Assembly: GCF_009677585.1 (NCBI RefSeq)
Contig: NZ_WKYV01000019.1
Location: 9,942-73,941 of the forward strand
Direction of reading: 5' to 3'
Source of the DNA: Lactonifactor sp. BIOML-A5
GTDB taxonomy: Bacteria > Bacillota > Clostridia > Lachnospirales > Lachnospiraceae
Length of the DNA stretch: 64,000 nucleotides
The translations under genes and the position numbers were made by a program. The notes under the pieces are model-generated. The model worked only from the letters and a program-made list of their open reading frames with translations, was not told the DNA's origin and did not search any database. Shown piece after piece: positions 1 to 64,000 of the stretch (position 1 is its first letter; every line of letters starts with the position of its first letter).

Positions 1-773
1 ATCTGACCGGTGTTACAGCGGTGAACGTAACAGATAACCAGTCTTCCGTTATGCGTCTGGGCTCTCTGGCGACATGTAAGGTATTGAAGGATGAAGGACT
101 AACACCAATCTATCAGTTGACCTGCCGTGACAGAAACCGTATCGCACTGCAGTCAGATCTTTTGAGCGCAGCTATGTTAGGAATTGAAAACCTGCTGCTC
201 TTAACCGGAGATCACACCAAGATGGGAGATCATCCCCAGGCTAAACCAGTTTTTGATCTGGATTCTGTTTCCCTGATTCATACAGTAAAAATGCTGGAAT
301 CAGGCTATGACCTTGGCGGAAATGAGCTGGTGGGAGAACCTCCTAAGTTTGCAAAGGGTGCAGTAGTATCACCCTGCAGTGATTCTGTTGACGCACAGCT
401 TGCAAAGATGGAACGAAAAGTAATGGCTGGTGCTGACTACTTCCAGACGCAGGCAGTTTATGAACCTGAAAAATTCATTGAATTTATGGAAAAGGCAAAA
501 CAGTTTGGAAAACCTGTTCAGCTGGGTATTGTAATTCCGAAATCTGTGGGAATGGCAAGGTTCATGAACGCGAATGTAGCAGGTATCCATGTTCCGGAAT
601 CAATGATCGACGAACTGAAAGCCGATAAAGAAAAAACAAAAGCAGGTATCACTGGTGTTGAGATCGCTGCACGTATTATCAAAGAGTGTAAACCATACTG
701 TCAGGGTGTACATATCATGGCATTGGGTTGGGAATCTAAAATACCGGATCTTCTTAAGCTGGCCGGAATTTAA
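1..773 (+). CDS. metF: Methylenetetrahydrofolate reductase, 5' end outside window
   Basis: Reduces 5,10-methylene-THF to 5-methyl-THF, feeding methionine synthesis and, in acetogens, the methyl branch of the Wood-Ljungdahl pathway. The open frame runs in from base 3 (LTGVTAVNVTDNQ), so the GTG at 21 is not the true start. About 257 residues are present. They show the MetF-type TIM-barrel stretches YQLTCRDRNR, LLLTGDHT and ADYFQTQAVY, which line the folate and flavin sites in the family. It is shorter than a full MetF because of the window edge. A strong terminator follows about 50 bases downstream, so it is the last gene of its operon. Partners such as MetV lie outside the view. Confidence 0.88.
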   Translation, partial: LTGVTAVNVTDNQSSVMRLGSLATCKVLKDEGLTPIYQLTCRDRNRIALQSDLLSAAMLGIENLLLLTGDHTKMGDHPQAKPVFDLDSVSLIHTVKMLESGYDLGGNELVGEPPKFAKGAVVSPCSDSVDAQLAKMERKVMAGADYFQTQAVYEPEKFIEFMEKAKQFGKPVQLGIVIPKSVGMARFMNANVAGIHVPESMIDELKADKEKTKAGITGVEIAARIIKECKPYCQGVHIMALGWESKIPDLLKLAGI

Positions 774-825
774 TATTCTAAGGACTGTCAGTTAATACGG
801 AGTTTTAGTCCTTGTAGTATATAAT

Positions 826-893
826 AAGAACATTCCGGCAGGAATCAGGAGTAGTTATACTTGATTTTCCTGCGGGAGTGTTCTTTTTCTTTC
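826..893 (+). terminator. Rho-independent terminator after metF
   Basis: A 19-base stem (AAGAACATTCCGGCAGGAA against TTCCTGCGGGAGTGTTCTT, two mismatches) encloses a loop of about 20 bases. It ends in a T-rich run and sits just behind metF. Confidence 0.85.
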
Positions 894-1052
894 ATCTAAA
901 AATATACTGACGATGGGAATATGATAAAAATAATGGCCCTAATTTAAAAAGGAACTGTCAAAGCCCTAAGATAAGTGACGAGAACTTGAGAATGTTGAGA
1001 AGCTATTGTATATTTATCGAGAAAGAAGAAGGCAGTAAATCTTACACATTAT

Positions 1053-1101
1053 TTGGTGCGAATGTCAAGTGCACATAAAAATACTGGGAGATTCGCACCA
1101 A
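1053..1101. repeat. Perfect 11-bp inverted repeat in non-coding DNA
   Basis: TTGGTGCGAAT at 1053-1063 is mirrored exactly by ATTCGCACCAA at 1091-1101, with 27 bases between. There is no T-run, so it is not a typical terminator. It lies in the 830-base gap between metF and the sugar-acid operon. It could be the remnant of a small mobile element or an operator. Apart from this, the entries at 1251 and 1459, and the direct repeats at 1615-1674, I see nothing recognisable in 894-1720. Confidence 0.5.
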
Positions 1102-1250
1102 GATAATTGAAAAATAGTTATCATTAAGGGGCCAAAAGGTTAAGGGAAAACTTTAAAATTGTTTAGTATTAATAAATAAATGGAAGATAATGCAAATGTT
1201 ATTGTGCATTTTTGCTGTCACTGTCCGTGAGGGCAGTGTGAATTGAAATA

Positions 1251-1403
1251 ATGGTGGTTACTGTGAAGGAGAAAGGCTTAAAGTCACTGTCCCCGAGAAC
1301 AGCTGATTATAAAAACATCGGACTACGCAGATTGTGGATGGCAGCAGATATGATTGCCGGAGACCTGATTTGTTCTAAAGATTTTTTCATGAGCTTCTTA
1401 TAA
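1251..1403 (+). CDS. Possible 50-residue peptide or decayed gene tail
   Basis: An ATG at 1251 opens a 50-codon frame ending at TAA 1401-1403. Its C-terminal part reads GLRRLWMAADMIAGDLICS. No good ribosome site precedes the ATG and I do not recognise a family. A terminator-like hairpin follows about 55 bases downstream, so this may be the last piece of a lost gene. It may equally be chance. Confidence 0.18.
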   Translation: MVVTVKEKGLKSLSPRTADYKNIGLRRLWMAADMIAGDLICSKDFFMSFL

Positions 1404-1458
1404 AATAATTTAATAAATTAAGACAGGGGCAGCTGAATCCTCTGGGCAGTGAGCTAAG

Positions 1459-1492
1459 AGCTGGTATCATAAATGTGATACTGGCTTTTTTT
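1459..1492 (+). terminator. Rho-independent terminator-like hairpin
   Basis: GCTGGTATCA pairs with TGATACTGGC across a short loop, allowing G-U pairs, and is followed by seven T. No clear gene ends just before it, which suggests a transcribed but decayed or non-coding stretch upstream. Confidence 0.6.
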
Positions 1493-1614
1493 GATGGAAA
1501 AATGCACAAAGGAACATAAACATCCGGATGTGCCGAAGCAAAAATAACGTATATGGATGTGTGCTTAGAAAGAAATACGGTAAAAGTACTAAATATATGG
1601 TTAAACACTCCCCG

Positions 1615-1674
1615 AAAAAGTGAAAAAGTATACAGTCAGAATTAAAAAGTGAAAGAGACAAAAATTAAAAAGTG
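1615..1674 (+). promoter_or_regulatory. Direct repeats upstream of the sugar-acid operon
   Basis: AATTAAAAAGTG occurs at 1640-1651 and again at 1663-1674, exactly 23 bp apart. A shorter copy, AAAAAGTG, sits at 1615-1622. They lie 45-105 bases before the first gene of the operon. AraC-type regulators often bind direct repeats about two helical turns apart, and a YesN-type AraC response regulator is encoded at the end of this cluster, so these are candidate YesN sites. That link is inference. Confidence 0.4.
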
Positions 1675-1720
1675 TTAGGATTACACCATAAGATAACAAT
1701 ACAGGACGGAGGAGAGTTAG

Positions 1721-2518
1721 ATGAGAGAGAACAGATTCTCTTTAGATGGAAAAGTGGCCCTGGTTACAGGGGGAGCTTATGGAATTGGGTTCGCCATGGC
1801 TCGGGCGTTGGCAGAAGCAGGGGCACAAATTGCTTTTAACTGCAGGAGCAAAGAGCACAGGGATCAGGCGCTGGAAGCATATAACCAGGTTGGGATCGCG
1901 GCTCAGGGATATCTCTGTGACGTGACACAGGAGGAAGAGGTACGGGCTATGACCGCAGAGATCGCAAAGTCTCTGGGAACGGTAGATATACTGGTTAACA
2001 ATGCAGGGATTATTAAGCGGATCCCTATGCATGAAACCAGCGTAGAGGAATTTCGGAAGGTAGTAGATATAGACCTAAATGCTCCCTTTATTGTGGCAAA
2101 AGCAGTAATTCCCGGCATGATAGAAAAAGGACACGGTAAGATTATTAATGTGTGTTCTATGATGAGCGAGCTGGGACGGGAGACTGTGTCTGCCTATGCT
2201 GCGGCAAAGGGAGGGCTTAAGATGCTTACAAAGAACATTGCATCAGAATACGGAGCATACAACATACAGTGCAACGGGATCGGACCGGGTTATATTGCAA
2301 CCCCTCAGACAGAGCCACTGAGAAGGATGCAGGAGAATGGGGAGAGACACCCCTTTGATCAGTTTATTATCTCCAGGACACCGGCCTCACGCTGGGGTAC
2401 TCCGGAAGATTTGGCAGGTCCGGCTGTCTTTCTGGCATCTTCGGCGTCTGACTTTGTAAACGGACATATTCTGTATGTGGATGGAGGCATCCTTGCATAT
2501 ATCGGAAAGCAGCCCTAG
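1721..2518 (+). CDS. SDR-family oxidoreductase, gluconate 5-dehydrogenase-like
   Basis: A 265-residue classical short-chain dehydrogenase, cytosolic and NAD(P)-dependent. It has the cofactor motif TGGAYGIG near residue 17, NNAG in the middle and the catalytic YAAAK further on. The length and the C-terminal VNGHILYVDGG match the gluconate 5-dehydrogenase/IdnO branch, which interconverts an aldonate and its keto form. The start follows a GGAGGAG ribosome site. It is first in an operon with a zinc dehydrogenase, a sugar ABC importer and an enolase-superfamily dehydratase, which fits uronate or aldonate catabolism. The exact substrate cannot be read from sequence. Confidence 0.88.
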   Translation: MRENRFSLDGKVALVTGGAYGIGFAMARALAEAGAQIAFNCRSKEHRDQALEAYNQVGIAAQGYLCDVTQEEEVRAMTAEIAKSLGTVDILVNNAGIIKRIPMHETSVEEFRKVVDIDLNAPFIVAKAVIPGMIEKGHGKIINVCSMMSELGRETVSAYAAAKGGLKMLTKNIASEYGAYNIQCNGIGPGYIATPQTEPLRRMQENGERHPFDQFIISRTPASRWGTPEDLAGPAVFLASSASDFVNGHILYVDGGILAYIGKQP

Positions 2519-2558
2519 AGGCGGAAGCGTTCAGAATCATGGAAAAGAGGAAAAAAAG

Positions 2559-3572
2559 ATGAGAGCAGCAAAGCTTATAAGCGCAGGAAAGATTGAGATA
2601 GAGGAGACAGAGAAACCGGTGATCCGGCATCCGGGCGAGGTACTGGTAGAAGTGAAAGCCGTGGGAATCTGCGGAACGGACTTACATATTTTTCGGGGGG
2701 AGAGGGATGATGTAGAGCTTCCCCGTGTTATGGGACATGAATTATCCGGTATCGTAAGAGAGACAGGAACACAGGTGACCCGGGTGAAGACAGGCGACAG
2801 GGTGGTTTTGGATCCGGTGTTTGCCTGTGGAGAGTGTAAAACCTGTAAAAGCGGCCATGTGAATGTGTGCAGCAGCGTAAAGTGCTATGGCGTGCAGATG
2901 GACGGTGGATTTCAGGATTATATTGTTGTAGAGGAGAGCCACCTCTATCCTTTTGGAGAAGATGTTTCATTTGAATCGGCAGCTTTGGCAGAACCATTTT
3001 CTATTGCCGCTAATATAGTGGCGAGGACCGGGGTTATACCTGAAGATAAAGTGGTGGTTATTGGAAGCGGGACCATTGGACTTTGCATTGTACAAGCCAT
3101 AAAAGGGATTGGCGCAGCGGTTCTGGTATCGGATGTGGTTGAGTCAAAACTGTCCAGAGCGAAGGAAGCCGGTGCGGACGACACTGTAAACAGCAGAACA
3201 CACTCTCTGGAGGATGCGGTTGAGCGGTTTGCGCCTGGAGGTGCGGACGTGGTGATAGATGCGGTAGGGATTGCGGCCCTGACCGAGCAGATGCCTGACC
3301 TGGCAGCGCCGGCCGGCCGGCTGGCCGTCATTGGGTTTGACGGAGCGCCTGCAGGGATACCGCCGGTTAAAATTACGAAAAAGGAACTGACGATTGTGGG
3401 ATCCAGGATGAACTGCCGCAGATTTCCGAAGGTGATGGAGTGGCTCAGAGAGGGAAAAATCAACGAAGATCTTATGATTTCCAGGAAATATCCGGTGGAA
3501 GAGATTCAGAAGGCGTTTGAAGAAACCCTGGCGGACGGGCAGGATACGGTCAAAACTTTGATTTTGTTTTAG
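2559..3572 (+). CDS. Zinc-dependent medium-chain dehydrogenase, L-idonate/sorbitol dehydrogenase-like
   Basis: A 337-residue medium-chain dehydrogenase that oxidises a secondary alcohol of a polyol or sugar acid with NAD(P). Catalytic zinc ligands are visible in GICGTDLH and GHE. The structural-zinc lobe is the four-cysteine DPVFACGECKTCKSGHVNVC, and the nucleotide site is VIGSGTIG. The frame opens upstream at 2475 inside the preceding gene, but the conserved family start is MRAAKL at 2559, behind a purine-rich AGAGGAAAA. It lies 40 bases after the SDR gene and presumably works with it on one sugar acid. Confidence 0.87.
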   Translation: MRAAKLISAGKIEIEETEKPVIRHPGEVLVEVKAVGICGTDLHIFRGERDDVELPRVMGHELSGIVRETGTQVTRVKTGDRVVLDPVFACGECKTCKSGHVNVCSSVKCYGVQMDGGFQDYIVVEESHLYPFGEDVSFESAALAEPFSIAANIVARTGVIPEDKVVVIGSGTIGLCIVQAIKGIGAAVLVSDVVESKLSRAKEAGADDTVNSRTHSLEDAVERFAPGGADVVIDAVGIAALTEQMPDLAAPAGRLAVIGFDGAPAGIPPVKITKKELTIVGSRMNCRRFPKVMEWLREGKINEDLMISRKYPVEEIQKAFEETLADGQDTVKTLILF

Positions 3573-3629
3573 AAATATGAGCAGAGGGCTGACGGAACAA
3601 GGAGTGTCCCCGAACGAAGGAGGTAGAAA

Positions 3630-4523
3630 ATGAAGAAAAAAATATTTGGAAAAAGCGCCCGGCCGTATCTGATGCTGCTTCCCACATTTGCGATTATTGG
3701 GATATTTATGCTGTATCCGATTTTAAATACATTTTTTCTGAGTACACAGAATCATGTACTCACGAATATGAAGGACGCAGGGTTTGTGGGGCTGGACAAT
3801 TTCAAAACTCTGCTGCAGGATGAGACGTTTATAAAGGCAGCAGGCAATTCTCTCTGGTGGACGGTAGTAAATGTGGGGCTGCAGGCGTTTTTTGGCCTTC
3901 TGGTTGCCCTGCTGCTGAATATGAAATTTAAAGGGAGAGGATTATTCCGTGCCCTGATGTTTACACCTTGGGCGGTGGGCGGTATTCTGGTAGCCCTAAT
4001 CTGGAGCTTTATGTTTAATGAAAGTGTTGGAGTAGTGGGAGACCTTCTGATGAAATTTGGGATACTGGATCATCGTATGTCATGGTTTTCCGATGGAACA
4101 CTTTCCATGTGGGCTCTGACGATTGCAAATACCTGGAGGGGGATTCCCTTTTTTGCTATCAGCATTCTTTCAAGTCTTCAGACTATATCCGTTGAGGTAT
4201 ATGAATCTGCTGATGTAGACGGGGCAAATGCCTGGACAAAGTTCTGGAAGATAACACTGCCGCTTATCAAGGATACCTTACTGCTGACGATCTTACTCCG
4301 TACAATCTGGACCTTGAATGTGGTAGATATCATCTATGGAATGACAAAGGGGGGACCCAATTTCTCAACCCTTACGATTCCTGTATATATCATGATGGTG
4401 TTCAATGATACTCTGGATGCAGGATATGCTTCGGCTATGGCTGTACTGATGATTCTGGCCCTGCTGATCTTTTCTGCCATCTATCTTAAGGTAGGAAAAT
4501 ACGGAGAGGAGGAGTACTACTGA
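3630..4523 (+). CDS. Sugar ABC importer permease, MalF/UgpA type
   Basis: A 297-residue inner-membrane permease with about six transmembrane helices. The cytoplasmic coupling loop reads YESADVDGANAWTKFWKITLP, the EAA motif of carbohydrate-uptake family 1 (CUT1) permeases, which docks the ATPase. The start follows GGAGGT. The last base of its stop is the first base of the next permease's ATG, so the two halves of the channel are translationally coupled. No ATPase gene accompanies them, and the operon probably borrows a shared MsmX-type ATPase. Confidence 0.93.
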   Translation: MKKKIFGKSARPYLMLLPTFAIIGIFMLYPILNTFFLSTQNHVLTNMKDAGFVGLDNFKTLLQDETFIKAAGNSLWWTVVNVGLQAFFGLLVALLLNMKFKGRGLFRALMFTPWAVGGILVALIWSFMFNESVGVVGDLLMKFGILDHRMSWFSDGTLSMWALTIANTWRGIPFFAISILSSLQTISVEVYESADVDGANAWTKFWKITLPLIKDTLLLTILLRTIWTLNVVDIIYGMTKGGPNFSTLTIPVYIMMVFNDTLDAGYASAMAVLMILALLIFSAIYLKVGKYGEEEYY

Positions 4524-5365
4524 TGAATAAAAAGGTAAAAAAGAGACTGAGTAAAATCTTTGGCTGCTATCTTCCCATTATACTGTTTACGGCTTTTATT
4601 ATCTTCCCTTTCTACTGGTTTTTATGTACTTCGCTGAAGGAAGAGGGCAGTATTATGGAACTCCCTATCCGATATCTGCCCACCCCGTTTACTTTGGACA
4701 ACTATAAGAATATGCTGGCCAGTATGGGATTTGATAAATACTTTGTGAACAGTCTGATTGTCTCAGTGGTGACTACAGTCATCATTATGATTGTGTCAAT
4801 CTGGGGAGGATTTGCAATCTCAAGATACAAGTTCAGAGGCAAAAAGCTTACGTTCTTTATGCTCCTGATTACACAGATGCTGCCAGGTGTTGTAATATTG
4901 ATTCCACTGTTTACTATATTTAACAAACTGGGTCTGATCAACAATCTCTGGTCTCTGATTATTACGAATACTACGGTAAACCTGCCGTTCTGTATGATTA
5001 TGATGAGCGGATTCTTTTCAGGGATTCCGGCAACCCTGGAGGAGGCTGCTCAGATTGACGGATGTTCCATCTGGAAAGCCATATTTAAGATAGTAGTTCC
5101 ATCCATCATGCCTGGAGTGGTATCCAGCAGTGCGTTTGCTTTCGTGAATTCCTGGAATGAGTTTGTATATGCTCTGAATTTTATTAATGACTCCAGTAAG
5201 TTTACCCTTCCGGTTGGACTGAGTATGATGAAAGGTGAGTTCACGGTAAATTATGGGGGACTGGCTGCCGGAACTATAGTTGCACTGATACCGGTACTGC
5301 TGATATTCTGCTACATTCAGAAATATCTGGTAGAGGGGATGTCTGCCGGAGCTGTGAAGGGTTAA
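4523..5365 (+). CDS. Sugar ABC importer permease, MalG/UgpE type
   Basis: A 280-residue second permease of the CUT1 importer, with about six membrane helices. The EAA loop LEEAAQIDGCSIWKAIFKIV sits before the last two helices and is preceded by the typical GFFSGIPATL. Its ATG overlaps the stop of the MalF-type partner. The binding lipoprotein is encoded two genes downstream. Confidence 0.93.
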   Translation: MNKKVKKRLSKIFGCYLPIILFTAFIIFPFYWFLCTSLKEEGSIMELPIRYLPTPFTLDNYKNMLASMGFDKYFVNSLIVSVVTTVIIMIVSIWGGFAISRYKFRGKKLTFFMLLITQMLPGVVILIPLFTIFNKLGLINNLWSLIITNTTVNLPFCMIMMSGFFSGIPATLEEAAQIDGCSIWKAIFKIVVPSIMPGVVSSSAFAFVNSWNEFVYALNFINDSSKFTLPVGLSMMKGEFTVNYGGLAAGTIVALIPVLLIFCYIQKYLVEGMSAGAVKG

Positions 5366-5392
5366 CACAATAACCATAAGGAGAATAAAACG

Positions 5393-6574
5393 ATGAGGTA
5401 TAAAGAAAACTGGGAAGAGACAAAGGAAAAATGGCGCCGGTACTGGAAACATGAGAATACAGGAAGACCTCTCATGTGCGTCATAGCCAGAAAACCGGAG
5501 ATTGAGGAGGCGGCTCAAACTATGGAAGCTGCCGACGTGTGCCGCAGTGAGGGGCGGTATTACCGTCTTCCGGAAGAACTGAACTGTAAAAATCCCGAGG
5601 AAAAATATCTGAACGCAGAAAAAATAGTGGGAAGATATCGGCATTTTTGTGAAACCCATGAGTTTCTGGGGGAAAGCTTTCCCAATATGAATGTGGATTT
5701 CGGGCCGGGAAGTCTGGCGGCGTATCTTGGCGCAGACATTGTATTTAACGATGATACCATTTGGTTTGAACCCTGCATTGACGATTGGGATGGCCAGCCG
5801 CCCTTTGCATTCCGGGAGGATAACCCGTGGTTTAAGCGTCATATGGAACTGACAAAGGAGTGTGTGGCGCTGGCTGGGGATGACTTTTATGTCTGTATTC
5901 CGGATTTGATGGAGAATCTGGATGTGATAGCAGCGCTGAGAGGCCCCATGCCAATGATTTACGACTTGATAGAGGAACCGGAAGAAATTGAAGCCCGGGT
6001 AAAACAGATTGGGGATCTCTACTTTGAATACTATGACAGATTTTATGAACTTGTGAAGAACCAAAAGGATCAGGGCAGTGCCTATATGGTATTCCAAATC
6101 TGGGGGGAGGGAAAGACAGCTAAACTGCAGTGCGATTTCGGCGCCATGATATCCCCGGATCATTTCCGGAAATTTGTATTGGATTCTCTGAAGGAACAGG
6201 CGTCAAAGCTGGATCAGGTGGTTTACCATCTGGACGGCCCGGACAATATCAAGCACCTGGATGCAATTCTTGAAGTAGAGGGCATCGATGCAATTCAGTG
6301 GACAAGCGGGGATGCAGGCCCTGACGGAACCCTGGAAAAATGGGATGAGATTTATGATAAGGCCATAGCCGCTGGAAAATCTATATGGGTGAAGGTATAT
6401 AGCGGGGAATTTGAAGACTGGCTGACCAATGCGGACAGGCTGGTAAAACGTTACGGCTCTCACAGTTTATTTCTGCATTTTCCGGAAATGTCTAAGGAAC
6501 AGGCAGATTGCCTTCTGGATTATGCGGAAAAGAACTGGCGGGATATAGAAGGAACATTTAAAATAAAAGAGTAA
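5393..6574 (+). CDS. UroD-superfamily protein lacking the zinc cysteine
   Basis: A 393-residue cytosolic protein of the uroporphyrinogen decarboxylase/MtaA fold. Such genes recur in carbohydrate operons of gut Clostridia with no settled function. Where corrinoid methyltransferases of this fold carry H-x-C, this protein has YHLDGP (His279-Leu-Asp281). It is therefore unlikely to be a zinc methyltransferase of the MtaA kind, and heme synthesis is excluded by context. It sits between the importer permeases and the binding protein, 12 bases before the latter, so a role tied to the imported substrate is likely. It differs clearly from the second UroD-like protein at 18835. Confidence 0.75.
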   Translation: MRYKENWEETKEKWRRYWKHENTGRPLMCVIARKPEIEEAAQTMEAADVCRSEGRYYRLPEELNCKNPEEKYLNAEKIVGRYRHFCETHEFLGESFPNMNVDFGPGSLAAYLGADIVFNDDTIWFEPCIDDWDGQPPFAFREDNPWFKRHMELTKECVALAGDDFYVCIPDLMENLDVIAALRGPMPMIYDLIEEPEEIEARVKQIGDLYFEYYDRFYELVKNQKDQGSAYMVFQIWGEGKTAKLQCDFGAMISPDHFRKFVLDSLKEQASKLDQVVYHLDGPDNIKHLDAILEVEGIDAIQWTSGDAGPDGTLEKWDEIYDKAIAAGKSIWVKVYSGEFEDWLTNADRLVKRYGSHSLFLHFPEMSKEQADCLLDYAEKNWRDIEGTFKIKE

Positions 6575-6586
6575 AGGAGAATTGGA

Positions 6587-7942
6587 ATGAGAAAGAAAAG
6601 ACTTATGGGGTTACTTCTGACAGGAGTACTGAGTATGACAATGCTGGCAGGCTGCGGAGGCGATAGCGGGGACAAGGAATCTTCCGGGAGCAAGGACGAT
6701 GGAAAGCAGCAGGAGGCATCCGGGGAAAAACAAACCATCGAATTCTGGTATCATGATGGGAATCCTACATCTAATCCAATTTTTGAGGAGCTGATTAAAC
6801 GATTTGAGGATAAATATCCTCAGTATGAGGTGAAGTATGTAGGACTGCCTGCTGACTCCTACCTGCAGAAGTACAATACCGCAGTGGCTACTAATACTGT
6901 GCCGGACGTAGTGAGTATTCGGGATATGGACGTTTCCTCATTTATAAATCAGGACGCCCTGATGTGCCTGGACGAAGTGTATGATGAATTTTCTGAAAAA
7001 GAGAATCTGAATGAGGCAGTAATCGAGGCAACTCGTCTATGTTCCATTGATAAGAAGCTGTATTGTCTGCCCCAGTATATTACTACAGATATTTCCTGGT
7101 GCAATACGCAGCTTATGAAGGAAAAAGGCATTGAAGTTCCGAAGACATTGGATGAGTTTATGGCTGACTGTGAAAAATATGCAGATCCGGACAATGGTTC
7201 TTATTTCTACTCCCTGAGAGGCGGAGCCGGTTCTATGGAGAATCTGTTTGACTTTATTTTTACCTATGCAGATCAGGACAGCATGTTCGACGAAGAAGGA
7301 AACTGCGTGCTTTCCCAGCCTATTTTTGCCGAGGCCATGGACATGTATGCAAGTATATACTGGAATGGATGGACTTCTAAGGACAGTGTAACCAACAGCT
7401 TTAAAGAAATGGTAGCTGAGTTCGGTTCTAAGACCAGTATGTATATCAGTCACAATTCATCCTCCCTTGCTGAGCATAAAAAGAATCTGGGGGAAGGAAA
7501 CTTTGAAAATGTCATTGCACCCGCGAATAAACAGGGAAATGTGGTAACTAAGAATTTGTCTTTCACCGGATATTCCGTGATGGAAAATGCTAAAAATAAG
7601 GAGGGGGCCATTGCGTTTATTGAATATCTGGTATCCTGTGAGGGAGCTTCTTATCTCTGTGAGCAGGAGGGCAGAGTTCCTATCAATAATTTGATTTATG
7701 ATGAAGAATGGTATAAAAACGATCCTTACAACGGCATTTACAGGGAATTGATGGAGGCGGAAAATGTAAAATTCCTTACCCATCCGGTATGGCTTACCCA
7801 GTGGAATGAATTCAGAAGCAAATATCAGGAACCTGGATTCCAGGCCGTACTGCTGAAGGAGAAGACATCGGAGGAAGTCTTAAAAGAGTGGGCAGATTAT
7901 CTGACCGCAGCGCAGAAAGAATATCTGGAGGCAAATAAATAA
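6587..7942 (+). CDS. Sugar ABC importer substrate-binding lipoprotein
   Basis: A 451-residue family-1 extracellular solute-binding protein. It has a lipoprotein signal peptide with lipobox LAGC, so Cys23 is the lipidated residue, followed by a Gly/Ser/Lys-rich tether. The mature part has the usual FWYHDG... and DVVSIRD elements of the class. It is anchored outside the membrane and delivers the substrate to the MalF/MalG-type permeases at 3630 and 4523. The ribosome site AAGGAG precedes the ATG. Confidence 0.92.
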   Translation: MRKKRLMGLLLTGVLSMTMLAGCGGDSGDKESSGSKDDGKQQEASGEKQTIEFWYHDGNPTSNPIFEELIKRFEDKYPQYEVKYVGLPADSYLQKYNTAVATNTVPDVVSIRDMDVSSFINQDALMCLDEVYDEFSEKENLNEAVIEATRLCSIDKKLYCLPQYITTDISWCNTQLMKEKGIEVPKTLDEFMADCEKYADPDNGSYFYSLRGGAGSMENLFDFIFTYADQDSMFDEEGNCVLSQPIFAEAMDMYASIYWNGWTSKDSVTNSFKEMVAEFGSKTSMYISHNSSSLAEHKKNLGEGNFENVIAPANKQGNVVTKNLSFTGYSVMENAKNKEGAIAFIEYLVSCEGASYLCEQEGRVPINNLIYDEEWYKNDPYNGIYRELMEAENVKFLTHPVWLTQWNEFRSKYQEPGFQAVLLKEKTSEEVLKEWADYLTAAQKEYLEANK

Positions 7943-7943
7943 A

Positions 7944-9080
7944 GTGATGGAAAAGGTAGATTATAGAAAAGCTTACCAAAAAAAAGTAAGATTTGTCCGG
8001 GCAGAACTATACAGATTTCAGCCGCTGAAGCTGCCGAGGGAGTTCTGGGATTCTACAGGGGGACCGTTTGATACGGTTCCCGTGGATGCCTGGCTGATCT
8101 TGTACAACCAAAACGGTACGGCCGGGCAGTGTCCCTGCTCGGAAAGGATGAAGCAGTTTTTGAAGCTCATTACAGGAAATGGAGAAAAAAGCTATGAGGA
8201 CTGGTACCATATGCTCTACTGGGCAGTCCGAAACTGCGGTTTTTCAAGCGAAGCAGCACTGGAGCTGGGAAGACTGGATCTGGCTTTTCATGATATGATG
8301 GCAAAAGAAGAAAATCTTCCTCTCCACCGATTCCTGGGAGCTGACAGAGACTGGGTTGAAGTGTATGCCAGCGGATGCGGTACGAATCTGACAGACCGGG
8401 AGATGGAAGAGGAAATAAAATCTTATCAGGCTGGAGGGTACACCACGTTTAAGATGAAGTGTGCCGGTTCTTTTGGCACCTGTATTGACAGGGATGTGGA
8501 GCGTGTTCGGATGGTCCGCTCCCTGCTTGGCCGGGAGGCAAGGCTGGCCATAGATGTGAATCAGCTGTGGAATGCAGAGGAAGCGCTGAGATTTGCGGAC
8601 AAAGTGGAGAAGTTTGATATTGCCTGGTTTGAGGAGCCGGTTCATTCCTATGATATGACAGAGCTTGCCAAACTGACGAAACTGTCGCCGATTCCCATAG
8701 CTATGGGGGAGTCACCCAGATGCTATTATCCTATGGAATCCTATGTAAGGGCGGGAGTTGCTCAGCTGCAGCCGATTCCCAGCAATCTCAGCTCGGTGGA
8801 GGACTGGATGAAGACAAAGCGGCTGGCCGTGGAGCATAATCTGGAACTTACGTCCGGGGGATATTCCCATCTGACGGCTTCCTTTATCGCAACGGGCAGA
8901 CAAGAGGATATGGTGGAGTATCTGATTCCTGTTATGCAGCCATTTTACGAGATTATGGAACTAAGACCGGAGGAGAAGAACGGCAGGTTTTATCTTCCCC
9001 AGGAACCGGGAATTAGTATGTCCCCTGACATCCGGGGGCTTGAACGAAGCGGCATGCTGAGCGGTAAGGAGTATTTTTGA
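7944..9080 (+). CDS. Enolase-superfamily (mandelate racemase type) acid-sugar dehydratase
   Basis: A 378-residue MR/MLE-type enzyme. It would abstract a proton alpha to a carboxylate with Mg2+ and usually dehydrates an aldonate to a 2-keto-3-deoxy acid. The catalytic K-x-K is Lys170/Lys172 (FKMKCAG). Metal ligands are Asp204 (AIDVNQ), Glu230 (FEEPV) and Glu256 (MGES). A late His in YSHLTAS may be the other base. A GTG at 7944 is the best-spaced start behind GGAGG; the ATG at 7947 is the alternative. As last gene of the operon it probably acts after the two dehydrogenases. The substrate is unknown. Confidence 0.85.
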   Translation: MMEKVDYRKAYQKKVRFVRAELYRFQPLKLPREFWDSTGGPFDTVPVDAWLILYNQNGTAGQCPCSERMKQFLKLITGNGEKSYEDWYHMLYWAVRNCGFSSEAALELGRLDLAFHDMMAKEENLPLHRFLGADRDWVEVYASGCGTNLTDREMEEEIKSYQAGGYTTFKMKCAGSFGTCIDRDVERVRMVRSLLGREARLAIDVNQLWNAEEALRFADKVEKFDIAWFEEPVHSYDMTELAKLTKLSPIPIAMGESPRCYYPMESYVRAGVAQLQPIPSNLSSVEDWMKTKRLAVEHNLELTSGGYSHLTASFIATGRQEDMVEYLIPVMQPFYEIMELRPEEKNGRFYLPQEPGISMSPDIRGLERSGMLSGKEYF

Positions 9081-9134
9081 TATAAGCCTGAACTAGAAAA
9101 TATTTATAGTGGCATAGAATGTGGGCACACAGAT

Positions 9135-9186
9135 GAGGCTGCCTGACAGAAAAAGGAGGATTTGTTTTTCTGTCAGGCTGTGCCTC
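9135..9186. terminator. Long hairpin between the sugar-acid operon and YesM
   Basis: GCCTGACAGAAAAA pairs perfectly with TTTTTCTGTCAGGC, extended outward by GAGGC/GCCTC across a small bulge. T-runs inside the stem are present on both strands, but no T-run follows it. It probably ends the operon transcript, or it may be an RNA structure in the YesM leader. Confidence 0.55.
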
Positions 9187-9229
9187 TATTTGGCGTTTTC
9201 GGACAAAAGAGGTCAGGAGGAGAACACTG

Positions 9230-11002
9230 ATGAAAAGATGGATGGAATGGTTTCAGAACCATTCGCTGCGTTTTAAAATGGTGGTGCTGCTGTTTGCGGT
9301 AGTGGTTGTACTTCAGGTGTTTAACGGGCTTGTATTTACCTCTATTGTGTCAAATAAATTTGAGGAGAATATATCGGAGTCAAATTTAAAAACGGTGCAG
9401 CAGATGGCTATTAATCTGAACCAGGCCATGGAGGATATTGTAGATGAGATGGTTCCCATACGGGACGAGGTGCTCAGCCGGCAGATTCTCAATGACGGAG
9501 AAGAGGATTCCAACGATTATATCAGCCAGTATATAGTATATCAGGGAATGTTTAATCAACTCATAGCAGCAGATAATAACTATCAGTTCATAAATTCCAT
9601 GCTGATTCTCAACGGCAGCCAGAACTATACCTTTGTACTGGACGAGTATCTCAAGCTCAACGGGGAGCCCCTTTTTGAGAAAATTCTTAAAGACAACAAG
9701 ATGACAAAGCAATGTCAGTGGGGAGCGCCTGTTCCGGACAGCTACTTTTTTTCTAGAGATAAGGAACAGGTAATCAGTATCATAATGCCGGTTTACAGAT
9801 ACGGGGAGGTAAAAAGTATGCTGATTGTAAATCTCAGAGAGGAGGCAATCCGCAAATATCTGGAGAAGCTTGGAGGGGGCGACAGTACACTGATGCTTCA
9901 ATTTGACAGAGATAATGCAGTGTTTGGACAGCCTGAACAGTGGGAAAGATTTACCCCTGAGGAGCAGAAGACATTGATGAAGTTTGAAGGCTGGGAGGAA
10001 GTAGAGGAGATTGGCAGCAGCGTTGCTATGAGCAGCCTGCTGTCCGTGAACCAGTGGAAGATTTCTATGGTTACAGCCAAAAGCAGTATCAGCAGCAGTG
10101 CAAAGGTACTCTCGCAGTATATTATTGTAATCATATTTACCACAGGGATCGTGCTTTTTGTGTGCGTATCCTATATTGTATTTATTGTTACGAAGCCAAT
10201 CAAAAAAATGACGGAAACCATAGAGGCGAACCGGCATACCAGGCAGATCACCCATCGCTTTCACCCCAGATACAGAGATGAGGTAGGGGTGCTTGCAGCA
10301 GCATACAATCAGCTGATGGATGAGATTCAGCAGCTGATGGCGGATATTGAAAAAGAGCAGATACAAAGCCGGAAGAATTATGTGAAAATGCTGCAGATGC
10401 AGATAAAGCCGCATTTCTTATATAATACTCTGGAGGCAGCCAAATTCCTGGTGGAGATGGGGGACCCCAACGGAATTGAAATGCTTACTACGGTAGGAAA
10501 ATTTTACAAACTAAGTCTCAGCGGAATCTATGATCAGGTAACCATCCGGGAGGAGACAGAACATCTGACTTGTTATCTCCAGATTCTCAAACTCAGGTAC
10601 AATTCGAAATATGAGTATTCCGTAGAGGTGGATGAAAAAATCATGGAGAATGAAATTATCAAGTTTTCCCTTCAGCCGCTGGTGGAAAATGCAGTATACC
10701 ATGGGATCAAGCGGCAGAGAAAAAAGGGATTTATTAAAGTCCTGGGGTATCAGGAAGAGAATATGATTGTTCTTGCAGTATGGGACAATGGTGCGGGAAT
10801 AGAAAAAGAGAAGCTGGAAGCACTTCAAAAGAAACTCGGATTTGCGGAGAATATTCAGACGGCGGACCACATTGGGGTCATGAATGTACACCAGAGAATC
10901 CGGATGCAGTATGGAGAACCCTACGGGCTTTCCATCAGCAGTGAAGAAGGGGTATTTACAAGAGCGGAAGTAAGGCTTCCTGTGAGAAAAATGCGGGATT
11001 GA
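9230..11002 (+). CDS. YesM-type sensor histidine kinase
   Basis: A 590-residue membrane sensor kinase. It has an N-terminal helix (about residues 16-36), a large extracellular Cache-like sensor, a second helix near 300-320, then HAMP. The His_kinase domain carries QIKPHFLYN with His395 as the phosphorylated residue. The ATPase has N-box LVENAVYHG (Asn487) and G-box DNGAGI. Kinases of this family sense external carbohydrate, often through a binding protein. It is followed directly by its YesN regulator and sits behind the sugar-acid operon, which it probably controls. Confidence 0.93.
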   Translation: MKRWMEWFQNHSLRFKMVVLLFAVVVVLQVFNGLVFTSIVSNKFEENISESNLKTVQQMAINLNQAMEDIVDEMVPIRDEVLSRQILNDGEEDSNDYISQYIVYQGMFNQLIAADNNYQFINSMLILNGSQNYTFVLDEYLKLNGEPLFEKILKDNKMTKQCQWGAPVPDSYFFSRDKEQVISIIMPVYRYGEVKSMLIVNLREEAIRKYLEKLGGGDSTLMLQFDRDNAVFGQPEQWERFTPEEQKTLMKFEGWEEVEEIGSSVAMSSLLSVNQWKISMVTAKSSISSSAKVLSQYIIVIIFTTGIVLFVCVSYIVFIVTKPIKKMTETIEANRHTRQITHRFHPRYRDEVGVLAAAYNQLMDEIQQLMADIEKEQIQSRKNYVKMLQMQIKPHFLYNTLEAAKFLVEMGDPNGIEMLTTVGKFYKLSLSGIYDQVTIREETEHLTCYLQILKLRYNSKYEYSVEVDEKIMENEIIKFSLQPLVENAVYHGIKRQRKKGFIKVLGYQEENMIVLAVWDNGAGIEKEKLEALQKKLGFAENIQTADHIGVMNVHQRIRMQYGEPYGLSISSEEGVFTRAEVRLPVRKMRD

Positions 11003-11016
11003 AAGGGGTGGCGGGC

Positions 11017-12618
11017 ATGTATAAACTTTTAATTGCAGATGATGATGAGATCATCTGCAGAGGATTGGGGACTTGTATTCCTTGGGAGGAGAATAATATT
11101 GAGATAACGGGGCTCGTCTATGACGGAGAGATGGCTCTGGAGTGTGTGGAGCGTGAGAAACCGGATATTGTGATTGTTGATATTAATATGCCCTTTATGG
11201 ATGGGATTGAGTTTTCTTATGCTGTGAGGCAAAACTATCCTGAGATAAAAATAATAATGCTGACGGCATACAAAGAATTCGCGTATGCACAGAAGGCAGT
11301 CAAACTTCAGGTGTTTGAATATCTCACAAAGCCTTTTACCAATGAGGAAGTGCTGGAGGCTGTGAGGCGTGCGGCAGATGCATTGGAGGAAGAGAGAAAT
11401 TACCGAAGCAGGATACAGAGAAACCTGGGGATGATTCAGGAAAAGAATCTGGAGGAGCTGACTCTCTACGGGACTGTAGAAGAAGAGACTATAAAAAACA
11501 GCGGAATCTGTTCCCCTGAAAATTATTTCCAGGCGGTTATCTTGTATCTGAGAAGGATACCCGGTGAAAAAGAGGGCGGAAAACATGCATTGATTGAGGA
11601 TGAGGTGGCGCTGCGCATGGCGGCCGATAAGCTGCGGACACTGATAAGCAGGGAGAAAGACTGCAGCCTGTTCCTGCAAAGCAACCGGATTGTATTAGTA
11701 TTCGAATATAAGGACAGAAACGCAGGCAAAAAAGTTAGAGAACGCATTACCGGGATAATGGGGGAAATTGCTAAAGAGGATACTGTATTTCTTGCAGGAG
11801 GCGTTGGCAGGGTATGTCATGGCGCTGAGAGACTGCCGTCCTCTTACCAGGAAGCGGTCTACGCATTGGAGCAGCGGTATGGCTATGGAAACCGGAGCGT
11901 CATTCTGTACACGGAGGTTCAGGGCAAGGCGGCGGAGTATGACGTGGAACTTCCCGCTGTCAGAAAAAGGCTGCAGGAGGGCGTGCAGCAGCGAAGTTCG
12001 GAAAAAATACGTCAGGAAGTGGAATGCTTGTTTCAGAAATTAAAAAGAACAGAGAGGGCAAACTTGCCGTCAGTACAGTTCCTGCTTGTAGAGCTTCTGC
12101 GGTTTTGCTGGGAAATGACGGAAGAGGGAGAGTTGTATGAAACCTTTCTGAAACAGTATGGACAGCTGTTCTCCAGGATGATAGCCGCCAGGAATCTGTG
12201 GGAACTAAGAGAAGCGGCAGATATGTATTTTAATAATTTATACAGCTATTTAGACGCTCAGAATACTACAGACATAGAAAAACGGGTAAACCAGGCAGTA
12301 GAATTTATTAAAGAGAACTTTCCGGATCCGGATCTAAATTTGAATGATGTGGCCAGACATGTGAACCTGAGCGCCAGCTATCTTGGCAATTCGATCAAAA
12401 AGTATAAGAAAACGTCGTATGTCAGTCTGCTAAACCAAATCCGCATTGACAATGCCAAAAAGCTGCTGGCAAGACCGGACATTAAAACCTATGAGGTGGC
12501 ATTTCTGGTGGGATTCAATTCTTCCCAATACTTTAGCAGCAGCTTTAAAAAGAGTACGGGAATGACTCCCGGGGCGTACCGGGAGAGTGCGTTTGCAAAG
12601 CAGAATGGTGTTGGGTAG
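11017..12618 (+). CDS. YesN-type response regulator with AraC DNA-binding domain
   Basis: A 533-residue regulator. The receiver domain has the acidic pocket DDD at residues 8-10, phospho-acceptor Asp55 (VIVDINMPFMDG) and Lys in YLTKPF. A long middle segment follows, then two C-terminal AraC helix-turn-helix motifs (LNDVARHVNLSASYLG and YEVAFLVGFNSSQYFS). The frame is open from TTG 10999, but ATG 11017 fits the family start MYKLLIADDDE and the AAGGGGTGG ribosome site. It is the partner of the YesM gene just upstream. Candidate binding sites are the 23-bp-spaced repeats at 1640-1674. Confidence 0.93.
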   Translation: MYKLLIADDDEIICRGLGTCIPWEENNIEITGLVYDGEMALECVEREKPDIVIVDINMPFMDGIEFSYAVRQNYPEIKIIMLTAYKEFAYAQKAVKLQVFEYLTKPFTNEEVLEAVRRAADALEEERNYRSRIQRNLGMIQEKNLEELTLYGTVEEETIKNSGICSPENYFQAVILYLRRIPGEKEGGKHALIEDEVALRMAADKLRTLISREKDCSLFLQSNRIVLVFEYKDRNAGKKVRERITGIMGEIAKEDTVFLAGGVGRVCHGAERLPSSYQEAVYALEQRYGYGNRSVILYTEVQGKAAEYDVELPAVRKRLQEGVQQRSSEKIRQEVECLFQKLKRTERANLPSVQFLLVELLRFCWEMTEEGELYETFLKQYGQLFSRMIAARNLWELREAADMYFNNLYSYLDAQNTTDIEKRVNQAVEFIKENFPDPDLNLNDVARHVNLSASYLGNSIKKYKKTSYVSLLNQIRIDNAKKLLARPDIKTYEVAFLVGFNSSQYFSSSFKKSTGMTPGAYRESAFAKQNGVG

Positions 12619-12775
12619 TTGGTTGAGATCTGCATATTTGCTTATGGAATCGTATACTATAATGAAATTAAGCGCCACGGAGAAGGGGGGAAAGACATTG
12701 GGGAGGACTAAGAAAGTACTCATGCGGTAAGGACTTCCGAATATAATAGTAAAAAGCAGTTTGGGAGTATTTGTT

Positions 12776-13249
12776 GTGAAAAAAATACAGTGGAAGCCTC
12801 TGCTTGGAAGCCTGCTTATCAGTCTTGGCACAGGGGCGGTCTCAGCATTTCTTGCTTCGGATAGTATGGAGAAGTACAGCAGTCTTTATAAGCCTCCCCT
12901 TGCCCCTCCGGGATGGGCATTTCCGGTGGTGTGGAATATTTTGTTTATACTTATGGGGGTTGCCGCCTATATCATTTATGAGTCCGATGCACCCGGAAAA
13001 GCGCAGGCTTTAAAACTCTACGGAGTGCAGCTTCTGGTAAATGCCTTCTGGTCTGTAATTTTTTTCAGGTTTGATGCATACTTTCTGGCATTTGCATGGC
13101 TGCTCCTGCTTTGGTACCTTGTCTATCTGACGATAAAGCAGTTTAAGGATATCAATGAGACAGCTGCACGATTATTGATCCCCTATCTTGTGTGGCTTAC
13201 ATTTGCCGGGTATCTGAACCTTGCCATAGCGGTACATTATATTTTTTGA
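12776..13249 (+). CDS. tspO: TspO/MBR family tryptophan-rich membrane protein
   Basis: A 157-residue protein with five predicted membrane helices. The TspO signatures YKPPLAPPGWAFPVVWNILF and NAFWSVIFFRF are present. Family members bind porphyrins and related ligands and have been linked to stress and tetrapyrrole handling, but the role in Clostridia is unsettled. GTG 12776 lies eight bases after GGGAG; TTG 12761 is in frame but has no ribosome site. The 157-base gap before it has a TATAAT near 12660 and nothing else clear. Confidence 0.88.
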   Translation: MKKIQWKPLLGSLLISLGTGAVSAFLASDSMEKYSSLYKPPLAPPGWAFPVVWNILFILMGVAAYIIYESDAPGKAQALKLYGVQLLVNAFWSVIFFRFDAYFLAFAWLLLLWYLVYLTIKQFKDINETAARLLIPYLVWLTFAGYLNLAIAVHYIF

Positions 13250-13316
13250 CCTATCAGGTATAGATTAAAAAAAATATGCTGATACTAAAAGAAAAAGGCA
13301 GAAAGAAGGTACTCCT

Positions 13317-13748
13317 ATGGAAGAACATACAAAAAAACTCCTGGAGGAATGTAATTCCGGCTGCAAAATGGCTGTGAACAGTATGGACCAGGTCAGTGAA
13401 TATATCGAGGACGAGAAGCTGAGCCAGGTAGTTGGGGTTTACCGGGATAAGCATAAAAAAATTGAGGACAAATCCTCAGAACTTCTGCAGAGATATGGAG
13501 AGACGGGCAAGGAGCCTGGAGCTGCAGCCTCTGTATTCTCCTGGTTTACCACAGAGATAAAGCTGATGCTTAAGGATGACAGAAACCAGATTGCCAAGCT
13601 TCTGATGGATGGCTGTAATATGGGGATTCAGTCTATCAGCGAAGACAGAAACAAGTATAGCGGCGCATCGAAAGAGAGCATGGATCTGGCAAATGAACTG
13701 GTGGGCATTGAAGGGGATTTCATGTGGGAATTAAAATATTTTTTATAA
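13317..13748 (+). CDS. Small helical protein, DUF2383/ferritin-like
   Basis: 143 residues, predicted almost entirely alpha-helical, cytosolic. Heptad-like helices and the layout resemble the DUF2383/ferritin-like four-helix bundles common in Clostridia, including stretches such as FSWFTTEIKLMLKDDRNQIA. No di-iron ligand set can be assigned with confidence. It stands alone between tspO and a terminator. Function is unknown. Confidence 0.7.
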   Translation: MEEHTKKLLEECNSGCKMAVNSMDQVSEYIEDEKLSQVVGVYRDKHKKIEDKSSELLQRYGETGKEPGAAASVFSWFTTEIKLMLKDDRNQIAKLLMDGCNMGIQSISEDRNKYSGASKESMDLANELVGIEGDFMWELKYFL

Positions 13749-13773
13749 AATAGACAATAAATAAAGAAATGAC

Positions 13774-13804
13774 AAAGCCTTGAAGGGATTCAGGGCTTTT
13801 TTCT
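13774..13804 (+). terminator. Rho-independent terminator
   Basis: AAAGCCTTGAA pairs with TTCAGGGCTTT, with a GGGA loop and a T6 tail. It ends the transcript of the small helical protein. Confidence 0.88.
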
Positions 13805-13836
13805 TTGGAAATAATTGGATAATAATTCATAATACA

Positions 13837-13865
13837 TTGCCGAAATTATGTGATAAAATTAATAT
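13837..13865 (+). promoter_or_regulatory. Promoter for the second YesN-YesM pair
   Basis: TTGCCG and TAATAT are separated by 17 bases. This lies about 65 bases before the YesN start and just after the preceding terminator. Confidence 0.55.
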
Positions 13866-13929
13866 AGTTAACAGAAAAGTTTGGTAAGAAGTTACCACAG
13901 AAAAGTACATAGGATGGGCGGGACTTAAT

Positions 13930-15552
13930 ATGTTAAAAATAGTAGTTGTTGATGATGAAGAGATCATCTGTGATTTAATCTGTGCTTTAATTGACTGGGA
14001 AAAATATCAGATGCAGCTGCTGGGCTGTGTGTATGACGGAGAGGAAGCCTTTGAGGTCATCTGCGATAAGCGACCGGATGTAGTAATAACGGATATTCGT
14101 ATGCCTGGGATGGACGGATTGGAGATGATAAAAAAGGCAAGAGAGGAGAAGATAGAGGCTCAGTTCCTGATTTTAAGCGGCTATAAAGATTTCTCTTATG
14201 CACAGGAAGCTATCCGATTAGGAGCTGCTGCCTATTTGCTGAAACCCATCGAAGAAGAGGAACTTCTGAATACCCTCTTGAAGATTCAGGAGAAAAATGA
14301 AATTGCAATGGAGCAGTCAAAGGAGAAGCAGGCGCTGAACCAGCAGCTTGTGGACAGCAGGCATAGGCTGTGGCATCAGTTTTTGACGGATTTTCTGGAA
14401 GGAAGAGAGACTGCAAAGTATGGACTGAAGGAAGTAACAGAAGAAGAGATTAACAGGGTGTTTGGACCAAAATTTTGCGGGGGCCTGTACCGGGCAGCGG
14501 TGTTAAGATGGGATAATCCATACGGAAGCATCACAGAGGAGGAGTCCAGGTATCTTACCGGAAAGTGTATCGACTTTTTTTGCACCTGCCTTCCTGAGTC
14601 AATGGTTTGGTATGCCGCAGAAACGAAGGAATGCCAATTGGTGCTTTTAAACGGTACAGAGGAGGAAACGGGGCAGGAAGTTTGGACTGCATTTCATAAA
14701 ATGCAGGCTTACGCCTCTGCGCTCAATGAGGGCGTGGTGACCGCAGGACTCAGTCGTACTGCACAGGTACCGGCCATGGTGCCTGCTTTGGCAAAAGAGG
14801 CGGAGAAGGCCTGCAGCATGCGGATTCTAAAAGGGTGCGGGAAGATATTGGAATATGATGCAGCTGCATTCTCCCCTTGCAAGGTGGAGGAGCTTCTGAG
14901 TATGAAAAAGGCGAAGGAGCTGCAGGAGCGTCTGGAACTTATGGATTGGGAACAGATGAAAGATGCAGCAAGGGAGCTTTATGAAAATATACCGGGAGAG
15001 GCGGATCCGGATGTGTACTATCAGCTGCATCTGAGAATTCTGACAGAGGTACTTCAGGGTTTGAGCTATCTGGGAGCAGAGGTGGCGGATATGCGCGGGC
15101 TTATAGAGCGAATGTGCAGAGAACTGCGCTGCTGCAGCAGTATCGCTCAGATTATCAGAAAGACGAACGGGCAGATACAGGAAATTCTATTGTCCTGCAA
15201 AGAACAGTCCGTCTTAAAGGAGAACCGTCTGGCCAACATTGCAAAAGAGTACATCAGAAAGAATTATAATAAAGATATCCGTCTGGCGGATGTGGCGGAA
15301 CAGGTCTATTTGAGCCCAACCTATTTCAGCGCTATTTTTAAAAGGGAAACAGGAATGAATTTTAATGAGTATTTGACAGAATACCGGATAGAAATGGCCA
15401 AGGAGTTTTTAAAGAATCTGGAATACAAAGTGACTGAGGTGGGAGAGCAGGTAGGGTATGAGGATTCCAAATATTTCAGCAAAATATTTCGGAAAATGGT
15501 GGGGATATCCCCCAGGGATTACAGAAAGTTATATATGCGGGATAAGATATGA
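13930..15552 (+). CDS. YesN-type response regulator with AraC domain (second)
   Basis: 540 residues: receiver domain (acidic DDEE at 8-11, phospho-acceptor Asp55 in VITDIRMPGMDG, Lys in YLLKPI), a variable middle, then two AraC helix-turn-helix motifs (LADVAEQVYLSPTYFS and VTEVGEQVGYEDSKYFS). Its last four bases overlap the YesM-type kinase that follows. This order, regulator then kinase, is the reverse of the pair at 9230-12618. It probably controls the RbsABC-type operon starting at 17328. Confidence 0.93.
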   Translation: MLKIVVVDDEEIICDLICALIDWEKYQMQLLGCVYDGEEAFEVICDKRPDVVITDIRMPGMDGLEMIKKAREEKIEAQFLILSGYKDFSYAQEAIRLGAAAYLLKPIEEEELLNTLLKIQEKNEIAMEQSKEKQALNQQLVDSRHRLWHQFLTDFLEGRETAKYGLKEVTEEEINRVFGPKFCGGLYRAAVLRWDNPYGSITEEESRYLTGKCIDFFCTCLPESMVWYAAETKECQLVLLNGTEEETGQEVWTAFHKMQAYASALNEGVVTAGLSRTAQVPAMVPALAKEAEKACSMRILKGCGKILEYDAAAFSPCKVEELLSMKKAKELQERLELMDWEQMKDAARELYENIPGEADPDVYYQLHLRILTEVLQGLSYLGAEVADMRGLIERMCRELRCCSSIAQIIRKTNGQIQEILLSCKEQSVLKENRLANIAKEYIRKNYNKDIRLADVAEQVYLSPTYFSAIFKRETGMNFNEYLTEYRIEMAKEFLKNLEYKVTEVGEQVGYEDSKYFSKIFRKMVGISPRDYRKLYMRDKI

Positions 15553-17246
15553 AAATGGTAAATAAAATCAGAACCTGGTACCGAAAAAGGAAAGAATATT
15601 ATCATGTGCAGGCAGGGCTTAGGGGGATTCTGCTTGGGTGGGGTTTTTGCATGATACTGCTGATCACGGGGTTTGCACTGGCTGCGTTTCAGATTGCTGC
15701 CCGGGAGGCCCGGAGGGAGAAAAACAGTGCATATGAGACAATGGTTTCCTACGTGACCGGTGAAATAGAGAAGAAATGTGCACTTCTCAGCGGACTGGCA
15801 GAAGAGGCCGCAGAGATTCCACGGGAGCACAGGGAGGAACTGGTTCAGGCCTTTGAGGGGATGGATGGACTGGCAGTCTGGGAAAATGGGGAAATCGCCT
15901 GTTTTCCAAGAGAAGAAGCACTGTTTTTGGGATTTCTGGAGAGTCATAAAGGACAGTTGACAGATCCCGGGAACGGACAGAAGCTATTGATGGGAACCAG
16001 CAGCAGTTCTCGGTACCGTGTGGGAAATCTTCAGCTGGGGTGGATACATTCGGAGGCGGAGAAAAACATTATGGTCTCCAGTACCCTGGAGGTTTCCATG
16101 GATTCCGCCTGTGAATTTTACATATATAGTCCGGACAGCAACATGGTATATCCTCAGGGATACCTAAGGCCCGATTTTTCCGAGGTAAAAGCAAAACTTA
16201 GGGGAAGCTACCAGGGCAAAGCAATCCGGATTCCGTCTTACACGGTATTTCTGCAGAAGAGCAGCACCTATGGTTTTTATGGGCTTCTCTGTGTGAGAAA
16301 CGAAAAGCTGGAAACAGAATTTACCGGCTATCTATGGCTGCTGGGAACCTCGGTCGGTATACTTCTGATTCTACTGCTGGGTACGTTTGTGATCTTTAAA
16401 AAGAAGGTATATAATCCTGTGATACATGTGGAACATGCGATTAACGGGATTCTTAACGGCAATCAGGGACTGGAAGTAGAGATTGACGATTCCAGTGAGC
16501 TGGCCTCTGCGGGGAGGGCTGTTAATTCAATGATAACCCATGTTGAGAATCTGACTTCCAGGGAGTACCAGTCAGAGATACTGAAGCGCCAGGCGGAGCT
16601 GAATGCACTTCAGAATCAGATCAATCCTCATTTTCTGTACAACACCCTTGAGTCAATCCGTGGTCTGGCTTTGCGGGAGGGGTCGAAAAATGCTGCTAAT
16701 ATGACAAAAGCATTGGCAAATCTCTTTCGGTATAACATTGATAACCGGAGTCTTACCGTTACTCTGCAGGAAGAGCTGACAAATATTGATAATTATTTCG
16801 TGATACAGAAGTACAGGTTTTCCAATAAGATCCGGCTTGTGACATATATTGACGAAGAGAATCCCCAGCTGAGACAGTATCAGGTGCCCCATATGGTGCT
16901 GCAGCCTATAGTAGAAAACGCAGTATGTCATGGACTGGAGACAAAGCGGGGAGGAGGAACCATTGTCATCATGGTTATGGCAACAGAGAGCAGGCTGATT
17001 ATTACAGTCAGTGACGACGGCCTGGGGATGGATGAGAAAACCCTGGACCGGATTGAAGAACAGCTTCAGAGGGGCTACACCTCCGGCAGAGCCGGAGAGC
17101 GGACGGGTATTGCTCTGTACAATGTAAATGAGAGAATTCGTATACTCCATGGGGAGGATTACGGGATTCATGTGCACAGCACAAAGGGGATCGGCACAGA
17201 AGTAGAGGTGGTTTTGCCTCTGATCTGTCAGGAGTCAAAATCATAA
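15549..17246 (+). CDS. YesM-type sensor histidine kinase (second)
   Basis: 565-residue membrane kinase with a first helix around residues 35-57, an extracellular sensor of about 220 residues, a second helix near 260-280, HAMP, and a His_kinase domain with QINPHFLYN (His361). The ATPase has LQPIVENAVCHG and DDGLGM. It is translationally coupled to its regulator by a four-base overlap and is followed by a terminator, so the pair forms its own transcript ahead of the RbsABC-type operon. Confidence 0.93.
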   Translation: MKMVNKIRTWYRKRKEYYHVQAGLRGILLGWGFCMILLITGFALAAFQIAAREARREKNSAYETMVSYVTGEIEKKCALLSGLAEEAAEIPREHREELVQAFEGMDGLAVWENGEIACFPREEALFLGFLESHKGQLTDPGNGQKLLMGTSSSSRYRVGNLQLGWIHSEAEKNIMVSSTLEVSMDSACEFYIYSPDSNMVYPQGYLRPDFSEVKAKLRGSYQGKAIRIPSYTVFLQKSSTYGFYGLLCVRNEKLETEFTGYLWLLGTSVGILLILLLGTFVIFKKKVYNPVIHVEHAINGILNGNQGLEVEIDDSSELASAGRAVNSMITHVENLTSREYQSEILKRQAELNALQNQINPHFLYNTLESIRGLALREGSKNAANMTKALANLFRYNIDNRSLTVTLQEELTNIDNYFVIQKYRFSNKIRLVTYIDEENPQLRQYQVPHMVLQPIVENAVCHGLETKRGGGTIVIMVMATESRLIITVSDDGLGMDEKTLDRIEEQLQRGYTSGRAGERTGIALYNVNERIRILHGEDYGIHVHSTKGIGTEVEVVLPLICQESKS

Positions 17247-17264
17247 AAAAGAACACCTTTTCAT

Positions 17265-17300
17265 AAGGCGGTCTGTTTTTTAAAATAGACCGTCTTTTTA
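17265..17300 (+). terminator. Rho-independent terminator after YesM
   Basis: GCGGTCTGTTTT pairs with AAAATAGACCGTC, followed by T5. It separates the two-component pair from the transport operon. Confidence 0.82.
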
Positions 17301-17327
17301 TAATTAAAATATAACCGGAGGATAAAA

Positions 17328-18806
17328 ATGAACAGGGAGATCTTAAGGTTACAGTCCATTACCCAGAGACTCTATGGAAACAAAGTGCTTTCTAACATTT
17401 ATTTCAATCTGTATGAAGGTGAGATTCATGGGATCATTGGGATTAATGGAGCAGGCAAATCCACTTTAGCCCGGGTCATCGCCGGATGGCAGCAGGGATA
17501 TGAGGGCACTATTTTTCTGGAAAATCAGAAGGTACGTCTTGCATCGGCAGAAATGGCAATGCATATGGGAATCGCTATGGTACCCCAGGATCCGGACACA
17601 ATCAGCACCATGAGTATTGCAGAGTATATCTTTACGCTGAGAAAGGAAGCATCAAAACGTGTCCTGCTTCGAAGGAGAGAGATGGAAGGCAGAACCATTA
17701 AGCTGCTGGAGGAGATGGGATATCCCCTGCCTCCGGGGAGGACCATGGGGGAATTGACCAGAAGCCAGAAAAAATTTATGTCAATCGCTAAAACCCTCAC
17801 TTATAATCCCAAAATACTTATTTTTGATGACACCGAGATTGGCATGGAGCCTGAAGACGTTAATTTGTTCTGGGGGATTATTAAGAAACAGTGTTTAAAA
17901 GGGATATCCTGTATCGTGATTTCACAGAATCTGCCGAGACTTTCAGCGGAGTGCGGCAGGATAACGGTTCTAAGAGGCGGGAGGATTGCGGGCACGGTAA
18001 AAAACGGCAGCTGCCCGGAGGCTCATATTATGAACCTGGTACTGGGCACGAAGGATAGAGAGGGTGACAAAATCTCAGAGATACATCTGGGAAGGGAGAT
18101 ACTCCGCCTGGAGGACATCAGAGGAATTTATCTGAAGAAGGTTAGTTTTTCCATAGCCCAGGGAGAAATTCTGGGACTGACAGGGGCAGATGACGCGGGA
18201 AAGGAAGAGCTGGGAGATATTCTCTATGGCTGTAAAAAGTACCGGTCGGGAAGCCTATATTTCTGCGGTCAGCCTGTTACAGTGAAAGACTCACATGAGG
18301 CAGTGCGTATGGGGATTGGCTTTATCCCCGAAGAGAGGAATAGGCTTCTTTTGGAAAACCAGACGGTAAAGGATAATCTTACTTTTCTGCAGATGCAGAC
18401 AGCAAAAAATAGGTTTGGATACCTGAAGCCAAGCATAGCCGGGTATCTGGCAAGAGACTGGTGCGAAAAGGAGAATATCAGTGAGTTCGCCAAGAATACT
18501 CTTAATGAGGTGGGCGGCAATATCCGGCAAAAGCTGCTGCTTGGCCGATGGCAGGATAAAACTTTAAAGCTGCTTCTTCTAAACCATCCTACCAACGGGC
18601 TGGAGCAAAAGGAACGAAGGAAGACGCTGGAAAGAATATTGGAGTACAGCAAAAACGGCACGGCAGTATTGCTGATTACCAATGATCTGCAGGAGCTGGT
18701 CTCCCTGTGTCACAGAGTAATTGTCCTGAAAAAAGGCGAGATCTCCGGAGAGATTTATAAAGAAGAATTGTCAGAGATGGCGGTAACAAAACTTAAACTT
18801 ATGTAA
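17328..18806 (+). CDS. Degenerate tandem ABC ATPase (RbsA/XylG-like), probably not catalytic
   Basis: 492 residues in the two-domain RbsA layout, but with most catalytic motifs lost. In domain 1 the Walker A is intact (GINGAGKST, Lys44), the signature LSGG is replaced by LTRSQ (143-147) and the Walker B D-E is D-D (Asp167-Asp168). In domain 2 the P-loop is GADDAGKEE, with Glu293 where Ser/Thr should be, the signature is VGGNIRQK, and the Walker B D-E is Asn419-His420. No frameshift or stop occurs, so it is maintained. An intact RbsA lies three genes downstream (21042). It may be a regulatory or structural partner of the importer rather than a motor. That role is inference. Confidence 0.85.
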   Translation: MNREILRLQSITQRLYGNKVLSNIYFNLYEGEIHGIIGINGAGKSTLARVIAGWQQGYEGTIFLENQKVRLASAEMAMHMGIAMVPQDPDTISTMSIAEYIFTLRKEASKRVLLRRREMEGRTIKLLEEMGYPLPPGRTMGELTRSQKKFMSIAKTLTYNPKILIFDDTEIGMEPEDVNLFWGIIKKQCLKGISCIVISQNLPRLSAECGRITVLRGGRIAGTVKNGSCPEAHIMNLVLGTKDREGDKISEIHLGREILRLEDIRGIYLKKVSFSIAQGEILGLTGADDAGKEELGDILYGCKKYRSGSLYFCGQPVTVKDSHEAVRMGIGFIPEERNRLLLENQTVKDNLTFLQMQTAKNRFGYLKPSIAGYLARDWCEKENISEFAKNTLNEVGGNIRQKLLLGRWQDKTLKLLLLNHPTNGLEQKERRKTLERILEYSKNGTAVLLITNDLQELVSLCHRVIVLKKGEISGEIYKEELSEMAVTKLKLM

Positions 18807-18834
18807 CGGAAAATGAATAGGAAAGAGGGATGGC

Positions 18835-19920
18835 ATGAACAGCAGAGAACGTGTACAGGCAGTTCTGACCGGAAAACCGGCGGATCGTCTGCCTGTAGAT
18901 TTTCATTTCGCAGATGATACGGCCCTGCAGGTATTCGCCGGTCATTATGGCATGGGAGAGGAAGAATTTTTGACATATTTGGAAAATGATGTGCGTCATT
19001 TGTATGTGATGGACGAGGTGGAACTGTTTTTGCAGAATAGGCCGCTGATGAGATATGCTTTCGATCATGGATTCGCTTACCCAAATCCAGAAGATCCTGC
19101 TCTCTGCTTTGATCAGTGGGGGATCGGATGGAATATGGTGAGCGACGGGCAGCTTCCGGTTTCCAGTCCCCTGATGGACTGGGATGGATTGGACAAGGTA
19201 CAGGCACCGGATCCGAATAGAAAAGAGAACTTTTATGTGGTAGATACCAACATTCAGGGGTACATAGACAGGAATCTCGCTGTTGACGTGGCACAATATT
19301 TCGGCCCCTTTGAGAAGGGATATCTCATACGGGGCTTTGAGGATTTTATGATGGACATGTACGAGGAGACGGAGAAGGTAGAGATCCTTTTAGACAGGAT
19401 TACCCAGTATCGTGTGGAAATGGCAGAGGAGATCTGTCAGAGAGGAGTTACCTATGGGCATAGCGGGGATGATTTTGGCACCCAGGGAGGGCCCATTATG
19501 TCGCTGGCTCTGTGGAGGAAACTTTTTAAACCCCGTCTGGAACAAATCTGGAGTGTGTATAAAAGGCATGGACTCCCGGTGGTACACCACAGCTGCGGGG
19601 ACTGTGAACAATTTCTGGATGAAATGATTGAGATTGGACTGGATGCTATCCATCCAGTTCAGGCCGCAGCTATGGATATCCGTGAACTGTCCGGGCGTTA
19701 CGGAAGCCGTCTTGTGTTTTACGGGGGGTTTGACACCCAGGATATACTCACATTTGGAACACCAGAACAGGTGAGAGCCAATGTGAAGGAGACGATTGAA
19801 ACTCTGGGCCAATATGGAAGGATGTTCTGCGCACCCATTAATATTATGAGAAATGTGCCTCTGGAGAACTTCGAGGCGCTGGTGGAAAGCGTACATCAAT
19901 ATAGATATGCAGAGAACTAA
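18835..19920 (+). CDS. UroD/MtaA-family protein with methyltransferase-type zinc motif
   Basis: A 361-residue cytosolic protein of the uroporphyrinogen decarboxylase fold. It has VVHHSCGD, giving His252-x-Cys254, and a later Cys332 in FCAPINIM. This H-x-C...C pattern is the zinc site of methylcobamide-dependent methyltransferases such as MtaA/MtbA. Heme synthesis is unlikely here. No corrinoid protein is encoded nearby, so the acceptor is unknown. It sits between the degenerate ATPase and the RbsB-like lipoprotein of the same operon. It could demethylate an imported methylated sugar or polyol, which is inference. Confidence 0.78.
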   Translation: MNSRERVQAVLTGKPADRLPVDFHFADDTALQVFAGHYGMGEEEFLTYLENDVRHLYVMDEVELFLQNRPLMRYAFDHGFAYPNPEDPALCFDQWGIGWNMVSDGQLPVSSPLMDWDGLDKVQAPDPNRKENFYVVDTNIQGYIDRNLAVDVAQYFGPFEKGYLIRGFEDFMMDMYEETEKVEILLDRITQYRVEMAEEICQRGVTYGHSGDDFGTQGGPIMSLALWRKLFKPRLEQIWSVYKRHGLPVVHHSCGDCEQFLDEMIEIGLDAIHPVQAAAMDIRELSGRYGSRLVFYGGFDTQDILTFGTPEQVRANVKETIETLGQYGRMFCAPINIMRNVPLENFEALVESVHQYRYAEN

Positions 19921-19944
19921 GGGAAAGCAAAAGGAGGAAAAAAC

Positions 19945-20973
19945 ATGAGAAGAATGTTAGCTATTTTGTTGGCAGCAGTATTAGCTATGGCAGGTCTTAG
20001 CGGATGCGGAGACAAAAAGGAAACAGGGACAGCGGAGACGTCGGGGGGAAGTGAGAGCGGGGAGAAAAAGGATGCTTCGGATTTTAAGGTAGGTTTATCC
20101 ATGAATGTGCTGGTACATCCCTCCTATATCACAATGGAAGCCGAGATCCGAAAAGGATGTGAAGATCTTGGATATGAATATGTGTGTACCGATGCCCAGG
20201 AAAGCCTGGATAAGCAAATTTCAGATATTGAGGATCTGGCGGCCCAGGGATGCGATGTGATTTTTGTAAACACTTACGATCCAGATGTTCTGACACCGGT
20301 TATAAATAATGTTGCCGCCCAGGGAATCCGCGTGATCGCTGTGGACAATGCGCTGAGCGATGAGGCGCAGCTGGCCACTACCATCCAGGCAGACAATCAC
20401 CAGAATGGAGTACTGGTAGGCAACTATGTGGCTGATACTCTGAAAGGCCAGGATATAAAGATTGTCTGTATCAGCGGCGCAAAGGGTGCAGAAGTATCAC
20501 GTGTCCGCCGTTCCAGCTTTATTGAGGGCATCGTGGAAGAACAGCTGAGACAGGGAAGCGATGCCAAGGTGGAGATCGTAGCACAGGCATATACCGAGTG
20601 GTTTGCAGATGCAACTGTGACAGCAATGGAAGATATTATGGCTCTGAATGAAGAGTTTAACGTAGTATTTGCCGAGGCGGATGTTATGGCCATTGAGTGT
20701 TATAAGATCCTGCAGGATGCTGGGCTGTTGGATAAGGTTATGATAGTGGCAGACGCCGACGGGCAGAAAGAGGCTTTTGAACTGATTAAGGAAGGGGGAG
20801 CCTATAAGGCCACCGGACTGAACTCCATGACGCTTCTGGGACAGACAGCAGTGGAGACAGCCCAGAAAATTCAGCAGGGCGAAACTTCCTTCCCTTACAG
20901 AACCTATACGCCGAGTGCATGCGTAACCATAGACAATGTAGACGAGTACTACGACCCTGATTCAGCATTCTAA
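19945..20973 (+). CDS. RbsB-like substrate-binding lipoprotein
   Basis: 342 residues with a lipoprotein signal (lipobox LSGC, Cys21), a short Gly/Ser/Lys tether and a periplasmic-binding-protein type 1 fold: KVGLSMNVLVHPSY at the start, then DVIFVNTYDPD and GIRVIAVDNA. It is lipid-anchored and delivers a sugar or polyol to the RbsC/RbsA pair downstream. The dehydrogenase at the end of the operon hints at a tetritol or related polyol. Confidence 0.92.
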   Translation: MRRMLAILLAAVLAMAGLSGCGDKKETGTAETSGGSESGEKKDASDFKVGLSMNVLVHPSYITMEAEIRKGCEDLGYEYVCTDAQESLDKQISDIEDLAAQGCDVIFVNTYDPDVLTPVINNVAAQGIRVIAVDNALSDEAQLATTIQADNHQNGVLVGNYVADTLKGQDIKIVCISGAKGAEVSRVRRSSFIEGIVEEQLRQGSDAKVEIVAQAYTEWFADATVTAMEDIMALNEEFNVVFAEADVMAIECYKILQDAGLLDKVMIVADADGQKEAFELIKEGGAYKATGLNSMTLLGQTAVETAQKIQQGETSFPYRTYTPSACVTIDNVDEYYDPDSAF

Positions 20974-21041
20974 GAAACAGAACAGACTGGGTGCGGCGGG
21001 GAGGCCTCTCCGCCGTGCGGGTAAGAGAAGGAGATGGGGGT

Positions 21042-22562
21042 ATGAAAAAACCATACGCAGTTGAGATGGAGAAGATCACCAAGACCTTTGGCGGAGTCCA
21101 TGCGCTAAAGGAGGTATCTTTTCAAATTGTAAAGGGAACCATTCATGCGCTGGTAGGTGAAAATGGGGCTGGAAAATCTACCTTGATGAAAATATTGTCC
21201 GGTGCATATACCAAAGACAGCGGAAAGATTCTCATAGAGGGAAAAGAGATTTCGGAAGGCAGCACTTTGGAAATGAAAAAGGCAGGCGTGGGAATTATCT
21301 ATCAGGAATTTGCCCTTGCCCCGGATCTTACGGTGGCGGAAAATATCTTTATTAACCGTATGAACCTGGGAAAAGGCTTTATATCCTGGAAGGAACTGAA
21401 CCATAAGGCGGGAGAAATCATTGATAAGATAGGATTTCAGATTGAACCTTGTCAGAAAGTAGAGGAATTGAGTGTAGCCTTTCAGCAGATTGTAGAGATT
21501 GCCAAAGCTCTGGGGGAGGATGCCCGCGTCCTGGTGTTGGATGAGCCTACCGCCGTATTATCGCCCTATGAGACGGAAAAGCTATTTCAGGTTTTGAGGC
21601 ATCTGAGAGAGCAGGGAACCAGTATTGTATATATTTCTCACCGGCTTGATGAAGTATTTCAGCTGTCCGATGAGATTACGGTACTCCGGGACGGAGAGGT
21701 GGTCAGCCATAACCGCACGGAGGAAACGTCAATGGACAAGATTGTCTCTGATATGCTGGGGCGAAGCGTACAGTCCCTGTATCCGGAAAAGACAGCGGCT
21801 GGAGATGAGACAGTGCTGGAGGTGAAAGACCTGAACCTGGGCAATATGGTACGGGGTGTAAGCTTTGCACTGCACGAGGGAGAGATATTTGGAATTGCGG
21901 GGTTGGTGGGCAGCGGAAAAACGGAGACAGCCCGGGCCATTTTCGGAGCAGACAAGGGTGCACGGGGAGAGATTGTGTTAAAGGGTAAGAAAATACGTCC
22001 GGCATCTCCTTATGAAGGAGTTAAAAACGGAATTACCTACTTATCCGAGAGCAGAAAAGAGGACGGGGTTCTGCTGGATATGAAAATACGGGAAAATGTT
22101 ACCATGGCATCCATGAAAAAGGTGAGTAAATGCATGGTATTTCATATAAAAAAAGAAAAGAAGTATGTGGAGGAAATGATTCGCAGGCTCTCTATCAAAT
22201 CTAACGGTTCGGAAACTCTTACAGGGGATCTGTCAGGGGGCAACCAGCAGAAGGTATCCCTTGCTAAGTGGCTCAGCGTGGACAGCGATGTACTGATTCT
22301 CGACGAACCCACCCGCGGGGTGGACATTGGAGCAAAAATGGAGATTTATGGAATTATTCATGAATTAGCCAGGCAGGGAAAATCAATCATTATTGCCTCC
22401 TCAGAAATGGAAGAGATCTGCGGTCTGTGCCATCGGGTGCTGGTGATGCACAAAGGTCTGGCTAAGGGTATTCTGGAACAGGAAGAACTCACCAAACACA
22501 ATATTATTCACTGTTCTGTAGACAATCGTTCGGAACAATCCCCTAAAGCAGGAGGTATATAA
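21042..22562 (+). CDS. RbsA-type tandem ABC ATPase (intact)
   Basis: 506 residues, two nucleotide-binding domains. Domain 1 has GENGAGKST, Q-loop YQEFA and VLDEPTAVL, with an LSVAFQQ signature. Domain 2 has GLVGSGKTE, LSGGNQQK and LDEPTRGVD. It powers the RbsC-type channel. The frame is open from 20991, but ATG 21042 follows AAGGAG and starts at MKKPYAVEME. It stops three bases before the permease gene. Compare with the decayed paralogue at 17328. Confidence 0.94.
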   Translation: MKKPYAVEMEKITKTFGGVHALKEVSFQIVKGTIHALVGENGAGKSTLMKILSGAYTKDSGKILIEGKEISEGSTLEMKKAGVGIIYQEFALAPDLTVAENIFINRMNLGKGFISWKELNHKAGEIIDKIGFQIEPCQKVEELSVAFQQIVEIAKALGEDARVLVLDEPTAVLSPYETEKLFQVLRHLREQGTSIVYISHRLDEVFQLSDEITVLRDGEVVSHNRTEETSMDKIVSDMLGRSVQSLYPEKTAAGDETVLEVKDLNLGNMVRGVSFALHEGEIFGIAGLVGSGKTETARAIFGADKGARGEIVLKGKKIRPASPYEGVKNGITYLSESRKEDGVLLDMKIRENVTMASMKKVSKCMVFHIKKEKKYVEEMIRRLSIKSNGSETLTGDLSGGNQQKVSLAKWLSVDSDVLILDEPTRGVDIGAKMEIYGIIHELARQGKSIIIASSEMEEICGLCHRVLVMHKGLAKGILEQEELTKHNIIHCSVDNRSEQSPKAGGI

Positions 22563-22565
22563 GAC

Positions 22566-23522
22566 ATGGAAAAGACAGGAAAGCACAAAATTACTGTGAG
22601 TGAGTTTTTTGAAAAATGGAATACCGTTATCGTGTTTTGTGTTATTGTAATGATAGCTTCACTATTAACAACAAACTTTATGCAGGTGCAGAACCTGACC
22701 AATCTTCTGAAGCAGAATGCAGGGATCGGGATTATTGCAATGGGAATGCTTCTGGTTATACTTACTGGAGGGATTGATCTCTCCGTGGGCTCCATTGTGG
22801 GTGTGGGAAATGTTATCTTTGCGTATATGATGCAGACACACGGTCTGGGATATTCCATTGGAGTAACCCTGCTGGTGGGAGCGGCCTGCGGGGCAATCTC
22901 GGGATACTTCGTGGCATACCGGAATCTGCAGCCTTTTGTAGTTACGCTGTCTGTTATGACGGTGGCCAGAGGCTATGCCTACATAATCTGCAAGGGGGCA
23001 TCTATCTCCATTAAGCACCCGGACTTCTTGGCTTTCGGATATGGTACGTTTTTGGGAATTCCCAAGCAGACATATCTCATGATTATTATCTTTCTGCTTA
23101 TTTGGTTTGTTCTGCGGTATACGACTTATGGACGTATAGTAACTGCCATTGGAAGCAATGAGGAAGCTGTGCGCTTATCAGGTATCCGCAGCAGGATCTA
23201 TAAGTTTTCTGTGTATGTGGTATCCGGGTTATTTGCGGCGACAGCGGCTATATTAAATTCTTCAAGGACGGGAGTCGGTTCTCCCCTTACCGGAGACGGC
23301 TTTGAGCTGGATGCAATAGCCATTACGGTAATCGGCGGTGTCAGTCTGAACGGCGGGAAAGGTACTGCCGGAAGAGTACTGATCGGCGTCTTTGTGATTG
23401 GCATGATTGGCAATATTATGAACCTGACAAAAGTATCTGCTTATACACAGCAGGTAGTAAAGGGCCTGATCATTTTGTGTGCGGTATTTATGCAGACGCT
23501 TCAGAAAAAGTCCAGAGCATAG
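22566..23522 (+). CDS. RbsC-type sugar ABC permease
   Basis: 318 residues, eight to ten membrane helices, BPD_transp_2 family. The conserved stretches GGIDLSVGSIVG, AYRNLQPFVVTL and the coupling motif GSNEEAVRLSGI are present. It forms the channel, probably as a homodimer, for the RbsB-like lipoprotein and the RbsA ATPase directly upstream. Confidence 0.94.
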   Translation: MEKTGKHKITVSEFFEKWNTVIVFCVIVMIASLLTTNFMQVQNLTNLLKQNAGIGIIAMGMLLVILTGGIDLSVGSIVGVGNVIFAYMMQTHGLGYSIGVTLLVGAACGAISGYFVAYRNLQPFVVTLSVMTVARGYAYIICKGASISIKHPDFLAFGYGTFLGIPKQTYLMIIIFLLIWFVLRYTTYGRIVTAIGSNEEAVRLSGIRSRIYKFSVYVVSGLFAATAAILNSSRTGVGSPLTGDGFELDAIAITVIGGVSLNGGKGTAGRVLIGVFVIGMIGNIMNLTKVSAYTQQVVKGLIILCAVFMQTLQKKSRA

Positions 23523-23542
23523 GTCTAGAGAGGATGGAAAAG

Positions 23543-24631
23543 ATGGAAAAAGAGAGAAGGATACCTGCTGTTATGAAGGCATTGGTGGCATATGGAAAGG
23601 ATGACTATCGTCTGGAGATCGAGTACCCCACCCCGGAATGCGGACCGGATGACATTATAATTAAGACAGAGGCCTGCGGTATCTGTGCTGGAGATCTCAA
23701 ATGCAGCCATGGAGCTGCTATGTTTTGGGGGGATGAGATGCAGCCGCCCTGGGTAAAACCTCCCTTTATTCCTGGTCATGAGTTTTTTGGACATATTGTG
23801 GAGTTGGGAGAAAATGTTAAGGACTTTGTGCTGGGGGAACGGCTGATCGCAGATCAGATCGTACCCTGCGGAGCGTGCAGGTTCTGCAGGGACGGACATT
23901 ACTGGATGTGCCAGCCTCATAATATCTTTGGGTTTCAGGGATGCAACAATGGCGGAATGGCTGAATATGTGAGATATCCCAAGACTGCTGTACTATCCCG
24001 GCTACCGGAGGAAATGGGGGTGGAGGAGGCACTTTTAATTGAACCCTATGGATGTTCCAAACATGCAGTAGACCGGGGACAGGTGACGAATGAAGATATC
24101 CTGGTGATCTCAGGTGCGGGAACCCTGGGACTGGGGATGGTTACTTATGCCAGAAGGAAGAATCCTAAGAAACTGATAGTTTTGGACATGAAAGAAGAAA
24201 GGCTCCAGAAGGCCATGGAATTCGGGGCTGACATGGTGTGGAATCCGGGTACCTGTAATGTCGTAAAAAACATCATGGAACTGACGGATGGATACGGATG
24301 TGATGTCTATATAGAAGCTACCGGCCACCCCTCCAGCGTTATCCAGGGCCTGAATATGGTGAGAAAGCTGGGACGCTTTGTAGAATTCAGTGTATTCGGA
24401 GCCCCCACAACAGTAGACTGGTCTGTCATTGGAGATCGGAAGGAACTGGATATTTTAGGATCCCATCTAAGTCCCTACTGCTATCCTTTCGTCATAGAAA
24501 ATATTATAAGTAAAAATCTGAAAACAGAAGGAGTTGTCTCCGCCATGTTCCCCATTGAGGAATGGGAAAAAGCATTTGAGTATGCCACAGGAAAATATGG
24601 GGATCTGAAGGTGGCAATTGACTTTAGATAA
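23543..24631 (+). CDS. Zinc-dependent dehydrogenase, erythritol/L-threitol dehydrogenase-like
   Basis: A 362-residue medium-chain dehydrogenase. The catalytic zinc site is in GICAGDLKCSHG and GHE. Structural-zinc cysteines are in VPCGACRFCRDGHYWMC and the nucleotide site is GAGTLGLG. The insertion around HGAAMFWGDEMQPPWVKPP resembles the erythritol/L-threitol dehydrogenase (EltD) branch. Several in-frame ATGs exist (23534, 23543, 23573). The one at 23543 has the best spacing from GAGAGG. As last gene before a strong terminator it probably oxidises the polyol brought in by the RbsABC system. Confidence 0.85.
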   Translation: MEKERRIPAVMKALVAYGKDDYRLEIEYPTPECGPDDIIIKTEACGICAGDLKCSHGAAMFWGDEMQPPWVKPPFIPGHEFFGHIVELGENVKDFVLGERLIADQIVPCGACRFCRDGHYWMCQPHNIFGFQGCNNGGMAEYVRYPKTAVLSRLPEEMGVEEALLIEPYGCSKHAVDRGQVTNEDILVISGAGTLGLGMVTYARRKNPKKLIVLDMKEERLQKAMEFGADMVWNPGTCNVVKNIMELTDGYGCDVYIEATGHPSSVIQGLNMVRKLGRFVEFSVFGAPTTVDWSVIGDRKELDILGSHLSPYCYPFVIENIISKNLKTEGVVSAMFPIEEWEKAFEYATGKYGDLKVAIDFR

Positions 24632-24661
24632 CAGTGCGGAAAGCATGGGTTAAATGATAGG

Positions 24662-24704
24662 AAAAAGCCTTCCGGGACGCAGAAGCTCCCCGAAAGGCTT
24701 TTTT
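24662..24704 (+). terminator. Rho-independent terminator of the RbsABC-type operon
   Basis: AAAAAGCCTTCCGGG pairs with CCCGAAAGGCTTTTT with one mismatch, followed by a T-run. Confidence 0.92.
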
Positions 24705-24837
24705 ATGTGTCCGAAATAACTGCAGGTTAAGATTTTTTCATAATAGTTAACGAAGGCTCAGTAGTACATTCCCATAACTTCTGCTATTCTATAAGCAGCA
24801 AAGGTCAATGCAGAGATTATATTACAGGAGGAAACCC

Positions 24838-25881
24838 ATGGAGTTAGGAAAGGTAATCAGGACATTCAGAAAAGAGAAACAGCTAACACAGGAGGAAATG
24901 GCGAGGCGTCTGGGTGTTACGCCCCCGGCAGTTAATAAATGGGAGAACGGCAACTCTTATCCGGATATTACCCTGCTGGCTCCCATTGCCCGCCTGCTTG
25001 GAATTACAACGGATACACTCTTGTCTTATCGTAAGGAGTTGACAGACCAGGAAATCCAGGAGATACTCACCCGGGTGGGTGCGCGTATGAAAAGGGAGGA
25101 GTACAGTGAGGTGTTCCAATGGGCTATGGGTGTGATTCAGGAATACCCCGGCTGTGAAGCGCTGATCCTGCCGGTTGCCCAGGTTTTGGACGCATACAGA
25201 GACATTCTCCAGGTACCGGAGGCAGAGAAGTATGATGAGGAAATCTGCAGTCTTTACCGTCGGATGCTGAACAGTACAGATTCTGCTGCTGTCCATACGG
25301 CCTTAACTGCTCTTTTTCTGATAGCCCTCAAAAAGGAGCAGTATGAACTGGCAGAACAGTACCTGGACAAGATCCCCCAGCAGAGAGTGGACCCTATGAG
25401 ATACAGGGCATTGCTGTACGCGAAACAGGAAAAGAATGATCTGGCATATGAATTGTATGAGCGGATGCTATTTCAGGGATACAGCGATCTCACCTGGTGC
25501 CTGCAGGGGATCAGTGCCCTGGCAATAAAAGAGAATCATATGGATAAGGCAGAACGGATTGCCCAAAAGCAGAAAAAACTTGCGGAAATACTGGAGATGG
25601 GAAAGTACATGGAGGCTTCCCCGGAATTCTCACTGGCATATATGAGGAAGGACAAAGAAGCCTGTCTGTACCTGCTGGAAGAGATGACCGACGGTCTGGG
25701 AGATATGGCGCCCTACAGGAAATCAGACTTGTACAGCCACTTGCAGTATGCGAAACGCGGAAGCGAGAATACGGCGTTTATGATGCTAAAGGCACTGGAG
25801 GAAGATGAAAACCTGGACTTCCTCAGAGGGGAAGAAAGGTTTGAGAGGATTTTGGAGAACCTACGAGTGGTATTCTTTTAA
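24838..25881 (+). CDS. XRE-family regulator with TPR-like C-terminal region
   Basis: 347 residues. Residues 5-60 form an HTH_3 domain (TQEEMARRLGVTPPAVNKWE). The rest is helical and TPR-like (EQYELAEQYLDK, NHMDKAERIAQKQKKLAEIL), the layout of many single-copy Clostridial transcription regulators whose ligand is unknown. ATG 24838 follows AGGAGG. The gene converges on rfbD and the two ends overlap by 21 bases, so each 3' end is antisense to the other. Confidence 0.88.
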   Translation: MELGKVIRTFRKEKQLTQEEMARRLGVTPPAVNKWENGNSYPDITLLAPIARLLGITTDTLLSYRKELTDQEIQEILTRVGARMKREEYSEVFQWAMGVIQEYPGCEALILPVAQVLDAYRDILQVPEAEKYDEEICSLYRRMLNSTDSAAVHTALTALFLIALKKEQYELAEQYLDKIPQQRVDPMRYRALLYAKQEKNDLAYELYERMLFQGYSDLTWCLQGISALAIKENHMDKAERIAQKQKKLAEILEMGKYMEASPEFSLAYMRKDKEACLYLLEEMTDGLGDMAPYRKSDLYSHLQYAKRGSENTAFMMLKALEEDENLDFLRGEERFERILENLRVVFF

Positions 25882-26706
25882 AAATCTCTTCAGAGCATCT
25901 TCCCAGTGGGGCAGAAGGCCGAAACCGTTATCAGTCAGACAGGACTTATCCAGGCGGCTGTTTTTGGGCCGTCTTGCCTTTGCACCGTATTCTTCTGTGG
26001 TTAGAGGATGAACGGTGATATCTATATGAGATTCGGCTAAGATCCGGCAGGCAAACTCGTACCAGGAGCAGCAGCCCTCATTGGTAATATGGTAGGTGCC
26101 GTATGCCTCTGTCTGAATCATATCAACCATTAATTTTGCAGCATCCGGGGTATAGGTAGGAGAACCGATTTGATCGGCAACTACAGAGACTGGCTGACCG
26201 GTGTTTGCCCGCCTTATTATGGCTTTGACAAAATTATTTCCGTTGATTCCAAATACCCAGGATATCCGGACAATAAAATATTTTTCCAGCTGCTTCTCCA
26301 CCGCCAGCTCTCCCAGGTATTTACTCTTTCCGTATGCGCATTGGGGGTTTCTATTATCATCTGGTTTCCAGGGGCGATCTCCCACACCTTCGAATACGTA
26401 ATCGGAGCTTACAAACATAAATTTGCAGCCTGTTTTTTTGCAGGCAGTTATCAGATTCTGTGTCCCGGTTACGTTGACCATATGGCACAGTTCTGTTTCC
26501 TCCTCGGCTTTGTCTACCGCAGTATAGCCGGCACAGTGAATCACAGCATCCGGCCGGATATCCTCAACCGTGTGAAGTACAGCAGAGAGGTCTGTAATAT
26601 CACAGTCTTTCGACCCAAGGCCCACTGCAGGGATTTCTCTGCTTCTTAACTCTTTTATAATATCATATCCCAATTGTCCGGTAGCACCGGTAACTAATAC
26701 TTTCAT
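25861..26706 (-). CDS. rfbD: dTDP-4-dehydrorhamnose reductase
   Basis: 281 residues, NAD(P)-binding extended SDR. It has MKVLVTGATGQLGYD at the N-terminus, the HCAGYTAVDKAE stretch and catalytic YGKSKYLGE. It makes dTDP-L-rhamnose, the last step of the precursor pathway for surface polysaccharide. The start chosen is the ATG behind AGGAGG; the open frame runs 26 codons further upstream. The rfbA, rfbB and rfbC partners are not nearby, so it stands alone and converges on the XRE regulator. Confidence 0.93.
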   Translation of the reverse strand: MKVLVTGATGQLGYDIIKELRSREIPAVGLGSKDCDITDLSAVLHTVEDIRPDAVIHCAGYTAVDKAEEETELCHMVNVTGTQNLITACKKTGCKFMFVSSDYVFEGVGDRPWKPDDNRNPQCAYGKSKYLGELAVEKQLEKYFIVRISWVFGINGNNFVKAIIRRANTGQPVSVVADQIGSPTYTPDAAKLMVDMIQTEAYGTYHITNEGCCSWYEFACRILAESHIDITVHPLTTEEYGAKARRPKNSRLDKSCLTDNGFGLLPHWEDALKRFLKEYHS

Positions 26707-26848
26707 ACGCTGCCTCCTTTTATTCGATGTTATATTCTCTGAAAAAAGTGTAGATGCAAACCCTTGTACAATGAGAGAAGTCATCCGGGTTTCTTATAAT
26801 GATACTGTAAGTTTCTCCTTTTTCCAAGAAAATTATTGTAAATAGATA

Positions 26849-26901
26849 TTGTTAACCAATAATAAAAACTGGTTGACAATTCGCGAGCCATTCGATATGA
26901 T
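26849..26901 (+). promoter_or_regulatory. BirA operator overlapping the bioY promoter
   Basis: TTGTTAACC (26849-26857) and GGTTGACAA (26871-26879) form the gram-positive BirA inverted repeat with a 13-base spacer. The right half contains the -35 TTGACA (26873-26878). A TATGAT -10 follows 17 bases later (26896-26901). BirA bound to biotinyl-AMP would therefore block RNA polymerase directly and repress bioY-bioB-bioD when biotin is plentiful. Confidence 0.88.
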
Positions 26902-26946
26902 ATTTTGTGTGCAAAATATAATTACAGAAAAAGAGGAGGAAAGAAC

Positions 26947-27570
26947 TTGAAGAGAACACTGACAGCGATGGAAATGGTATATGCAGGGCTTTTTACAGCG
27001 CTTATAGCTATTGGGGCGTTTATACAGGTGCCGGTGCCGGGAATGGATTATTTTACCCTTCAGTTTTTATTTGTACTCATGGCAGGAATGGTGTTGGGCA
27101 GCAGACTGGGCGCAGTGAGCGTGGGAGTCTATGTGCTTTTGGGCTTGCTTGGGCTGCCTGTATTTGCCGCGGGCGGGGGATTCGGATACATTTTCCGGCC
27201 GAGTTTCGGGTATCTAATCGGATTTATCGCAGCTGCCTTTGCTGCGGGATTTGTGACTGAGAAATTAAGGGCAAACTCCTATAAAAAGTATCTTTGGGCT
27301 GCCTTTGCAGGATTTGCAGTTACTTACTCCATTGGCTTGGTGTATAAATATCTGATGCTGAATCTGTATGTGGGAGAAAAAACAGCGTTTGCAATGGTGC
27401 TGGCGGACTGTTTTCCTCTGGATATGCCCGGAGATGTAGTGCTGTGCCTGGTGTCGGCAATGATTGCGGTACGCCTGGTGCCTGCCGCCAGGGGGATGGC
27501 CCTGAAGGCAGCCGGTGGGATTAAGGAGGATGTATCGGTTATATACGGAAAAGGAAGGGAGAATCAATGA
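26947..27570 (+). CDS. bioY: Biotin transporter substrate-binding protein
   Basis: 207-residue S-component of an ECF biotin importer with about six membrane helices. BioY motifs include GAFIQVPVPGMDYFTLQFLFV near the N-terminus and GGGFGYIFRPSFGYLIGF. It starts with TTG behind AGGAGG. Its stop overlaps the bioB start (ATGA). The ECF energising module (EcfA/A'/T) is not in the window and is presumably shared. Its BirA operator lies at 26849. Confidence 0.93.
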   Translation: MKRTLTAMEMVYAGLFTALIAIGAFIQVPVPGMDYFTLQFLFVLMAGMVLGSRLGAVSVGVYVLLGLLGLPVFAAGGGFGYIFRPSFGYLIGFIAAAFAAGFVTEKLRANSYKKYLWAAFAGFAVTYSIGLVYKYLMLNLYVGEKTAFAMVLADCFPLDMPGDVVLCLVSAMIAVRLVPAARGMALKAAGGIKEDVSVIYGKGRENQ

Positions 27571-28541
27571 ATACAAAACTGCAGGAACTGAAAAACAGGG
27601 TGCTGAAGGGGGAGTCCTTGGGCAAAGAGGAGGCTCTTTCCCTTGCAGAGATGCCTTTAGAGGAGCTCTGCAGCGCTGCTGATGAGATACGCAGAGCTTT
27701 CTGCGGCAGCCGTTTTGATCTTTGTACGATTGTAAACGGAAAAAATGGGGCATGTACGGAAAACTGCAAATACTGTGCCCAATCGTCCTATTACAATACA
27801 AAGATCCAGGGGTATCCCCTGCTCTCCGGGGAAAAGCTGGTGGAGCAGGCACAGTACAATGCCGCCCGGGGGGTTCCCAGATATTCTATTGTTACCTCCG
27901 GAAAGAGACTAAACAGCCGTGAAGTGGAACAGGCTTGTGACAGCATACGAGACATCAGAAAGCAGACAGACGTGGCCGTCTGTGTATCCTTTGGACTTCT
28001 GGACGAGGAGGCATTCCGTAAAATAAAAGGGGCTGGTGCTGTGCGTGTACATAATAATCTGGAGTCCTCACGCAATTATTTCCCCAATGTCTGTACCACA
28101 CACACCTATGATGAAAAAATTGCCACACTGAAGGCGGCCCAGGCCGCCGGTCTGAGTGTGTGCAGCGGAGGGATTATGGGACTGGGAGAGTCTATGGAGG
28201 ATAGGATCGATCTTGCGCTGACAGTCCGTGAACTGGGGGTAAGATCCATACCTGTAAATATGCTGAATCCGATTCCGGGGACTCCATATGAGAAAAATAA
28301 GAGACTGACGACTGAGGAAATGTGCCGGATTGTGGCGGTTTACCGGTTCCTGGTGCCCGACGCCTTTATCCGCCTGGCAGGAGGCCGGGGGCTTATGCCG
28401 GATAAAGGGAAAAGATGCTTCCGGTCCGGGGCGAATGCGGCAATTACGGGAGACATGCTGACTACCGGCGGAATTACCATAGAACGGGATAAAAGGATGC
28501 TGGAGGAATTGGGGTATGAGGTGGTGAGAGGCTGTGAGTAA
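27567..28541 (+). CDS. bioB: Biotin synthase
   Basis: 324-residue radical SAM enzyme that inserts sulfur into dethiobiotin. The SAM-cluster cysteines are C63, C67 and C70 (CTENCKYC), followed by AQSSYYNT. Later stretches ALTVRELGVRSIPVNMLNPIPGTP and AGGR, holding the auxiliary-cluster Arg, match the family. It overlaps bioY by four bases and bioD by eight, so the three are one translationally coupled operon under BirA. Confidence 0.95.
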   Translation: MNTKLQELKNRVLKGESLGKEEALSLAEMPLEELCSAADEIRRAFCGSRFDLCTIVNGKNGACTENCKYCAQSSYYNTKIQGYPLLSGEKLVEQAQYNAARGVPRYSIVTSGKRLNSREVEQACDSIRDIRKQTDVAVCVSFGLLDEEAFRKIKGAGAVRVHNNLESSRNYFPNVCTTHTYDEKIATLKAAQAAGLSVCSGGIMGLGESMEDRIDLALTVRELGVRSIPVNMLNPIPGTPYEKNKRLTTEEMCRIVAVYRFLVPDAFIRLAGGRGLMPDKGKRCFRSGANAAITGDMLTTGGITIERDKRMLEELGYEVVRGCE

Positions 28542-29214
28542 AGGTCTGTTTGTGACAGGCACTGGCACAGATGTGGGAAAGACTTATGTCACGGCTCTGC
28601 TGGTAAAAAAACTCTGTGGGAGCGGAGTGCGTGCGGGGTATTATAAAGCTGCGGTGAGCGGAAATGAAAAAGGCCCCGGAGGACTGATACCGGGTGATGG
28701 GGAGTATGTAAGAGAGATCTCCCAAAATGGCCAGTCACTGGCATCCATGGTCCCCTACGTCTACCGATGGGCTGTCTCTCCCCATCTGGCGGCAAAGCTG
28801 GAGGGGAATCCTGTAGAACCGGAAAGGGTAGCGGCGGGATACCGCAGACTTTCCCGGGAGTATGATTTCATCACGATGGAAGGCAGCGGAGGAATTGTCT
28901 GCCCCATCAGATTTGATGAAAAGGTTTTATGGCTGGAGGACATTATCAGACAATTGAAGCTTCCGAGCCTGATCGTGGCGGACGCCGGACTGGGAAGCAT
29001 CAATTCTGCAGTGCTTACGGCGGAATATATGAAGCAAAAAAAACTGCCGGTGCAGGGATTTATTCTGAATCATTATCACGACGAAAGTATTATGGAGAGG
29101 GATAATCGGTATATGATAGAACAGAGGACAGGGCTTCCGGTGATTGAATGTATCGCCGAGGGGCAGAGGGAGCTTGAAACAGAGGCAGAGGTGTGGGAAA
29201 AAATGTACGCCTGA
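28534..29214 (+). CDS. bioD: Dethiobiotin synthase
   Basis: 226 residues. The P-loop GTGTDVGKT at 9-17 starts the enzyme that uses ATP and CO2 to close the ureido ring of diaminopelargonate. It also has MEGSGGIVCPI in the middle. The GTG start lies inside the 3' end of bioB. BioF and BioA are absent from this operon, so the cell either imports an intermediate or encodes them elsewhere. Confidence 0.93.
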   Translation: MSKGLFVTGTGTDVGKTYVTALLVKKLCGSGVRAGYYKAAVSGNEKGPGGLIPGDGEYVREISQNGQSLASMVPYVYRWAVSPHLAAKLEGNPVEPERVAAGYRRLSREYDFITMEGSGGIVCPIRFDEKVLWLEDIIRQLKLPSLIVADAGLGSINSAVLTAEYMKQKKLPVQGFILNHYHDESIMERDNRYMIEQRTGLPVIECIAEGQRELETEAEVWEKMYA

Positions 29215-29271
29215 GCAAAATACTGTCTGTAAAAAACGGGTTTTGAGATTTGGTTGTTGAACCATCCACAA

Positions 29272-29317
29272 AAAGAGTGCCGCGGCCCATACAACCATGG
29301 AGCCGGCGGCACTCTTG
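29272..29317. terminator. Bidirectional terminator between bioD and the MFS gene
   Basis: AGAGTGCCGCGGC pairs with GCCGGCGGCACTCT with a small bulge. T-rich DNA follows on the plus strand and the mirrored strand carries a T-run for the convergent MFS gene. Confidence 0.75.
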
Positions 29318-29319
29318 TT

Positions 29320-30618
29320 CTATTTTTGTTCCAGCATCCAGAGATGCCGGTCTCTTCGGAAAATCAGGCAGGTTCCTGTTCCCAGGATCCCAAGAAGCAG
29401 AAATAAAACTGCTGCACCAGACCCTTTCCCGCTGCCAAAGAGAAGGTGAAGAATGTGTCCCTGGCACAGACCTTCCATGAGGGGTTCAAACACCTTATCC
29501 ACCAGCAGCCCTCCCAGAAGATATCCTACCGGTATGGTAAAAAACTGGAGGGTATTTCGTACAGAATACACCCGTCCCTGCATCTCTAAAGGGATGTGGG
29601 ATCGGAAGAGCACATCCATATTGGCACTCATCACAGGAATAAACAGCCATCCCAGAACTGCCCCGGTGCACCATACGGGAAGGTTCTGTCCAAAAGCCAG
29701 AAGAAAGTTTTCTGTGCTCATGGAAAAGAGAAGGGAATTGCAGATCGCCCTTACCCGGCTTTTGGGAGCCGGACAGAGGGAGACGGCTGCACTTCCCGCC
29801 AGATTGGCCAGGCCTGTGCAGGCATTTACAAGACCCAATGCAGTGCGGCCGCCGCCTTCCCTTGATAACAGCATAGCGGGCAGAGCGGCGTTATACATAG
29901 AGGCCGTCAGATTAATTGCAGCCAGGAATACTATCATATCCAGGATTCCCCGGTTTTTTTTGAGGTATCCGATCCCCTCCCGGGCAGAGCTCAGGATGGA
30001 GGCCTTCCCCGCGGCAATACTTCCGGGAACCGGAGGAATCCGGATAAGGAAAGCCAGAGTTAGAAAGGCAATTCCAAAGGTAATAAAGTCAATCACTATT
30101 ACAGCGGTTAAGCTGTAAAGAGAGAGAATTGCCGTGGCGATCACAGGTGTCAGGACTGTAACCAGGGAATTAGAGAAGGAACGCATGCCCCCTACCCTCT
30201 GGTACTGCTCTTTGGGTGTCAGAAGACTGACTGCCACATCTGAGGCCGGCTGCTGAAGTGTATTCATAAGCCCGTTAAAGGCGTTAAGGACATACAGATG
30301 CCAGATTTCAAGATGACCCGTCCGCAGCAGGAGGAACACTGCCAGGGTGCTTGCCGCAGCAAGACTGTCACACAGCAGCATGGTATGTTTTTTGTTCCAC
30401 TTGTCACTCAAAGCCCCGGCAAATATACTTAGCACAACATAGGGGGCATAGGTACAGACGGACAGGAGGGCTGTTGTCAGTGCAGACCCTTTTGCCTGGT
30501 AAGACCATATGACCAAGGCATAGCTTGTCATACCGCTTCCAAGGGAAGAAAGTGCCTGGGTAGACCAGAGAAGAAGAAAGGAATGCAATCCCTGAAACAT
30601 GTATTTAATTTTATTCAT
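29320..30618 (-). CDS. MFS exporter
   Basis: 432 residues with about 12 membrane helices. The loop motif GALSDKWNKKHTML after helix 2 is the MFS motif A. It resembles the macrolide/enterobactin-type exporters (MFS_3). The start follows AAGGAG with a 10-base spacer. It is transcribed away from yjdF and has a complex palindromic leader (30662-30737). Because yjdF-type leaders sense azaaromatic compounds, an exporter next to one may remove such compounds. That link is inference. Confidence 0.87.
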   Translation of the reverse strand: MNKIKYMFQGLHSFLLLWSTQALSSLGSGMTSYALVIWSYQAKGSALTTALLSVCTYAPYVVLSIFAGALSDKWNKKHTMLLCDSLAAASTLAVFLLLRTGHLEIWHLYVLNAFNGLMNTLQQPASDVAVSLLTPKEQYQRVGGMRSFSNSLVTVLTPVIATAILSLYSLTAVIVIDFITFGIAFLTLAFLIRIPPVPGSIAAGKASILSSAREGIGYLKKNRGILDMIVFLAAINLTASMYNAALPAMLLSREGGGRTALGLVNACTGLANLAGSAAVSLCPAPKSRVRAICNSLLFSMSTENFLLAFGQNLPVWCTGAVLGWLFIPVMSANMDVLFRSHIPLEMQGRVYSVRNTLQFFTIPVGYLLGGLLVDKVFEPLMEGLCQGHILHLLFGSGKGSGAAVLFLLLGILGTGTCLIFRRDRHLWMLEQK

Positions 30619-30661
30619 AATGACTTTGCTCCTTATAATTACTATAATTTATAATACAAAG

Positions 30662-30737
30662 TGCAAAGTCCAAAACGGACGAATAGATTTAACTCGTCTC
30701 CATGCAAATCCGTCCGCTGTTCAGACTTTGCATGGAG
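30662..30737 (-). promoter_or_regulatory. Mutually exclusive hairpins upstream of the MFS gene
   Basis: The segment at 30724-30737 can pair in two ways. GACTTTGCA (30724-30732) matches TGCAAAGTC (30662-30670), reinforced by CGGACG/CGTCCG inside. TTTGCATGGAG (30727-30737) matches CTCCATGCAAA (30698-30708). The two stems exclude each other, as in an attenuator or riboswitch. If used as RNA it would be the 5' leader of the minus-strand MFS gene. Confidence 0.5.
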
Positions 30738-30841
30738 GGCAAACAATACAGAGCTTCATTTTCCGGAATCCTCCCTTCGGTTATCTTTCTATAAAGTTAC
30801 CATGGAAAACACCATTTGTCCAAGGATTTTTGTGCAGACCA

Positions 30842-30872
30842 TTGACAGGGTACCATATAGGACAGGTATAAT
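30842..30872 (+). promoter_or_regulatory. Promoter of yjdF
   Basis: TTGACA and TATAAT are separated by 19 bases, slightly long. Transcription would start near 30879, giving a leader of about 130 bases. Confidence 0.55.
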
Positions 30873-30878
30873 AGAGAG

Positions 30879-31010
30879 GCAGAGATAAAAACACAGCCCG
30901 GTAGGTAGTCCGGGCGCAGCGGCGGATATTCATAAAAGCGCTGTCAGTAACCTTCCTCCTTAGGTCGTCCGTTCTTTGCCGTGATTTTTTATATTTAAGG
31001 AGGACTTATC
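30879..31010 (+). promoter_or_regulatory. Probable yjdF riboswitch
   Basis: The 130-base leader of yjdF holds a perfect GCCCGG/CCGGGC stem (30896-30901 and 30910-30915) directly followed by a second stem, CAGCG/CGCTG (to 30943). It ends in the AGGAGG ribosome site of yjdF. Leaders of yjdF in Firmicutes carry the yjdF-motif RNA, reported to bind azaaromatic compounds and to act on translation. I assign it from gene context and the stems, not from a covariance match. Confidence 0.6.
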
Positions 31011-31427
31011 ATGGACAAAGTATCGGTAACCTTGGAGGTTTTTTTTGAAGATCCCTTCTGGGTAGGGATTGTGGAAAGAGTAACAGACGGCATGCTGGAT
31101 GCAGCGAAGGTTACATTCGGGCCGGAGCCAAAAGAATGGCAGGTATGGGACTTTTTTCTGAAAAACTACGGGAAGCTGCGATTTAGTCCGGCTGTCGCGG
31201 CCTGTGTAAAGGAAAAGAGCGCAAACCCCAAGCGTAAGCAGCGGGAGGCAAAAAAGCAGCTGGAACATGCGGGGATGGGAACCAGGTCCCAGCAGGCCTT
31301 GAAATTACAGCAGGAGCAGTCGAAGACCGAGCGCAGAGTTCGGAGCAGACTGCAAAGGGAAGAAGAACAGCAGCGCAGATTTGAGCTGCGGCAGCAGAAG
31401 AAAAGAGAAAAGCATAGAGGCAGATAG
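31011..31427 (+). CDS. yjdF: YjdF family protein (DUF2992)
   Basis: 138 residues. The globular N-terminal half (VSVTLEVFFEDPFWVGIVER) is typical of YjdF/DUF2992. The C-terminal 60 residues are highly charged and probably coiled coil (Arg/Glu/Gln-rich, ending KKREKHRGR). The function is unknown. Its expression in Firmicutes is tied to a riboswitch for azaaromatic compounds, so a detoxification role has been proposed. It is followed by a terminator-like hairpin and then the ABC fusion gene. Confidence 0.9.
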   Translation: MDKVSVTLEVFFEDPFWVGIVERVTDGMLDAAKVTFGPEPKEWQVWDFFLKNYGKLRFSPAVAACVKEKSANPKRKQREAKKQLEHAGMGTRSQQALKLQQEQSKTERRVRSRLQREEEQQRRFELRQQKKREKHRGR

Positions 31428-31440
31428 TACTGCCTCTTTT
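31416..31440 (+). terminator. Terminator-like hairpin at the yjdF 3' end
   Basis: AGAGGCAG pairs with CTGCCTCT across a six-base loop spanning the yjdF stop codon, followed by T4. It lies only 18 bases before the next start, so partial read-through into the ABC gene is likely. Confidence 0.6.
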
Positions 31441-31458
31441 GCTGTTAAGGGGGAAAAA

Positions 31459-33090
31459 GTGGAGACATTTATTCGGTTAGAGAAAGCAGCAAAAGAATAC
31501 GGCAAAAGCAGGATTCTGGAAGATATAAACCTGGATATCAGAAGCGGTGAGGCTGTAGTGTTCACAGGCACCAATGGAGTCGGGAAAAGTACGATTCTGA
31601 AAATGATCGGCGGATTGATCGCGCCGTCAGGGGGAAAGATACATAGGAAAAAAGGACTGCTGTACCATATGGTACCGGAACGATTTCCAAAGTCTAATCT
31701 GACTGCACGGCAGTATATCTGTGCAGTGGGAAAAATTGAGGGCCTAAGGAGAGAGGAGATCCAGAAAAAAAGTGCGGATCTTTTTGAACGGTTTCACATG
31801 AGCGGGATGGAAGATAAACCCATGAAACTGCTGTCTAAGGGTACGCTTCAGAAAGTCGGGGTTATCCAGGCGGTTCTGAAAAGACCGGATATTCTGCTGT
31901 TGGATGAACCGTTGTCCGGACAGGATGCGGCATCCCAGGCTGTATTTGTGGAGCTGGTCAATGCTCTGAAGAGGGAGGGGACTGCCCTGATCATTTCCTG
32001 TCATGAGGAATTTTTGGTGAACGCTGTGGGGGATACAGTGTGCAGGATAGAGGGAGGAAAGATGCATACAGTCCGGTTAGAACGCGGGAAGCAGAAGAGG
32101 AAGGCTCTAATTACCTTTGAAGCCCCTGGGGACAGGACTGCGCCTGAACTGCCTGTGACAGGGGAAGCAATACCGGGGGGACTGCGTTTTATTTCTTCCT
32201 ATGAAAGCAGCAATGAGGTGGTGGCGAAGATGATACGGGAAGGGTTTCGCTTGGAGGATTTTACTCTTGTGGGGGAAGAACCGGTTCTGGCAGGGGAGAG
32301 AGAGGGAAACGGAGGAACTCTCCAGGAGCTTGAGCTGCGGGAGAACGAAATGGAAAAGCAAAGAGGCTCTGTATGGGGAATGCTCTCCTATGAATTTCGG
32401 ACGTATTTTAAGACCAACAGATTTGCCATGCCTTTTTTAGTTCTGATGGTATTTCTTTTCAGCTTATATTCTTCCATGCCTGTGGGTGTGACAGACAGCT
32501 TTACCATCTCCTGTAATCTTTTGTTTTTACTGATGACGTGGGCAGGGTTATCATACAATGAAATGCAGCAAGCGGCAGAAGAACAGATGATGATACTGCG
32601 TCTTCAAAGTGAAACGATATATTATTTCGGTCAAAGCCTGTTTCTCTGCCTTCTGGGGGGAATATTCACGTTGGTTTCTCTCTTGATCCCCCTGGTGTTG
32701 GATGCAGTAAACGGCGGCCAACTGTTTTCAATGGGAATTCTGCTTCAGGACGCAGCAGGAGGTTTACTGTTCATGTGGGCGGGAGCGTTTCTGGGGAGTT
32801 CTCTTGGGACCTTGCTGCACCCCAGAGTGATGAAAGACAGAAAAGCAGCTGTAGTGCTTACCGTGCTGATTGCTGTCTTAGCCATAGGTAAGACAGCAAT
32901 CCTGCAGGATGCATCCTGGGTGGGATGGGTTTTATATCTTTTGCCTCCTATCTCAGATGTTACAGGAGTCTTTGCCGGGACTTTGCATTTTACCTTGAAA
33001 GATACCGCCTTTGCCGCGGGAATGTGCATCCTGTACGGAGGTATCTTGACAGCGGTGAGAATCTGGGGCCTGGAAAAGAGGAAATTTTAG
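31459..33090 (+). CDS. ABC transporter with ATPase and membrane domain fused (ATPase first)
   Basis: 543 residues. Residues 1-210 form an ABC ATPase with GTNGVGKST, signature LSKGT and LLLDEPLSGQD. A linker of about 90 residues follows. From about 310 to the end there are six predicted membrane helices (FAMPFLVLMVFLFSLYSS onward), like a small ABC-2-type permease. The ATPase-then-membrane order resembles ABCG/White half transporters and is uncommon in bacterial drug exporters. The GTG start follows AAGGGGG. It lies just behind yjdF and overlaps the convergent LysR gene by four bases. The substrate is unknown. Confidence 0.82.
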   Translation: METFIRLEKAAKEYGKSRILEDINLDIRSGEAVVFTGTNGVGKSTILKMIGGLIAPSGGKIHRKKGLLYHMVPERFPKSNLTARQYICAVGKIEGLRREEIQKKSADLFERFHMSGMEDKPMKLLSKGTLQKVGVIQAVLKRPDILLLDEPLSGQDAASQAVFVELVNALKREGTALIISCHEEFLVNAVGDTVCRIEGGKMHTVRLERGKQKRKALITFEAPGDRTAPELPVTGEAIPGGLRFISSYESSNEVVAKMIREGFRLEDFTLVGEEPVLAGEREGNGGTLQELELRENEMEKQRGSVWGMLSYEFRTYFKTNRFAMPFLVLMVFLFSLYSSMPVGVTDSFTISCNLLFLLMTWAGLSYNEMQQAAEEQMMILRLQSETIYYFGQSLFLCLLGGIFTLVSLLIPLVLDAVNGGQLFSMGILLQDAAGGLLFMWAGAFLGSSLGTLLHPRVMKDRKAAVVLTVLIAVLAIGKTAILQDASWVGWVLYLLPPISDVTGVFAGTLHFTLKDTAFAAGMCILYGGILTAVRIWGLEKRKF

Positions 33091-33983
33091 CAGTCCTGCA
33101 TGGAGAGAAGAATTTCCTTCATCGCTATAGCCGCGATGCTTAAGGGGCGTTCTCTGTCTTGTATCAGACAGATATGCCTGGCAGGGGGCTCGCAGTATAG
33201 GGGAATGTGGAAAATTTCCTTGTGCGCAAGGGCCTCATCTGCCAGATCCAGGGGCAGAAAACCTATTCCAAGATCATTTTTTATCATAAGAAGCACCTGA
33301 TCTGTAGTTGCAGCTTCCATATCCGGCTCAAGGGGCAGATGTTCCTCCATAAAGTATTGGTTGTAGAATTCATAGGTTTTGCTTTTAGCATCCATGCAAA
33401 TAAAAGAGTGTTCCTTCAGATCTCTTAAATGCCATGTTTGAGCTGCAAGATATGCGTAGCCCGGACCACCTGCAAGAATTTCCTGAAAGGCCTTCAGGGG
33501 AGTTTCCTCAAGAGGCTTTGATACTCCAGTGGGAGTTGTGACTACTGAAAAATCCACCAGACCGCTTTGCAGGGCGGCTATGGCCTGAGGCGTGGTATGA
33601 TTGGAGATACGGATTCGTATTCCAGGGTGCCTGCTGTGAAATTCTCTCAGTTTTTTCAGCAGCAGTCCATGGAGGGCGATCTCACTGGCGCCTATGGTCA
33701 CCAGACCGCTGTGGAGAGACTTACTTTTCAGAAGTTCCTCCTCTCCTGCCAGGAGCTGGGTGACAGCTGCCGCAACACGGGGATATAACTGTTCTCCCTC
33801 CGGGGTCAGAGTGACGCCCCGGCTGGAGCGTATAAAAAGGCGGCATCCCAGCTGGTGCTCCAGATTATGAATGGAGCGGGTAACATTGGGCTGATTATTC
33901 ATCAGTATATTGGCTGCCTTAGTAAAGCTTTTGTATTTGGCTACATAATAAAAAATCCGGTAATACTCGTAGGAAATATTCAT
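33087..33983 (-). CDS. LysR-family transcription regulator
   Basis: 298 residues. The N-terminal winged helix reads YRIFYYVAKYKSFTKAANIL, followed by NNQPNVTRSIHNLEHQLGCRLF. The rest is the LysR effector-binding domain. The start is the ATG behind AGGAGG; the open frame continues upstream without a ribosome site. It is divergent from the DUF1275 gene, with about 50 bases to that gene's promoter, so it may control it. Confidence 0.92.
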   Translation of the reverse strand: MNISYEYYRIFYYVAKYKSFTKAANILMNNQPNVTRSIHNLEHQLGCRLFIRSSRGVTLTPEGEQLYPRVAAAVTQLLAGEEELLKSKSLHSGLVTIGASEIALHGLLLKKLREFHSRHPGIRIRISNHTTPQAIAALQSGLVDFSVVTTPTGVSKPLEETPLKAFQEILAGGPGYAYLAAQTWHLRDLKEHSFICMDAKSKTYEFYNQYFMEEHLPLEPDMEAATTDQVLLMIKNDLGIGFLPLDLADEALAHKEIFHIPLYCEPPARHICLIQDRERPLSIAAIAMKEILLSMQDC

Positions 33984-34035
33984 ATTGCCTCCTGTATTAT
34001 ATAAAAATGATATAGATGTTATCTGAAATATACAT

Positions 34036-34063
34036 TTTACATCTGGTTGGAGAAAAGTATAAT
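34036..34063 (+). promoter_or_regulatory. Promoter upstream of the DUF1275 gene
   Basis: TTTACA and TATAAT with a 16-base spacer. The start point would be near 34070, leaving a 125-base leader. Confidence 0.55.
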
Positions 34064-34107
34064 ATGATAGAAAAAGAAAAGCAAGAGACAGTTGCTGAGA
34101 TGACAAA

Positions 34108-34148
34108 GGCAGGAAGGCTCCGGGAGAAGGGCAGTTCCTGCCGGTTTT
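34108..34148 (+). promoter_or_regulatory. Leader hairpin before the DUF1275 gene
   Basis: GGCAGGAA pairs perfectly with TTCCTGCC across 19 bases and is followed by GGTTTT. It could be a weak attenuator. An in-frame stretch of codons crosses it (34064-34207), but I see no convincing small protein. Confidence 0.4.
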
Positions 34149-34193
34149 ATGTATATGATGGCAGCTTCTCGATAAGGAAAGGAGAAAAGGAAT

Positions 34194-34868
34194 ATGGTGA
34201 AGATTAAAGCAAGGAGCCAGATGTCAGAGTCTCTTCTGCTGGCGGTGTTCTTAACTCTGGCGGGAGGGTTTCAGGATGCCTATTCTTATAACTGCAGAGG
34301 AGAAGTCTTTGCAAATGCCCAGACGGGTAATATTGTACTTCTGGGACAGAATCTGGCCCAGGGCAGCTGGCAGGAAGCCCTGCATTATATCCTTCCCCTG
34401 GGGGCGTTTATCTCTGGTGTCTATGTGACGGAGTGGGTCCACCACTTGTTTAAGGAATATCAGCGCCTTCACTGGCGGCAGATGGTTCTTTGCACGGAAG
34501 CAATCCTTCTGGCCGTTGTGGGGCTGCTTCCTCAGTCTGCGAACATGTTAGCCAACGGTCTGATGTCTTTTGCCTGTGCTATGCAGGTAAACAGCTTCCG
34601 CAAATTCAGAGGTATCCCATGCGCCACAACAATGTGCATCGGAAATATGAGAAGTGCCACAGAGATGCTTTGCAGGTACCATATAACAAAGGACAGAGAG
34701 CTGAGAAGGAGATGTATGCACTACTACTTTGTGATTCTGGTGTTTGCATTGGGGGCAGCTGCGGGCGCTCTTATGAGTTTGTGGCTGGGGGAACGCGCTA
34801 TCTGGATGGCAGGAGGACTTTTATTGGGGGGATTTTTGATAATGTTTGTGAGAGAAGGGGAGAGGTAA
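34194..34868 (+). CDS. DUF1275 (YoaK) family membrane protein
   Basis: 224 residues with six or seven predicted membrane helices. The DUF1275 signatures LAGGFQDAYSY near the start and FANAQTGNIVLLG are clear, with CATTMCIGNMRSATEML later. Members are thought to be transporters, but the substrate is unknown. The ribosome site AAGGAG precedes the ATG. Confidence 0.9.
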   Translation: MVKIKARSQMSESLLLAVFLTLAGGFQDAYSYNCRGEVFANAQTGNIVLLGQNLAQGSWQEALHYILPLGAFISGVYVTEWVHHLFKEYQRLHWRQMVLCTEAILLAVVGLLPQSANMLANGLMSFACAMQVNSFRKFRGIPCATTMCIGNMRSATEMLCRYHITKDRELRRRCMHYYFVILVFALGAAAGALMSLWLGERAIWMAGGLLLGGFLIMFVREGER

Positions 34869-34936
34869 CGGTGAGAGAAATCCCGCGGAGGAGCCTAGGA
34901 GGGCATTCCTGCAAAAAAAACAGGAGATCATAGAAA

Positions 34937-35348
34937 AGGCCGCCGCTGCGGGATAGGGGTAGATACTGTGGATGTGGAAGCGGCAACCAGGAGAAAAATT
35001 GCAGTCTGCAATGTTCCGGATCACTGTATCTATGAGGTTGCAAGTCATGCGTTTGCCTTCATAATGTGTCTGAAACGCCAGCTGTGGCCTTTTGTAAAGA
35101 GGGCCCGTGAGGGTGGCTATGCCCAGGGAACACAGATTCGGTGTACCAGAATCCGCGGTGAGGTAATGGGTATGAAGGTTCTTGTTTACGATCTCTTTGT
35201 AACAGAGAGCGGCAGGGCAGAGATACAGATGACCGACAATCTGGGATGCTTGCAGGAGAGGGCAGACGTTTCTGAAAACACTGTAAAATTAACCTGGGAA
35301 GCACAGAGGTATGGAATTATTTACCTCTGTGCTTCCTTTTTCAAATAA
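34937..35348 (+). pseudogene. Decayed 2-hydroxyacid dehydrogenase
   Basis: In one frame GIGVDTVDVEAATRRKIAV, then CNVPDHCIYEVASHAFAFIM, gives the N-terminal catalytic-domain region of D-isomer 2-hydroxyacid dehydrogenases. After KRAREGGYAQGT the sequence jumps to RIRGEVMGMKVLVYDLFVTE, skipping the nucleotide-binding loop GxGxxG, and then to a remnant of the following helices (LGCLQERADVSENTVKLT). Hence an internal deletion plus loss of both ends. No valid start precedes it, and a terminator lies in its tail. Confidence 0.75.
35297..35341 (+). terminator. Rho-independent terminator
   Basis: GGAAGCACAGAGGTA pairs perfectly with TACCTCTGTGCTTCC, followed by T5. It probably ended the lost dehydrogenase gene or ends the DUF1275 transcript. 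Confidence 0.9.
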
Positions 35349-35352
35349 CCAT

Positions 35353-35380
35353 TTGACGATTGGAAATTCTGTACTATAAT
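35353..35380 (+). promoter_or_regulatory. Promoter of the class D beta-lactamase gene
   Basis: TTGACG and TATAAT with a 16-base spacer, about 75 bases before the start codon. Confidence 0.65.
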
Positions 35381-35455
35381 AGAATTATATTAAGAAATTC
35401 TTAAGGGCGTTGGTACTTACTTAACAAGACACAAGTGCATATGAAGGAGACACAA

Positions 35456-36388
35456 ATGATTAAGAAATTTGCAGTGGTGTTGGCTGCTATTTTATGCTGC
35501 AATATTCTGGGCTGCGGCAGCCGGGAAGAGGGGGAGAAAGGGACTGCAGCGACTGCGGCAGAGGACAGTGGGGTGAACACAGAACAAAAAGATGAGATAA
35601 CCATTCAGGGTAACCGAAGCAGTGCGTCGGTTATTCCGGATCCCGTCTGGAACACAGTAGATTACAGCGGGTATTTTCAGGGAGTGCAGGGATGTGCGGT
35701 GGTATTTGACTCCAAAGAAGACGAATATCAGGTCTACAATGAGGACATGTGTTACACGCAGTTTTCCCCCTGTTCAACATTTAAGATCGTATCCACTCTG
35801 ATTGGATTGGAAACGGGTATTCTCACAGGGCCGGATTCTACTATGGGATACGACAATACTAATTATCCGGTAAAAGCGTGGAATAAAGATCTGACTCTGA
35901 AAGAGGCATTCCAAAGCTCCTGCATCTGGTATTTCAGAAAGGTTCTGGATCAGGCAGGGGCGGATGAGGTTCAGCGCCAGCTGAATGAACTGGTGTATGG
36001 AAACTGTGATATCTCCCAGTGGGAGGGGAGCGGTGTCAACCCGCAGCCTCAGCTGAATGGATTCTGGCTGGAGTCCTCGCTGCTGATATCGCCTATGGAG
36101 CAGGTTAATATGATGTCAGATATTATGGAGGGACGGTCAGAGTATGTCTCCGGGGAAACGGAGATTCTGAAGGAGTTGATGTTCGTCCAGGAGACAGATG
36201 GGCATAAAATATACGGAAAGACAGGAAGCGGAAATGCAGGAGACGGCTGGTTTGTAGGCTTTCAGGAATATCAGGGTAAGTATTATTATTTTGCATTTTA
36301 TGTGCGGGATGAGAATGCCGGGGGCGACGGGGATAAAGCAGAGGAAATTGGAATAAATGTTCTAACAGAGAACCAGCAGACACAGTAA
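35456..36388 (+). CDS. Class D (OXA-type) beta-lactamase-like lipoprotein
   Basis: 310 residues. The signal peptide ends in lipobox ILGC (Cys20), so it is membrane-anchored outside the cell. Serine-enzyme motifs are present in order: Ser107-T-F-Lys110, SSC near 160 in place of S-x-V, Y-G-N at 181-183, the FWLESSLLISP stretch and Lys255-T-G. This is the class D layout, as in the OXA/BlaR-sensor family. No helix bundle or metalloprotease precedes it, so it is an enzyme and not a BlaR receptor. Whether it hydrolyses beta-lactams or is a cell-wall transpeptidase relative cannot be told from sequence. ATG 35456 follows AAGGAG. Confidence 0.85.
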   Translation: MIKKFAVVLAAILCCNILGCGSREEGEKGTAATAAEDSGVNTEQKDEITIQGNRSSASVIPDPVWNTVDYSGYFQGVQGCAVVFDSKEDEYQVYNEDMCYTQFSPCSTFKIVSTLIGLETGILTGPDSTMGYDNTNYPVKAWNKDLTLKEAFQSSCIWYFRKVLDQAGADEVQRQLNELVYGNCDISQWEGSGVNPQPQLNGFWLESSLLISPMEQVNMMSDIMEGRSEYVSGETEILKELMFVQETDGHKIYGKTGSGNAGDGWFVGFQEYQGKYYYFAFYVRDENAGGDGDKAEEIGINVLTENQQTQ

Positions 36389-36457
36389 ATTTTCCCCAAT
36401 CATTTGACAAATGCTTTTATGTGAAACAATGGGCAAAATGATGATGCAAGCTCGGAC

Positions 36458-36497
36458 AAAGGGGTCTGATAGAGAGCCCTTTTGGCCGGGCTTTTTT
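36458..36497 (+). promoter_or_regulatory. Attenuator-like leader before pxpB
   Basis: AGCCC (36475-36479) pairs with GGGCT (36488-36492), followed by T5: a terminator right before the GGAGGT ribosome site. The left arm can instead pair as AAAGGG (36458-36463) with CCCTTT (36477-36482), which would break the terminator. This suggests the 5-oxoprolinase operon is controlled by attenuation. A TTGACA at 36403 may be the -35. Confidence 0.5.
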
Positions 36498-36509
36498 GGA
36501 GGTAAGTAT

Positions 36510-37244
36510 ATGAGATGTGTACCGGCAGGGGATTGTGCTATTATGGCAGAATTTCCACAGGAGATTAGCACCCGGACAAATGACAGGGTTCATGGGCTGG
36601 CCAGGGAGATCGTAAGCCGGCAGATCCCGGGAATTACAGAATTGGTGCCAGCATTCTGTTCCCTGATGATTTATTATCAGCCTCAGGTGATTTCTTATGG
36701 GGAACTGAAAAAGAGGATTGAGGAGCTGGAGGAAGGGGAAGTGGGAACGTTCGGCAAAAAAAAGAGGATTCTGAAGATTCCCTGCTGCTATGGGGCACGC
36801 TTTGGCTGTGATCTTGCAGACATGGAGCAGTATATGAAGCTCACCAGGGATGAGATTATTGCCATTCACAGCTCTGTGGATTATAAAATCTATATGCTGG
36901 GATTTCTGCCGGGGTTTGTCTATCTGGGAGGACTGGACAAAAGGCTGGAGATGCCCAGGCTTAAGATACCCCGGATTAAGATTCAGCCGGGAGCTGTTGG
37001 AATAGGAGGAAATCAGACTGGTGTCTACCCCCTGGCATCCCCGGGGGGATGGCGGCTCCTGGGAGGCACGCCCGTGGACTTTTATAATCCGGACCGGGAG
37101 GAGCCGGTTCTGTGCAGCGCCGGAGAATATATCCGTTTTATTCCCATAACGATAGATGACTACTACGATATCCGCCGGATGATCCAAAAGGGGAGCTATA
37201 AGGTGGTGACTGAGGAAGAGGAGGGAGAGCGCTTATGCCAGTAA
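36510..37244 (+). CDS. pxpB: 5-oxoprolinase subunit B (KipI type)
   Basis: 244 residues. Allophanate hydrolase subunit 1/KipI family: GFLPGFVYLGGLD, RLKIPRIKIQPGAVGIGG and the ending YPLASPGGWRLLGGTP are diagnostic. With PxpA and PxpC it cleaves 5-oxoproline to glutamate using ATP. The start at MRCVPAGDCAIM follows GGAGGT; the open frame extends upstream through the attenuator. It overlaps pxpC by ten bases. Confidence 0.92.
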   Translation: MRCVPAGDCAIMAEFPQEISTRTNDRVHGLAREIVSRQIPGITELVPAFCSLMIYYQPQVISYGELKKRIEELEEGEVGTFGKKKRILKIPCCYGARFGCDLADMEQYMKLTRDEIIAIHSSVDYKIYMLGFLPGFVYLGGLDKRLEMPRLKIPRIKIQPGAVGIGGNQTGVYPLASPGGWRLLGGTPVDFYNPDREEPVLCSAGEYIRFIPITIDDYYDIRRMIQKGSYKVVTEEEEGERLCQ

Positions 37245-38167
37245 AGATTCTTATCCCGGGGCCGCTGACGACGGTCCAGGACGGAGGGCGGTACGGCCGT
37301 CAGAGTGCAGGAATCCCCCCAGCGGGGGCCATGGATCAGGAAGCCTGGGAGACTGGAAATTATCTGGTGGGCAACGAACAGGGGGAGGCAGGCCTTGAAT
37401 TCACCCTGTGGGGAGGGCGTACACAGTTCACAGAGGATACCGTATTTGCCCTGACAGGGGCAGACATGTGCCCCAGGCTGGACGGTCAGAGGGTTGCTAT
37501 GAATGTGCCCCATCTGGCACCGGGAGGAGCTGTGCTGCATATGGATATGGCAAAGGCGGGATGCCGTACATATCTGGCTGCAGCAGGCGGTATTGAGGTA
37601 CCTGCTGTCATGGGGAGCCGCTCTACCTATCTAAAATGCAGTATGGGAGGATATAAGGGCCGTGCGCTGAAGGCAGGAGACATTCTGGAAGTAGGAACAG
37701 TCCGAAAAAATTTTGAAGAAGTAAAAAACAGGAAGATCCGGCAGCGGATGTTTCCCCGGGAGATCGTACTTCGTGCGGTAGAGGGGCCTCAGGCGCTTTA
37801 CTTTACGGATAAGGGGAAACGGACGTTTTATGACAGCGCATATACCATATCGGGGGAAAGTGACCGAATGGGGTACCGGCTGAGCGGCCAGGCCGTTGAG
37901 AGCAAAAACGGAACAGACATTATCTCGGATCCTATCCCCCTGGGCGCAGTCCAGGTCCCTGCACAGGGCCAGCCGATTGTCCTGCTGGCAGATCGCCAGA
38001 CAACCGGAGGCTATGCCAAGATTGCGGTGGTGTGTTCTTTTGACATACCCAGGATTGCCCAGGGAAGGCCGGGAGATCTGGTGAGATTTCTTCCGGTTTC
38101 CATCGAAGAGGCACAGATGCTGTTAAAACAGTATCGCAAAGAGTTAGACCTTATGATGAAAAAATAG
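37235..38167 (+). CDS. pxpC: 5-oxoprolinase subunit C (biotin-dependent carboxyltransferase-like domain)
   Basis: 310 residues, KipA/PxpC family. It opens with [17 protein letters not shown] and has GIPPAGAMD and the later [10 protein letters not shown] and [10 protein letters not shown] motifs. It binds PxpB to activate 5-oxoproline for cleavage. The start overlaps the end of pxpB, so the two subunits are translationally coupled. Confidence 0.93.
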
Positions 38168-38183
38168 AAGGGCGGGAAATGTA

Positions 38184-38954
38184 ATGTATCAGATAGACTT
38201 GAATTGTGATTTGGGAGAGAGCTTTGGAAATTATCGCTGCGGTCTGGATGAGGAAGTGATTCCCTATATCTCATCGGCTAATGTCGCATGCGGCTTTCAT
38301 GCCTCAGATCCCTCAGTTATGGCTAAGACAGCAGCTTTGGCCAGGAAGTATGGGGTAAACGTGGGAGCACATCCAGGTTTCCCGGATCTGATGGGATTCG
38401 GCAGAAGAAATATGATGGTGTCCCGGGAAGAAGCGAAGACTATGGTCCAGTATCAGATAGGAGCCCTAAGTGCTTTCTGCAGGGTCCAGGGAATTCCAAT
38501 GACACATGTAAAGCCCCACGGGGCCTTGTATAATATGGCGGGTAAGGATGCCTCCCTGGCAGAGGCTATATGCACCGGGATTATGGAAGTGGACAGCAGA
38601 CTCATTCTCCTGGGACAGGGAGGGAGTGAGATGGAGCGGGCGGCGGCGGCCGCAGGTCTGACATTTGCCAGAGAAGTGTTTGCGGATCGTGCCTATGAGG
38701 AAGATGGAACGCTGGTACCGAGAACTAAGCCGGGGGCTGTAATTGCAGATGAAGAGGAGGCTGTTCGAAGGGTACTGTCAATGGTGAAGCATGGAAAGAC
38801 AGAGGCCGTATCCGGAAAGGAGATACCGGTGAAAGCGGATTCCATATGCGTTCATGGAGACGGGGAGAAGGCCCTGGCGTTTGTAAAAAAAATCAGAATG
38901 GAACTGGAAAGGGAGGGGATTCAGATTGTTCCCCTTGGCTCCACAGCAGGCTGA
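38184..38954 (+). CDS. pxpA: 5-oxoprolinase subunit A (LamB/YcsF family)
   Basis: 256 residues. YcsF signatures: [12 protein letters not shown] at the start, [43 protein letters not shown] and SICVHGD near the end. It is the hydrolytic partner of PxpB and PxpC. Together the three make ATP-dependent 5-oxoprolinase, which recovers glutamate from pyroglutamate. It is last in the operon. Confidence 0.94.
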
Positions 38955-39015
38955 CAGAAAGATAGAAAAGGAGATCCTTGAGGATCTCCGCAGAGCAGAC
39001 GGGTGTGACGCCTGA

Positions 39016-39465
39016 TCAGTCAGACGGCAGGGAGGAGTATATATTTTTTACTGTGCGAAGGACAAAGTGGGTTTTTGTCTGGCGGATTCCGCCTAGGTCA
39101 TTGACCCACCGGTGTACTTTCTCCAGCTCCTCAGAAGAACGGCAGGATATCTTCAGGAGAAAATCGAATTCCCCGGTGAGATAATAGCAGGAAATAATCT
39201 TCGGGTTCCCCGCAACCCCTTCCATGAAGGATTCATTATATCTGGGATGGTCCAGACTTACTTCCATGAGTGCTGTCACACCATTGCCCACCTTGCTGTC
39301 GTCTGTGATGGCAGTATAAGAAGTGATAATTCCCATATCCTCCATCCGGTGAATCCGGTCAATAACTGTAGAAATCGATAAATGTACTTCTTTACTGATA
39401 TCAGAGGCCTTCTGCCTGGCATTGGCCTTTAGCATCTCTAAAATTTTATAATCCAGTTCATCCAT
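39016..39465 (-). CDS. Lrp/AsnC-family transcription regulator
   Basis: 149 residues: winged helix (LDYKILEMLKANARQKASDI, then LSISTVIDRIHRMEDMGII) and a C-terminal ligand-sensing domain (ISCYYLTGEFDFLLKI). The chosen start is MDELDYK, behind GGAAAGGATGG. An ATG 11 codons upstream (39498) is possible but has no ribosome site. It converges on pxpBCA. Amino-acid sensing of that operon's product is plausible but not shown. Confidence 0.9.
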   Translation of the reverse strand: MDELDYKILEMLKANARQKASDISKEVHLSISTVIDRIHRMEDMGIITSYTAITDDSKVGNGVTALMEVSLDHPRYNESFMEGVAGNPKIISCYYLTGEFDFLLKISCRSSEELEKVHRWVNDLGGIRQTKTHFVLRTVKNIYSSLPSD

Positions 39466-39679
39466 AAGAAGCCCATCCTTTCCAACGAGATCTGCCATAA
39501 CTGCAGGTTTTATCTATTTTAGTATAACATCTGCAGCACCAGAAATCCATAAGAAATATACCCCTGTAAAAAGGCCGGAACCAGACTTGCGCTTGGGGAT
39601 GAAATAGCTGCGGCTGAATTTTGGGACCGGGATTTTCAACGCCCAATAGAAAAAGTAAGGCTGTAAATCATAAATTTCC

Positions 39680-39708
39680 TTGCACCTCAGGACGATTCAC
39701 TCTATAAT
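39680..39708 (+). promoter_or_regulatory. Promoter for the pRiA4b-ORF3/SEC-C gene
   Basis: TTGCAC and TATAAT with a 17-base spacer, about 80 bases before the start codon. Confidence 0.65.
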
Positions 39709-39722
39709 AGTAATTCGCAGGT

Positions 39723-39755
39723 AAAGATAAGGCAGAGAGGTCTGTCTTATCTTTT
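39723..39755 (+). promoter_or_regulatory. Leader hairpin before the pRiA4b-ORF3/SEC-C gene
   Basis: AAAGATAAG pairs perfectly with CTTATCTTT and continues inward as CAGA/TCTG, a stem of about 14 pairs ending in TTTT. It begins within 15 bases of the promoter, so it would lie at the very 5' end of the RNA and could attenuate transcription. Confidence 0.5.
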
Positions 39756-39785
39756 GTGCGCATGTGGAAAAAAGGAGTAGAGCAT

Positions 39786-41357
39786 ATGCAGGGATATCAG
39801 CTAAAGATAATAATTAAGAACAGCAAGCCGCCTATCTGGAGAAGGACGGCAGTTCCCGGGGACATCACCTTTGGGCAGCTGCACCGTGTGATACAGGCAG
39901 TGTACGGCTGGAAGGACAGTAAACCTTATATATTTGAGATTCCTCAGAAAAAGATAAAAATAGGTCCGGCAGAGGACCAGGCAATTGCCCCCTGGCTTCA
40001 GAACCATAAATGGATCCGCTATACATATGGTTCGGAGAACCCGTGGGAACACAGAGTGGAAATAGAAAAGGAAGTAGATGATGCCTGGGGATATCCCAGG
40101 GTGGAAAAGTATAAAGGGGCAAACCTGCCGGAAGACTGCGGGGGGATTGCTGGGTACTATGAACTGCAGGAAAAGGGAATGGCAGGGGAAGAGGAGTATT
40201 CCCTGGAGACGATAAATCAGTACCTGGCCGAACACCTGGATTTTCATAAGAACAGCGGGACTTCTGAGGATACTGGTGAGTATACCATGGAGCGGTGGCT
40301 GATGGAAGCTCATCCTGAGGAACTGGAAGAGCTTGCAGAATTGAATCATCTGGCATCTTATAAAAACCTGACAAAGGAAGAATTGACAGTACGGCTGAAA
40401 GAGCTTTTGCTTAACGAGGCCCATATGTCCCAGCTTCTGCTCTATGCAGGAGCAGACGAGTACAGAGTATTCCTGGAGCTTACGGCAGGCGGCCGCGGGG
40501 GACGGGCGGATTTGAATTTTGTATACCGCTCACGCCTTCTTAGAAGCTGCTGCATTCTTACAAGGGATACTACTCTGGTGGTGCCTGAGGAGGTGAAGGC
40601 TCTCTGCCGGAAGATTATCACTCCGGAATTTGAGGCGGAACATGAAGAGATAGAAACTTTGAGAAAATACTGCAGCAGTGCCTGCTATCTGTATGGGGTA
40701 ACTCCTGTTTCTCTTCTGACAAAATTATACAATCAATATGAAGGAACCCGGCTTACGGAAGAAATAATGGAAAACCGGTGCAGGGAACTGATGAATAACG
40801 GGGGGCCGGTCACAGTAATCAATGATTCTATTGTGGCAAATGAACTGCTGGAGCAGGATGCCTACCGGATGCTTTTGCTGCTTCAGGGAACAAAACCCTA
40901 CTATATCCCACCGGTTCGGGGACTCTTCCTGCAGTACGGCGTACTCTACGGGGAAGCCCCGGATCAAAACGGACTGGAACTTATCCGGTATGTGAGGGAG
41001 GATCTGGATGCCGGACAGGCCCAGGCAAACAGCTATTTTTACGAAGCCCAGGCACTGATACATAAAAATTATGAAATGGAAGATCTCATTGCAGCGGCCG
41101 CCAAGTATAATATTACCCCCGGCACAAAGGAACAGCTGGCTGGTCTGTCAGAAAGACTCCGCAGTGTCTGGAACCATACCAGGCGTCTGGGGGATCGGGG
41201 ATACACCCCTCTGGAACTGGAGATACTTCAGAAAAAAGCAGGGCTTTCGTCCGGAGCCGGCAAGCCGGGGCCGGTACAGAAGTGCCAGAAAATCTATCCC
41301 AACGACCCATGCCCCTGCGGGAGCGGCAGGAAATATAAAAAGTGCTGCGGCAGGTAG
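39786..41357 (+). CDS. pRiA4b ORF-3-like protein with C-terminal SEC-C zinc motif
   Basis: 523 residues. Residues 1-160 match the pRiA4b ORF-3/TnpR-like domain (YQLKIIIKNSKPPIWRR, then FGQLHRVIQAVYGW), found on plasmids, in IS1096-type elements and in chromosomes, with unknown function. A long helical middle follows. The last 20 residues are a SEC-C zinc finger (DPCPCGSGRKYKKCC). The start follows AAGGAG, and the gene has its own promoter and leader hairpin. It lies 90 bases before two DNA adenine methyltransferases. No transposase activity is implied by the fold alone. Confidence 0.8.
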   Translation: MQGYQLKIIIKNSKPPIWRRTAVPGDITFGQLHRVIQAVYGWKDSKPYIFEIPQKKIKIGPAEDQAIAPWLQNHKWIRYTYGSENPWEHRVEIEKEVDDAWGYPRVEKYKGANLPEDCGGIAGYYELQEKGMAGEEEYSLETINQYLAEHLDFHKNSGTSEDTGEYTMERWLMEAHPEELEELAELNHLASYKNLTKEELTVRLKELLLNEAHMSQLLLYAGADEYRVFLELTAGGRGGRADLNFVYRSRLLRSCCILTRDTTLVVPEEVKALCRKIITPEFEAEHEEIETLRKYCSSACYLYGVTPVSLLTKLYNQYEGTRLTEEIMENRCRELMNNGGPVTVINDSIVANELLEQDAYRMLLLLQGTKPYYIPPVRGLFLQYGVLYGEAPDQNGLELIRYVREDLDAGQAQANSYFYEAQALIHKNYEMEDLIAAAAKYNITPGTKEQLAGLSERLRSVWNHTRRLGDRGYTPLELEILQKKAGLSSGAGKPGPVQKCQKIYPNDPCPCGSGRKYKKCCGR

Positions 41358-41379
41358 CTGCCACTATTATATTTTATAT

Positions 41380-41408
41380 TTGAAAAATCTTGTCTTTTTC
41401 CTTATAAT
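41380..41408 (+). promoter_or_regulatory. Promoter for the methyltransferase operon
   Basis: TTGAAA and TATAAT with a 17-base spacer, about 40 bases before the dam-like start codon. Confidence 0.65.
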
Positions 41409-41449
41409 AGAGAAGTTAGGACTAAGTAATATAGAAAGTTGGAAGAGCC

Positions 41450-42277
41450 ATGAGCCATTCAAGTACACAGCCCTTTGTAAAATGGGCAGGGGGGAAAAGA
41501 CAATTATTAGAGAAATTAAGATCACGGATGCCGTCTGCCTGCAAAAAGTACTACGAACCATTTGTAGGAGGAGGGGCGCTGCTCTTTGACAGCAAGCCGG
41601 AACAGGCATTTATCAATGACATCAACCGTGAACTGATGCATACCTACGAGGCGATCCGGGACTCCAGGGATGAATTCATCAGCCGGATGGAAGAGATGGA
41701 TCGTGTCACCTGTACCAAGGAGTTTTATTACAAGACCAGAGGACGCTACAATGAAAAGCTTTCCGGCGGTGAGTATGATGTAGAGATGGCAGTACTGTTT
41801 GTGTATCTGAATAAGCACTGCTTTAATGGGCTGTACCGGGTGAATGCAAAGGGGTTGTTTAACGTACCCTGGAATCAGAAGATATCGGGCAAATCCATTG
41901 ATATAGAAAATATAAAAGCGGTTTCTTATTATCTGCAGAACGTGACCATTACTTGTCAGGATTTTGAGACAGCACTGGAAGGGGCAGGGGCTCAGGATTT
42001 TATTTATCTGGACAGTCCCTATGCGCCGCTGAATCCCACCTCGTTTGAAGCGTATACCAAGGAAGGATTTACGATTGAAGAGCACAGGCGTCTGGCGGAA
42101 GTCTTCCGCAGACTCACGGAAAAAGGCTGTTACTGTATGCTGACCAATCACAATACGGAGTTAATTCATGAATTATACGACGGTTTTTCCATGGAAGAGA
42201 TCGATGTGAGGAGGGCTATTAATTCCAATGCCAGCAAACGGGTAGGCAAGGAATTGATTATACGTAATTATCGGTAA
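41450..42277 (+). CDS. dam: Dam-type DNA adenine methyltransferase
   Basis: 275 residues, class D12 N6-adenine methyltransferase. FVKWAGGKRQLL (residues 9-20) is the SAM-binding motif, and YEPFVGGGALLF and INDINRELM follow. The catalytic tetrapeptide is DSPY (Asp188-Tyr191), where DPPY is more usual. It resembles the GATC enzymes of the DpnII type. It is followed by a second adenine methyltransferase of the DpnA kind, as in DpnII-like systems, but no endonuclease follows. Confidence 0.9.
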   Translation: MSHSSTQPFVKWAGGKRQLLEKLRSRMPSACKKYYEPFVGGGALLFDSKPEQAFINDINRELMHTYEAIRDSRDEFISRMEEMDRVTCTKEFYYKTRGRYNEKLSGGEYDVEMAVLFVYLNKHCFNGLYRVNAKGLFNVPWNQKISGKSIDIENIKAVSYYLQNVTITCQDFETALEGAGAQDFIYLDSPYAPLNPTSFEAYTKEGFTIEEHRRLAEVFRRLTEKGCYCMLTNHNTELIHELYDGFSMEEIDVRRAINSNASKRVGKELIIRNYR

Positions 42278-42347
42278 AGCAGACAGGGAGCAAATAACGA
42301 TTCACCGGGCAGGCTTGGACGTGTCCGGACAGAGAAGGAGAGTGGGG

Positions 42348-43154
42348 ATGGACAAACTGTTTCGCTCCAGTTTAAAACCAGTTTATACAGAAGAACATAT
42401 AATGCTGTACCAGGCAGACAGTCTGGAACTGCTGAAAAAGGGAATACCAGAGTCTGTGGATATGATTTTTGCAGATCCCCCCTATTTTCTCAGCAATGAC
42501 GGAATTACCTGCAAGGGCGGTAAAATGGTATCTGTGAATAAAGGGAAATGGGATCAGTGTGATTCTGTTATGGACAAACACAATTTTAACCGCAGATGGA
42601 TTCGGGCCTGCAAAAAAATGCTGAAGGAAAGCGGGAGTATCTGGATATCCGGGACTCTTCACAATATTTATTCCATCGGCATGGCGCTGGAGCAGGAGGG
42701 ATTTAAAATTATCAATAATATTACCTGGCAGAAAACGAACCCGCCGCCGAATCTGGCATGCCGGTGCTTCACCCACTCTACGGAGACCATTCTCTGGGCG
42801 CAGAAGAACGAAAAAAAGGCCCGGCATCTCTTTAACTATGAAGATATGAAGGAAATGAACGGGGGAAAGCAGATGAAGGATGTCTGGACGGGGAGCCTGA
42901 CGAAGCCCTCTGAGAAGACATTTGGAAAACATCCGACCCAGAAACCGGAGTATCTGCTGGAACGCATAATACTTGCCTCAACCAAACCGGGAGATATGGT
43001 ATTGGATCCCTTCTGCGGTTCCGGAACTACCGGTGTGGCGGCCAAGCGTCTGGGCCGCAGGTTTATCGGCCTGGAACGGGAGGAAGAGTATCTGAGAATC
43101 AGTGAAAAGCGTCTTTGGGCAGCCAGGGAGAGGCAGGAGGATAGCCATGAGTAA
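42348..43154 (+). CDS. DpnA-type site-specific DNA adenine methyltransferase
   Basis: 268 residues, beta-class N6-adenine methyltransferase. The catalytic ADPPY (Asp43-Tyr46) comes before the SAM-binding DPFCGSGTTG (from Asp220), the order typical of this class. It resembles the second methylase of DpnII systems, which can also act on single-stranded GATC DNA. The chosen start follows AAGGAG; the frame is open 11 codons upstream. It overlaps the start of the lipoprotein gene. Confidence 0.9.
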   Translation: MDKLFRSSLKPVYTEEHIMLYQADSLELLKKGIPESVDMIFADPPYFLSNDGITCKGGKMVSVNKGKWDQCDSVMDKHNFNRRWIRACKKMLKESGSIWISGTLHNIYSIGMALEQEGFKIINNITWQKTNPPPNLACRCFTHSTETILWAQKNEKKARHLFNYEDMKEMNGGKQMKDVWTGSLTKPSEKTFGKHPTQKPEYLLERIILASTKPGDMVLDPFCGSGTTGVAAKRLGRRFIGLEREEEYLRISEKRLWAARERQEDSHE

Positions 43155-43677
43155 AAAAATTACAGTCTGGTTACTGGTGCTGAGTATGTTCTGTCTGCTG
43201 GCCGGGTGTCAGGGGAAGGAAGAGGAGACCAGAGAATATATAAATAAGGGGAATACATTTTCTGTCACAGTCCCAGGTGAATGGAAGATTACAGAGACAG
43301 ATAATGAGGACCATCTGGTGCTGGACAACGAGGACCAGTCTCTGAGTATCCTGATTCAGCGGTTTCCCCAGGAAGGGCTGGAGGAGGAAGACGGCAGCGG
43401 ACTGGAAGACTTTATGGCTGCGTATAAAAGCCAGGTTATCCCGGATCTGGCGGCCGCCGGGTCAGAGTCGGACGGGGATGCACAGCTGGAGGGAATGAAG
43501 CATGCCAGAGAAGAGGAATATAAGATGACCCAATCAGGCCAAGTCTTCAAGGCTTATATCTTATATGTGGAATCCGATGTGGCATATTACAGTGTAGCAG
43601 TCACAGGAACCGGGGAATCCTACGATCCGGATATTGATAAGCTGAAAACAGCAGTAAAAACACTGAAGGAGTTGTAA
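43147..43677 (+). CDS. Small lipoprotein, PsbP/DUF1795-like
   Basis: 176 residues. The signal peptide ends in lipobox LAGC (Cys21). The mature domain starts with INKGNTFSVTVPGEWKI and has alternating strands, like the PsbP/Mog1-type lipoproteins common in Firmicutes. The function is unknown. It overlaps the methyltransferase by eight bases, occupying the slot where a restriction endonuclease would be expected in a DpnII-type operon. Nothing in it suggests a nuclease. Confidence 0.8.
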   Translation: MSKKITVWLLVLSMFCLLAGCQGKEEETREYINKGNTFSVTVPGEWKITETDNEDHLVLDNEDQSLSILIQRFPQEGLEEEDGSGLEDFMAAYKSQVIPDLAAAGSESDGDAQLEGMKHAREEEYKMTQSGQVFKAYILYVESDVAYYSVAVTGTGESYDPDIDKLKTAVKTLKEL

Positions 43678-43685
43678 TTACCGGG

Positions 43686-43713
43686 TTGACTTACAAGTAA
43701 AAAGTGATATAAT
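43686..43713 (+). promoter_or_regulatory. Promoter of the thrS T-box transcript
   Basis: TTGACT and TATAAT with a 16-base spacer, just before the T-box leader. Confidence 0.7.
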
Positions 43714-43729
43714 GATCCCAGAATATAAG

Positions 43730-44021
43730 AAAAGCTATGAAGGAAAGAGTAACTTATAGGATGCATACAGAGAGAGCGGCACATCGGTGGAAGCTGCTTA
43801 TGCAAAATATCAGTGAAGACCACTCCTGGATGTTCTGCAGGATGCAGAAGATCAGCTGCATATGAATACAGAAGCTTTCTGTTAAGTATGGCCGTATGCC
43901 TGCGTTAAAGGCTAGGATTTGATGGAATCCGAAAGTTAAAAGTTAAGGTGGAACCGTGCATTTCAAAATAGTATGCACCCTTAGAGCTGTACAATTGTGC
44001 AGTTTTAAGGGTGCTTTTCTT
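43730..44021 (+). promoter_or_regulatory. T-box riboswitch of thrS
   Basis: A 290-base leader ends in the T-box sequence AAGGTGGAACCGTGC (43945-43959). It is followed by a terminator in which GCACCCTTA pairs with TAAGGGTGC plus T4 (43975-44020). Stem I occupies 43735-43870. In AGTGAAGACCACTC the codon ACC (43819-43821) is the likely specifier for threonine. Uncharged tRNA-Thr would stabilise the antiterminator and raise thrS expression. Confidence 0.9.
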
Positions 44022-44086
44022 ATATCCGCAACATGTCATTCTGCGCAGAGGACAGTTCAAAATAAAAGAACAGGAGAGAGTATATT

Positions 44087-45967
44087 ATGAGGATAACATT
44101 AAAAGATGGAACTGTGAAAGTATATGAGAGGCCGCTGACACTTGAAGAATTGGCCGGGGACCTTTCAGAGAGGCTGAGACAACATGCAGCGGCAGGGCTT
44201 GTAGACGGAACACTGACGGATCTGAGGGAAGAGCTGACGGCAGATTGCAGCGTGGAAATCCTGACGTTTCAGGATGAGAGAGGCAGGGACGTCTTCCGCC
44301 ATACCACCGCACATATTCTGGCGCAGGCAGTGAAACGGCTGTATCCGGAGACAAAGCTGGCCATAGGGCCTGCCATCGCGGACGGCTTTTATTATGATTT
44401 TGACAGAGAAGTCCCCTTTTCCCAGGAAGAGCTTATGCTGCTGGAAAAAGAGATGCAGAGGATTGTAAAAGAAGGGTATAAGATCACACGATTTACCCTT
44501 ACCAGGGAGGAAGCGCTTCAGCTGGCAGCATCCCGTGGAGAAGACTATAAAAAGGAACTGATAGAGGAGCTGCCGGAGGACGAACCCATCCGTTTTTATC
44601 AACAGGGGGAATATATTGACTTGTGCGCAGGCCCCCATCTGCTGAGCGTAGCACCAGTAAAAGCTTTTCATCTGACAAAAGTGGCCGGAGCTTACTGGAA
44701 AGGCAGCGAGAAGAATAAAATGCTTACCAGAATCTATGGCACTTCCTTTCCCAAAAAAGCAGACCTGAAAGCGTATCTGGAACAAATGGAGGAGGCAAGG
44801 AAAAGAGATCACAGAAAATTGGGGAAAGAATTGGGCCTTTTTACCTTTATGGAACAAGGGCCGGGATTCCCATTCTTTCTGCCAAAGGGAATGGTGCTGA
44901 AGAATGTTCTGATTGACTATTGGAGAGACATTCACCGGAGAGAAGGGTATGTGGAGACATCAACGCCTGTGATGCTGAACAAAAGCCTCTGGGAAACATC
45001 GGGCCATTGGGAACACTATAAGGAAAATATGTATACTACAACTATTGATGACGAGGAGTATGCCATCAAACCCATGAATTGTCCGGGAGGTATGCTGGTC
45101 TATCAGTCGGAACCTCGTTCCTATCGGGACCTTCCCATGCGGATCGGTGAGCTGGGACTGGTACACCGTCATGAGAAATCAGGAGCTCTTCACGGTCTGA
45201 TGCGGGTGCGGTGCTTTACCCAGGACGATGCCCATATTTTTATGACAAAGGATCAGATTTTGCCGGAGATAAAGGGAGTAGTCCGGCTGATTGATCAGGT
45301 ATATTCACGATTCGGATTCAAATATCATGTGGAACTTTCTACAAGGCCAGAGGACAGCATGGGCAGTGATGAGGACTGGGAGGATGCTACCATGGGACTT
45401 AAAAGGGCCCTGGAGGAGATGGAAATTCCCTATCAGGTAAATGAGGGGGACGGGGCTTTCTACGGGCCGAAGATTGACTTTCATCTGGAAGACTCAATTG
45501 GAAGAACGTGGCAGTGCGGTACCATACAGTTGGACTTTCAGCTGCCTTTGCGGTTTCAGGCAGAATATACGGGGGAGGATGGACAGAAGCACCGTCCCAT
45601 TATGATTCATAGGGTAGTATTTGGCTCAGTGGAGCGGTTTATAGGGATTCTCACAGAGCATTTTGCAGGAAGGTTTCCTTTCTGGCTGGCACCGGTGCAG
45701 GTGAAGGTTCTCCCGGTCTCCAGAAAACACGGTGCGTATGCCGGAAATATTCTGGAGCAGCTTAAAAACCAGGGGATCCGGGCGGACATGGATATGAGAG
45801 ATGAAAAAATAGGCTATAAGATCAGAGAGGCCCAGCTGGAAAAGATCCCATATATGATAGTTGTGGGAGATCGGGAGGAAACAGACGGCACCATAGCACT
45901 GAGAAGCCGGGAGGAAGGAGACCTGGGAAGTATGAAGCTGGAGGAGTTCCTGGAACGCAGCCTATAA
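44087..45967 (+). CDS. thrS: Threonyl-tRNA synthetase
   Basis: 626 residues. It has an N-terminal TGS domain (MRITLKDGTVKVYERPLTL), a second editing-type domain with HTTAHILAQAVKRL and the conserved CAGPHL, then the class II core: PMNCPGGMLVY with a zinc Cys, motif 2 MRVRCFTQDDAHIF, and motif 3 near GSVERFIGILTEHF. The C-terminal anticodon-binding domain follows. It charges tRNA-Thr. It is controlled by the T-box leader just upstream. Confidence 0.96.
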   Translation: MRITLKDGTVKVYERPLTLEELAGDLSERLRQHAAAGLVDGTLTDLREELTADCSVEILTFQDERGRDVFRHTTAHILAQAVKRLYPETKLAIGPAIADGFYYDFDREVPFSQEELMLLEKEMQRIVKEGYKITRFTLTREEALQLAASRGEDYKKELIEELPEDEPIRFYQQGEYIDLCAGPHLLSVAPVKAFHLTKVAGAYWKGSEKNKMLTRIYGTSFPKKADLKAYLEQMEEARKRDHRKLGKELGLFTFMEQGPGFPFFLPKGMVLKNVLIDYWRDIHRREGYVETSTPVMLNKSLWETSGHWEHYKENMYTTTIDDEEYAIKPMNCPGGMLVYQSEPRSYRDLPMRIGELGLVHRHEKSGALHGLMRVRCFTQDDAHIFMTKDQILPEIKGVVRLIDQVYSRFGFKYHVELSTRPEDSMGSDEDWEDATMGLKRALEEMEIPYQVNEGDGAFYGPKIDFHLEDSIGRTWQCGTIQLDFQLPLRFQAEYTGEDGQKHRPIMIHRVVFGSVERFIGILTEHFAGRFPFWLAPVQVKVLPVSRKHGAYAGNILEQLKNQGIRADMDMRDEKIGYKIREAQLEKIPYMIVVGDREETDGTIALRSREEGDLGSMKLEEFLERSL

Positions 45968-46052
45968 TCCGACAAGAAAATCCTTTTACTTCCCCCGGGT
46001 TTATATTATAATTAATCTGTATGTTAAAATAAATATAGGGAGAGGTTTTTCT

Positions 46053-47243
46053 ATGGAACGAAAAGTAGGAACCATCTCAAGAGGAATCCGCTGCCCGATT
46101 ATCCGGGAAGGGGATCCCCTTGGTGATATTGTAGTAAAGAGCGTACTGGACGCAGGAGAGAGTGAAGGATTTTCCCTGAGAGACAGGGATGTAATTGCCG
46201 TGACAGAATCAGTGGTTGCCCGTTCACAGGGAAATTATGCCTCAGTGGAGGCCATTGCAGAGGATGTTAGGAAGAAGCTGGGAGGAAAAACGATAGGAGT
46301 CATCTTCCCTATCTTATCCAGAAACCGTTTTGCAGTATGTCTGAAGGGAATCGCAAAAGGAGCGGAAAAGGTAGTCCTTATGCTGAGTTATCCCAGTGAT
46401 GAGGTAGGGAATGAACTGGTATCTCTGGACAAGCTGGATGAGGCCGGCGTGAATCCCTACAGTGATGTGCTGACACTGGAACAGTACAGAAAGCTGTTTG
46501 GAGAAAACAAGCACCCTTTCACGGGCGTTGACTATGTGGCGTATTACAGTGAGATTATCCGTAAGACCGGGGCGCAGGTGGAGGTGATCTTTGCCAACAA
46601 TCCAAAAGAGATTCTGTCTTATGCGGACTGTGTCCTGTGCTGCGACATCCACTCCCGGGAGCGTACCAAACGGATTCTCAGACAGGCTGGGGCTAAGGCT
46701 GTGTGCGGCCTTGATGACATTCTCACGGCGCCGGTGGAGGGCAGCGGCTGCAATGAGAGATACGGACTTTTGGGATCGAATAAATCAACAGAAGATACGG
46801 TAAAACTGTTCCCCAGAGACTGCAAGAACCTGGTAGAAGAGATACAGGACAAGGTTCTTAAAGCAACAGGCAAATGTGTGGAGGTTATGGTATATGGTGA
46901 CGGAGCTTTTAAGGATCCCGTAGGAAAGATCTGGGAACTGGCCGACCCTTGTGTATCCGTAGCCCACACACCTGGTCTTGAGGGAACACCGAACGAAGTT
47001 AAACTAAAATATCTGGCAGACAATGATTTCAGGGAGCTGTCCGGGGAGGCGCTGAAGGAGGCCATATCCAAGAGGATCAAAGAAAAGGGCGAAAACCTTG
47101 TGGGAGATATGGCGTCTCAGGGAACCACGCCCAGACGTCTTACGGATCTCATCGGTTCTCTCTGTGATTTGACCAGCGGCTCCGGGGATAAGGGTACCCC
47201 GGTAATTCTGGTACAGGGTTACTTTGACAATTTTACGAATTAG
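46053..47243 (+). CDS. CofE-like (F420-0:L-glutamate ligase) family protein
   Basis: 396 residues. It carries the CofE/F420-0 gamma-glutamyl ligase domain (PF01996 type): IREGDPLGDIVVKSVLDAG, DRDVIAVTESVVARSQGNY, SRNRFAVCLKGIAKGAEKVV and GDGAFKDPVGKIWELADP. The family links glutamate to a phosphorylated carboxylate with GTP. Clostridia of this group are not known to make F420, so the substrate here is unknown. About 150 extra residues beyond the archaeal CofE length are present. It sits between thrS and guaA with its own short promoter region. Confidence 0.82.
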   Translation: MERKVGTISRGIRCPIIREGDPLGDIVVKSVLDAGESEGFSLRDRDVIAVTESVVARSQGNYASVEAIAEDVRKKLGGKTIGVIFPILSRNRFAVCLKGIAKGAEKVVLMLSYPSDEVGNELVSLDKLDEAGVNPYSDVLTLEQYRKLFGENKHPFTGVDYVAYYSEIIRKTGAQVEVIFANNPKEILSYADCVLCCDIHSRERTKRILRQAGAKAVCGLDDILTAPVEGSGCNERYGLLGSNKSTEDTVKLFPRDCKNLVEEIQDKVLKATGKCVEVMVYGDGAFKDPVGKIWELADPCVSVAHTPGLEGTPNEVKLKYLADNDFRELSGEALKEAISKRIKEKGENLVGDMASQGTTPRRLTDLIGSLCDLTSGSGDKGTPVILVQGYFDNFTN

Positions 47244-47263
47244 GATAAGGAGATAGATTAGGG

Positions 47264-48556
47264 ATGAAACAGGATATGATAGTAATCTTAGACTTGGGAA
47301 GCACAGAGAATACCACACTTGCGAGAGCTATCCGTGACCTGGGGGTGTACAGTGAGATTCACCCTCATGATATTACTGCCAGGGAGCTTAAAGAGCTGGA
47401 AAATGTAAAAGGCATTATTCTGAACGGCGGTGAAAACCGGGTGGTGGACGGCCAGTCCATTGACGTGTTGCCGGAGATTTACGGCTGCGGCTATCCGGTT
47501 GCTGCCATTGATCATCAGGCGGCACAGTGTGAGACAAAGCTGGAAACACTGCCGGATACAAACTGGCTGAAGGAATTTTTATTCACCGTCTGCAGAGCAG
47601 AGCCGAACTGGAATATGAAGAACTTTGTGGAAGACCAGGTGGAACTGGTGCGCCGCCAGGTAGGGGATAAAAAGGTATTGCTGGCACTCTCCGGCGGGGT
47701 GGATTCTTCTGTCGTGGCAGCTCTTCTTCTGAAAGCCATCGGACAGCAGCTTGTGTGTGTTCATGTAAACCACGGGCTTATGAGAAAAGGAGAGTCAGAA
47801 AGCGTTGTCTCCGTCTTCCGGGATCAGCTGAGCGCAAACCTTGTATACGTAGACGCCACTGAGAGATTCCTTGGAAAGCTGGCCGGTGTTGCAGATCCTG
47901 AGGAGAAAAGAAAAATTATCGGAAGTGAATTCATCCGTGTCTTCGAAGAAGAGGCCAGAAAGCAAGAGGGAATTGACTTCCTGGGGCAGGGGACTATTTA
48001 TCCGGATATTATAGAAAGTGGTACGAAAACCGCAAAAATGGTGAAGTCACACCACAATGTGGGCGGTCTGCCGGAAGATATGAAATTTGAGCTGGTAGAA
48101 CCCCTGAAACAGCTTTTTAAAGACGAGGTACGCGCCTGCGGTCTGGAACTGGGACTTCCTGACGCCATGGTTTTTCGCCAGCCATTCCCCGGACCGGGAC
48201 TGGGAGTGCGGTGTCTGGGCGCCATCACCAGAGAGCGCCTGGAGGCTGTCCGGGAAGCGGATGCGATTCTCCGGGAGGAGTTTGAAATTGCAGGCCTGAA
48301 TAAAAAAGTATGGCAGTATTTTACCATAGTTCCGGACTTCAAGTCTGTGGGGGTAAAAGACAATGCCAGATGCTTTGAGTATCCTGTGATTATCCGTGCG
48401 GTGAATACTGTGGATGCCATGACAGCTACTATCGAACAGGTAGAGTGGCCCGTGCTTCTGAAGATTACAGACCGTATCCTGAAGGAAGTGGAGAATGTAA
48501 ACAGAGTCTGCTATGATCTTTCCCCCAAGCCTACGGCTACTATAGAATGGGAATAA
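47264..48556 (+). CDS. guaA: GMP synthase with shortened, catalytically incomplete glutaminase domain
   Basis: 430 residues, against about 510-525 in classical GuaA. The ATP-pyrophosphatase part is complete: P-loop SGGVDSS near residue 142 (about 230 in normal enzymes), HVNHGLMRKGE, LGQGTIYPDIIES and the dimerisation end RVCYDLSPKPTATIEWE. The N-terminal amidotransferase domain is only about 115 residues. Its usual nucleophile region (CxGxQ) reads AAIDHQAAQCE, and no His-Glu pair is seen. It should use free ammonia, or a separate glutaminase, to aminate XMP. This short form may be shared by related Clostridia. Confidence 0.88.
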   Translation: MKQDMIVILDLGSTENTTLARAIRDLGVYSEIHPHDITARELKELENVKGIILNGGENRVVDGQSIDVLPEIYGCGYPVAAIDHQAAQCETKLETLPDTNWLKEFLFTVCRAEPNWNMKNFVEDQVELVRRQVGDKKVLLALSGGVDSSVVAALLLKAIGQQLVCVHVNHGLMRKGESESVVSVFRDQLSANLVYVDATERFLGKLAGVADPEEKRKIIGSEFIRVFEEEARKQEGIDFLGQGTIYPDIIESGTKTAKMVKSHHNVGGLPEDMKFELVEPLKQLFKDEVRACGLELGLPDAMVFRQPFPGPGLGVRCLGAITRERLEAVREADAILREEFEIAGLNKKVWQYFTIVPDFKSVGVKDNARCFEYPVIIRAVNTVDAMTATIEQVEWPVLLKITDRILKEVENVNRVCYDLSPKPTATIEWE

Positions 48557-48587
48557 AGCCTGAAATGGCTGGTTGATATGAACTGTC

Positions 48588-48620
48588 GGGGCCGGCTGGA
48601 AAGTATTCCTGCCGGCCCTG
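48588..48620 (+). terminator. GC-rich hairpin after guaA
   Basis: GGGCCGGC pairs with GCCGGCCC across 14 bases. The following T content is low (CTGTTC), so termination may be partial. Confidence 0.5.
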
Positions 48621-48647
48621 TTCGATGCAGCAAATTCAGGAGGTGTT

Positions 48648-49568
48648 ATGTATTCCAGTCTAAAAACGTATCTAATTTTGTTTGGCGGTGTTTTTGCACT
48701 GTCGACATCGGCCATTTTTGTTAAAATAGCGAATGCCCCTTCATCGGTCACTGCATTTTACCGCCTTTTCATTGCGGCAGTGGCGCTTACGCCTGCCCTT
48801 CTGTGCATCCCCGAAAGCCGGGGGGAAATCAAAAAACTCCAAACGAAGCAATGGGTACAGATTTTGTCCGCGGGTTTATTGCTGGCTCTGCACTACGTGC
48901 TTTGGTTTGAATCACTGAACTTCACGTCTGTTGCAAGCTCCACGGTTCTTGTGTGTCTGCAGCCCTTGTACTCTCTTGCACTGGAACGGTTTATAGGCAA
49001 AAAGAAAATAAAATCCGCTGCGCTGGCCGGCTGTGTAACTGCTTTATGCGGCTGTTTTATCATAGGATTCGGTGATTTCCGGCTCGATGGGAAAAGCCTT
49101 CTGGGGGATATATTGGCATTGGTTGCAGCCGGCGTGATATCGCTGTACTTTTTTGTGGGAGAAAACATCAGAAAAGACATTTCTGCCGTGACCTACTCAA
49201 CGTTAAGCTATTCTTTCAGTGCGGTCCTCCTGGCTGTGTATATTCTAATCCGGAAGGAATCCTTCTGGGGCTATACGGGACAAACATGGCTGGCGTTTCT
49301 CGGACTGGCCCTGATTTCGACCATTGGCGGACAATTTGTATTCAATCTTTTGCTAAAAAATGTACCGGCTTCTGCAGTAACAATGAGCATTCTGGGAGAA
49401 CCTGTCGGCACCTGCATACTTGCTTATCTGATACTCCATGAAGTTATTATACTTCAGCAATTTATTGGGATACTAGTAATAATGCTTGGGATGATTGTGT
49501 TCTTTTTTTCCAAATCCCCAAAGAAACGTGAAACCCTTAAAAATGGGCTGACTAAAGGAAAAGAATAG
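48648..49568 (+). CDS. EamA-family (DMT) transporter
   Basis: 306 residues, ten predicted membrane helices in two EamA repeats (first ending near FIIGFGDF, second near LGMIVFFFSK). It contains the typical LHYVLWFESLNFTSVASSTVL and VPASAVTMSILGEPVG. It probably exports a metabolite or amino acid. The substrate is unknown. Confidence 0.9.
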   Translation: MYSSLKTYLILFGGVFALSTSAIFVKIANAPSSVTAFYRLFIAAVALTPALLCIPESRGEIKKLQTKQWVQILSAGLLLALHYVLWFESLNFTSVASSTVLVCLQPLYSLALERFIGKKKIKSAALAGCVTALCGCFIIGFGDFRLDGKSLLGDILALVAAGVISLYFFVGENIRKDISAVTYSTLSYSFSAVLLAVYILIRKESFWGYTGQTWLAFLGLALISTIGGQFVFNLLLKNVPASAVTMSILGEPVGTCILAYLILHEVIILQQFIGILVIMLGMIVFFFSKSPKKRETLKNGLTKGKE

Positions 49569-49645
49569 TGGACACATTTTTAAAGAAATGATACTATCTT
49601 ACCAGATAAATCAAGAAGAAAACATATGAAAAAGAGGGAACTATC

Positions 49646-50389
49646 ATGGATATACAAAATCTATTAGAACAGGTAAAAGCAGGAGAAATGGAGATTTCCC
49701 AGGCGGAAGCTCTGCTCAAGAAGCTGCCCTACGAAGAGCTCGGGTTTGCCAAGCTGGATCACCACAGGAAAGCCAGATCAGGATTTGAGGAAGTGATTTT
49801 CTGTCAGGGAAAGCAGACACAGCACCTGGTGGAGATTTATAAGCATTTTTATGAACAAGACTCTAATGTGCTGGGGACAAGAGCTTCCAGGGAACAGTAT
49901 GAGGCGGTGAAAGAGGTGCTGCCTATGGTGCAGTATGATGAAATGTCAAAGGTTCTTTCTATATACAGCAAAGAGCGGGAGTTGACGGGATGCGTGGCTG
50001 TCTGTACCGGAGGGACATCAGACATACCCGTGGCAGAGGAGGCGGCTCAGACTGCAGAGTTTTTTGGGGCAAAGGTAAAACGGATCTACGACGTGGGGGT
50101 TGCGGGGATACACCGTCTCCTGTCCAAAGTGGATGTGATAGAGGATGCCAACTGCATCGTAGCGGTTGCCGGTATGGAAGGGGCCCTTGCAGGGGTAGTG
50201 GCAGGCCTGGTGGACAAACCTGTGATTGCAGTCCCCACCTCAGTGGGATACGGAGCCAATTTCGGAGGACTCTCAGCCCTTTTAACCATGCTGAACAGCT
50301 GTGCTGAGGGGATAGCGGTGGTAAATATTGACAATGGGTTCGGAGCGGGATATATGGCAACACAGATAAACCGCCTGGCTGAGCGTTAA
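49646..50389 (+). CDS. larB: Nickel-pincer cofactor biosynthesis protein LarB
   Basis: 247 residues. LarB carboxylates and hydrolyses nicotinic acid adenine dinucleotide in the first step of the pincer cofactor used by lactate racemase LarA. PurE-like features are clear: CTGGTSDIPVAEEAA, VAVAGMEGALAGVVAGLV and PTSVGYGANFGGLSALLTML. LarC, LarE and LarA are not in this window, so larB stands alone between an EamA and a dicarboxylate transporter. Confidence 0.92.
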   Translation: MDIQNLLEQVKAGEMEISQAEALLKKLPYEELGFAKLDHHRKARSGFEEVIFCQGKQTQHLVEIYKHFYEQDSNVLGTRASREQYEAVKEVLPMVQYDEMSKVLSIYSKERELTGCVAVCTGGTSDIPVAEEAAQTAEFFGAKVKRIYDVGVAGIHRLLSKVDVIEDANCIVAVAGMEGALAGVVAGLVDKPVIAVPTSVGYGANFGGLSALLTMLNSCAEGIAVVNIDNGFGAGYMATQINRLAER

Positions 50390-50526
50390 CAGCAGGATAT
50401 AAGGGTGAGGACGCACCGCTTCAGCGGAGAGCCATATTATAATAACTAAAAGAAAGTGTTGCCAAAAGGAGGATACTGTATTAAAATAGTGCAGTATCTA
50501 AAAGAATTAGAAAAAGGGGGAAATCT

Positions 50527-51717
50527 ATGCGTAAATTGTGGAACAGCCTGCCCTTTCGCCTGCTGCTGGGCGTTGTGGTTGGTATAATCATTGGATTAAT
50601 TGCCAATGAGAGTTTTATGAATGTCATTGTTACTGTAAAATATGTACTGGGGCAGGTGATTACCTTCTGTGTGCCTCTGATTATTATTGGCTTTATTGCA
50701 CCGTCTATTACCAAACTGGGGAGCAATGCTTCCAGAATGCTGGGAATTGCCCTGGTAATCGCGTATGTGTCTTCCATAGGGGCCGCCCTGTTTGCGGCGG
50801 CGGCAGGCTACGGATTCATTCCGCATCTGTCAATTGTATCTACGGTAGATGGATTAAAAGAACTTCCGGAGGTGATTTTCCAGCTGGAGATTCCGCAGAT
50901 TATGAGCGTTATGAGCGCACTTGTATTTTCTGTAATGATAGGTCTGGCGGCTGCCTGGACAAAAGCAAACTATATTACAGGGGTTTTGAATGAATTTCAG
51001 CAGATTGTGCTCCAGATTGTTACCAGAGTGATTATCCCTATCCTGCCGTTTTTTATTGCGTCTACATTCTGCGGGCTTGCCTATGAGGGAACCATTACCA
51101 GACAGCTGCCTGTGTTCATTAAAGTCATTTTAATCGTTATGCTGGGGCATTACCTCTGGCTGGCTCTGCTGTATCTCCTTGCGGGCCTGTATTCGGGGAA
51201 AAGTCCGTGGGAAGTGCTTAAATATTATGGACCGGCATACCTTACCGCTGTGGGTACTATGTCATCGGCAGCCACACTGGCAGTTGCATTAAACGGAGCC
51301 AGAAAGTCCAAGGTGCTGCGCAGGGATATGGTGGACTTTGGTATTCCCTTGTTTGCCAATATTCATCTTTGCGGGTCTGTGCTCACTGAAGTATTCTTTG
51401 TCATGACCGTATCCCAGATACTGTACGGCTCACTGCCCTCCCTTGGAACCATGGTATTGTTCTGCCTGCTCCTGGGGGTATTCGCCATCGGGGCCCCGGG
51501 GGTGCCGGGAGGCACTGTGATGGCTTCCCTGGGACTGATTACCGGCATCCTTCTCTTTGACGAGACAGGAACCGCCCTGATGCTCACGATATTTGCACTT
51601 CAGGACAGTTTTGGAACTGCCTGCAATGTAACCGGAGACGGTGCCCTGACTCTTATGCTGACAGGGTATGTAGAAAAGCATAAGGTGGAGGAGCAGAAAC
51701 TGGAAGTTAAATTATAG
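50527..51717 (+). CDS. Dicarboxylate/amino-acid:cation symporter
   Basis: 396 residues, DAACS (SDF) family with about eight membrane segments and two re-entrant hairpins. It has the AVGTMSSAATLAVALNGARK serine-rich motif and GAPGVPGGTVMASLGL, with DSFGTACNVTGDGALTLM holding the substrate and cation site residues. It takes up glutamate, aspartate or a C4 acid with Na+ or H+. The start is behind AAAGGGGG. Confidence 0.92.
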   Translation: MRKLWNSLPFRLLLGVVVGIIIGLIANESFMNVIVTVKYVLGQVITFCVPLIIIGFIAPSITKLGSNASRMLGIALVIAYVSSIGAALFAAAAGYGFIPHLSIVSTVDGLKELPEVIFQLEIPQIMSVMSALVFSVMIGLAAAWTKANYITGVLNEFQQIVLQIVTRVIIPILPFFIASTFCGLAYEGTITRQLPVFIKVILIVMLGHYLWLALLYLLAGLYSGKSPWEVLKYYGPAYLTAVGTMSSAATLAVALNGARKSKVLRRDMVDFGIPLFANIHLCGSVLTEVFFVMTVSQILYGSLPSLGTMVLFCLLLGVFAIGAPGVPGGTVMASLGLITGILLFDETGTALMLTIFALQDSFGTACNVTGDGALTLMLTGYVEKHKVEEQKLEVKL

Positions 51718-51726
51718 AACCAGGGT

Positions 51727-51772
51727 AACAGAGTACCTGCCGAAACAAACAGCCGGCGGGTACTCTGTTTTT
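51727..51772 (+). terminator. Rho-independent terminator after the symporter
   Basis: AACAGAGTACCTGCCG pairs with CGGCGGGTACTCTGTT, one mismatch, followed by T-rich sequence. Confidence 0.88.
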
Positions 51773-51877
51773 GCGTACTTACATAACAGAAGATAAAATT
51801 CCGGCAACTTAGGGTGGAAGCCAGATGGCTGGGGTGGTATAATTTTGATAGTAAATGCATGAAGGATAGGAGAAGCT

Positions 51878-52669
51878 ATGGGAAAACAGAAGAAAAGGAA
51901 GAAAAAAGGTGTAGGGGATATTGTTCGCAGTGTGCTGCTGATTGTATGTATCGGTATATTTTTATTTTCTGCCTTCCAGTTATTTCGTATTTATATGGAG
52001 TATAAAAAGGGATCCGATGAATATGACTCCATAAAGGATACTGCCGTCATTGAGCCGGCCAGGGAGGAGACTGGGGAGGAAACGGAGGAACCTCAGATTC
52101 AGGCCCCGCAGATTGATTTTGCGTCACTTCAGGCCACGAACCCCGATGTGGTGGGATGGTTGGAGCTTGAGGCTATAGATATCAGCTATCCCATTGTACA
52201 GGGAAAGGATAACGATAAGTATCTTCATTATACCTTTGAGGGAAAGAAGAATGCAGCGGGAGCCATTTTTATGGAATATACCAACAAATCAGATTTTTCG
52301 GACTGCAATACAATTATATATGGGCATAATATGAAAAATGGTTCTATGTTCGGGCAGCTGAAAAAATTTCAGCGGGAGGATGTGTACTCTGTAAGCCCCT
52401 ATCTGTGGATCTGCACACCCGGCGGAAGCTACCGATATGAGATTTTCTCCTATCATACTACAAGTGCCACAGGGGATACATATACCCTTTTCAGTGCGCC
52501 GGGTCAGGAATTCCAGCAGTATCTGGAAAAAATGAAAAGTGCTTCAGAGATAGAAAATGATGTTCAGGTTTCACAGAACGATAAGATTGTTACATTATCT
52601 ACCTGCACCGGAAATGATAAGACAAGATTTGTGGTTCAGGCCAAACGCCTGCCGGAGGTGTATAAGTGA
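51878..52669 (+). CDS. Class B sortase
   Basis: 263 residues: basic N-terminus, one membrane helix (about 15-38), an acidic linker, then the sortase fold. Catalytic residues are His150 (YGHNM), Cys243 (TLSTCTG) and Arg250. The class B length and TLSTC box fit. It cleaves a sorting signal and attaches a protein to the cell wall. No substrate with an NPxTN- or SPxTG-like signal is adjacent. It overlaps the sirtuin by four bases. Confidence 0.92.
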   Translation: MGKQKKRKKKGVGDIVRSVLLIVCIGIFLFSAFQLFRIYMEYKKGSDEYDSIKDTAVIEPAREETGEETEEPQIQAPQIDFASLQATNPDVVGWLELEAIDISYPIVQGKDNDKYLHYTFEGKKNAAGAIFMEYTNKSDFSDCNTIIYGHNMKNGSMFGQLKKFQREDVYSVSPYLWICTPGGSYRYEIFSYHTTSATGDTYTLFSAPGQEFQQYLEKMKSASEIENDVQVSQNDKIVTLSTCTGNDKTRFVVQAKRLPEVYK

Positions 52670-53391
52670 TGAAAGAAATTGAAAAACTGCAGCAAATCAT
52701 TGACAAATATGATAATATTGTATTTTTCGGGGGTGCAGGAGTGTCTACTGAGAGCGGGATTCCGGATTTCAGAAGCGTGGACGGCCTGTATAACCAGCAG
52801 TATGACTACCCCCCTGAGACAATCCTGAGTCACACCTTTTTTATGAGAAACCCCCAGGAATTTTTCCGCTTTTACCAGGCCAAGATGCTCTGTGACACGG
52901 CGAAGCCCAACAAGGCCCATCTAAAACTGGCGGAGTTGGAACAGGTCGGGAAGCTTAAGGGGATAATTACTCAGAATATAGACAATCTTCACCAGATGGC
53001 GGGGAGCAAAAATGTTTGGGAGCTTCACGGATCTGTGTATCGGAACTACTGCGTTCGCTGCGGCGGAGCCTATGACTTTGCCTTCATGAAGAAAGCCAGC
53101 GGGATTCCCAAGTGTAAATGCGGCGGAATGGTTAAGCCGGATGTGGTCTTGTACGAGGAAAGCCTGGACAGCCATACCCTAGAGGGGGCGGTATCTGCCA
53201 TCAGCAAAGCCCAGGTCCTGATCATCGGGGGCACTTCCCTGGCCGTCTATCCGGCAGCGTCGCTGATAGATTATTTCCGGGGGGAGGCCCTGGTTGTGAT
53301 CAACAAGGCTCCCACACCCAGGGATAAGCAGGCGGATCTTCTGATACAGGCACCCATCGGGGAAGTGTTCGGACAGATAACCGTAAAATAA
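52666..53391 (+). CDS. Sirtuin, NAD-dependent protein deacylase
   Basis: 241 residues, CobB family. It has GAGVSTESGIPDFRS, QNIDNLHQMAGS and the catalytic His in LHGSVYRNYC. A zinc ribbon uses C-x2-C (CVRCGG) and then CKCGGMVKP, with GTSLAVYPAA near the end. It removes acetyl or related acyl groups from lysines using NAD. The ATG overlaps the sortase stop, an unusual pairing. Confidence 0.93.
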   Translation: MMKEIEKLQQIIDKYDNIVFFGGAGVSTESGIPDFRSVDGLYNQQYDYPPETILSHTFFMRNPQEFFRFYQAKMLCDTAKPNKAHLKLAELEQVGKLKGIITQNIDNLHQMAGSKNVWELHGSVYRNYCVRCGGAYDFAFMKKASGIPKCKCGGMVKPDVVLYEESLDSHTLEGAVSAISKAQVLIIGGTSLAVYPAASLIDYFRGEALVVINKAPTPRDKQADLLIQAPIGEVFGQITVK

Positions 53392-53409
53392 CTTTCGGAG
53401 GTTTACGAT

Positions 53410-53595
53410 ATGGTATATGAAGTGGGAGACATTGTAAGGCTGAAAAAACAGCATCCCTGCGGCAGCAGTGAATGGGAAATCCTGAGGGTTGGGGCCGACT
53501 TCCGGCTCAAATGTACAGGGTGCGGCCATCAGATCATGGTGACCAGAAAGCTGGTAGAGAAGAATACCAGAGAATTGAAAAAAAGGGCAAAATAA
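53410..53595 (+). CDS. DUF951 family protein
   Basis: 61 residues: VYEVGDIVRLKKQHPCGSSE, then the CTGCGH zinc-type pair and VTRKLVEKNTRELKK. DUF951 proteins are small, widespread in Firmicutes and of unknown function. It probably belongs to the sortase/sirtuin transcript and precedes the promoter of the S6 operon. Confidence 0.88.
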   Translation: MVYEVGDIVRLKKQHPCGSSEWEILRVGADFRLKCTGCGHQIMVTRKLVEKNTRELKKRAK

Positions 53596-53596
53596 C

Positions 53597-53625
53597 TTGC
53601 ATTCTCATACATTTTATGGTAGAAT
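53597..53625 (+). promoter_or_regulatory. Promoter of the rpsF-ssb-rpsR operon
   Basis: TTGCAT and TAGAAT with a 17-base spacer. The leader of about 75 bases contains CCCTGA/TCAGGG (53660-53677), a possible S6:S18 autoregulatory hairpin. The structural assignment is tentative. Confidence 0.6.
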
Positions 53626-53706
53626 CAAAAATTGTGATATATTATAAGATATCCTTGTTCCCTGAAGAGATCAGGGGGCCAAAAGACCAAAAGGAGGTAA
53701 AACAGC

Positions 53707-53994
53707 ATGAACAAGTATGAATTAGCATTAGTTGTGAATGCCAAAATTGAAGATGAAGCTCGTGCAGCTGTTGTAGAAAAAGCGAAAAAATACATCGAAC
53801 GCTACAACGGAACTGTAACAGAAGTGGAAGAATGGGGTAAGAAGAGATTAGCTTACGAAATTCAGAAAATGAGAGAAGGCTTCTATTACTTTATTCAGTT
53901 TGAGGCAGATGCAGCTTGTCCGGCAGAAGTTGAAAGACACGTGCGTATTATGGACAATGTTTTGAGATATTTGGTTGTTAAAAAAGAAGCATAA
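53707..53994 (+). CDS. rpsF: Ribosomal protein S6
   Basis: 95 residues, normal S6 length, starting MNKYELALVVNAKIEDEARA. It contains VTEVEEWGKKRLAYEIQKM and the ending DNVLRYLVVKKEA. It is part of the 30S platform and binds S18. First gene of the conserved rpsF-ssb-rpsR operon, with ribosome site AGGAGG. Confidence 0.97.
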   Translation: MNKYELALVVNAKIEDEARAAVVEKAKKYIERYNGTVTEVEEWGKKRLAYEIQKMREGFYYFIQFEADAACPAEVERHVRIMDNVLRYLVVKKEA

Positions 53995-54079
53995 TTTTTT
54001 AACTGAAAAGCGCCATTTTGATTATAATGGTTCTGATAGCCGATGATTGATAATTTGTAAATAATACGAGGTAATAGAT

Positions 54080-54526
54080 ATGAACAAAGTAATTTTAATG
54101 GGGCGTTTAACAAGAGATCCTGAGGTAAGATATTCAGCAGGAGAGAATGCGCTGGCAATTGCCAGATATACACTTGCCGTAGACAGAAGATTCCGGAGAG
54201 ACGGAGAGGCAACAGCAGATTTTATCAGCTGTGTTGCATTTGGCAGACAGGCAGAGTTCGCGGAGAAGTACTTCCGCCAGGGAATCCGTATTACCATATG
54301 CGGAAGGATCCAGACAGGAAGCTATACGAACAGGGAAGGCCAGAAAGTGTATACTACAGAAGTTGTTGTAGAGGAGCAGGAATTCGCTGAGAGCAAGGCA
54401 GTCAGTGACAGCCATGTGGGACAGGCGTCACAGCAGGCCGCAGCTCCCACACCGAACAATGCAGCATCTATCGATGGCTTTATGAATATTCCTGACGGCA
54501 TAGACGAAGAACTGCCGTTTAACTAA
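54080..54526 (+). CDS. ssb: Single-stranded DNA-binding protein
   Basis: 148 residues: an OB-fold N-terminus ([19 protein letters not shown]) with the ssDNA-binding aromatics, a Gln/Ala/Pro tail and the acidic C-terminal tip DEELPFN that recruits replication and repair proteins. It stands between the two ribosomal genes as is usual in Firmicutes. Confidence 0.97.
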
Positions 54527-54545
54527 AATAAGGAGGTTAAAGCTC

Positions 54546-54809
54546 ATGGCTTACAATAAAAGTGAAAGACCAGATTCTCCAATGAAGAGAAGAGGCGGTC
54601 GCAGAAGAAAAAAAGTTTGTGTATTCTGTGGTAAAGAGAACAATGAGATCAGCTACAAGGATGCTAACAAATTAAAGAGATATGTATCTGAAAGAGGGAA
54701 AATCCTTCCCAGAAGAATCACAGGTAACTGTGCAAAACATCAGAGAGCTCTTACAGTTGAAATTAAGAGAGCAAGACATATCGCTATTATGCCTTACGTA
54801 ACAGACTAA
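54546..54809 (+). CDS. rpsR: Ribosomal protein S18
   Basis: 87 residues: a basic N-terminus ([19 protein letters not shown], with the C-x2-C type zinc pair), then [20 protein letters not shown] and [20 protein letters not shown]. It is a 30S protein that pairs with S6. Last gene of its operon, followed by a terminator. Confidence 0.97.
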
Positions 54810-54823
54810 AAATGAATCTGGAT

Positions 54824-54858
54824 AAAACCGTTATTGCTTGTGCAGTAGCGGTTTTTTT
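54824..54858 (+). terminator. Rho-independent terminator after rpsR
   Basis: AAAACCGTTATTGC pairs with GCAGTAGCGGTTTT, with G-U pairs, a TTGT loop and T3 beyond. It lies between rpsR and splB and would cut any splB start upstream of it from the ribosomal transcript. Confidence 0.85.
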
Positions 54859-54890
54859 AATGGGAATGACACATACTAGAAGGGAAGCAA

Positions 54891-54926
54891 ATGTTAGAAT
54901 TCTATCCAGGAAAGGCAAATATATGA
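54891..54926 (+). CDS. Possible leader peptide coupled to splB
   Basis: ATG 54891 follows GAAGGG and opens an 11-codon frame, MLEFYPGKANI. Its TGA stop (54924-54926) overlaps the splB ATG (54923-54925). This is the pattern of translational coupling. The peptide itself has no known role and could be chance. Confidence 0.35.
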   Translation: MLEFYPGKANI

Positions 54927-55918
54927 AATTTGATGCAGTTTATTATGAGACAGAAAGTTTGTCCTACCCTCTGGGAAAGGCATTGAAGGAGAGGTTTGGC
55001 AATCTGCCCTGGATCCCTATAGAGAACCATAATTCCATCAGGGAGATGCAGGAAAAACCTAATGCGGAGTTCGGGTACATGAAACGCAACCTGATTATCG
55101 GCATTCGAAAAACCCATAAATATGTAGAAAATCATAAAGTGTCTGACTATCTTGTCCCCTACACGTCCTCAGGATGTACGGCCATGTGCCTGTACTGCTA
55201 TCTTGTATGCAACTATAATAAATGTGCGTATTTGCGTCTCTTTGTCAATCGGGAACAGATGCTGGACAGACTGATACGCAAATCCGGCAAAAGTGACAGG
55301 CCTCTTACTTTTGAAATTGGCAGCAATAGTGATCTGGTGCTGGAAAATACTATAACAGACAATCTGACCTATACCATTTCCAGATTTGCAGAGGAGGGCA
55401 CAGGCTCTCTTACCTTTCCCACCAAATTTGATATGGTGGATCCGCTGCTAAATCTGGACCACAGAGGAAAGGTTATTTTCCGGATGAGTGTCAATCCCCA
55501 GTCCGTGATCCGGAGGATAGAACTGGGGACTTCCGGGCTGAAGCAGCGGATCAGGGCCGTGAATAAAATGTGTGCGGCGGGATATCCCTGCGGGCTTTTA
55601 ATCGCACCTGTCATATTGGCAGATGGATGGAAAGAGGCGTACACCGGTCTTTTCGAGGAATTGAGAGAAGGGCTGTCAGAACAGGTGAGAGAACAGATGT
55701 TTCTTGAGATTATACTGATGACCTACTCTTATATCCACCGGGCCATCAATGAGGAGGCTTTCCCCAATGCCCCTCAGCTGTATGACAAAGACCTGATGAC
55801 AGGACGGGGCAGAGGCAGATATTGCTATCGTCCGGAGGCGAGAGCAGAGGCGGAAGCATTCCTGCGGGAGGAGATTAAAAGGATTCTTGGGGATGTACCG
55901 ATTCTGTATATCAGTTAG
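54923..55918 (+). CDS. splB: Spore photoproduct lyase
   Basis: 331-residue radical SAM enzyme that reverses the thymine dimer of UV-damaged spores. Cluster cysteines are in SSGCTAMCLYCY (C-x3-C-x2-C), with CNYNKCAYLRLFVN following, where the family's additional functional Cys lies. The frame is open upstream to 54812, but a terminator lies in that stretch. ATG 54923 is the family start (MKFDAVYYE), behind AGGAAAGG. This gene argues that the organism forms spores. Confidence 0.93.
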   Translation: MKFDAVYYETESLSYPLGKALKERFGNLPWIPIENHNSIREMQEKPNAEFGYMKRNLIIGIRKTHKYVENHKVSDYLVPYTSSGCTAMCLYCYLVCNYNKCAYLRLFVNREQMLDRLIRKSGKSDRPLTFEIGSNSDLVLENTITDNLTYTISRFAEEGTGSLTFPTKFDMVDPLLNLDHRGKVIFRMSVNPQSVIRRIELGTSGLKQRIRAVNKMCAAGYPCGLLIAPVILADGWKEAYTGLFEELREGLSEQVREQMFLEIILMTYSYIHRAINEEAFPNAPQLYDKDLMTGRGRGRYCYRPEARAEAEAFLREEIKRILGDVPILYIS

Positions 55919-55973
55919 AAGGACAGAGCCTCATAAATACACATCCCCCCGGGAAAGCTTTTTCTGGGGCTGG

Positions 55974-56588
55974 TTATTTGGGAAGTTCAATCATCTTATC
56001 CAGTTCCAGTCCATGGAATACCCCCTGAAACGTTAGATGTGTCAGAAGTTCCGCAAGATAAGCAGGGCTGTATTTCATGCCGTCCTCCAGCCATTTGCTT
56101 GTGATTCCTATATGGGCAGAGATAATATACTGAATCAGGTAGGCTTTAGGCAGAGACAGATCTTCATCGCTGAACTGGTTTAGAATTTCAGTATAAGTAA
56201 TACGGGCACTTTCTTCCATTTTCTGACGGAAGGAGGGCAGACCGTTTCTTCCCAGCATCACCCGGAAAAATTCCGCATGCCCGGCTATGTATTGGAAATG
56301 CTTCACGTAGTATTTACAGCTGCTCTTAGAGCTTAAGCCGGATTCCCTGGCATAGGAATCCGGCTTTGTCTCTTTCCTGAGCTGAGCAAAGATCTCATCT
56401 GTAATGGTATCTAAAAAATCCTGTTTATCTTCAAATTGAGAATAAAAAGTACTTCTTGCAACCTGAGCCTCTTCTACCAGATTCTGGACAGTGATTTCGT
56501 CAATTGTCTTCTGATCCATAAGGTGAATCAGAGCCGCCACCAGATACTGACGGCTTCTTGTCTTTCTGAGATCTCCGTGTTCCTTCAT
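55974..56588 (-). CDS. TetR-family transcription regulator
   Basis: 204 residues: N-terminal helix-turn-helix (TRSRQYLVAALIHLMDQKTI, then VQNLVEEAQVARSTFYSQF) and a C-terminal domain of the TetR_C_7 type common in Firmicutes. The start is behind GGGAGGT. It follows the permease and decarboxylase genes on the same strand and probably controls them in response to an aromatic acid or similar ligand. That ligand is inference. Confidence 0.9.
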   Translation of the reverse strand: MKEHGDLRKTRSRQYLVAALIHLMDQKTIDEITVQNLVEEAQVARSTFYSQFEDKQDFLDTITDEIFAQLRKETKPDSYARESGLSSKSSCKYYVKHFQYIAGHAEFFRVMLGRNGLPSFRQKMEESARITYTEILNQFSDEDLSLPKAYLIQYIISAHIGITSKWLEDGMKYSPAYLAELLTHLTFQGVFHGLELDKMIELPK

Positions 56589-56661
56589 TGATACACCTCC
56601 CCGGCAGATTGGATTTATAAGTATTATAAATCCCGTCAAGCCGTTTGTAAAGTGGAGGATA

Positions 56662-57603
56662 TCATGGGGCAGTGCCGAATTTACCTGCTGTAAATTTGGT
56701 CAGGAAGGGGGTAATAACAGTCGTAAGTATCATCACCAGCGCGATCTGTGCGGTAGCTGCCTGAAGATAGGGCGCATGTTCGGGAACTGCCTGGGCGATC
56801 TGGGAAGGTGCCCCTATGGCCAGGCCGGCGACACAGCAAGTCGCTACAGAGGCGTACCCTGGACGTCTCAAAATCCAGTGATCGGTGCAGAACGCAGGTA
56901 TTATACTTATGATATAGAATACTAAGGTGAGAAAGATTCCTTGCAGTCCGGACCGGAAGGCGGTGACCAGATTCACGGATATTCCAAAGCAAAAGCCCAG
57001 AAAAGGAAGAATAATCATGGAACCAGGGGCCATAAGCTTTTGGATATCCCCGTCTATGTTTCCCAGGAGAATTCCCAGGAAAAACGGCACAAGGAGTGCG
57101 ATTAGCGCCATATAATCAAAGGCGGCGCCACTTGCTGCACCAAGAATCAAAAGGGGAATGGTGGGCATGCAGGCTACATTCCAGAGTCCAAAGGCGGCGT
57201 GATCAATTTCATCCCCATAGGATTTCGTAAGTGCAAGAAATACTCCGGGGTTATTGCTGGCAAGAACGGATACAAAGGCCATAGTGGAAATGCCGAAGAT
57301 CCCTTTGGCTCCAAAGCTGTGCATCAGAATCATTCCCGCAGCAAAGGCCATGATAAGCTTGACCGCCAGCAGGGTACCGTGCCGTTTCAGAACCGTGCCT
57401 ATCTGCCGCACAGGAAGCTGACTGCCAATGATAAAAAGCAGCAGTCCTGCCAGGCACATAGTGCCGGAGGAGGAAAAGAGTGCGGTGGTAGGGCCTCCGA
57501 TTTCAACGAGACCGGGTGCCCAGGTATGAATAATCGCCGCGATAAGTAAAGGCCCGACCATGAGTCCCCCAGGAAACTTTTGTACCGTTTTGAGTATTTT
57601 CAA
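56662..57603 (-). CDS. kdgT: 2-keto-3-deoxygluconate permease-like transporter
   Basis: 313 residues, about ten membrane helices. It matches the KdgT family: KILKTVQKFPGGLMVGPLL at the start and ASNNPGVFLALTKSYGD and VPFFLGILLGN within. The TTG start follows GGAGGG. KdgT proteins import 2-keto-3-deoxygluconate, but here it is flanked by a TetR regulator and a hydroxybenzoate-decarboxylase-like enzyme and by no sugar enzyme, so its substrate could be another carboxylate. Confidence 0.87.
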   Translation of the reverse strand: MKILKTVQKFPGGLMVGPLLIAAIIHTWAPGLVEIGGPTTALFSSSGTMCLAGLLLFIIGSQLPVRQIGTVLKRHGTLLAVKLIMAFAAGMILMHSFGAKGIFGISTMAFVSVLASNNPGVFLALTKSYGDEIDHAAFGLWNVACMPTIPLLILGAASGAAFDYMALIALLVPFFLGILLGNIDGDIQKLMAPGSMIILPFLGFCFGISVNLVTAFRSGLQGIFLTLVFYIISIIPAFCTDHWILRRPGYASVATCCVAGLAIGAPSQIAQAVPEHAPYLQAATAQIALVMILTTVITPFLTKFTAGKFGTAP

Positions 57604-57667
57604 AATATCCCTCCCGTCTTACTTTATTATAAGGATACCGGCCGCTGTTATACGGCCGGATAATCTG

Positions 57668-58720
57668 TCAAATATTTAATTTCAGCAGTTCAGCGGCATT
57701 GGTGCGTCCGATGCGGATGCGATCCGCATAGCTGAGAGGTACATTATCAAACCAGGTAGCAGCCTCATCCAGACTTTCGTATGGGGTATCCGAAGAGAAC
57801 ATGACATGCCTGTTATCGCACTCCATAAGGGTATCAATAAAAGCACGGGTATGAAAATGTCCGCTGGTAGTCATATATACGTTCTTTTCCATATATTCTG
57901 TCAATGGCTTTTTGTGAGCGCCGCAGGGTTTCTGGTTATTCAGACGGTGCTGAAGACGGGGAAGCCCAAAGGGAAGTCCCTCTCCCAGATGGCCCAGAAT
58001 CAGCTTTGCTGTGGGCAGTTCGTCAAAGATACCGCTGCATAACAAACGAATGGCATGGATGGCAGTCTCAGCGCCAAAGCCCCAGGCAGAACCCAACAGG
58101 CCCGGATAGCCCTCATAGGCTCTCTGCTGATTTGGAACCGGATCACGGGGATGCAGGTAAAGCGGCACGTCCAGCTCAACTAGTTTCTTCCAGAAAACAA
58201 AGTTTTGCTTTTCGTCCAGATATTCTACGTTGTTTTTATCATTTTTCATGGTATATCCGTTTATAAGGGCGCCTACGAACCCCAGCTCTTTTACACAGAA
58301 TTCCAGTTCCTTGCAGGCAGCTTCAGGATCCTGCATGGCGACAGCTGCAAATGCGTTAAAACGTTTGGGATATTTCTGCACATAGTTTTCGTAAATCCAG
58401 AGATTCATTTCATGAGCTCTGGCTACCGCGTCTTTAGTATCCAGCACTTCCTGGATACCCGGCTGTGTCAGGGACATAATAAACATCTCAACGCCATTCC
58501 GGTCCATATCTGCGATACGGATGTCGGCCGAATGCAGTCTGGCTTTAACTGCTTCAAAATAGTCTTCTTTATTTCTTGCAGTTTCATTCTGCGGATCCCC
58601 GGTAGCCTCCCACTGGGGAGATTCATAGTGTTCCTCCAGGGCAATCTTTCCGTGCATGATTTCCTGTCCGTAAGGAGCGACATAGTCTTTTACATATTCT
58701 TTTCTGAATTCAAAACCCAT
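57668..58720 (-). CDS. Amidohydrolase-family hydroxybenzoate decarboxylase-like protein
   Basis: 350 residues, amidohydrolase_2 fold. Metal and catalytic residues are seen in KIALEEHY (replacing HxH), YLHPRDP, LGHLGEGLPF and SSDTPYE. This arrangement is that of gamma-resorcylate and 2,3-dihydroxybenzoate decarboxylases, which remove or add CO2 on a phenol. The start follows AGGAGGT. A permease and a TetR gene follow on the same strand, suggesting uptake and non-oxidative decarboxylation of an aromatic acid. The substrate is inference. Confidence 0.86.
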   Translation of the reverse strand: MGFEFRKEYVKDYVAPYGQEIMHGKIALEEHYESPQWEATGDPQNETARNKEDYFEAVKARLHSADIRIADMDRNGVEMFIMSLTQPGIQEVLDTKDAVARAHEMNLWIYENYVQKYPKRFNAFAAVAMQDPEAACKELEFCVKELGFVGALINGYTMKNDKNNVEYLDEKQNFVFWKKLVELDVPLYLHPRDPVPNQQRAYEGYPGLLGSAWGFGAETAIHAIRLLCSGIFDELPTAKLILGHLGEGLPFGLPRLQHRLNNQKPCGAHKKPLTEYMEKNVYMTTSGHFHTRAFIDTLMECDNRHVMFSSDTPYESLDEAATWFDNVPLSYADRIRIGRTNAAELLKLNI

Positions 58721-59018
58721 AATACTTACCTCCTGAAAGTGTTGGGAAATCTTTGCGCGCCAGATTTCTGTTGTTTGTGATTGCATTATAACAAATGAAA
58801 CCTGGGATTACTATCATCAGAATATCGGTTTTTGTTCGGATTCCTTCATTTAAAGAGGGTATGTTTGGAAAAAAAGGGAAAACATACACATGTTAGAGTT
58901 TTGTCCGCAATAAGAAATACGGCAGCGGTCTAGCAGCTCTCCTCTGTGACTTTGTTACGGTGAAAAAGAATCTTTTCCTGTAGACTGTAAGTCAGTAAGA
59001 GACAGGGAGGTTGCTGTT

Positions 59019-59222
59019 GTGGCAAAAAAAAGTGCGTTTGTATCAGAAGGAGGCTGTGTGGCATGCGGAGCCTGTGAGAATGAATGCCCCAGAGATGCGG
59101 TGGCGGTATGGAGAGGATGCTTTGCTAAAATAAATAGGGAGAAATGTATAGGCTGCGGTCTCTGCGCCAGGGTATGCCCGGCCAATGCCATCTCACTGGT
59201 AAAAAGGGAGGTAGAAGCTTGA
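59019..59222 (+). CDS. Two-cluster 4Fe-4S ferredoxin
   Basis: 67 residues with two full cluster motifs: CVACGACENECP and CIGCGLCARVCP. It is a small low-potential electron carrier. The GTG start lies eight bases after GGGAGG. Its TGA stop overlaps the TTG start of the membrane iron-sulfur gene (TTGA), so the two are translationally coupled and probably pass electrons to each other. Confidence 0.9.
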   Translation: MAKKSAFVSEGGCVACGACENECPRDAVAVWRGCFAKINREKCIGCGLCARVCPANAISLVKREVEA

Positions 59223-59794
59223 GAAAGAAGAAGTGGTACGAATACCTGTGGATCTGGTCCATAATTTATTTTGCTTTGGGCTTCTTTAATATATTATTTG
59301 CATGGCTGGGGATGATCGATTTTTTACTTCCAATAGTAATTGCCGTATTCGGGAAAAACAAATGGTTCTGCAATCATCTGTGCGGCCGTGGCCAGCTCTT
59401 TGCCCTTCTGGGGGGCAGACTGAAATTATCCCGGAATAAACCTACTCCCCATTGGATGTATTCCAAATGGTTCCGATATGGATTTTTGCTGTTCTTTATG
59501 ACTATGTTTGGCAGTATGATATTCCAGACATGGATGGTGGCGTCCGGAGCCTCAGATTTGAGAGAGGCAATTAAGCTCTTATGGACGATCCGTGTGCCCT
59601 GGGGCTGGACCTATACCGCAGGTACAGCATCCCCGTGGGTTGCTCAGTTTGCATTCGGATTTTATGGTCTGATGCTCACATCCGCAATTATTGGCCTTGT
59701 AGTGATGATGTTATATAAGCCCCGCAGCTGGTGTACCTTTTGTCCTATGGGTACAATGACACAGGCAGTCTGCAGACTGGAACATAGAGAATGA
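59219..59794 (+). CDS. NapH/NosR-like membrane iron-sulfur protein
   Basis: 191 residues, about four membrane helices. It has two conserved cysteine pairs, CNHLCGRGQLF after helix 2 and CTFCPMGTMTQ near the C-terminus, as in the 4Fe-4S membrane proteins of the NapH/NosR/RdxA type. It would move electrons across or along the membrane. It starts with TTG behind GGGAGG. No reductase or FMN-binding partner is adjacent, so the acceptor is unknown. Confidence 0.85.
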   Translation: MRKKKWYEYLWIWSIIYFALGFFNILFAWLGMIDFLLPIVIAVFGKNKWFCNHLCGRGQLFALLGGRLKLSRNKPTPHWMYSKWFRYGFLLFFMTMFGSMIFQTWMVASGASDLREAIKLLWTIRVPWGWTYTAGTASPWVAQFAFGFYGLMLTSAIIGLVVMMLYKPRSWCTFCPMGTMTQAVCRLEHRE

Positions 59795-59809
59795 TGCAAG
59801 GAAACCCCA

Positions 59810-59852
59810 CAATAAACGGCCCCCTGTCTGGCAGACAGGGGGCCGTTTATTG
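59810..59852 (+). terminator. Very strong perfect 20-bp hairpin
   Basis: A 20-bp perfect stem with a three-base GGC loop lies directly behind the ferredoxin operon. The left arm runs 59810-59829 and the right arm 59833-59852. The right arm ends in TTTATTG, a weak T-run. It probably terminates the ferredoxin transcript. Confidence 0.8.
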
Positions 59853-59958
59853 TTGACAGGCTGCCCGGGGGGCCATTCAGAAGAAGTTGCATTAAAAAAC
59901 AAAATAGGATACTATATGAAGTAACATCTAACTTGATGGAAAGGTCAGTGTAACTTCG

Positions 59959-61893
59959 ATGAAAAAAAATATATTATTGCGTACAAATCTACTGGTATGT
60001 CTGATCCTGGCAATCGGTTTCTCGCTCACTGCTATGCTCAGCTACCGGGCGAATTATAACGCCTCGCTGCAGAATATAGAACAAGTCTCAGACCTTACGT
60101 CTGAGGGGATTTATTACCAGCTGGCAGGTACGTTCACTAAGCCTGTGAATATTTCACTTACCATGGCAAATGACAGTCTGCTCAGGGACTTCCTGCTTGG
60201 GGAGGAGGCCCATCTGGAGGATGAGGGATATACGGAGACGATCCGGGAATACCTGCGCACATACCAGGAGAAATACGGATATGATTCGGTTTTTCTCGCA
60301 TCGGTGGCTACCGAACGCTATTACAACTTTAACGGACTGGACCGTGTTCTGGAACCAGAAGATACGGAAAATAAATGGTTCTATGAGATGCTGGAAAAGG
60401 ACGAGGATTACTCCATCGTGGTAGACAATGATCAGGTGGCAGGAGCTGAGAACCGGATTACCGTTTTTGTCAACTGCAAGCTTACCGGTCCGGATGGTCA
60501 GGTTCTGGGAATTGTGGGAGTGGGAGTGGCTATTTCTAATCTTCAGGAGCTTCTTCAGAGTTATGAGACAGAATTCGGTGTCCATGCCTATCTGGTAAAT
60601 GCCCGGGGAATGATTGAGATTTCCACAGAATACACAGGGTATGAAGCAGTCAGCCTGTTCAAACAGTATACGTTTGCCTCAGACATTCAGCATGAGATTA
60701 TGGACTGGGAAACTGCAGGGGAAGCCAAAAGCCTCTGGGCTGACAACGGCAAGGGTGACAGTTATGTGGTAACCAGGTATATTCCGGAGCTTATGTGGCA
60801 CTTAGTAATTGAGAGAAATACCGGGAATCTGGTGGATGAGATGAAGCACCAGATGCTGCAGACTGTGATAGTCATTCTTGCCATCATCTTTGGGGTGCTT
60901 TTGATTATCACCTTGGTGATCCGCAATTATAACAAGCAGATTCTCTCATTGGTGAAGGCAGTAGAGAGACAACACCACACGGTGTTCGAACAGGCCACTA
61001 ATCAGTTGTTTGAAGATATCTATGAGCTTGATATTACCAATAACCGTCCGGCAAACGAAAGTACAGAGCGTTATTTTGAAAGCCTTGGGGCACCGGCGGG
61101 GACTCCTTATGACAAGGCGCTGAAAATTATTGCGGAAAAGCAGATCAAAGAGGAGTACCGCCAGGGCTATCTGGATATGTTTTCCCCGGAAAATGTATAC
61201 CGGGCGTTTCAGGAAGGACATGAAAGCCTGCACTATGATCTCATGATCTCCAAACATGGAGAGAAGTACTACTGGATGCGGATCACAGCACTTATCATCC
61301 CCTGGGAGTCCGATCATTCCCTTCATATGCTGGTGTATCGCCAAAATATCGATGTAGAGAAACAGCGGGAACATCAAATGCAGGAGCTGGCCCAGACAGA
61401 TGAGATGACAGGGATGCTGAATAAATCAGCCACCCGGAGGCAGATCGAAGCACTGCTAAAGAAGGAACCCGGAAGATTTTATGCATTTTTCATTTTTGAT
61501 ATTGATAATTTTAAGCAGGCCAACGATCACTACGGGCATGTATACGGGGACGGTGTCATCACAGAATTTACCTGCCGCATTAAAAATCATTTTCGGCTGG
61601 ACGATATCCTTGGACGCATCGGGGGCGATGAATTCGTCGCTTTTGCGGCTGCCCATAACAGGGAATGGGTGAATGAAAAGGCAGAAGAACTCTCAAAGGC
61701 TTTGGATTTTGTATATACATCCAGGGAACGGGAATGGCATGTCACAGCCAGCATTGGAGCAATCTCTGTCTGGGGAAAAGGGAGCAGCTTTGAGCTGCTG
61801 TATCAGCATGCGGATGAGGCTCTTTATCAGGCAAAAAAACTGGGACGCAATACCTATGTTGTATATGAGACACTCTCTTCTGAGGGGCGCTGA
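59959..61893 (+). CDS. Membrane diguanylate cyclase with extracellular sensor
   Basis: 644 residues. A membrane helix at about 8-30, an extracellular Cache-type sensor to about 295, a second helix (about 299-322), a PAS-like middle domain and a C-terminal GGDEF domain. The active-site motif is intact (RIGGDEF, about 553-559), preceded by the inhibitory I-site R-L-D-D. FDIDNFKQANDHYGH gives the metal site. It should make cyclic di-GMP from GTP in response to an external signal. No phosphodiesterase domain is present. Confidence 0.92.
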   Translation: MKKNILLRTNLLVCLILAIGFSLTAMLSYRANYNASLQNIEQVSDLTSEGIYYQLAGTFTKPVNISLTMANDSLLRDFLLGEEAHLEDEGYTETIREYLRTYQEKYGYDSVFLASVATERYYNFNGLDRVLEPEDTENKWFYEMLEKDEDYSIVVDNDQVAGAENRITVFVNCKLTGPDGQVLGIVGVGVAISNLQELLQSYETEFGVHAYLVNARGMIEISTEYTGYEAVSLFKQYTFASDIQHEIMDWETAGEAKSLWADNGKGDSYVVTRYIPELMWHLVIERNTGNLVDEMKHQMLQTVIVILAIIFGVLLIITLVIRNYNKQILSLVKAVERQHHTVFEQATNQLFEDIYELDITNNRPANESTERYFESLGAPAGTPYDKALKIIAEKQIKEEYRQGYLDMFSPENVYRAFQEGHESLHYDLMISKHGEKYYWMRITALIIPWESDHSLHMLVYRQNIDVEKQREHQMQELAQTDEMTGMLNKSATRRQIEALLKKEPGRFYAFFIFDIDNFKQANDHYGHVYGDGVITEFTCRIKNHFRLDDILGRIGGDEFVAFAAAHNREWVNEKAEELSKALDFVYTSREREWHVTASIGAISVWGKGSSFELLYQHADEALYQAKKLGRNTYVVYETLSSEGR

Positions 61894-62066
61894 CTATTGG
61901 GACAGAACCCGGGGGATAGGTGCTGAGGCTACTGTGATAACCAAACGGCGCTGAACTGGCGTCCTGAATTTAAAAAGTTTTTCTGAAATATCGTTAATAA
62001 CCCATTAATTGTAGAACAAAATATGTTTGTTTATTCCATTTTCAAGACGTTAATTACCTGTCGTCA

Positions 62067-62112
62067 TTGACGTATCATGCTTTTCATGTTACCATAAGGT
62101 TATCACGATAAC
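62067..62112 (+). promoter_or_regulatory. Promoter and palindrome before the BCCT gene
   Basis: TTGACG and TACCAT with a 17-base spacer. The palindrome GTTATCACGATAAC (62099-62112) lies across the expected start point and could be an operator. The other 300 bases between the GGDEF and BCCT genes hold nothing else I recognise. Confidence 0.5.
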
Positions 62113-62242
62113 AAAAAGGCGCAGAGGACTTGTCTGCATTGCCGGACTCATTTTATGCATTTGTGTGCATTATTCCTGCTATTGTGAAACAGTCTGAAAA
62201 GCTGTTATCAGGATTTAAAGTTTAACAGAATGGAGGGTTTTC

Positions 62243-63790
62243 ATGAAGAAAAACAATGCGGAACAGAAATCTGACACTACAAAAGCTGGTAAAACGATAG
62301 ATACTTCTATCGTATGTATCGCAGTGGCTGTAACGGTGATAATATCCATTGTGTGTATCGCCTTCTCAGACACCGTATCTGTATGGTTGTCGTCTATTTT
62401 TAACTATCTGACAAACAAATTGGGATTTACCTTTATCTGGTTTGCGGCTCTGGTCATTGCATTCTGCCTGTTTATTGCTTTCAGCAAATATGGGAAGATT
62501 CGCCTGGGGGCAGATACAGACCGTCCTGAGTATTCTAATATCAGTTGGTTTTCTATGATATTTGCGGCAGGTATGGGAATCGGGCTTGTATTCTGGAGCG
62601 TTGCCGAGCCGTTGAATCATTTTTTTGCTCCGCCGGTAGCCGATCCGGCATCACCAGAAGCTGTTGTTGAATCTCTGAAGTATACGTTCTTCCACTGGGG
62701 AATCCATCCCTGGGCACTTTATCTGGCGGTAGCTGTACCTATGGGATATTTTCACTTCAGACAGAAAAAACCAATGCTGGTCAGTTCGGTTTTCACACCA
62801 TTTCTGGAGAACAAATCTTTTAAGAAGCCTCTTTTGAAGGGGATTGACGCTTTTACGATTATTCTGATTCTTATAGGAGTTGCAACCTCCTTTGGGTTGG
62901 GCAGTCTTCAGATTGCCAGCGGTCTGGACTACGTTTTTGGCTTTTCTATGGGAGATTTTACTCCTATTTTGATCATTATTGTATTTGCAGTATTGTTTAT
63001 TATATCTTCCTCTGCGGGAATTGAGAAGGGAATGAAAAAGCTGAGCAACAGCAATACGGTCATTGTGTTTATGGTACTGTTTTTTATCCTGTTTACCGGC
63101 CCTACAATTAATCTGATCAAAAGTACTACGGAAGCAATAGGCGCTTATATCCATCAGCTGATTCCTATGAGCTTCTTCCAGGATGCAGACGGGGCGGTTG
63201 CTGCTCATACGGGAGAAAACTGGATTGGCAACTGGACCATATTCTACTGGGCATGGTGGATTACCTGGACCCCATTTGTAGGAAGTTTTATAGCGCAGAT
63301 ATCAAAGGGAAGAACTCTGCGTGAGTTTATTCTGGCGGTTATGTCCATCCCAACGATTCTCAGCTGTATCTGGTTTGGCGTACTTGGAGGTTCTGCCTTA
63401 CATATTGAATTGGAGAACCCGGGAAGTATTGCTGTGAACGGTGTGGTAGATACCAACTCCTCTATTTTTGCTATGCTTTCCACGCTGCCGCTGCCCCAGA
63501 TTATATCTGTACTGGTTATCATATCCCTGTCCGTGTTCTTCCTGACATCAGCGGATGCCGGTGTTCAGGTAGTGGCCGTTATGAGCTCACGGGGCATGGA
63601 GAATAATGACAGAAAGATTAAGATTCTGTGGGGCGTGATTCTGGCGATGCTTTCTATTATGTTTGTAGTAACCGGAGGATTATCTGCTGTTCAGTCACTA
63701 TCATTTGTGTTTAGTTTTCCGTTTATGATCCTAATCTGCTTTATGCTGGTTTCTTTTTATAAGCAGCTGACTAAGAATGAGCTGAAATGA
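62243..63790 (+). CDS. BCCT-family betaine/carnitine/choline transporter
   Basis: 515 residues with 12 predicted membrane helices. BCCT motifs: GMGIGLVFWSVAEPLNHF in the middle-left helices and the signature WAWWITWTPFVGSFIAQIS. It imports a quaternary amine with Na+ or H+. No methyltransferase system for the betaine lies next to it, so use as an osmoprotectant or as a methyl donor cannot be told apart. Confidence 0.93.
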   Translation: MKKNNAEQKSDTTKAGKTIDTSIVCIAVAVTVIISIVCIAFSDTVSVWLSSIFNYLTNKLGFTFIWFAALVIAFCLFIAFSKYGKIRLGADTDRPEYSNISWFSMIFAAGMGIGLVFWSVAEPLNHFFAPPVADPASPEAVVESLKYTFFHWGIHPWALYLAVAVPMGYFHFRQKKPMLVSSVFTPFLENKSFKKPLLKGIDAFTIILILIGVATSFGLGSLQIASGLDYVFGFSMGDFTPILIIIVFAVLFIISSSAGIEKGMKKLSNSNTVIVFMVLFFILFTGPTINLIKSTTEAIGAYIHQLIPMSFFQDADGAVAAHTGENWIGNWTIFYWAWWITWTPFVGSFIAQISKGRTLREFILAVMSIPTILSCIWFGVLGGSALHIELENPGSIAVNGVVDTNSSIFAMLSTLPLPQIISVLVIISLSVFFLTSADAGVQVVAVMSSRGMENNDRKIKILWGVILAMLSIMFVVTGGLSAVQSLSFVFSFPFMILICFMLVSFYKQLTKNELK

Positions 63791-63844
63791 TACTGTGGCC
63801 GGCGGGGGAATAAAGCGGCGGCGGACTATGCAAAGACAGGAAAA

Positions 63845-63888
63845 GGCAGCAGCAGCTATCAATGATTATCATTGATGCTGCTGCTGCC
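63845..63888. terminator. Long hairpin after the BCCT gene
   Basis: The left arm GGCAGCAGCAGC-T-ATCAATGAT pairs with the right arm ATCATTGATGCTGCTGCTGCC, a stem of 21 pairs with one bulged T. No T-run follows, so it may be a transcript-protecting or bidirectional element. Confidence 0.6.
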
Positions 63889-63905
63889 TCAGACTGTAGA
63901 CAAAG

Positions 63906-63933
63906 TCCGAGGACAAGTGCCTCGGATTTTCTT
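63906..63933 (+). terminator. Rho-independent terminator near the window edge
   Basis: TCCGAGG pairs with CCTCGGA, followed by T4. It is probably the working terminator of the BCCT gene. After it comes a TATAAT near 63988, perhaps the -10 of a gene beyond the window. Confidence 0.7.
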
Positions 63934-64000
63934 CGCCATTGAGCCAGAAAAGTCAGCACTTACAAGACTTTGAGGCTCTTTTTTGGTATAATAGATGTAT

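Follow-up and report, generated by a model that had tools for sequence, protein, structure and literature searches.

The window (the whole 64,000-nucleotide stretch of Lactonifactor sp. BIOML-A5 DNA analysed here) places a two-component pair upstream of a sugar-type ABC importer, with all of the genes concerned on the forward strand. The response regulator YesN2 (13930-15552; 540 residues, AraC-type DNA-binding domain, Pfam Response_reg and HTH_18) is followed by the 565-residue histidine kinase YesM2 (15549-17246), identified from Pfam His_kinase and HATPase_c together with a hydropathy scan. The next gene 3' of YesM2 encodes an RbsA-like tandem pseudo-ATPase of 492 residues (17328-18806) with two ABC_tran stretches in Pfam and a GGAGG stretch shortly 5' of its ATG. 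This protein aligned over its full length with the NCBIfam AraG, YtfR and RbsA models, in every case below the cut-off. Downstream lie a UroD/MtaA-like gene (18835-19920; Pfam URO-D, NCBIfam matches below cut-off), a sugar-type substrate-binding protein, or SBP (19945-20973; Peripla_BP_4), an intact RbsA-type tandem ATPase (21042-22562; Pfam, NCBIfam and motif alignment), an RbsC-type permease (22566-23522; BPD_transp_2) and a zinc-type dehydrogenase (23528-24631; NCBIfam matches below cut-off). The pseudo-ATPase gene is close to a complete set of RbsA, RbsC and SBP, with RbsA the third gene downstream. A second YesM/YesN pair (9230-12618) lies near the first (13930-17246), so that the two pairs fit within about 8 kb.

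The gap between YesM2 and the pseudo-ATPase gene is 81 bases long and contains a strong hairpin resembling an intrinsic terminator (17265-17296, forward strand), with 14 pairs followed by a T run. The stretch from 17244 to 17312 folds at -19 kcal/mol (z -5.43), and the hairpin has the longest stem in a terminator scan that returned 10 sites in total against 8.5 expected by chance. L. longoviformis DSM 17459, whose DNA is approximately 92% identical to the window over the compared region, keeps the hairpin with a few changes. With this hairpin between it and YesM2, the pseudo-ATPase gene may be co-expressed with the importer instead of the kinase. A weak promoter-like match (17258-17286) overlaps the hairpin, from a scan whose total of 13 against 16 expected was no more than chance.

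The operon was also sought elsewhere through its other genes. Outside Lactonifactor, relatives of the window SBP reached at most 33% identity in 392 genomes (E 1e-30), and a binding-protein search of a protein collection returned relatives at 89%, 68% and 43-49% identity. Among the matches listed from 299 genomes, relatives of the window UroD reached at most 37% identity over the full length and 42% over parts. UroD/MtaA-like genes were repeatedly found close to genes of sugar-type ABC importers, both in the window (18835-19920) and at loci L033, L036, L038, L114 and L174. Open reading frames of 619-666 residues at L105, L109, L112, L119 and L120 also matched the binding-protein query, and these are much longer than a usual binding protein.

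Motif state and maintenance of the window pseudo-ATPase

The open reading frame, translation and alignment confirmed where the earlier note had placed this gene (17328-18806), its frame and its motif readings. We calibrated the motifs on an alignment of 122 sequences comprising the window protein, its 99% twin (P0002), 119 other listed homologues and the window RbsA, where the listed homologues are the best 120 of 7273 matches. The first nucleotide-binding domain (NBD1) keeps its Walker A, GINGAGKST (17439-17465), and K44, S45, Q87 and D167 are all intact. Its Walker B reads D167-D168, with Asp in place of the catalytic Glu (17826-17831), its switch His is replaced by Gln (Q200, 17925-17927), and LTRSQ occupies the signature position. 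NBD2 has a broken P-loop (GADDAGKEEL, 18183-18212), a broken signature (VGGNIRQK for LSGGNQQK, 18510-18533) and N419-H420 in place of D-E at Walker B (18582-18587).

These departures are not equally unusual. E168, H200 and the Ser of the NBD2 signature were each found in 120 of the 122 sequences, the exceptions being the window protein (with D and Q at the first two positions) and its twin. The same two sequences differ from the remaining 120 in the fourth-position Gly of the NBD2 P-loop, which is Asp in the window protein. At the NBD1 signature the aligned sequences mostly have LSVA or LSIA, the NBD2 Walker A lysine position is R in 104/122 (the K of the window protein is a minority state, 5/122), His occurs at the NBD2 H-loop position in none of the 122, and N replaces the NBD2 Walker B Asp in nine sequences besides the window protein and its twin. 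Thus, the state of the NBD1 signature and NBD2 Walker A is close to what is usual in the family, but it is unusual to lose the NBD1 Glu and His or the NBD2 signature. One degenerate site each has been reported for RbsA and NupO of B. subtilis (PMC11466899). Within the alignment, a clade of RbsA-like ATPases (P0007, P0012, P0021, P0030 and P0051) has N-Q-P-T for D-E-P-T at the NBD2 Walker B.

The earlier note had described nearly all catalytic residues as lost. The normally competent site has indeed suffered losses, but the description is overstated because K44, S45, Q87 and D167 remain. Given that the NBD1 Walker A, Q87 and D167 persist, ATP binding is possible for the window protein and efficient hydrolysis is unlikely, judging from its residues. 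The protein is also unusual in its Y100 and S152, positions at which almost all canonical and pseudo-RbsAs carry N and E, respectively, in the alignment used for the tree with 31 pseudo-RbsAs; among the other sequences of the 122-sequence alignment, position 100 is N in 114/120 and position 152 is E in 90/120.

The L. longoviformis DSM 17459 orthologue is an intact open reading frame that is 93% identical and has the same losses. The two proteins differ by 35 substitutions, of which only I39N, I399V and L425M fall in the motif strings. Nei-Gojobori dN/dS against L. longoviformis was 0.100 over the full gene, with NBD1 at 0.084 and NBD2 at 0.120. The regulatory neighbours gave 0.080 (YesN2) and 0.077 (YesM2), and the downstream neighbours gave 0.073 (UroD), 0.020 (SBP), 0.073 (RbsA), 0.024 (RbsC) and 0.075 (dehydrogenase). 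The pseudo-ATPase evolves much like its regulatory neighbours. Since the L. longoviformis frame is intact with the same losses and dN/dS is 0.10, we conclude that the window gene is maintained under purifying selection. The open frame of 492 codons had earlier been taken as a sign of selection, and the low dN/dS and the lack of a stop or frameshift in two species bear this out.

RbsA-like pseudo-ATPases downstream of YesM kinases

Among the best 120 of 7273 matches, relatives of the window gene outside its own cluster were 25-32% identical to it. In one matched region of a related genome (G036) the gene order is YesN, a 351-residue YesM, a 483-residue RbsA-like protein without the motifs, RbsA, RbsC, SBP and dehydrogenase. 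We used the G036 pseudo-RbsA as a query against 299 genomes of the family and chose 34 regions by hand, mainly from the best matches. Three regions (L120, L121 and L123) contained an ordinary RbsA only and L124 repeats L114; the remaining 30 and G036 make 31 pseudo-RbsA loci in 25 genomes. A YesM gene was located on the same strand no more than 400 bases upstream in 31/31, and the gap was between -32 and +22 bases in 23/31 (first-ATG rule). The preceding YesM frame had at most 381 residues in all 31 loci, that of L110 being a 177-residue piece, and a complete RbsA was present in 28/31 regions. In a control set of 30 best-match loci, 25 were degenerate, all with an adjacent YesM, and five were ordinary RbsAs, none of which had a YesM within 1.5 kb.

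The converse test started from a short YesM as query in 150 genomes, taking 24 further listed loci (L155-L178) whose YesM frame did not exceed 408 residues, plus one weak match (L179). A full-length RbsA-like frame lay directly downstream of the short YesM in 23/24 loci, or 23/25 with L179, and the YesM of L166 had no RbsA-like gene downstream. Beyond the taxonomic family, a profile search of a class sample found a strong pseudo-RbsA in 7 of 245 genomes (L203-L209, 449-585 bits), each with YesN-YesM upstream, and the four ordinary RbsA loci examined from this search had no YesM within about 1.5 kb. Weaker matches in the class sample overlapped ordinary RbsAs.

In total, there were 61 YesM-linked loci in 42 genomes, a count that leaves out the window gene and its L. 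longoviformis counterpart. We scored three consensus motif strings (GxNGAGKST, DEP[TSGN] and SGGNxQK), and all three were absent in 60/61 loci, L174 being the exception. Some of the 60 have a recognisable NBD1 P-loop (e.g., L164 and L122), and none of the 53 aligned pseudo-RbsAs has all four of the NBD1 residues K, D, E and H. Two second ABC frames, in L095 (716 residues) and L091 (402 residues), were left uncounted by the length or motif filter. A complete RbsA occurred in the same fetched region at 46 of 54 loci. Two core members had general ABC matches in Pfam and, among the matches listed, only below-cut-off matches in NCBIfam.

AlphaFold2 modelled the window protein with confidence (pLDDT 87.6, pTM 0.71). 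A core pseudo-RbsA reached pLDDT 82.9 and pTM 0.50, and its lobe placement is uncertain because of the latter value. The PDB structures matched were fused or tandem ABC proteins, including OppD, DppD, EttA and P-glycoprotein, and nothing named RbsA was among the 50 structure matches listed for each model. A literature search of titles and abstract openings, which left most subscription journals uncovered, found no description of a YesM-linked pseudo-RbsA. RbsA-like pseudo-ATPases directly 3' of YesM, usually near a complete RbsA, thus appear from their sequences and gene order to constitute an undescribed family. The earlier note had asked whether related genomes show identical losses next to RbsBAC and UroD-like genes. 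This holds in L. longoviformis, but at other loci the losses are mostly more complete; a match to the window UroD was found in 2 of 54 fetched regions (L114 and L174).

Kinases, co-divergence and the placement of the window gene

Transmembrane segments were called with a simple hydropathy scan. Among the 54 linked YesMs, 45 had two peaks 3-26 residues apart (median 9), one had three, two had one and six had none. The latter six include the 177-residue piece of L110 and L161, whose frame reaches the contig end and has an odd beginning that resembles an HflX-type GTPase, perhaps through fusion or misassembly. YesM frames of 267-283 residues with no peak, each directly followed by a pseudo-RbsA, were observed at L156, L171, L176 and L177, and from their sequences these look like kinases without a transmembrane segment. 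The window YesM2 does not share the short form with almost no outer part that is typical of the core, as its peaks (27-45 and 264-282) are about 218 residues apart.

A kinase tree was built from 68 cores, of which 53 were short YesMs (L110 was dropped). The YesM2 core nested inside the short-YesM group, with support of 0.945 for a group of 56 that includes one long YesM (L181) and 0.147, 0.759 and 0.802 at the nodes further inward toward YesM2. The window's other kinase, YesM1, fell outside the kinases linked to pseudo-RbsAs.

For the 44 of 54 loci having all five genes (10 were left out because a gene was lacking or, for L110, incomplete), we correlated pairwise distances. Those of pseudo-RbsA correlated with YesN at 0.863, YesM at 0.799, RbsA at 0.627 and RbsC at 0.606, relative to reference values of 0.832 for YesM-YesN and 0.856 for RbsA-RbsC. 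In an earlier set of 26 loci with pseudo-RbsA, YesM and RbsA, leaving out 5 of the 31, none of 2000 permutations reached the observed values. By its history, pseudo-RbsA belongs to the signalling arm. The correlation with YesM dropped to 0.29 when YesN was held fixed and that with YesN was the higher of the two, which fits plain linkage.

The second cassette of L. longoviformis (L174:7392-10023) consists of YesN, a 408-residue YesM frame and a 491-residue RbsA-like frame, whose motifs are near-complete and in which Gln replacing the NBD2 Walker B Glu is the clear catalytic change. This cassette adjoins a divergent SBP-RbsC-RbsA-UroD set. Against a profile of canonical RbsA, the window RbsA scored 659 bits, L174 506, the window gene 390 and 53 others 79-279. 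All trees were built with FastTree and contain long branches and several moderate or low supports. The first ABC tree, which lacked L174, recovered the window gene as the sister of 31 pseudo-RbsAs (0.944). In the second, with 89 sequences including 11 of 46 partner RbsAs, L174 branched first (0.991), then the window gene (0.855) and then the rest (0.996). L174, the window gene and the core members thus form a graded series of decay. An origin from the N-Q-P-T ATPases (P0007, P0051 and others) was rejected, as its support of 0.603 in the first tree was gone after L174 was added. The best matches to P0051 in 249 genomes of the phylum were 44% identical.

A short N-terminal signature, E4-x-L-R7 (17337-17348 in the window gene), is common to the YesM-linked pseudo-RbsAs. 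E4 was present in 53/53 of them, L174 and the window gene, and in 2/33 canonical RbsAs of the same alignment and 4/120 of the 122-sequence calibration alignment. The alignment-free pattern E-x-[LFICV]-R near the start was found in 47/54 versus 1/46 partner RbsAs. Core membership was defined by the absence of all three motif strings. Because the window gene retains the NBD1 Walker A, we filed it as an early-branching relative rather than a core member. It is also atypical in having a long YesM and a terminator in between. In sum, the window gene is kept by selection and is best explained as an early offshoot of a family of pseudo-ATPases that derive from RbsA and accompany YesN-YesM, usually near an importer.

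A candidate adaptor between importer and kinase

The window protein resembles the RbsA-type tandem ATPases of CUT2 importers (RbsA, XylG, AraG, MglA and NupO) in its two fused NBDs, length and fold, and in sharing an operon with RbsC and a sugar-type SBP. It departs from them in that breakage extends to the site that is normally competent, and in that a complete RbsA is encoded three genes downstream; of the features of a working RbsA-type motor, it has the two fused ABC domains and lacks the NBD1 Glu and His and the NBD2 LSGGNQQK. In XylFII-LytS-YesN, sugar is sensed by three components, one of them a dedicated binding protein. Likewise, in CuaD-CuaS-CuaR a two-component pair and a transporter-type third protein control a sugar importer (PMC10384115). 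The third protein in those systems is a solute-binding protein on the extracellular domain of the kinase, whereas the protein here is cytoplasmic and related to ATPases, and the family's kinases mostly have next to no outer domain. Another link between transporter and receptor has been reported (PMC11109136). In Bce modules (BceAB with BceS and BceR), a two-component pair is also linked to a transporter, and the kinase, bound to the ABC transporter, is reported to take its signal from it (PMC10314905). Such modules need a functional BceAB, whereas here a dead extra ATPase stands in the signalling arm, and the window YesM2 keeps its outer domain. The transporter and kinase parts of Bce modules fall in families other than those that Pfam found here (BPD_transp_2, ABC_tran and His_kinase), and Bce-type kinases have almost no outer loop. 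These kinases have been called intramembrane sensing (PMC3023708).

The earlier note had proposed a regulatory ATPase-like subunit coupling the importer to the YesN-YesM pair. The order of the genes, the trees built independently from ABC proteins and from kinases, and the repeated occurrence across dozens of genomes partly support such a subunit tied to YesN-YesM, for which coupling would be a candidate role. The observed gene order, kinase shrinkage, purifying selection, catalytic losses and co-divergence suggest that a dead motor now helps to report on sugar rather than move it. Our favoured reading, although an even call, is that pseudo-RbsA is a non-catalytic adaptor reporting the state of the importer to YesM-YesN. 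Such an adaptor would keep the two-lobed NBD shape, dock on the importer permease in the manner of RbsA, on the YesM kinase or on both, and relay the substrate-loaded state of the importer, whereupon YesN would switch on the importer operon. With pseudo-RbsA relaying the importer state to them, most kinases of the family could then largely or wholly dispense with a sensor domain. The window copy, with its Walker A, may still bind ATP and use it as a switch without hydrolysing it efficiently; its kinase also has an outer domain of its own.

Several observations argue against an adaptor. YesM2 has a large outer domain, and an adaptor should therefore be needless for sensing. The hairpin and 81-base gap are unlike the mostly close or overlapping genes elsewhere, Y100 and S152 are unlike both canonical and pseudo-RbsAs, and L166 has a short YesM without an RbsA-like gene downstream. 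The helical subdomains that would dock on the permease are not clearly better kept than the rest: pseudo-RbsAs retain the canonical consensus at 0.39 in the NBD1 helical subdomain, 0.27 in that of NBD2, 0.30 in the rest and 0.23 in the motifs. Furthermore, pseudo-RbsA correlates more strongly with YesN than with YesM, and the trees combine long branches with several moderate or low supports.

Alternatively, the dead copy could occupy RbsC in place of RbsA and so damp or gate transport, with no direct contact to the kinase. This would agree with the predicted two-NBD fold, with the complete RbsA in 46/54 fetched regions and with the window gene standing first after the terminator-like hairpin, ahead of the transport genes. 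We regard such a decoy or brake as unlikely, given that divergence tracks YesN-YesM more than RbsA-RbsC and that the gene follows a YesM frame of at most 381 residues in every locus of the ABC-query set. Similarly unlikely is that the window gene is a paralogue confined to Lactonifactor that decayed alone, its grouping with pseudo-RbsAs reflecting long-branch attraction. Its branch is long, the support is 0.855, Y100 and S152 fit neither group, and no relative outside its own cluster exceeded 32% identity among the best 120 of 7273 matches. Independent loss is at odds with the shared gene order, the E4/R7 signature and the kinase tree, which was built from other genes and places YesM2 alike (with low support at one node).

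It is less probable still that the protein is a weak but working ATPase, serving as an alternative motor or ATP sensor for the importer, although the change of E to D may leave slow hydrolysis. The intact K44, S45, Q87 and D167 would allow for this, as would the near-complete motifs of the L174 cassette gene in L. longoviformis; set against them are an intact RbsA three genes downstream and changes in the catalytic Glu, the switch His and the NBD2 signature Ser that, among 122 sequences, are confined to the window protein and its twin. We rejected a young pseudogene whose stops have yet to break the frame as highly improbable, despite the many motif changes and a dN/dS slightly above that of RbsA, on the basis of dN/dS (0.10, with 89.5 synonymous and 37.5 non-synonymous changes relative to L. 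longoviformis), two species free of frameshifts and stops, and the GGAGG stretch before the ATG.

Extending the adaptor reading to the Clostridia, we tentatively propose, with some doubt, a widespread and undescribed three-component sensor in which the importer would be the receptor, the pseudo-ATPase would be the coupler replacing a sensor domain, and the kinase would have shrunk to two or no helices. Lactonifactor would then keep two early stages, the nearly intact L174 and the half-decayed window gene. If true, this would explain how short YesM kinases, some without a visible membrane part, answer to sugars outside the cell, and it would provide a natural series leading from a motor protein to a signalling part. 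It would also imply that some proteins labelled as sugar ABC ATPases in gut Clostridia are not motors.
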